Shown: positions 1 through 12,810 of the stretch, in pieces
How positions within the stretch are numbered: the first letter of the stretch is position 1
How the letters are laid out: every line of letters starts with the position of its first letter
NCBI GenBank assembly: GCA_024275955.1
Contig: JAJRYD010000009.1
Coordinates: 1 to 12,810 of the forward strand
Origin: Nitrospirota bacterium
Lineage (GTDB): Bacteria > Nitrospinota_A > UBA7883 > JACRGQ01
Reading direction: 5' to 3'
Length of the DNA: 12,810 nucleotides
Notes under the pieces: model-generated
Seen by the model: the letters and a program-made list of their open reading frames with translations, nothing else
The model's database searches: none
What the model was told of the DNA's origin: nothing
Translations under genes and position numbers: made by a program

Positions 1-849
1 CGCCTGTTCAAATTCCGATGGAGAGCAATATCCAATGGTTGAGTGTTTTCTGACACGATTATAAAACACTTCTATATATTCAAAAACAGACCGCCTAGCC
101 TGATCCCTCGTCAAGTATTTCTCATGATATATCACCTCCGTTTTCAAAGTATGAAAAAAAGATTCAGCAACAGCATTGTCATAGCAGTTTCCCTTGCCAC
201 TCATGCTCTGGATAAAACCGTGTTGGTCAAGCAGGCCACGGAAATCGTTGGCCGCATACTGGCTTCCTCGATCCGAATGGAATATGAGCCCTGCCTTAGG
301 CTTGCGTTTCCATACCGCCATTAAAAAAGCGTTAATGACAATATCTTGCGTAATCCTGTCGCTCATCGCCCAGCCGACAATCTTGCGGGAGAAAATATCG
401 ATAATGACAGCAAGGTAAAGCCAGCCCTCCGTCGTCCAAATGTAGGTAATGTCCGATACAAAAACCTTGTTCGGTCTGCCACCTTTGAATTGCTGGTTAA
501 GCAGGTTCTCAGCCACCGGCAGGTTGTGGCGGGAATTCGTCGTAACCCTGAACCTTCGTTTACTTTTGGCAGCTATGCCGTTTTGCCGCATAAGCCTTGC
601 CGCACGGTTCTCACCGCATTCAAATCCCTCGTCTCTCAATTCATCAGCAACCCTGGGACTGCCGTAGGTCCTACGGCTTTTTGCGTGAATCTCTTTTATC
701 CGAGAAAGCAACAGCTCGTTTTTCAATGCCCGCCTGCTTTTACCACGGCCTCTAAAGGCATAATAACCGCTTCTGGAAACCTTTAACGCAAGGCACATCT
801 TCTCCACACCAAATTCAGGGCAGTGTTCTTCTATGAACATATACTTCAT
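1..849 (-). CDS. IS3-family transposase OrfB (DDE integrase), C-terminus just cut by window edge
   Basis: Catalytic half of the IS3 transposase. 283 residues are visible from the ATG at 847-849; the last readable residues PSEFEQA suggest only a few are missing. Counting from this ATG, the catalytic triad is D133 (SDITYIW), D193 (HSDRGSQY) and E229 (DNAVAESFF), giving the DD(35)E spacing of IS3 and retroviral integrases. The N-terminal part (YGSPRVADELRD, RLMRQNGIAA) is the usual HTH_21-type region. No stop or frameshift is visible, so it could be active. It is probably made mainly as an OrfAB fusion by slippage at 879-885; the ATGA overlap also permits independent initiation. Confidence 0.92.
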   Translation of the reverse strand, partial: MKYMFIEEHCPEFGVEKMCLALKVSRSGYYAFRGRGKSRRALKNELLLSRIKEIHAKSRRTYGSPRVADELRDEGFECGENRAARLMRQNGIAAKSKRRFRVTTNSRHNLPVAENLLNQQFKGGRPNKVFVSDITYIWTTEGWLYLAVIIDIFSRKIVGWAMSDRITQDIVINAFLMAVWKRKPKAGLIFHSDRGSQYAANDFRGLLDQHGFIQSMSGKGNCYDNAVAESFFHTLKTEVIYHEKYLTRDQARRSVFEYIEVFYNRVRKHSTIGYCSPSEFEQA

Positions 850-1139
850 CTGGGGTGTCTCGAGAAGACGGCCAACGCCTTTTTTAAAATATCGCGTTCC
901 TCCCTTGTATCGACCAGTTCGCGCTTTAAACGACGCAACTCTTCATCTTCCGGCTTCAAGCGTCCTTTGCCAGGAAAAGCATCGGCACCGTTATCAAGAG
1001 CATCCCGCTTCCATTTCCAAAGAAGATTCTCATGAATGCCAAGTCCACGAGCAACTTCCGTTACCGCTCTTCCTCCGTCAATAACCAGACGAACGGCCTC
1101 CTGCTTGAATTCCGAGTCGAACTTCCTACGACTTCTAAT
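846..1139 (-). CDS. IS3-family transposase OrfA (helix-turn-helix subunit)
   Basis: About 97 aa. It is the DNA-binding part of the IS3 transposase and, after a -1 frameshift, becomes the N-terminus of the OrfAB fusion. Sequence shows the usual start RRKFDSEFKQEAVRLV, the helix-turn-helix segment VTEVARGLGIHENLLWKWK, and a charged leucine-rich tail ending RDILKKALAVFSRHPR. The frame has no ATG, GTG or TTG near its beginning. A GGAGG at about 1147-1151 sits 7 bases before an in-frame ATT (1137-1139), with an in-frame TGA four codons further upstream, so I take ATT as the start. Rare ATT/AUU starts are known in IS3 elements. The stop (846-848) overlaps the orfB ATG as ATGA. Confidence 0.85.
   Translation of the reverse strand: MRSRRKFDSEFKQEAVRLVIDGGRAVTEVARGLGIHENLLWKWKRDALDNGADAFPGKGRLKPEDEELRRLKRELVDTREERDILKKALAVFSRHPR
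879..885 (-). promoter_or_regulatory. A6G slippery heptamer for -1 frameshifting
   Basis: On the minus strand the bases read A AAA AAG, aligned with the orfA frame as TTA AAA AAG. This is the classic IS3 -1 slip site. Slipping here joins orfA to the orfB frame (GGC GTT GGC CGT CTT onward), which stays open through the DDE domain. I did not model a stimulatory downstream RNA structure. Confidence 0.75.
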
Positions 1140-1199
1140 ATCTACACCTCCAAGTCATAAATGATTTAACAATTCTAACCTTTCGGTGTGTCTATAAAA

Positions 1200-1334
1200 A
1201 TGGGGGAAGATCAAGTTCCCACAGGAATGGTATTTGTTAAAGGTGGCTGTTTTGAGATGGGTGATACCTTATTTCTGAAGATAAAACACCTTGCAAAAAA
1301 AGTTGCCTATTCTCTCAACTCTCAGGTATCATGA
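1200..1334 (+). pseudogene. Stub of a SUMF1/FGE-sulfatase-type protein
   Basis: A 44-codon open frame begins EDQVPTGMVFVKGGCFEMGDT. GMVFVKGGCFEMGDT is the characteristic opening of formylglycine-generating-enzyme-like (SUMF1, FGE-sulfatase) domains. These domains normally run to roughly 200 residues or more. Here the match stops at MGDT, and an unrelated tail of about 23 residues (LFLKIKHLAKKVAYSLNSQVS) leads to a stop. The IS3 element lies directly upstream, where a signal peptide would be expected. I read it as a remnant truncated on both sides, by IS insertion at 5' and deletion at 3'. No function is expected. Confidence 0.6.
1303..1332 (+). promoter_or_regulatory. Putative sigma70 promoter of the RRM gene
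   Basis: TTGCCT (1303-1308), an 18-bp spacer and TATCAT (1327-1332): 4/6 and 5/6 matches to consensus. Transcription would start near 1339 and leave a leader of about 73 nt before the RRM gene. The box overlaps the end of the SUMF1 stub, which supports the stub being dead. Confidence 0.4.
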
Positions 1335-1411
1335 ATCGTTAATTTTTATCGTAGTTCTTTAAGATAGGTACGGAACCTTCTGAGGGCTCGAACGCTTATT
1401 AAGGAGGATCA

Positions 1412-1684
1412 ATGAGCAAACTGTACGTTGGCAATCTGCCATATTCATTCACGGATAGCACACTTGAGGAGCTTTTCGCTCAATCGGGAGAGGTAGCATC
1501 TTCTACCGTAATCATGGATCGCGACTCTGGTCGTAGTAAAGGATTCGGATTCGTAGAGATGGCTTCTGATGGGGAAGCAGATTCTGCCATTGAAAAATTC
1601 AATGGACATGAAATCGATGGGCGCCCTCTAAAGGTCGATAAGGCCAAGCCAAAACCAGACCGCGATTCACGACCACGCTACTAA
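1412..1684 (+). CDS. RRM-domain RNA-binding protein (bacterial Rbp type)
   Basis: A 90-aa cytoplasmic protein that is essentially one RNA recognition motif. RNP2 is LYVGNL (residues 4-9) and RNP1 is KGFGFVEM (about residues 43-50), with the aromatic residues that stack on RNA bases present in both. The C-terminal tail is short, basic and polar (KAKPKPDRDSRPRY). Single-RRM proteins of this size are common in cyanobacteria and several proteobacterial groups, often cold-regulated; the RNA targets here are unknown. TAAGGAGG lies 8 bases before the ATG. The gene is monocistronic: its own promoter candidate and long leader lie upstream and a strong terminator lies downstream. The leader of about 73 nt could carry control, but I see no defined element. 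Confidence 0.95.
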   Translation: MSKLYVGNLPYSFTDSTLEELFAQSGEVASSTVIMDRDSGRSKGFGFVEMASDGEADSAIEKFNGHEIDGRPLKVDKAKPKPDRDSRPRY

Positions 1685-1699
1685 AGTAAAGTATTTTCG

Positions 1700-1734
1700 C
1701 CGGCTTTGGAGTAATCCGAAGCCGGTTTTTTTTT
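1700..1734 (+). terminator. Rho-independent terminator of the RRM gene
   Basis: Stem CCGGCTTTGG (1700-1709) and CCGAAGCCGG (1716-1725), ten pairs with one G-U, a 6-nt loop, then nine T (1726-1734). It begins 15 nt after the stop codon. Confidence 0.92.
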
Positions 1735-1763
1735 GCTCGGAAATCCGTATCAGTCAAGATCAA

Positions 1764-2261
1764 GTGATTCATGGTAGTAGAAGAAGCATATTTATTAGGA
1801 TTAAGAGCGATAAATTTGTTGAAGAAATAAGGGAAATAATCAAAGAAAAAGATACTCATAAAAAGAAAGATATTGAGAAAGCCTCTCGACGCATAGTTTT
1901 TAGCTTCTACAATATGTTCGCTATGTTTTTTATCAACAGGATAACTGGAGCAGTTGGAACTGAAAAGCTGTCTGAAACTTATAAAAGTATCCTAAGTGAA
2001 GACAGCATGGTTTCTATGAAATTAATAGATTGGTCCATAAAGCTTGATTATTTTCACACAATCCCTTTTCAGGACATGGAAAAATTCAAAAAAGAGATTT
2101 CTGGTAATTACTTTGTTTCTGACTTGCTAACCTTGGCAGTTTTAAAGCGTATCCATCTTTTTCATGTTAATTACCGGAATAAACAAAAAATATGTTCGCT
2201 TCTAGGCATTAAAATGGAGACCCAGAGGCTAATTGAAGGGAAATCTTCAGATAAACGTTGA
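1764..2261 (+). CDS. Hypothetical protein, unrecognised, possibly truncated at N-terminus
   Basis: 165 codons from a GTG at 1764; I do not recognise a family. The protein is basic at the start (residues 1-45, with KSDKFVEEIREIIKEKDTHKKKDIEK), then mixed helical with aromatic and hydrophobic stretches (FSFYNMFAMFFINRI near 47-61). No signal peptide or catalytic motif stands out. No Shine-Dalgarno sequence precedes the GTG, and the frame stays open upstream through the RRM terminator. So the true 5' end is uncertain and may have been lost. Base composition is clearly more AT-rich than hemL or the porin gene, in keeping with foreign origin. It lies between the RRM gene and the attachment site, just outside the integrated element. 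Confidence 0.5.
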   Translation: MIHGSRRSIFIRIKSDKFVEEIREIIKEKDTHKKKDIEKASRRIVFSFYNMFAMFFINRITGAVGTEKLSETYKSILSEDSMVSMKLIDWSIKLDYFHTIPFQDMEKFKKEISGNYFVSDLLTLAVLKRIHLFHVNYRNKQKICSLLGIKMETQRLIEGKSSDKR

Positions 2262-2455
2262 GGTGACTTCCATTCCCTTTAAATAAAACCATTCGTTCTG
2301 ACAGCGGTTAAAATGGCTTTTCTATACAAATTTATGGCTACCAACAAAAAATAAAATTTTATGAATTTCCTGAACCGCAAATCCCATGCCAACTGATTAC
2401 TATGGGGTTACTAATTGCCGTGACGAAATTCCAAGAACTGTAACTCATTGAAAAT
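2262..2455. other. AT-rich non-coding stretch
   Basis: No open frame of useful length, no terminator-like hairpin and no RNA gene that I can recognise. On the logic of tRNA integration this would be the original chromosomal flank downstream of the tRNA-Arg 3' end. Confidence 0.4.
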
Positions 2456-2500
2456 TGGCGCGCCCGGACGGATTCGAACCGCCGGCCCTCTGATTCGAAG
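2456..2500 (-). tRNA. 3' fragment of a tRNA-Arg(UCG) gene, attachment-site remnant
   Basis: Read on the minus strand this is the 3' half of a tRNA: anticodon loop CTTCGAA (anticodon TCG), stem strand TCAGA, variable GGGCC, T-arm GGCGG-TTCGAAT-CCGTC, acceptor strand CGGGCGC, discriminator G and encoded CCA (2456-2458). The next bases (2501-2505) do not pair with TCAGA, and no D-arm or 5' acceptor strand follows, so homology stops exactly at the anticodon loop. That is the usual crossover region of tyrosine integrases. The fragment is not a functional tRNA. Its orientation places the inserted DNA to its right, where the integrase gene is. Confidence 0.85.
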
Positions 2501-2543
2501 TAAGCACAAATACCCTTTTAATGAATCCTACACTGTCCTAATA

Positions 2544-2639
2544 ACTTGTAATAAGACTTGTATGCTTAGCTATATCTACTATAATAAATAAGCAGGACTA
2601 CTAAGGAGTTTTAAACAATTTGCCTACATAGTGCCTACA
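2544..2639 (+). repeat. Two pairs of short direct repeats between attachment site and integrase
   Basis: ACTTGTA occurs at 2544-2550 and 2556-2562 (12-bp step). TGCCTACA occurs at 2621-2628 and 2632-2639 (11-bp step). About one helical turn between copies, and a position between the tRNA core and int, fit arm-type binding sites for the integrase or Xis. The function is inferred. Confidence 0.5.
2558..2585 (+). promoter_or_regulatory. Possible integrase promoter
   Basis: A perfect TATAAT at 2580-2585, with only a weak TTGTAT (2558-2563) 16 bp upstream. The weak -35 coincides with the second ACTTGTA repeat, so integrase or Xis binding there could repress its own gene. This is inference from position only. 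Confidence 0.35.
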
Positions 2640-2664
2640 CGGATTGGAGAAAAGGAATGACAAT

Positions 2665-3891
2665 ATGCCGGTAATAAAGCTCACCAAGTCAGCCGTAGAC
2701 CGCCTCCATTACACTGATGACGGTATCACCCTCTACTGGGATGAGAGATTAAAAGGATTTGGAGTAAGGGTCTCCAAGAGTACCAAGGTCTATATTGCCG
2801 AGGGGCGGGTAAAGAACAAGACTAGACGAGTCAAGATAGGAAGCCACCAGAACGAACTCTCTACAGAGGCCGCACGAAGGGAAGCTATGCGGCTCCTATC
2901 ACTTATGGAAACTGGCACCGACCCAAATGCCCTTAAACGAGAAGCAAGAGACAAGGACGAAATCACTCTTGCAAAAGCTTTTGAGGACTATATAGAGGAA
3001 AAAGACCTAAAGCCCAAGACTGTCTACGACTATACACAGACAGTAAACCTTATTTTTGCTACTTGGAAAAGAAAACCCTTGAACGATATAACCAAACGAA
3101 TGGTAGCTAAGAAACATAAAGTAATTGGGGAAAAGCGTGGAAAGGGTTATGCAAACCTCTCAATGCGGATATTGAGGGCGATATTCAAGTTTGCCAAGGC
3201 ACGCTATGACTCAATAGAAGAAACCCCGACTGATGTCCTCTCCGAAACACGCTCTTGGTACAGGAATGTTAGAAGACAGACAGTTATCAGCCAGAGCGCA
3301 CTGCCGGCCTTTTTTGAAGGCTTGGAAAAGCTTGAGGGTAAATCCTCCACTTCAAAAGCTCCGGTTGTCAAAGACTATCTCCTCCTACTCCTCTTTACAG
3401 GATTAAGACGCAATGAGGCGGCAACGCTTCGCTGGGAAGATGTCGATTTAAATGCCAAGACTATTAGAATAGAGGATACAAAAAATCGAGAGGTTCACAC
3501 CCTACCCCTCTCTACTTACCTTTATGTTCTACTTAAAAAAAGGCATGATGAAAAGGGTAATGATGATATCTATGTTTTTCCGGGGTCAGGAGAAAAAGCC
3601 CAGCACCTTGTAGAACCTAGGCGGCAGATGGAAAAAATTACCAAGATGTCAGGCGTTAAATTTACTATCCACGACCTCCGCAGAACATTTGCAACTATCG
3701 CCCAAGGGCTTGTTTCGGCATACGAGTTAAAAACCCTCCTCAATCATAAAATGACCGGAGATGTTACGGCTGGATATATAATTACAGATATTGAATCTCT
3801 CAGGCCGGGGATGCAAAAGATTACTGATGCAATTTTGCGACTTGCCAAAAAGGCACCAGAAGGAAAGGTTATTGCACTAAGAAAAACATAA
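2665..3891 (+). CDS. Tyrosine recombinase integrase, P4-like with DUF4102 arm-binding domain
   Basis: 408 aa from the ATG at 2665, which I prefer to the in-frame TTG at 2644 because AAAGG lies about 8 nt before it and MPVIKLTKSAVDRL is a typical family start. Residues 1-90 form the DUF4102-type N-terminal domain (WDERLKGFGVRVSKS). Then come the SAM-like core-binding domain (roughly 98-200) and the catalytic domain. Catalytic residues, by family pattern: R248 (FTGLRRNEA), probable K273 (EDTKNREV), H336 and R339 (HDLRRTFA), H361 (LLNHK) and nucleophile Y371 (VTAGYI). All are present and the length is normal, so the enzyme looks intact. It should act at the tRNA-Arg fragment about 160 bp upstream. 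Confidence 0.95.
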   Translation: MPVIKLTKSAVDRLHYTDDGITLYWDERLKGFGVRVSKSTKVYIAEGRVKNKTRRVKIGSHQNELSTEAARREAMRLLSLMETGTDPNALKREARDKDEITLAKAFEDYIEEKDLKPKTVYDYTQTVNLIFATWKRKPLNDITKRMVAKKHKVIGEKRGKGYANLSMRILRAIFKFAKARYDSIEETPTDVLSETRSWYRNVRRQTVISQSALPAFFEGLEKLEGKSSTSKAPVVKDYLLLLLFTGLRRNEAATLRWEDVDLNAKTIRIEDTKNREVHTLPLSTYLYVLLKKRHDEKGNDDIYVFPGSGEKAQHLVEPRRQMEKITKMSGVKFTIHDLRRTFATIAQGLVSAYELKTLLNHKMTGDVTAGYIITDIESLRPGMQKITDAILRLAKKAPEGKVIALRKT

Positions 3892-3895
3892 AAAA

Positions 3896-4648
3896 ATGAT
3901 TATAGACATTCTATCCTTTATTCATCCAAAACTTGGGAATAAATGGATTGATTTAAAATTCTGGTGGAACCCTGAGCCATATCGATCAGGTGGTTCAGCA
4001 ACTTCTTATGAAAATATGAAGATAACAGACTATACATACTGGGATTCAATAGTTTTATTTTCTACGCATCAGGCATCTTGCCTTGTTCACGGCTTTTCAC
4101 CCGGGTTTAGCAAGGGGAGCTACCCTGAATATGTCATCAGAACTGAAAGAGATATGATAGATAAATATTTTGATCAGGAGTTTGGATATCATTCTGGACG
4201 AACAGACCCAGATATCAAAAACGAGGCAGATGCAAAGCGAGCTAGGAAATTTAGAGAACCTTACATCGACTTTTTAATTGATGAAATTCAAATGTTCTGC
4301 GAATTAGAAGCTATAGATTCCGCATTTGTTTCTAGGGAGCTTAGAGAAAAAAATGAGCCAAGCGATATCGAGTTAAGCCACACAAAAGCAAAACTTGCAA
4401 AGGTAGAATACCTAAACCCCGCACATACTTATTACGCTCCCCAACTAGCAGAAGCAGTAGATGCTTGGAAAGACCTCTTTGAAAACGGAGAATTTGAGAA
4501 AATCAAAGATGGTAGAGGGCCATATAAGGCGATTAAGGCGTGGCTAGATATAAGAATGCCAGACTCCGACAATGAGCCTCGCAAACGAATTGCTAAAATG
4601 ATTAACCCCGAGAAAGGAGGAGGAGCACCAAAAACTGGAAAACAATGA
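3896..4648 (+). CDS. Hypothetical protein of the integrated element
   Basis: 250 aa, starting 4 nt after the integrase stop with no clear ribosome-binding site, so translation is probably coupled to int. I do not recognise the N-terminal 165 residues: acidic and aromatic-rich, no signal peptide or membrane segment, with many charged helices (NEADAKRARKFREPYIDF). The C-terminus (about 175-250: TYYAPQLAEAVDAWKDLF, then KAIKAWLDIRMP and RKRIAKMINPEKGGG) resembles a pattern I recall from short integron- or ICE-borne proteins: YxxPxLxxAxxAW, then a WL segment, then an IAxMINPD-like end. That would suggest a small C-terminal helical module of unknown role. No function is assigned. Confidence 0.75.
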   Translation: MIIDILSFIHPKLGNKWIDLKFWWNPEPYRSGGSATSYENMKITDYTYWDSIVLFSTHQASCLVHGFSPGFSKGSYPEYVIRTERDMIDKYFDQEFGYHSGRTDPDIKNEADAKRARKFREPYIDFLIDEIQMFCELEAIDSAFVSRELREKNEPSDIELSHTKAKLAKVEYLNPAHTYYAPQLAEAVDAWKDLFENGEFEKIKDGRGPYKAIKAWLDIRMPDSDNEPRKRIAKMINPEKGGGAPKTGKQ

Positions 4649-4820
4649 CAAACCCCACCACCTGTTTAACTGACTGTTTTATTTATTGCTAACTTAACAC
4701 AGCGACCTATTTTTCTAGTAACCCATCCACCCATTTTCTAACCCGTATATCTATTCAATTTACCTTTCCTGTTTCAGACTCGCCTCATGACCGAATTTTT
4801 ATATTTTTTAGGAGGTGAAA
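4649..4820 (+). other. Leader region before the xis-like gene
   Basis: 172 nt with C-rich runs on the plus strand (for example ACCCATCCACCCATT near 4720-4735). I find no convincing -10/-35 pair and no strong hairpin. In rolling-circle elements an origin may lie near rep, but nothing here identifies one. Confidence 0.25.
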
Positions 4821-5021
4821 ATGAACAAGTTATTAACAACCAGAGAGACCGCCGAATACCTCGGAATGTCTAAGCAGTTTTTGGAGCGTGACCGTTGGAA
4901 AGGGGCATCAATCCCGTATGTCTTCGTCGGTACTCGCTCAATTCGATATCGAATCGAGGACTTAGATACATTTATCGAATCAAGACTCTACAAACCAGCA
5001 GAAAGGAGGGTAGGCAGATGA
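4821..5021 (+). CDS. AlpA/excisionase-like helix-turn-helix protein
   Basis: 66 aa with one winged-helix/MerR-like HTH (HTH_17 type): LLTTRETAEYLGMSKQFLERD (about residues 4-24) is the HTH, followed by the wing VGTRSIRYRIEDLDTFIESR. Proteins of this kind act as excisionases for P4-type integrases or as small transcriptional regulators. Start: ATG at 4821, with GGAGGTG ending 3 nt before it; an upstream in-frame GTG (4815) overlaps that ribosome-binding site and is unlikely. The stop overlaps the rep start as ATGA, so the two are translationally coupled. It could regulate int, rep, or both. Confidence 0.85.
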   Translation: MNKLLTTRETAEYLGMSKQFLERDRWKGASIPYVFVGTRSIRYRIEDLDTFIESRLYKPAERRVGR

Positions 5022-6003
5022 TTGACTGGGTAACAGCATATCTGCCATGCGAAAATATAGACCCCTTAAAACTGCAAGATGGTTCTTGGTGTGAAATCTC
5101 ACAGGCTGGAAATGTTATCAAGCAGGTAATGAAACCTCTTAGACTGGGAGGCTCGCATTCATCAAGCCTTGCAGTAAGCTATTGGATAAGAGATGGTCAA
5201 CCACAGATAAGAGTTAGCGGAAATTTCGTTAAATGGCTTCAAGGGCATAACCTCTTTGGTACGTCAGACTTGGTTCCGTTAATTTATGCTGTCGGTTTAA
5301 AGCTCTGCAAGATTTTAGAGCTCTCCCCAACTCCGCATAACCTACAAGCATGGCAAACTGGTGATATCTGGCTAACCCGTATCGACTGTACGGAAATGTG
5401 GAAGTTGAAAAGTCAGGGTGATGTACTTGGGTGGCTTAACTCGGCACAATTCCAAGCAAGAAGTCGGCATGGCTCACCAATCATGACTGGCGGTACTCTT
5501 TACTTTGGTAAGCACTCACGCCGTTGGACGATGAAATTTTATGGCAAGTTAGAAGAGATTACGAAAAAAGGTCATAAGCTACCGTACTCAATTGATGATT
5601 ACGATAAGCTATTAGAGTTTGCCGAAAGCATGCTACGGGCAGAGCTGACATTACGCTCACCGGAACTTGGTAAACTAGAGCTAAATACAGCCTCTTGCTG
5701 GAAAGCTTCCACCCCGAAACACTTCTTATGGAACATCTCAACCGATTGGATATAGCCGACCAATTTAAGCTTGCTGACGAATCTGTGCTACTTCTCCCAA
5801 CAGGTTTGATTCCTGTTTATCAGTTATGGGTAGATGGTCATGAGTTAAGGAGTATGATACCCAAAACTTCTTTTTATCGGAAACGCAAACAGCTTTTAAA
5901 ACATGGATTCTATACAGATTTGAACGATTTTTCGGCAGACGATATTGTTTTTTCTATATCTGCGTCGCTATGTGCCAGCGACATGAAACCAGCCTCAAAC
6001 TGA
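5018..6003 (+). pseudogene. Phage/plasmid replication initiator, gene II/X family, apparently frameshifted
   Basis: Filamentous-phage gpII-like initiator of rolling-circle replication. Frame 1 (ATG 5018, AGGAGG upstream, stop 5753-5755, 245 aa) carries the N-terminal Phage_CRI region: RIDCTEMW (121-128), YFGKHSRRWTMKFYGKLEEI (about 162-181) and LRAELTLRSPEL (206-217). The C-terminal Phage_X part is in the -1 frame: LPTGLIPVYQLWVDGH, then SMIPKTSFYRKRKQLL. Adding one C to the CCCC run at 5712-5715 would join STP to ETLLMEHLNRLDIADQF and give one protein of about 328 aa, near the family length. Beyond about 5909 the frame runs antisense into hemL until a stop at 6001-6003, so the native C-terminus is probably lost too. 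Programmed -1 slippage or an assembly error are alternatives. Confidence 0.8.
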
Positions 6004-7187
6004 GACGGAGCAAGGTAGATTCCCTCTTCCAGCATGCTGGCAAAGTAGCGCGAAAACTTTTGTGTATCACTTGTTTTGGCAGTAGCGGCATCGAAAACCT
6101 CGATACCTGTAAAGAACGAGCTAAACATCGCCCCAACCCTGTTGGCCCAGATATTAAGGCCGGCAGATTTAGCCGCTTTTGCGAGACCATCACAAAGTTT
6201 TGCCGATTTTTCTTCCAGTGCTTCGTAGGTTCCATCTTTTTTTAGAATGTTAAGAGTTGCTATACCTGCCGCCATAGCAAGCGGGTTGCCGGAAAGCGTC
6301 CCAGCCTGATAGATATCTCCAGCAGGAGCGATTCTTTCCATTATTTCTTTTTTCCCGCCGTAAGCGCCGACAGGAAGGCCGCCGCCTATAACTTTTCCAA
6401 GCGTTGTAAGATCCGGCGTAACGCCGTACCTTGTCTGAGCGCCTCCGTAGGCAACACGAAACCCCGTCATCACCTCGTCAAAAATAAGAACGGCTCCGTC
6501 TCTATCGCAAATTTTTCTAAGGCCTTCAAGAAAACCATCTTTGGGAGGCAACACTCCCATGTTGCCGACAATCGGTTCAAGAATTATGCAGGCGATACTA
6601 CTTGGATGTTCATCAAAAATCTTTTCGACAGCCACAAGGCTGTTAAAAGGGGCAGTGAGGGTAAGCTTTGCGAGATCGGCCGGCACGCCGGGAGAATCGG
6701 GCAAGCCCAAGGTCTCAACGCCCGAACCAGCTTTTACAAGTAGCGAGTCGCCATGCCCGTGGTAACAGCCTTCGAATTTTAAAATCATATCGCGCCCGGT
6801 GTAGCCGCGCGCAAGCCGTATAGCCGACATAGTAGCCTCGGTACCGGAATTTACCATCCGCACCATCTCGACAGATGGAACGGCATCAATAACCATCTCG
6901 GCAAGTTCTGTTTCTATTTCGGTTGGAGCGCCGAACGATGTGCCGTCTTTCGCGGTTTTCACCACCGCCTCTATAACCGCTTCGTCGGCATGGCCGACAA
7001 TCATCGGCCCCCAGCTCTGAACGTAGTCGATATAGCTCTTGCCGTTTGTGTCGACAATTTTTGAACCTTTGGCGCTTTTGATATAAACAGGATCAAGCCC
7101 GACAGATTTGAACGCGCGTACCGGCGAGTTCACTCCGCCCGGCATAACCTTTTTCGCTTTTTCAAAAAGTTCTGAAAAACTGCTCAT
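5910..7187 (-). CDS. hemL: Glutamate-1-semialdehyde 2,1-aminomutase
   Basis: 425 aa, the normal length. This PLP enzyme converts glutamate-1-semialdehyde to 5-aminolevulinate, the second step of the C5 tetrapyrrole pathway in the cytosol. Class-III aminotransferase fold: [11 protein letters not shown] at residues 16-26, [14 protein letters not shown] (114-127), CYHGHGDS (141-148), FDEVMTGFR (236-244), and the PLP lysine in [15 protein letters not shown] at K265, the same number as in well-studied homologues. C-terminal [13 protein letters not shown] is typical. The ATG overlaps the mtnP stop (ATGA), so it is the second gene of an mtnP-hemL pair. Its stop at 5910 is where the integrated element begins, yet the protein appears complete. 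Confidence 0.97.
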
Positions 7188-8038
7188 TTAATATATTTCC
7201 CTATAATGATGTCGAGGTTCTTTTTCGTTTCGTCCGGTATGAGAGATGGGTCGGTCATAATTGCATGATTCAAAGCTTCTCTACATCCGGCCGGACAGGT
7301 TTCGCTAATAGAGCCTACCGCTTCGGAAATTATTTTTTGCGACATTTCGACATTCGCTTTTATCACTTCCAGTATCGCCTCTGTAGAAACATCTTCCTCC
7401 TCTTCGTACCAGCAGTCGTAGTCTGTAGAGAGGGCGATCGTCACATAACATATCTCTGCTTCTCTTGCCAGCTTTGCCTCGTTAAGGTTTGTCATTCCTA
7501 TTACCGAAGCACCCCAGCTTCTATAAAGGTGAGACTCGGCCCTTGTAGAAAACTGCGGCCCTTCCATGTTTATATATGTTCCGCCAAGATGCACGTTCGC
7601 GCCGGCCCGTTTTGCCGCGTCCGAAACGGTGACAAGAAGGTCTTTGCATATCGGGTCGGCAAACTGCACATGACCAACTATTCCATTGCCAAAAAAACTA
7701 GAGTTTCGCGCGAAGGTACGGTCGATAAACTGGTCGGGGAAGACGATATCTCCGGGCGGTATCTCTTCTTTTAACGAACCGACAGCCGAAACCGAAAGGA
7801 TTCTATCTACCCCAAGCTTTTTCATGCCGTAAATATTCGCTCTAAAATTAAGCTCGGATGGAAGCACTCTATGCCCCTTGCCATGCCTCGGAAGGAAGAC
7901 AACTTCCCTGCCTTTTAACTCGCCGAGAATATATTCGTCCGAAGGGTTTCCAAAAGGAGTGGAAACCTTTTTGGTTCCCTTTGTCTTCAACTCCTTCATA
8001 GCGTAAAGGCCGCTACCGCCGATAATTCCTATTTTCAT
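7184..8038 (-). CDS. mtnP: S-methyl-5'-thioadenosine phosphorylase
   Basis: 284 aa from the ATG at 8038, preceded by GGAGG about 7 nt upstream; the open frame extends further up but through the terminator hairpin. The enzyme cleaves methylthioadenosine with phosphate to adenine and methylthioribose-1-phosphate in methionine salvage. Family features: GIIGGSGLY (4-12), the phosphate-site segment PRHGKGH (50-56), [18 protein letters not shown] (152-169), [13 protein letters not shown] (181-193) and STDYDCW (204-210). The Asp pair in the last motif is the mark of 6-aminopurine specificity, so true MTA phosphorylase is more likely than guanosine or inosine phosphorylase. It is coupled to hemL by a 4-nt overlap. 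No dedicated promoter is obvious in the gap upstream. Confidence 0.95.
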
Positions 8039-8056
8039 TTTTCGCCTCCAGAAAAT

Positions 8057-8087
8057 AAAAAAGGTTCCCCTTTTTAAAAGGGGAACC
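8057..8087 (-). terminator. Rho-independent terminator after the coiled-coil gene
   Basis: Near-perfect 12-bp inverted repeat, GGTTCCCCTTTT against AAAAGGGGAACC (8063-8087), with only one unpaired base between arms, followed on the minus strand by six T (8057-8062) and then ATTTT. It starts 17 nt past the coiled-coil stop. It also lies only 18 nt before the mtnP start codon, so mtnP and hemL depend on read-through or on a promoter inside the coiled-coil gene. Confidence 0.88.
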
Positions 8088-8104
8088 ATTAAATCTTTTT
8101 TGCT

Positions 8105-10396
8105 CTATTCTGTCGGCGTGCTACCGCCCCTTGACTGTCCTGCCGCTTTTCTCTCGACTTCGCCAAGCAGGAACCGAAGCTCCACCATCTGCTGGGATGC
8201 TTTGTCGATAAGATTTTCCTCCGACTGAAGCACCTTGAGCTTAATTTTGATATCTTCCGCGAGTATGTTGAGGTCGTTAAGCCTTTGTTCCGTTCTGTTT
8301 ATAAGCACCATGCGGGTATTAAGGAGATCTATTTTCGCCTCCGCGTCACCCATTATCCCCTGCAGAGATTTTATCTTGTCCACAATCGACGAAAAGTTAT
8401 CCTGATGTTTTGCTATCTGCCTCTCTTGGTCCCTTACATCCTCTATAGATGAAGAAAGAACAGCTATATCCTCCTGCACTCTCCTCAGCACAACCTCTTC
8501 CTGCCCGATATGCTCTATCTGCCTGTCTGTTTTTTCCATCATCAAGTTAAGAAGGTTAAGACGCTTTTCCACCTCAAGCAGTAACTCCTCTTCCTCGCGG
8601 ACGTTAAGAAGCCTCTTTTCCACATCACTAATTTTGTCGGTAATTTCCGCCACTTTGTTCATAGCTTGGTCAAGTGCCTGACCTTTGCCGTTAACCTCGG
8701 CAAGCTGGTTGTCAACTTTTTCAAGCGCCGGCATTATCTCGTTTTTAATCTGGACTATATCTTGGAGAGTGTTGTATCCGTCCTGAAGCTCCTGCAGTTT
8801 TGATGAAACCGATTCTTCAATAACGGTAAGCTTGGAGTTTAAGGTGCTTACACGGCGCTCCTGATTGTCTATCGCGTTTCTTTCTCGTGTAATGTCGAGA
8901 ATCTTTTCCTCGACAACACGGGTAATCTCGCGCAGGTCTTCAACCTTTTTATCAAGACTCTCGAGAAACTCTATCTTTTTTTGTATTCGCTCTACTTTCA
9001 GGGAGGCATCCTCAAGGTAGTAATCGAGACCATCCAGCTTTTTTTCCAGCTTATCAACAAGGTTCTTTCGCTGTAGCTGGTTTTCCATTTTTACGTCAAG
9101 GTTTATAACTGTCGAGGAAAGATCGTTAACTTTCTTTTCTACCTGCTCGACAACAGAGCGCCTGGCGGCAAGATCGCTAACCTGAATTGAGACCGACTCG
9201 TTAAGCTCGGACAGGTTGGCAAGCTTGGTCTCAACCTCTTCGCTAACCTTAACGTCTTCACGAAATTGCTGAATCTTCATCTCGATTTCGTTGGTGTCTG
9301 CCTGAAAACGGCTCATCTTTTCTCTCGCCACCTCGACATGAGACATCTCCTCTTTCAAGATTTTCATCTTGCTTCCTATTGATTCGATAAGGAAAATATT
9401 CAGCTTGTTGATTTTTTCCTCGGTGGCAAGAACGGTCTCCTTATCTTCCCGCACGCGGGCTATGTTTATCTCAAGTTCCGAGTTCATCTCCTCAAGCGAA
9501 CGCAGTTTGGTGGCGATACGCTTTATCATCTCTTCTTTTTGTACGATATTGTTGGTCTCCACCCGTATCGAACTCATCTCTCTGGTAAGATGCACCACAT
9601 CTTTGTTCATCTGGTTTATCACTGCGTTCTGGCGCAAAAGCTCGTCGGCATCGCCGTGGAGTTTCGAGATAAGGACACGGGTCTTTTCTATATCTTGCGT
9701 ATAGCCGGCCATATCTTCTTTTTGACGAAGCAAAAGCTGTATCTTTTCGTCCATCCCTTTAGCCAAGTTGCCAAGCTCTGTAGACTTGCCTTCGTATTCC
9801 CTCATGTTCGCTTTAAAGCTCTCGATAGATTCCATCTTGTCGGAAATCTCGTCCAGCATATTTTCAAGTCTTATCACGCTGTTTTCGGTCTTTTTGATAA
9901 GCTTGCTTTCTTCGGAAAGCTTCTTTATTTTCGCTTCCATATCCCAGATAAGGATATTCAGCTTACCAGCTTCGTCGTTCGCCTTTTCAACAAGAAGCCT
10001 CTGCTGGGACAGCCCCTTTACTTTGCTTTTTATATGCTCAACAAGAAACGAAACCTCGCTGGCAGATTTTTTGTTCTCCAAAAGAGAGTTGTTGACCCCC
10101 TCCTGCGCAGAACTCGCTTCTCTAAGCCTTATCTCAATATTGCGTATTTCGTCGAACTTGCCGGAAATTCCTTCAGAGAACTCCTTGAAAAAAGGAATCT
10201 TTTCTTCAATAAGTTTCATGGAAGAGACGTTTTGGTTAAGATTTTCTATATTACTTTGAATATACTCCACCAAAAGGGTGAGGCTTTTTCGCTGAGCATT
10301 AGCCTCTTTTACCAGCTCCGAAAACTGCTCTATATCTTGCTTGGTAAGCGCCTCGCCGGACTGACCGACCTTTTTGCCTTCGGTTTCTTTAGCCAT
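8105..10396 (-). CDS. Long coiled-coil protein made of 31-residue repeats, function unknown
   Basis: 763 aa, no signal peptide, membrane segment or enzymatic motif; polar ends (MAKETEGKKVGQSGEA, and a Gly/Ser/Thr tail QSRGGSTPTE). From about residue 48 to the end the sequence is helical and strongly charged, in tandem units that begin with a pattern like KKVxxLxxxL. Unit starts can be placed at 48, 79, 110, 141, 172, 203, 234, 265, 296, 327, 359, 390, 421, 452, 483, 514, 545, 580, 611, 642, 673, 704 and 735. Twenty of 22 steps are exactly 31 residues; the others are 32 and 35. Examples are KKLDGLDYYLEDASLK (452) and QRLNDLNILAEDIKIK (704). A 31-residue unit equals four heptads plus three residues. 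Start: ATG 10396 with GGAGG about 10 nt upstream, behind a good promoter. A structural or scaffolding role is plausible but inferred. Confidence 0.9.
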   Translation of the reverse strand: MAKETEGKKVGQSGEALTKQDIEQFSELVKEANAQRKSLTLLVEYIQSNIENLNQNVSSMKLIEEKIPFFKEFSEGISGKFDEIRNIEIRLREASSAQEGVNNSLLENKKSASEVSFLVEHIKSKVKGLSQQRLLVEKANDEAGKLNILIWDMEAKIKKLSEESKLIKKTENSVIRLENMLDEISDKMESIESFKANMREYEGKSTELGNLAKGMDEKIQLLLRQKEDMAGYTQDIEKTRVLISKLHGDADELLRQNAVINQMNKDVVHLTREMSSIRVETNNIVQKEEMIKRIATKLRSLEEMNSELEINIARVREDKETVLATEEKINKLNIFLIESIGSKMKILKEEMSHVEVAREKMSRFQADTNEIEMKIQQFREDVKVSEEVETKLANLSELNESVSIQVSDLAARRSVVEQVEKKVNDLSSTVINLDVKMENQLQRKNLVDKLEKKLDGLDYYLEDASLKVERIQKKIEFLESLDKKVEDLREITRVVEEKILDITRERNAIDNQERRVSTLNSKLTVIEESVSSKLQELQDGYNTLQDIVQIKNEIMPALEKVDNQLAEVNGKGQALDQAMNKVAEITDKISDVEKRLLNVREEEELLLEVEKRLNLLNLMMEKTDRQIEHIGQEEVVLRRVQEDIAVLSSSIEDVRDQERQIAKHQDNFSSIVDKIKSLQGIMGDAEAKIDLLNTRMVLINRTEQRLNDLNILAEDIKIKLKVLQSEENLIDKASQQMVELRFLLGEVERKAAGQSRGGSTPTE

Positions 10397-10443
10397 CTGA
10401 ACAGTTCCTCCATCTTCTCAGATTACCCCAACCTGAGCTTACG

Positions 10444-10473
10444 ATTATCACTGCATAACCTACGCTTTGTCAA
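10444..10473 (-). promoter_or_regulatory. Sigma70-type promoter of the coiled-coil gene
   Basis: Minus-strand TTGACA (10468-10473, perfect), 18-bp spacer, GATAAT (10444-10449, 5/6). Transcription would begin near 10437, about 40 nt before the ATG. This is the best promoter match in the window. Confidence 0.75.
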
Positions 10474-10496
10474 TGGATTCTTTCGATCCAATGACA
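10468..10496. promoter_or_regulatory. Palindromic operator candidate over the -35 box
   Basis: 11-bp arms TGTCAATGGAT (10468-10478) and ATCCAATGACA (10486-10496) with 7 bp between; ten of eleven positions are complementary. One arm contains the whole -35 hexamer of the coiled-coil promoter, so a dimeric protein bound here would compete with RNA polymerase. The regulator is unknown. Confidence 0.45.
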
Positions 10497-10525
10497 GCCG
10501 AAAAAAGCCCGACCCGATATATTTA

Positions 10526-10653
10526 GGGGCTGTTGCCGAATGGCATAAATTCGATTTTGCTACAAACCGACAATCTCTAAAACCTCTCTTTTTAAGAAGT
10601 TAGAAAATGAGCTTTCTTTAAAATGCTCAAAAAACTCTTTTGCCAACAGACCC
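10526..10653. mobile_element. MITE-like element, 128 bp, with target duplication ATTTA
   Basis: Left end GGGGCTGTTGCC (10526-10537); the right end, read inward on the minus strand, is GGGTCTGTTGGC (10653-10642). 13 of the first 15 bases agree when the following AA positions are included. The element is flanked by ATTTA at 10521-10525 and again at 10654-10658, which fits a 5-bp target duplication. No coding capacity. The right half (about 75 nt) is homologous, in opposite orientation, to the end of the IS5-like element at 12520, so it is probably a non-autonomous derivative of that family. Confidence 0.7.
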
Positions 10654-10658
10654 ATTTA

Positions 10659-10961
10659 GAGCCTGTTTCTTTAAAGATACCTCATTATTCACCATCGCCC
10701 GCCGCCGATTCAGCCAAAGAGCCGGCCTCGACATTTTAAAGAGGCTACGCCTGCATAAATACATTACAAATTCATTTTTAAGCCTCTCTTCTCTGCTGGC
10801 GCGCCGCTTCGAGCCTAGCGCGGTAACCCGCATTTAGGCGCAAAAATATGAAAATATTGGTTTTTCCCAAAATATGGGGGTTACTTTTACTGGAAAAGTT
10901 TTGTAGAATACGAAATTATATGCGCAAAGGCGTTTTGCTAATTTTAAGGAGGGGAGTTCGT
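10659..10961 (+). other. Leader region of the porin gene
   Basis: About 300 nt. The first part (10659-10845) is GC-mixed and shows no convincing gene on either strand. 10848-10961 is AT-rich and should hold the porin promoter. A TAGAAT at about 10904-10909 could be a -10 box, but its -35 (TTACTT, 17 bp upstream) is poor. CCCA-AAATA-TGGG at 10866-10878 is a small inverted repeat of doubtful meaning. Confidence 0.3.
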
Positions 10962-12293
10962 ATGAAAAGATTTTGCACCATATTTCTGTCAATCCTATTG
11001 TTCGCACCGGCGAGTGTCGGGTTTGCGGCGGAGACAGGTCTCTACACTAAAGACGATGTTTCGGTAAAGTTCTCTGGGCTGATGAGAATACGGCCCGAAT
11101 TTAGGAAAAATGGCGACTTTAACAGTAGCACTGCCGATTACAGAGATTTCACCGGCCAAAGAATAAGGCTTAACTTCAAGGTGAAAGCTGGCGACGGTAT
11201 CGACGCGTTCGTCAGCCTGCAGGACGCACGGTTCTGGAGTGCGGATAACAGCATAAACGGCGCACAGACTAACGCGGATAACGTTAGGTCGAGCCGTGAA
11301 AACGAATCGGTTGATGTTCATCAAGCTTGGTTCAAGGTAAAAGATGTTTTCGGCGCTCCTGTAGATTTAAAAATAGGCCGACAGGAACTAGTGTACGGAA
11401 GTCAAAGACTTTTCGGTAACTTAGGATGGCAGGATCAAGCCCGTTCCTTCAACGCCTATAAGCTTATCTGGAAAATAGAAGGTGCCGGACAGGTAGATTT
11501 TATCTCCGCGAAGCTAAAAGACACCAATATATCGGCCGCATCCTCCGGTGATCAGGATGTGTACGGTCTCTACTCTATCTGGAAAGCTGTTCCGAACAAC
11601 AAAATTGATGTCTACTACCTCGTATGGGCAGATGCTTCTATCGGTAGAAAGATAAATACCGCTGGCGCAAGGATTGCCGGTAAATATGCCGGCATCGGCA
11701 ACGGCACTTTTGATTACACTGGTGAGTATGCCTCTCAGGGCGGCGACTGGAAAACAAATATCTCCCAGTCCGCGAGTGCTTTGGCAGTTACTGCCGGCTA
11801 CACTTTCGACTATGCATGGAAAACAAGGTTTGGCCTTGAGTTCGACCAAGGGTCGGGCGGAGCCGATGGAACAACAACAACCGCCAACAAAAACTTCGTC
11901 TTCCCGTTCCATACGAACCATGGACAATACGGTTACATGGACAACTTCAGCTGGGGCAACATGCAGGATATCGTAATCAAGTTAAAGACCAAACCGGGCG
12001 GCGGCAAGACAACCGTAAAGCTCGATTACCATATGTTTAAACTGCAGGACGCTAAAGGCGATTGGCTGAACGTGGTCGGCACGAAAGCTTTAAACGGTAT
12101 GGATGGTGCCAGCACCTACACCAAAACTGATGCCGGCACGGAAATCGACCTTACAGTTGTCCACCCTTACAGCAAACGCCTTAAAGTTGTTCTCGGCTAT
12201 TCGATCTTTCAGCCCGGAGAAGCTGTTAAGGAAAGAACCGGCAAAGATGACAGCTCCGAATGGGGCTACGCAATGTTCATCATGAGCTTCTAG
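10962..12293 (+). CDS. Outer-membrane porin, alginate-export (Alginate_exp)-like beta barrel
   Basis: 443 aa from the ATG at 10962, chosen because AAGGAGG lies just upstream and the next residues form a signal peptide (MKRFCTIFLSILLFAPASVGFAA, cleavage near residue 23); an in-frame ATG at 10848 would bury it. The mature protein alternates polar and hydrophobic residues as barrel strands do, and ends WGYAMFIMSF, with the C-terminal Phe recognised by the BAM machinery. The segment VDLKIGRQELVYGSQRLFG, then a WxxQARSFNA motif (about residues 137-165), is characteristic of Alginate_exp-type porins. These form 18-strand-like channels for anionic polymers or small solutes; the substrate here cannot be read. 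It is a single gene with its own terminator. Confidence 0.88.
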   Translation: MKRFCTIFLSILLFAPASVGFAAETGLYTKDDVSVKFSGLMRIRPEFRKNGDFNSSTADYRDFTGQRIRLNFKVKAGDGIDAFVSLQDARFWSADNSINGAQTNADNVRSSRENESVDVHQAWFKVKDVFGAPVDLKIGRQELVYGSQRLFGNLGWQDQARSFNAYKLIWKIEGAGQVDFISAKLKDTNISAASSGDQDVYGLYSIWKAVPNNKIDVYYLVWADASIGRKINTAGARIAGKYAGIGNGTFDYTGEYASQGGDWKTNISQSASALAVTAGYTFDYAWKTRFGLEFDQGSGGADGTTTTANKNFVFPFHTNHGQYGYMDNFSWGNMQDIVIKLKTKPGGGKTTVKLDYHMFKLQDAKGDWLNVVGTKALNGMDGASTYTKTDAGTEIDLTVVHPYSKRLKVVLGYSIFQPGEAVKERTGKDDSSEWGYAMFIMSF

Positions 12294-12315
12294 TCCAGAC
12301 TTTTTACCGTTCTTT

Positions 12316-12358
12316 AAAGCCTCCTCCCTCGTTAAGAGGGAGGGGGCTTTTTCTTTTT
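12316..12358 (+). terminator. Rho-independent terminator of the porin gene
   Basis: 15-bp stem AAAGCCTCCTCCCTC (12316-12330) with GAGGGAGGGGGCTTT (12336-12350), one G-U pair, 5-nt loop, then a T-rich tail (TTCTTTTT). It begins 22 nt after the stop. Confidence 0.92.
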
Positions 12359-12406
12359 CCATAATCCTCCCTTGAAAACAAGCTTCCTCAAACCCTCTTC
12401 AACAAT

Positions 12407-12458
12407 GCGCGTTTTCCCCGCCTTTGGCTAAAGTTTAAAAAGCAGGCGGGACGCGTGC
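12407..12458. repeat. Imperfect GC-rich inverted repeat
   Basis: Inner arms CCCGCCT (12417-12423) and AGGCGGG (12444-12450) are perfect. GCGCGT (12407-12412) and ACGCGTGC (12451-12458) extend the match imperfectly. There is a 20-nt loop and no T-run. It lies between the porin terminator and the IS5-like end; it may be a REP-like unit or chance. Confidence 0.35.
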
Positions 12459-12519
12459 GACTGCGCCGGAGGCAGACCGAACTAAAGTGATGAATAAACC
12501 GATAACCGATTATCCTTAA

Positions 12520-12810
12520 GGGGCTGTTGCCAAAATAGTTTTTGGAGCATTTGAAGGAAAGATTCATCACTTAACTTCTTTAAAGTGGACATTTTAGTCG
12601 TCCCTAAAAAAGTAGGTTTTTAGCGTGGCAAGGTTTTGCTACCGGCCTTCTTGTTTAGTTTTCTGCCGATAAATCTTCGTAAAACCGCCAGCCAAAAAGA
12701 AAAAATAAGAAAGCCCGTAGTAGCTTTCTCATATTATGCCCAGCACCGCAAAGGACTGCGTTTATCTTGTCGCCCTCTTTGCCAAGCAGGCAATTCAGCC
12801 CAAGCCGTCC
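12520..12810 (-). mobile_element. IS5-like insertion sequence, right part outside window
   Basis: Terminal sequence GGGGCTGTTGCC at 12520-12531, preceded by TTAA, followed by about 120 nt of non-coding DNA and then the 3' end of a transposase read from the right. GGGGCTGTTGC-type ends are familiar from IS5/IS4-type elements. The first 75 nt or so match the right half of the small element at 10526-10653 in inverted orientation. Confidence 0.7.
12655..12810 (-). CDS. IS5-family-like transposase, C-terminal fragment
   Basis: 51 residues are readable before the TAA at 12655-12657; the frame continues past the right edge. The segment LNCLLGKEGDKINAVL followed by CGAGHNMRKLLRAF matches the C-terminal pattern of IS5-type DDE transposases (RNxLxGxxGDxxNAxLxxAGxNxRKLLR). 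The catalytic E helix lies upstream, outside the window. Whether the whole gene is intact cannot be judged. Confidence 0.7.
   Translation of the reverse strand, partial: GRLGLNCLLGKEGDKINAVLCGAGHNMRKLLRAFLFFLFGWRFYEDLSAEN

Follow-up and report, generated by a model that had tools for sequence, protein, structure and literature searches.

The coiled-coil gene and its genomic neighbourhood

The window, that is, the whole stretch of 12,810 nucleotides analysed here, carries on its reverse strand a gene (8105..10396, stop codon included) identified from the ORF list and its translation as encoding a coiled-coil rod. The protein has 763 residues (87.5 kDa, pI 5.1), with no cysteine, three prolines and a single tryptophan. 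A Pfam search with this protein retrieved no domain above the cut-off, and inspection of the 763-aa translation revealed neither a membrane segment nor a C-terminal HTH-like segment. Consensus matching placed a sigma-70-like promoter upstream of the gene (10444..10473, reverse strand; TTGACA-18-GATAAT, 11 out of 12 positions), such matches being no more numerous in the region than expected by chance. A terminator-like hairpin of 11 pairs followed by a T run (8063..8087, reverse strand) was detected in the same way between the rod gene and mtnP. These promoter-like and terminator-like signals suggest that the rod gene is probably transcribed alone.

The next genes on the reverse strand are mtnP (S-methyl-5'-thioadenosine phosphorylase; 7184..8089), whose true start is probably an internal ATG near 8041, past the hairpin, and hemL (glutamate-1-semialdehyde 2,1-aminomutase; 5910..7187). 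The order rod-mtnP-hemL recurs in the family of the window and in Nitrospinaceae, while in other families the rod gene is followed by that of the NAD(P)HX epimerase/dehydratase. Upstream of the rod lies a divergent Alginate_exp-type outer-membrane porin (10848-12293, forward strand; PF13372), and a similar-looking porin is found upstream in G002.

The segment 2644-6003, beside hemL, has the appearance of a filamentous-phage-like element that has integrated and undergone a frameshift. It contains a tyrosine integrase (2644-3891, forward strand), an unmatched ORF (3896-4648, forward strand) and a filamentous-phage-type replication protein (4895-6003, forward strand; PF05144, phrog_702) that extends into another, overlapping frame, with 5695-6003 matching positions 298-329 of phrog_702. 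An IS3-family-like transposase (DDE integrase; 1-849, reverse strand), recognised by eye from its translation, is cut by the window edge. No tRNA was found within the window.

A 31-residue period along the rod

The initial annotation, made by laying out the translation by eye, had described this ORF as an array of about 22 coiled-coil units with a 31-residue period. Kyte-Doolittle autocorrelation bears this out, with peaks at lag 31 (0.445) and its multiples 62 (0.348), 93 (0.336) and 124 (0.263). The lag-31 value reached at most 0.137 in 5,000 full shuffles of the protein and 0.163 in 3,000 block shuffles, which preserve the local pattern of 7-18 residues, and it was only 0.01-0.06 in the arms of Escherichia coli MukB and SbcC. 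The peak is thus beyond that of both shuffled and generic coiled-coil controls. In a scan of named genomes, 31 was the top lag in 20 out of 21 homologues, the exception (L041) having been translated in the wrong frame, and it was also the best lag in 97% of 200-residue windows from the family. Among 44 coiled-coil windows outside the family, a small control set drawn mostly from SpiroCoCo proteins, values of at least 0.26 were found only in SpiroCoCo C-termini.

A homologue-averaged profile delimited 20 clear 31-residue units that form a regular array from protein residue 110 to 734 (8195..10069, reverse strand), in which 17 out of 19 steps are exactly 31 and the two breaks measure 32 (296 to 328) and 35 (483 to 518). 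Profile correlation added two N-terminal units, starting at residues 34 and 65 (10112..10297, reverse strand), whose phase is offset by 14 from the main array. The total of about 22 units proposed initially is therefore upheld, as 20 clean units plus two, and the exceptions of 32 and 35 are those noted by eye, while the proposed regularity of 20 out of 22 steps from residue 48 reduces to the 17 out of 19 of the clear array. The unit starts assigned to residues 48 and 79 correlate poorly with the profile (0.42 and 0.51) and are 14 residues out of phase, whereas 34 and 65 fit better (0.69 and 0.79). The step to residue 110 is accordingly 45 residues, and the eye had been misled by two heptads.

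Unit anatomy and superhelix geometry

The core spacing 3-4-3-4-3-4-3-3-4 read from the single translation was recovered on the family-averaged profile, where core residues occupy unit positions 3, 6, 10, 13, 17, 20, 24, 27 and 30, forming nine layers. The unit consists of three heptads and a decad (7+7+7+10 = 31), i.e. a stammer that recurs every 31 residues. Core positions 24 and 30 show fixed layer chemistry: the former is charged in 56% of cases, and at the latter a charge is never found and a small residue (A/T/S) is present in 39%. Position 16 is mostly K/R and position 31 mostly E. The hydrophobic period is 31/9 = 3.444 residues, with a power of 60.9, compared to 0.4 at 3.500 and 0.0 at 3.667, as computed after deleting the five break residues; without this correction, each of the raw blocks between breaks peaks at 3.441-3.450.

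Stammers overwind coils and are usually accommodated by a short 3-10 segment; the known examples are for the most part isolated breaks under strain, and the majority of coils known to depart from the heptad have more than 3.5 residues per layer (PMC4786415). With a stammer every 31 residues, the hydrophobic stripe recurs at 3.444 residues per layer, and the supercoil of two parallel chains should be tighter than that of a heptad coil. Assuming 3.63 residues per turn, we calculated a supercoil of 5.35 degrees per residue, a full turn every ~67 residues (pitch about 100 A) and a rotation of about 166 degrees per 31-residue (46-A) unit; the same arithmetic, which is a computation and not a measurement, gives about 144 A for a heptad coil.

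Phyletic spread and constraint on length

Full-length orthologues of the rod are present in most genomes of the class of the window. The named relatives belong to Nitrospinota, Nitrospinales and Nitrospinaceae, together with one Tectomicrobia record and some labelled Nitrospirae, and members beyond the window's own GTDB phylum were found in G236, G160, G287, G348, G143 and G280. In the phylum of G315, the gene was detected in 51 out of 77 genomes; it is missing in about one third, many of which are incomplete, and this pattern of absence makes its function look dispensable. A search of 385 genomes with a three-unit profile retrieved nothing beyond the rod family and its distant relatives.

The gene is under purifying selection, with dN/dS values of 0.04-0.07 among orthologues within one genus. 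Conservation peaks near residues 38, 142-147 (motif LNVLFWDMES), 450, 708 and 743. The homologue alignment defined a most conserved patch at residues ~133-154 (RLLVEKANDEAGKLNILIWDME; 9935..10000, reverse strand), with a mean pairwise identity of 0.82-0.89 in a 15-residue window, a second one at residues ~431-468 (INLDVKMENQLQRKNLVDKLEKKLDGLDYYLEDASLKV; 8993..9106, reverse strand) and a C-terminal one at residues ~700-754 (8135..8299, reverse strand). The spacers between the patches have a mean pairwise identity of 18-33%.

Length is maintained far more strictly than sequence. The alignment of 14 full-length homologues, with 32-67% identity, contains no indel over residues 21-700, and the alignments of the G236 (35%) and G160 (24%) proteins are also gap-free over this range. 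Relatives from other lineages, at 24-38% identity, keep both the length and the breaks of the repeat, and in the ~760-aa homologues tested the breaks of 32 and 35 fall at identical places. The earlier suggestion of selection on superhelix geometry is supported by these 680 indel-free residues down to 24% identity, by the shared breaks and by a period of 3.444, the power at 3.500 being close to zero. There is precedent for functional constraint on length in length-conserved spacers (PMC5082667) and in SMC arms, whose length is restricted (PMC5344682).

Another explanation would be that the 31-residue period is a mere by-product of the duplication of a single coiled-coil unit, kept without selection on geometry. 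It accounts for the fact that a unit profile still relates the units of the rod to each other, and for the existence of four distant members of 889-920 aa with additional units, which indicate that the number of units is not fixed over long times. However, most of the unit blocks compared within the rod have diverged to ~10-19% identity, yet their spacing and breaks are fixed and indels are absent, which makes this explanation very improbable.

Predicted structure of the rod

The full-length AlphaFold model, built with 18 homologues, consists of three long helices (pLDDT 69) separated by gaps at residues 145-169 and 421-455. When residues 95-514 were folded alone, both gaps turned helical (pLDDT ~85 and 74) and the break shifted to ~286-296. 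Hinges at 145-169 and 421-455 were consequently rejected, and the gaps are taken as artefacts of a long single chain folding back on itself. The confidence of these models is moderate (pLDDT 69 and 76). On our preferred reading, the protein forms a single predicted rod of ~728 helical residues, which would measure ~108 nm with a rise of 1.48 A for each residue.

Repeats of similar length also occur in alpha-solenoids (TPR/mTERF-like, ~31-34 residues). That architecture was ruled out by the predicted continuous helices, the presence of only three prolines in 763 aa and the lack of a Pfam repeat match, and the predicted models contain no helix-turn-helix hairpin per unit. Among solved structures, the best matches (E-value down to 5e-5) were to designed helical bundles, reovirus sigma-1 and chemoreceptors and were taken as generic; the coiled coils of PADLOC defence systems likewise gave only weak, generic matches. 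A net-charge stagger calculation showed no clear optimum at multiples of 31, and lateral assembly in 31-residue steps is thus left without electrostatic support.

Relationship to SpiroCoCo and other long coiled coils

The closest curated family is SpiroCoCo, and the initial statement that no named family has this unit needs qualification on its account. The rod scores 134.1 bits against NF047515 (SpiroCoCo_C; NCBIfam), above the cut-off of 125, and all eight members of A3 match this profile; hhalign aligned the rod and SpiroCoCo over 239 columns (88% probability, E-value 3e-6). SpiroCoCo proteins are also long coiled coils, and in the three genomes analysed their C-terminal ~285 aa have the highest autocorrelation at lag 31 or close to it (0.34-0.37), whereas lag 31 is near or below zero in the remainder of these proteins. 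On this basis, the rod could be a member of the spirochaete SpiroCoCo family and work likewise. We consider this quite improbable. The above-cut-off score is the sum of four stretches of a repetitive protein, the best of which reaches only ~47 bits, and the unit profile of the rod matches only 1-3 units of SpiroCoCo. Unlike the rod, SpiroCoCo proteins (1317-1714 aa) have an N-terminal hydrophobic segment, a middle region based on hendecads and heptads (11/7) and a C-terminal HTH-like segment. The hydrophobic and HTH-like segments are present in three proteins that exceed the cut-off (L060-L062). Because the rod also fails the SpiroCoCo_N test (36.7 bits, below the cut-off of 75; NF047514/NF047515 family), lacks these flanking segments and matches few units, we do not classify it with SpiroCoCo, and its automatic naming as such would be misleading. 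The part of the initial statement that has to be revised concerns SpiroCoCo_C, whose cut-off is exceeded and whose C-terminus shares the lag-31 peak. A literature search for SpiroCoCo or a 31-residue coiled-coil repeat returned nothing relevant.

In L060-L062, the middle regions show lags of 11, 22, 29 and 47, and lag 31 appears only in the C-terminal ~285 aa. A single SpiroCoCo rod thus seems to contain two types of coil geometry.

Other long coiled coils are more remote. SF-assemblin, a segmented coiled coil that forms filaments, is made of 29-residue units of four heptads and a skip residue (PMC8435291), and its succession of four-heptad units with an insert makes it the nearest analogy for the way the rod may work. 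It differs in the length of its units, each with one skip, and in being a eukaryotic striated rootlet protein of ~34 kDa. Crescentin and FilP are, like the rod, long cytoplasmic coiled-coil rods of bacteria, but they are heptad rods with isolated breaks, such as the single stutter noted in crescentin (PMC10873595, PMC2680258), and neither matched the rod in Pfam, NCBIfam or PDB searches. The arms of SMC, MukB and Rad50 share with it a great length constrained in periodic steps (PMC5344682) and weak, generic profile matches (TIGR02168: 44.6 bits against a cut-off of 567). The ATPase heads and hinge of these proteins are missing in the rod, which has no such Pfam domain and is helical throughout.

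Possible cellular roles

We see an even chance that the protein acts as a cytoplasmic, parallel coiled-coil rod, a homodimer of ~108 nm serving as a filament scaffold or ruler. In this model, two chains, assumed to be parallel, would form a wholly alpha-helical rod whose left-handed supercoil is more tightly wound than that of heptad coils, and the homodimer would either self-assemble as a scaffold or run along a regular partner. Since each unit would rotate by nearly half a turn, equivalent faces might be presented on the same side every 46 A. The patches near residues 145, 450 and 743, which would lie ~43-45 nm apart, could be fixed docking sites, and the spacers between them differ in sequence among the ~760-aa orthologues while keeping a constant length; the distances from patch to patch, ~304 and ~293 residues, agree only approximately. 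The likely role of such a rod would be to organise an accessory structure of the cell body, one concerned with cell shape, growth of the envelope or the base of the motility apparatus, rather than an essential housekeeping function.

The initial annotation found no clue to function in the neighbours, and this largely holds for mtnP and hemL, given that the rod gene has promoter-like and terminator-like signals of its own. It does not extend to the relatives, where flagellar, chemotaxis and PBP1A genes lie nearby and provide suggestive, though not strict, links. One possibility is a motility-linked tether or polar organiser, a rod that would not assemble into filaments but would keep components of the flagellar or chemosensory apparatus a set distance apart. 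Co-occurrence with FlhA points in this direction, both in the class of the window (16 genomes with both, 1 + 1 discordant and 5 with neither; Fisher p 0.001) and in the phylum of G315 (43/7/15/12 in this order; p 0.005), in neither case corrected for phylogeny or completeness. In G028, both genes have decayed: a rod remnant of ~72 codons persists between asd and mtnP (L065), and flhA is broken. Read without a background estimate, the neighbourhoods in the family of the window place a flagellin gene within ~5 kb in G003, G005, G008 and G009, and flgB-fliE within ~8 kb in G005 and G009. Genes recognised by eye include a chemoreceptor-like one directly upstream of the rod in G007 and a CheV-like one two genes downstream in G011 and G021. 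However, the rod occurs without FlhA in G176, G287, G397, G452 and G454, and FlhA without the rod in G400, G402, G403, G428 and G438, which are at least 95% complete. Genomes discordant in both directions rule out a strict dependence on flagella, and we regard the tether as unlikely, if worth considering. MreB, tried as another co-occurrence marker, is present everywhere and hence uninformative.

In two lineages (G236 and G160), the gene that immediately follows the rod gene is a bifunctional PBP1A-type one (PF00912 + PF00905), as would be expected of a cell-envelope growth factor scaffolding peptidoglycan synthesis. The Nitrospinota loci read, in contrast, adjoin mtnP, hemL, pdxJ or the NAD(P)HX epimerase/dehydratase gene and not cell-wall synthesis genes, and an envelope role of this kind seems rather improbable.

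We retain the scaffold or ruler as our working model. A natural coiled coil of more than 90 nm with a sustained sub-heptad period, present in several bacterial lineages, might represent an overwound rod or filament of a kind not described before, its docking patches ~44 nm apart, and so a novel cytoskeletal or ruler element of Nitrospinota and their relatives; we advance this only tentatively. A family in which a stammer occurs ~20 times in succession and has been kept through deep divergence would give a natural example on which to test ideas about tightly wound coils, and its 31/9 period would offer coiled-coil designers a new sub-heptad period. Such a family would also draw attention to an as yet unstudied structural protein of Nitrospinota, the phylum to which major marine nitrite oxidisers belong.

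Shortened or missing copies were observed in a few genomes. Within genus g339, the orthologues of G399, G401 and G404 seem to miss residues 96-160, including the most conserved patch, and other genomes of this genus (e.g. G400, G402 and G403) lack the rod gene entirely. In G016, whose genus is without flhA, a strongly diverged, shortened coiled coil of 471 aa (L101:4753-6165) lies where the rod gene would be, ahead of that for the NAD(P)HX epimerase.
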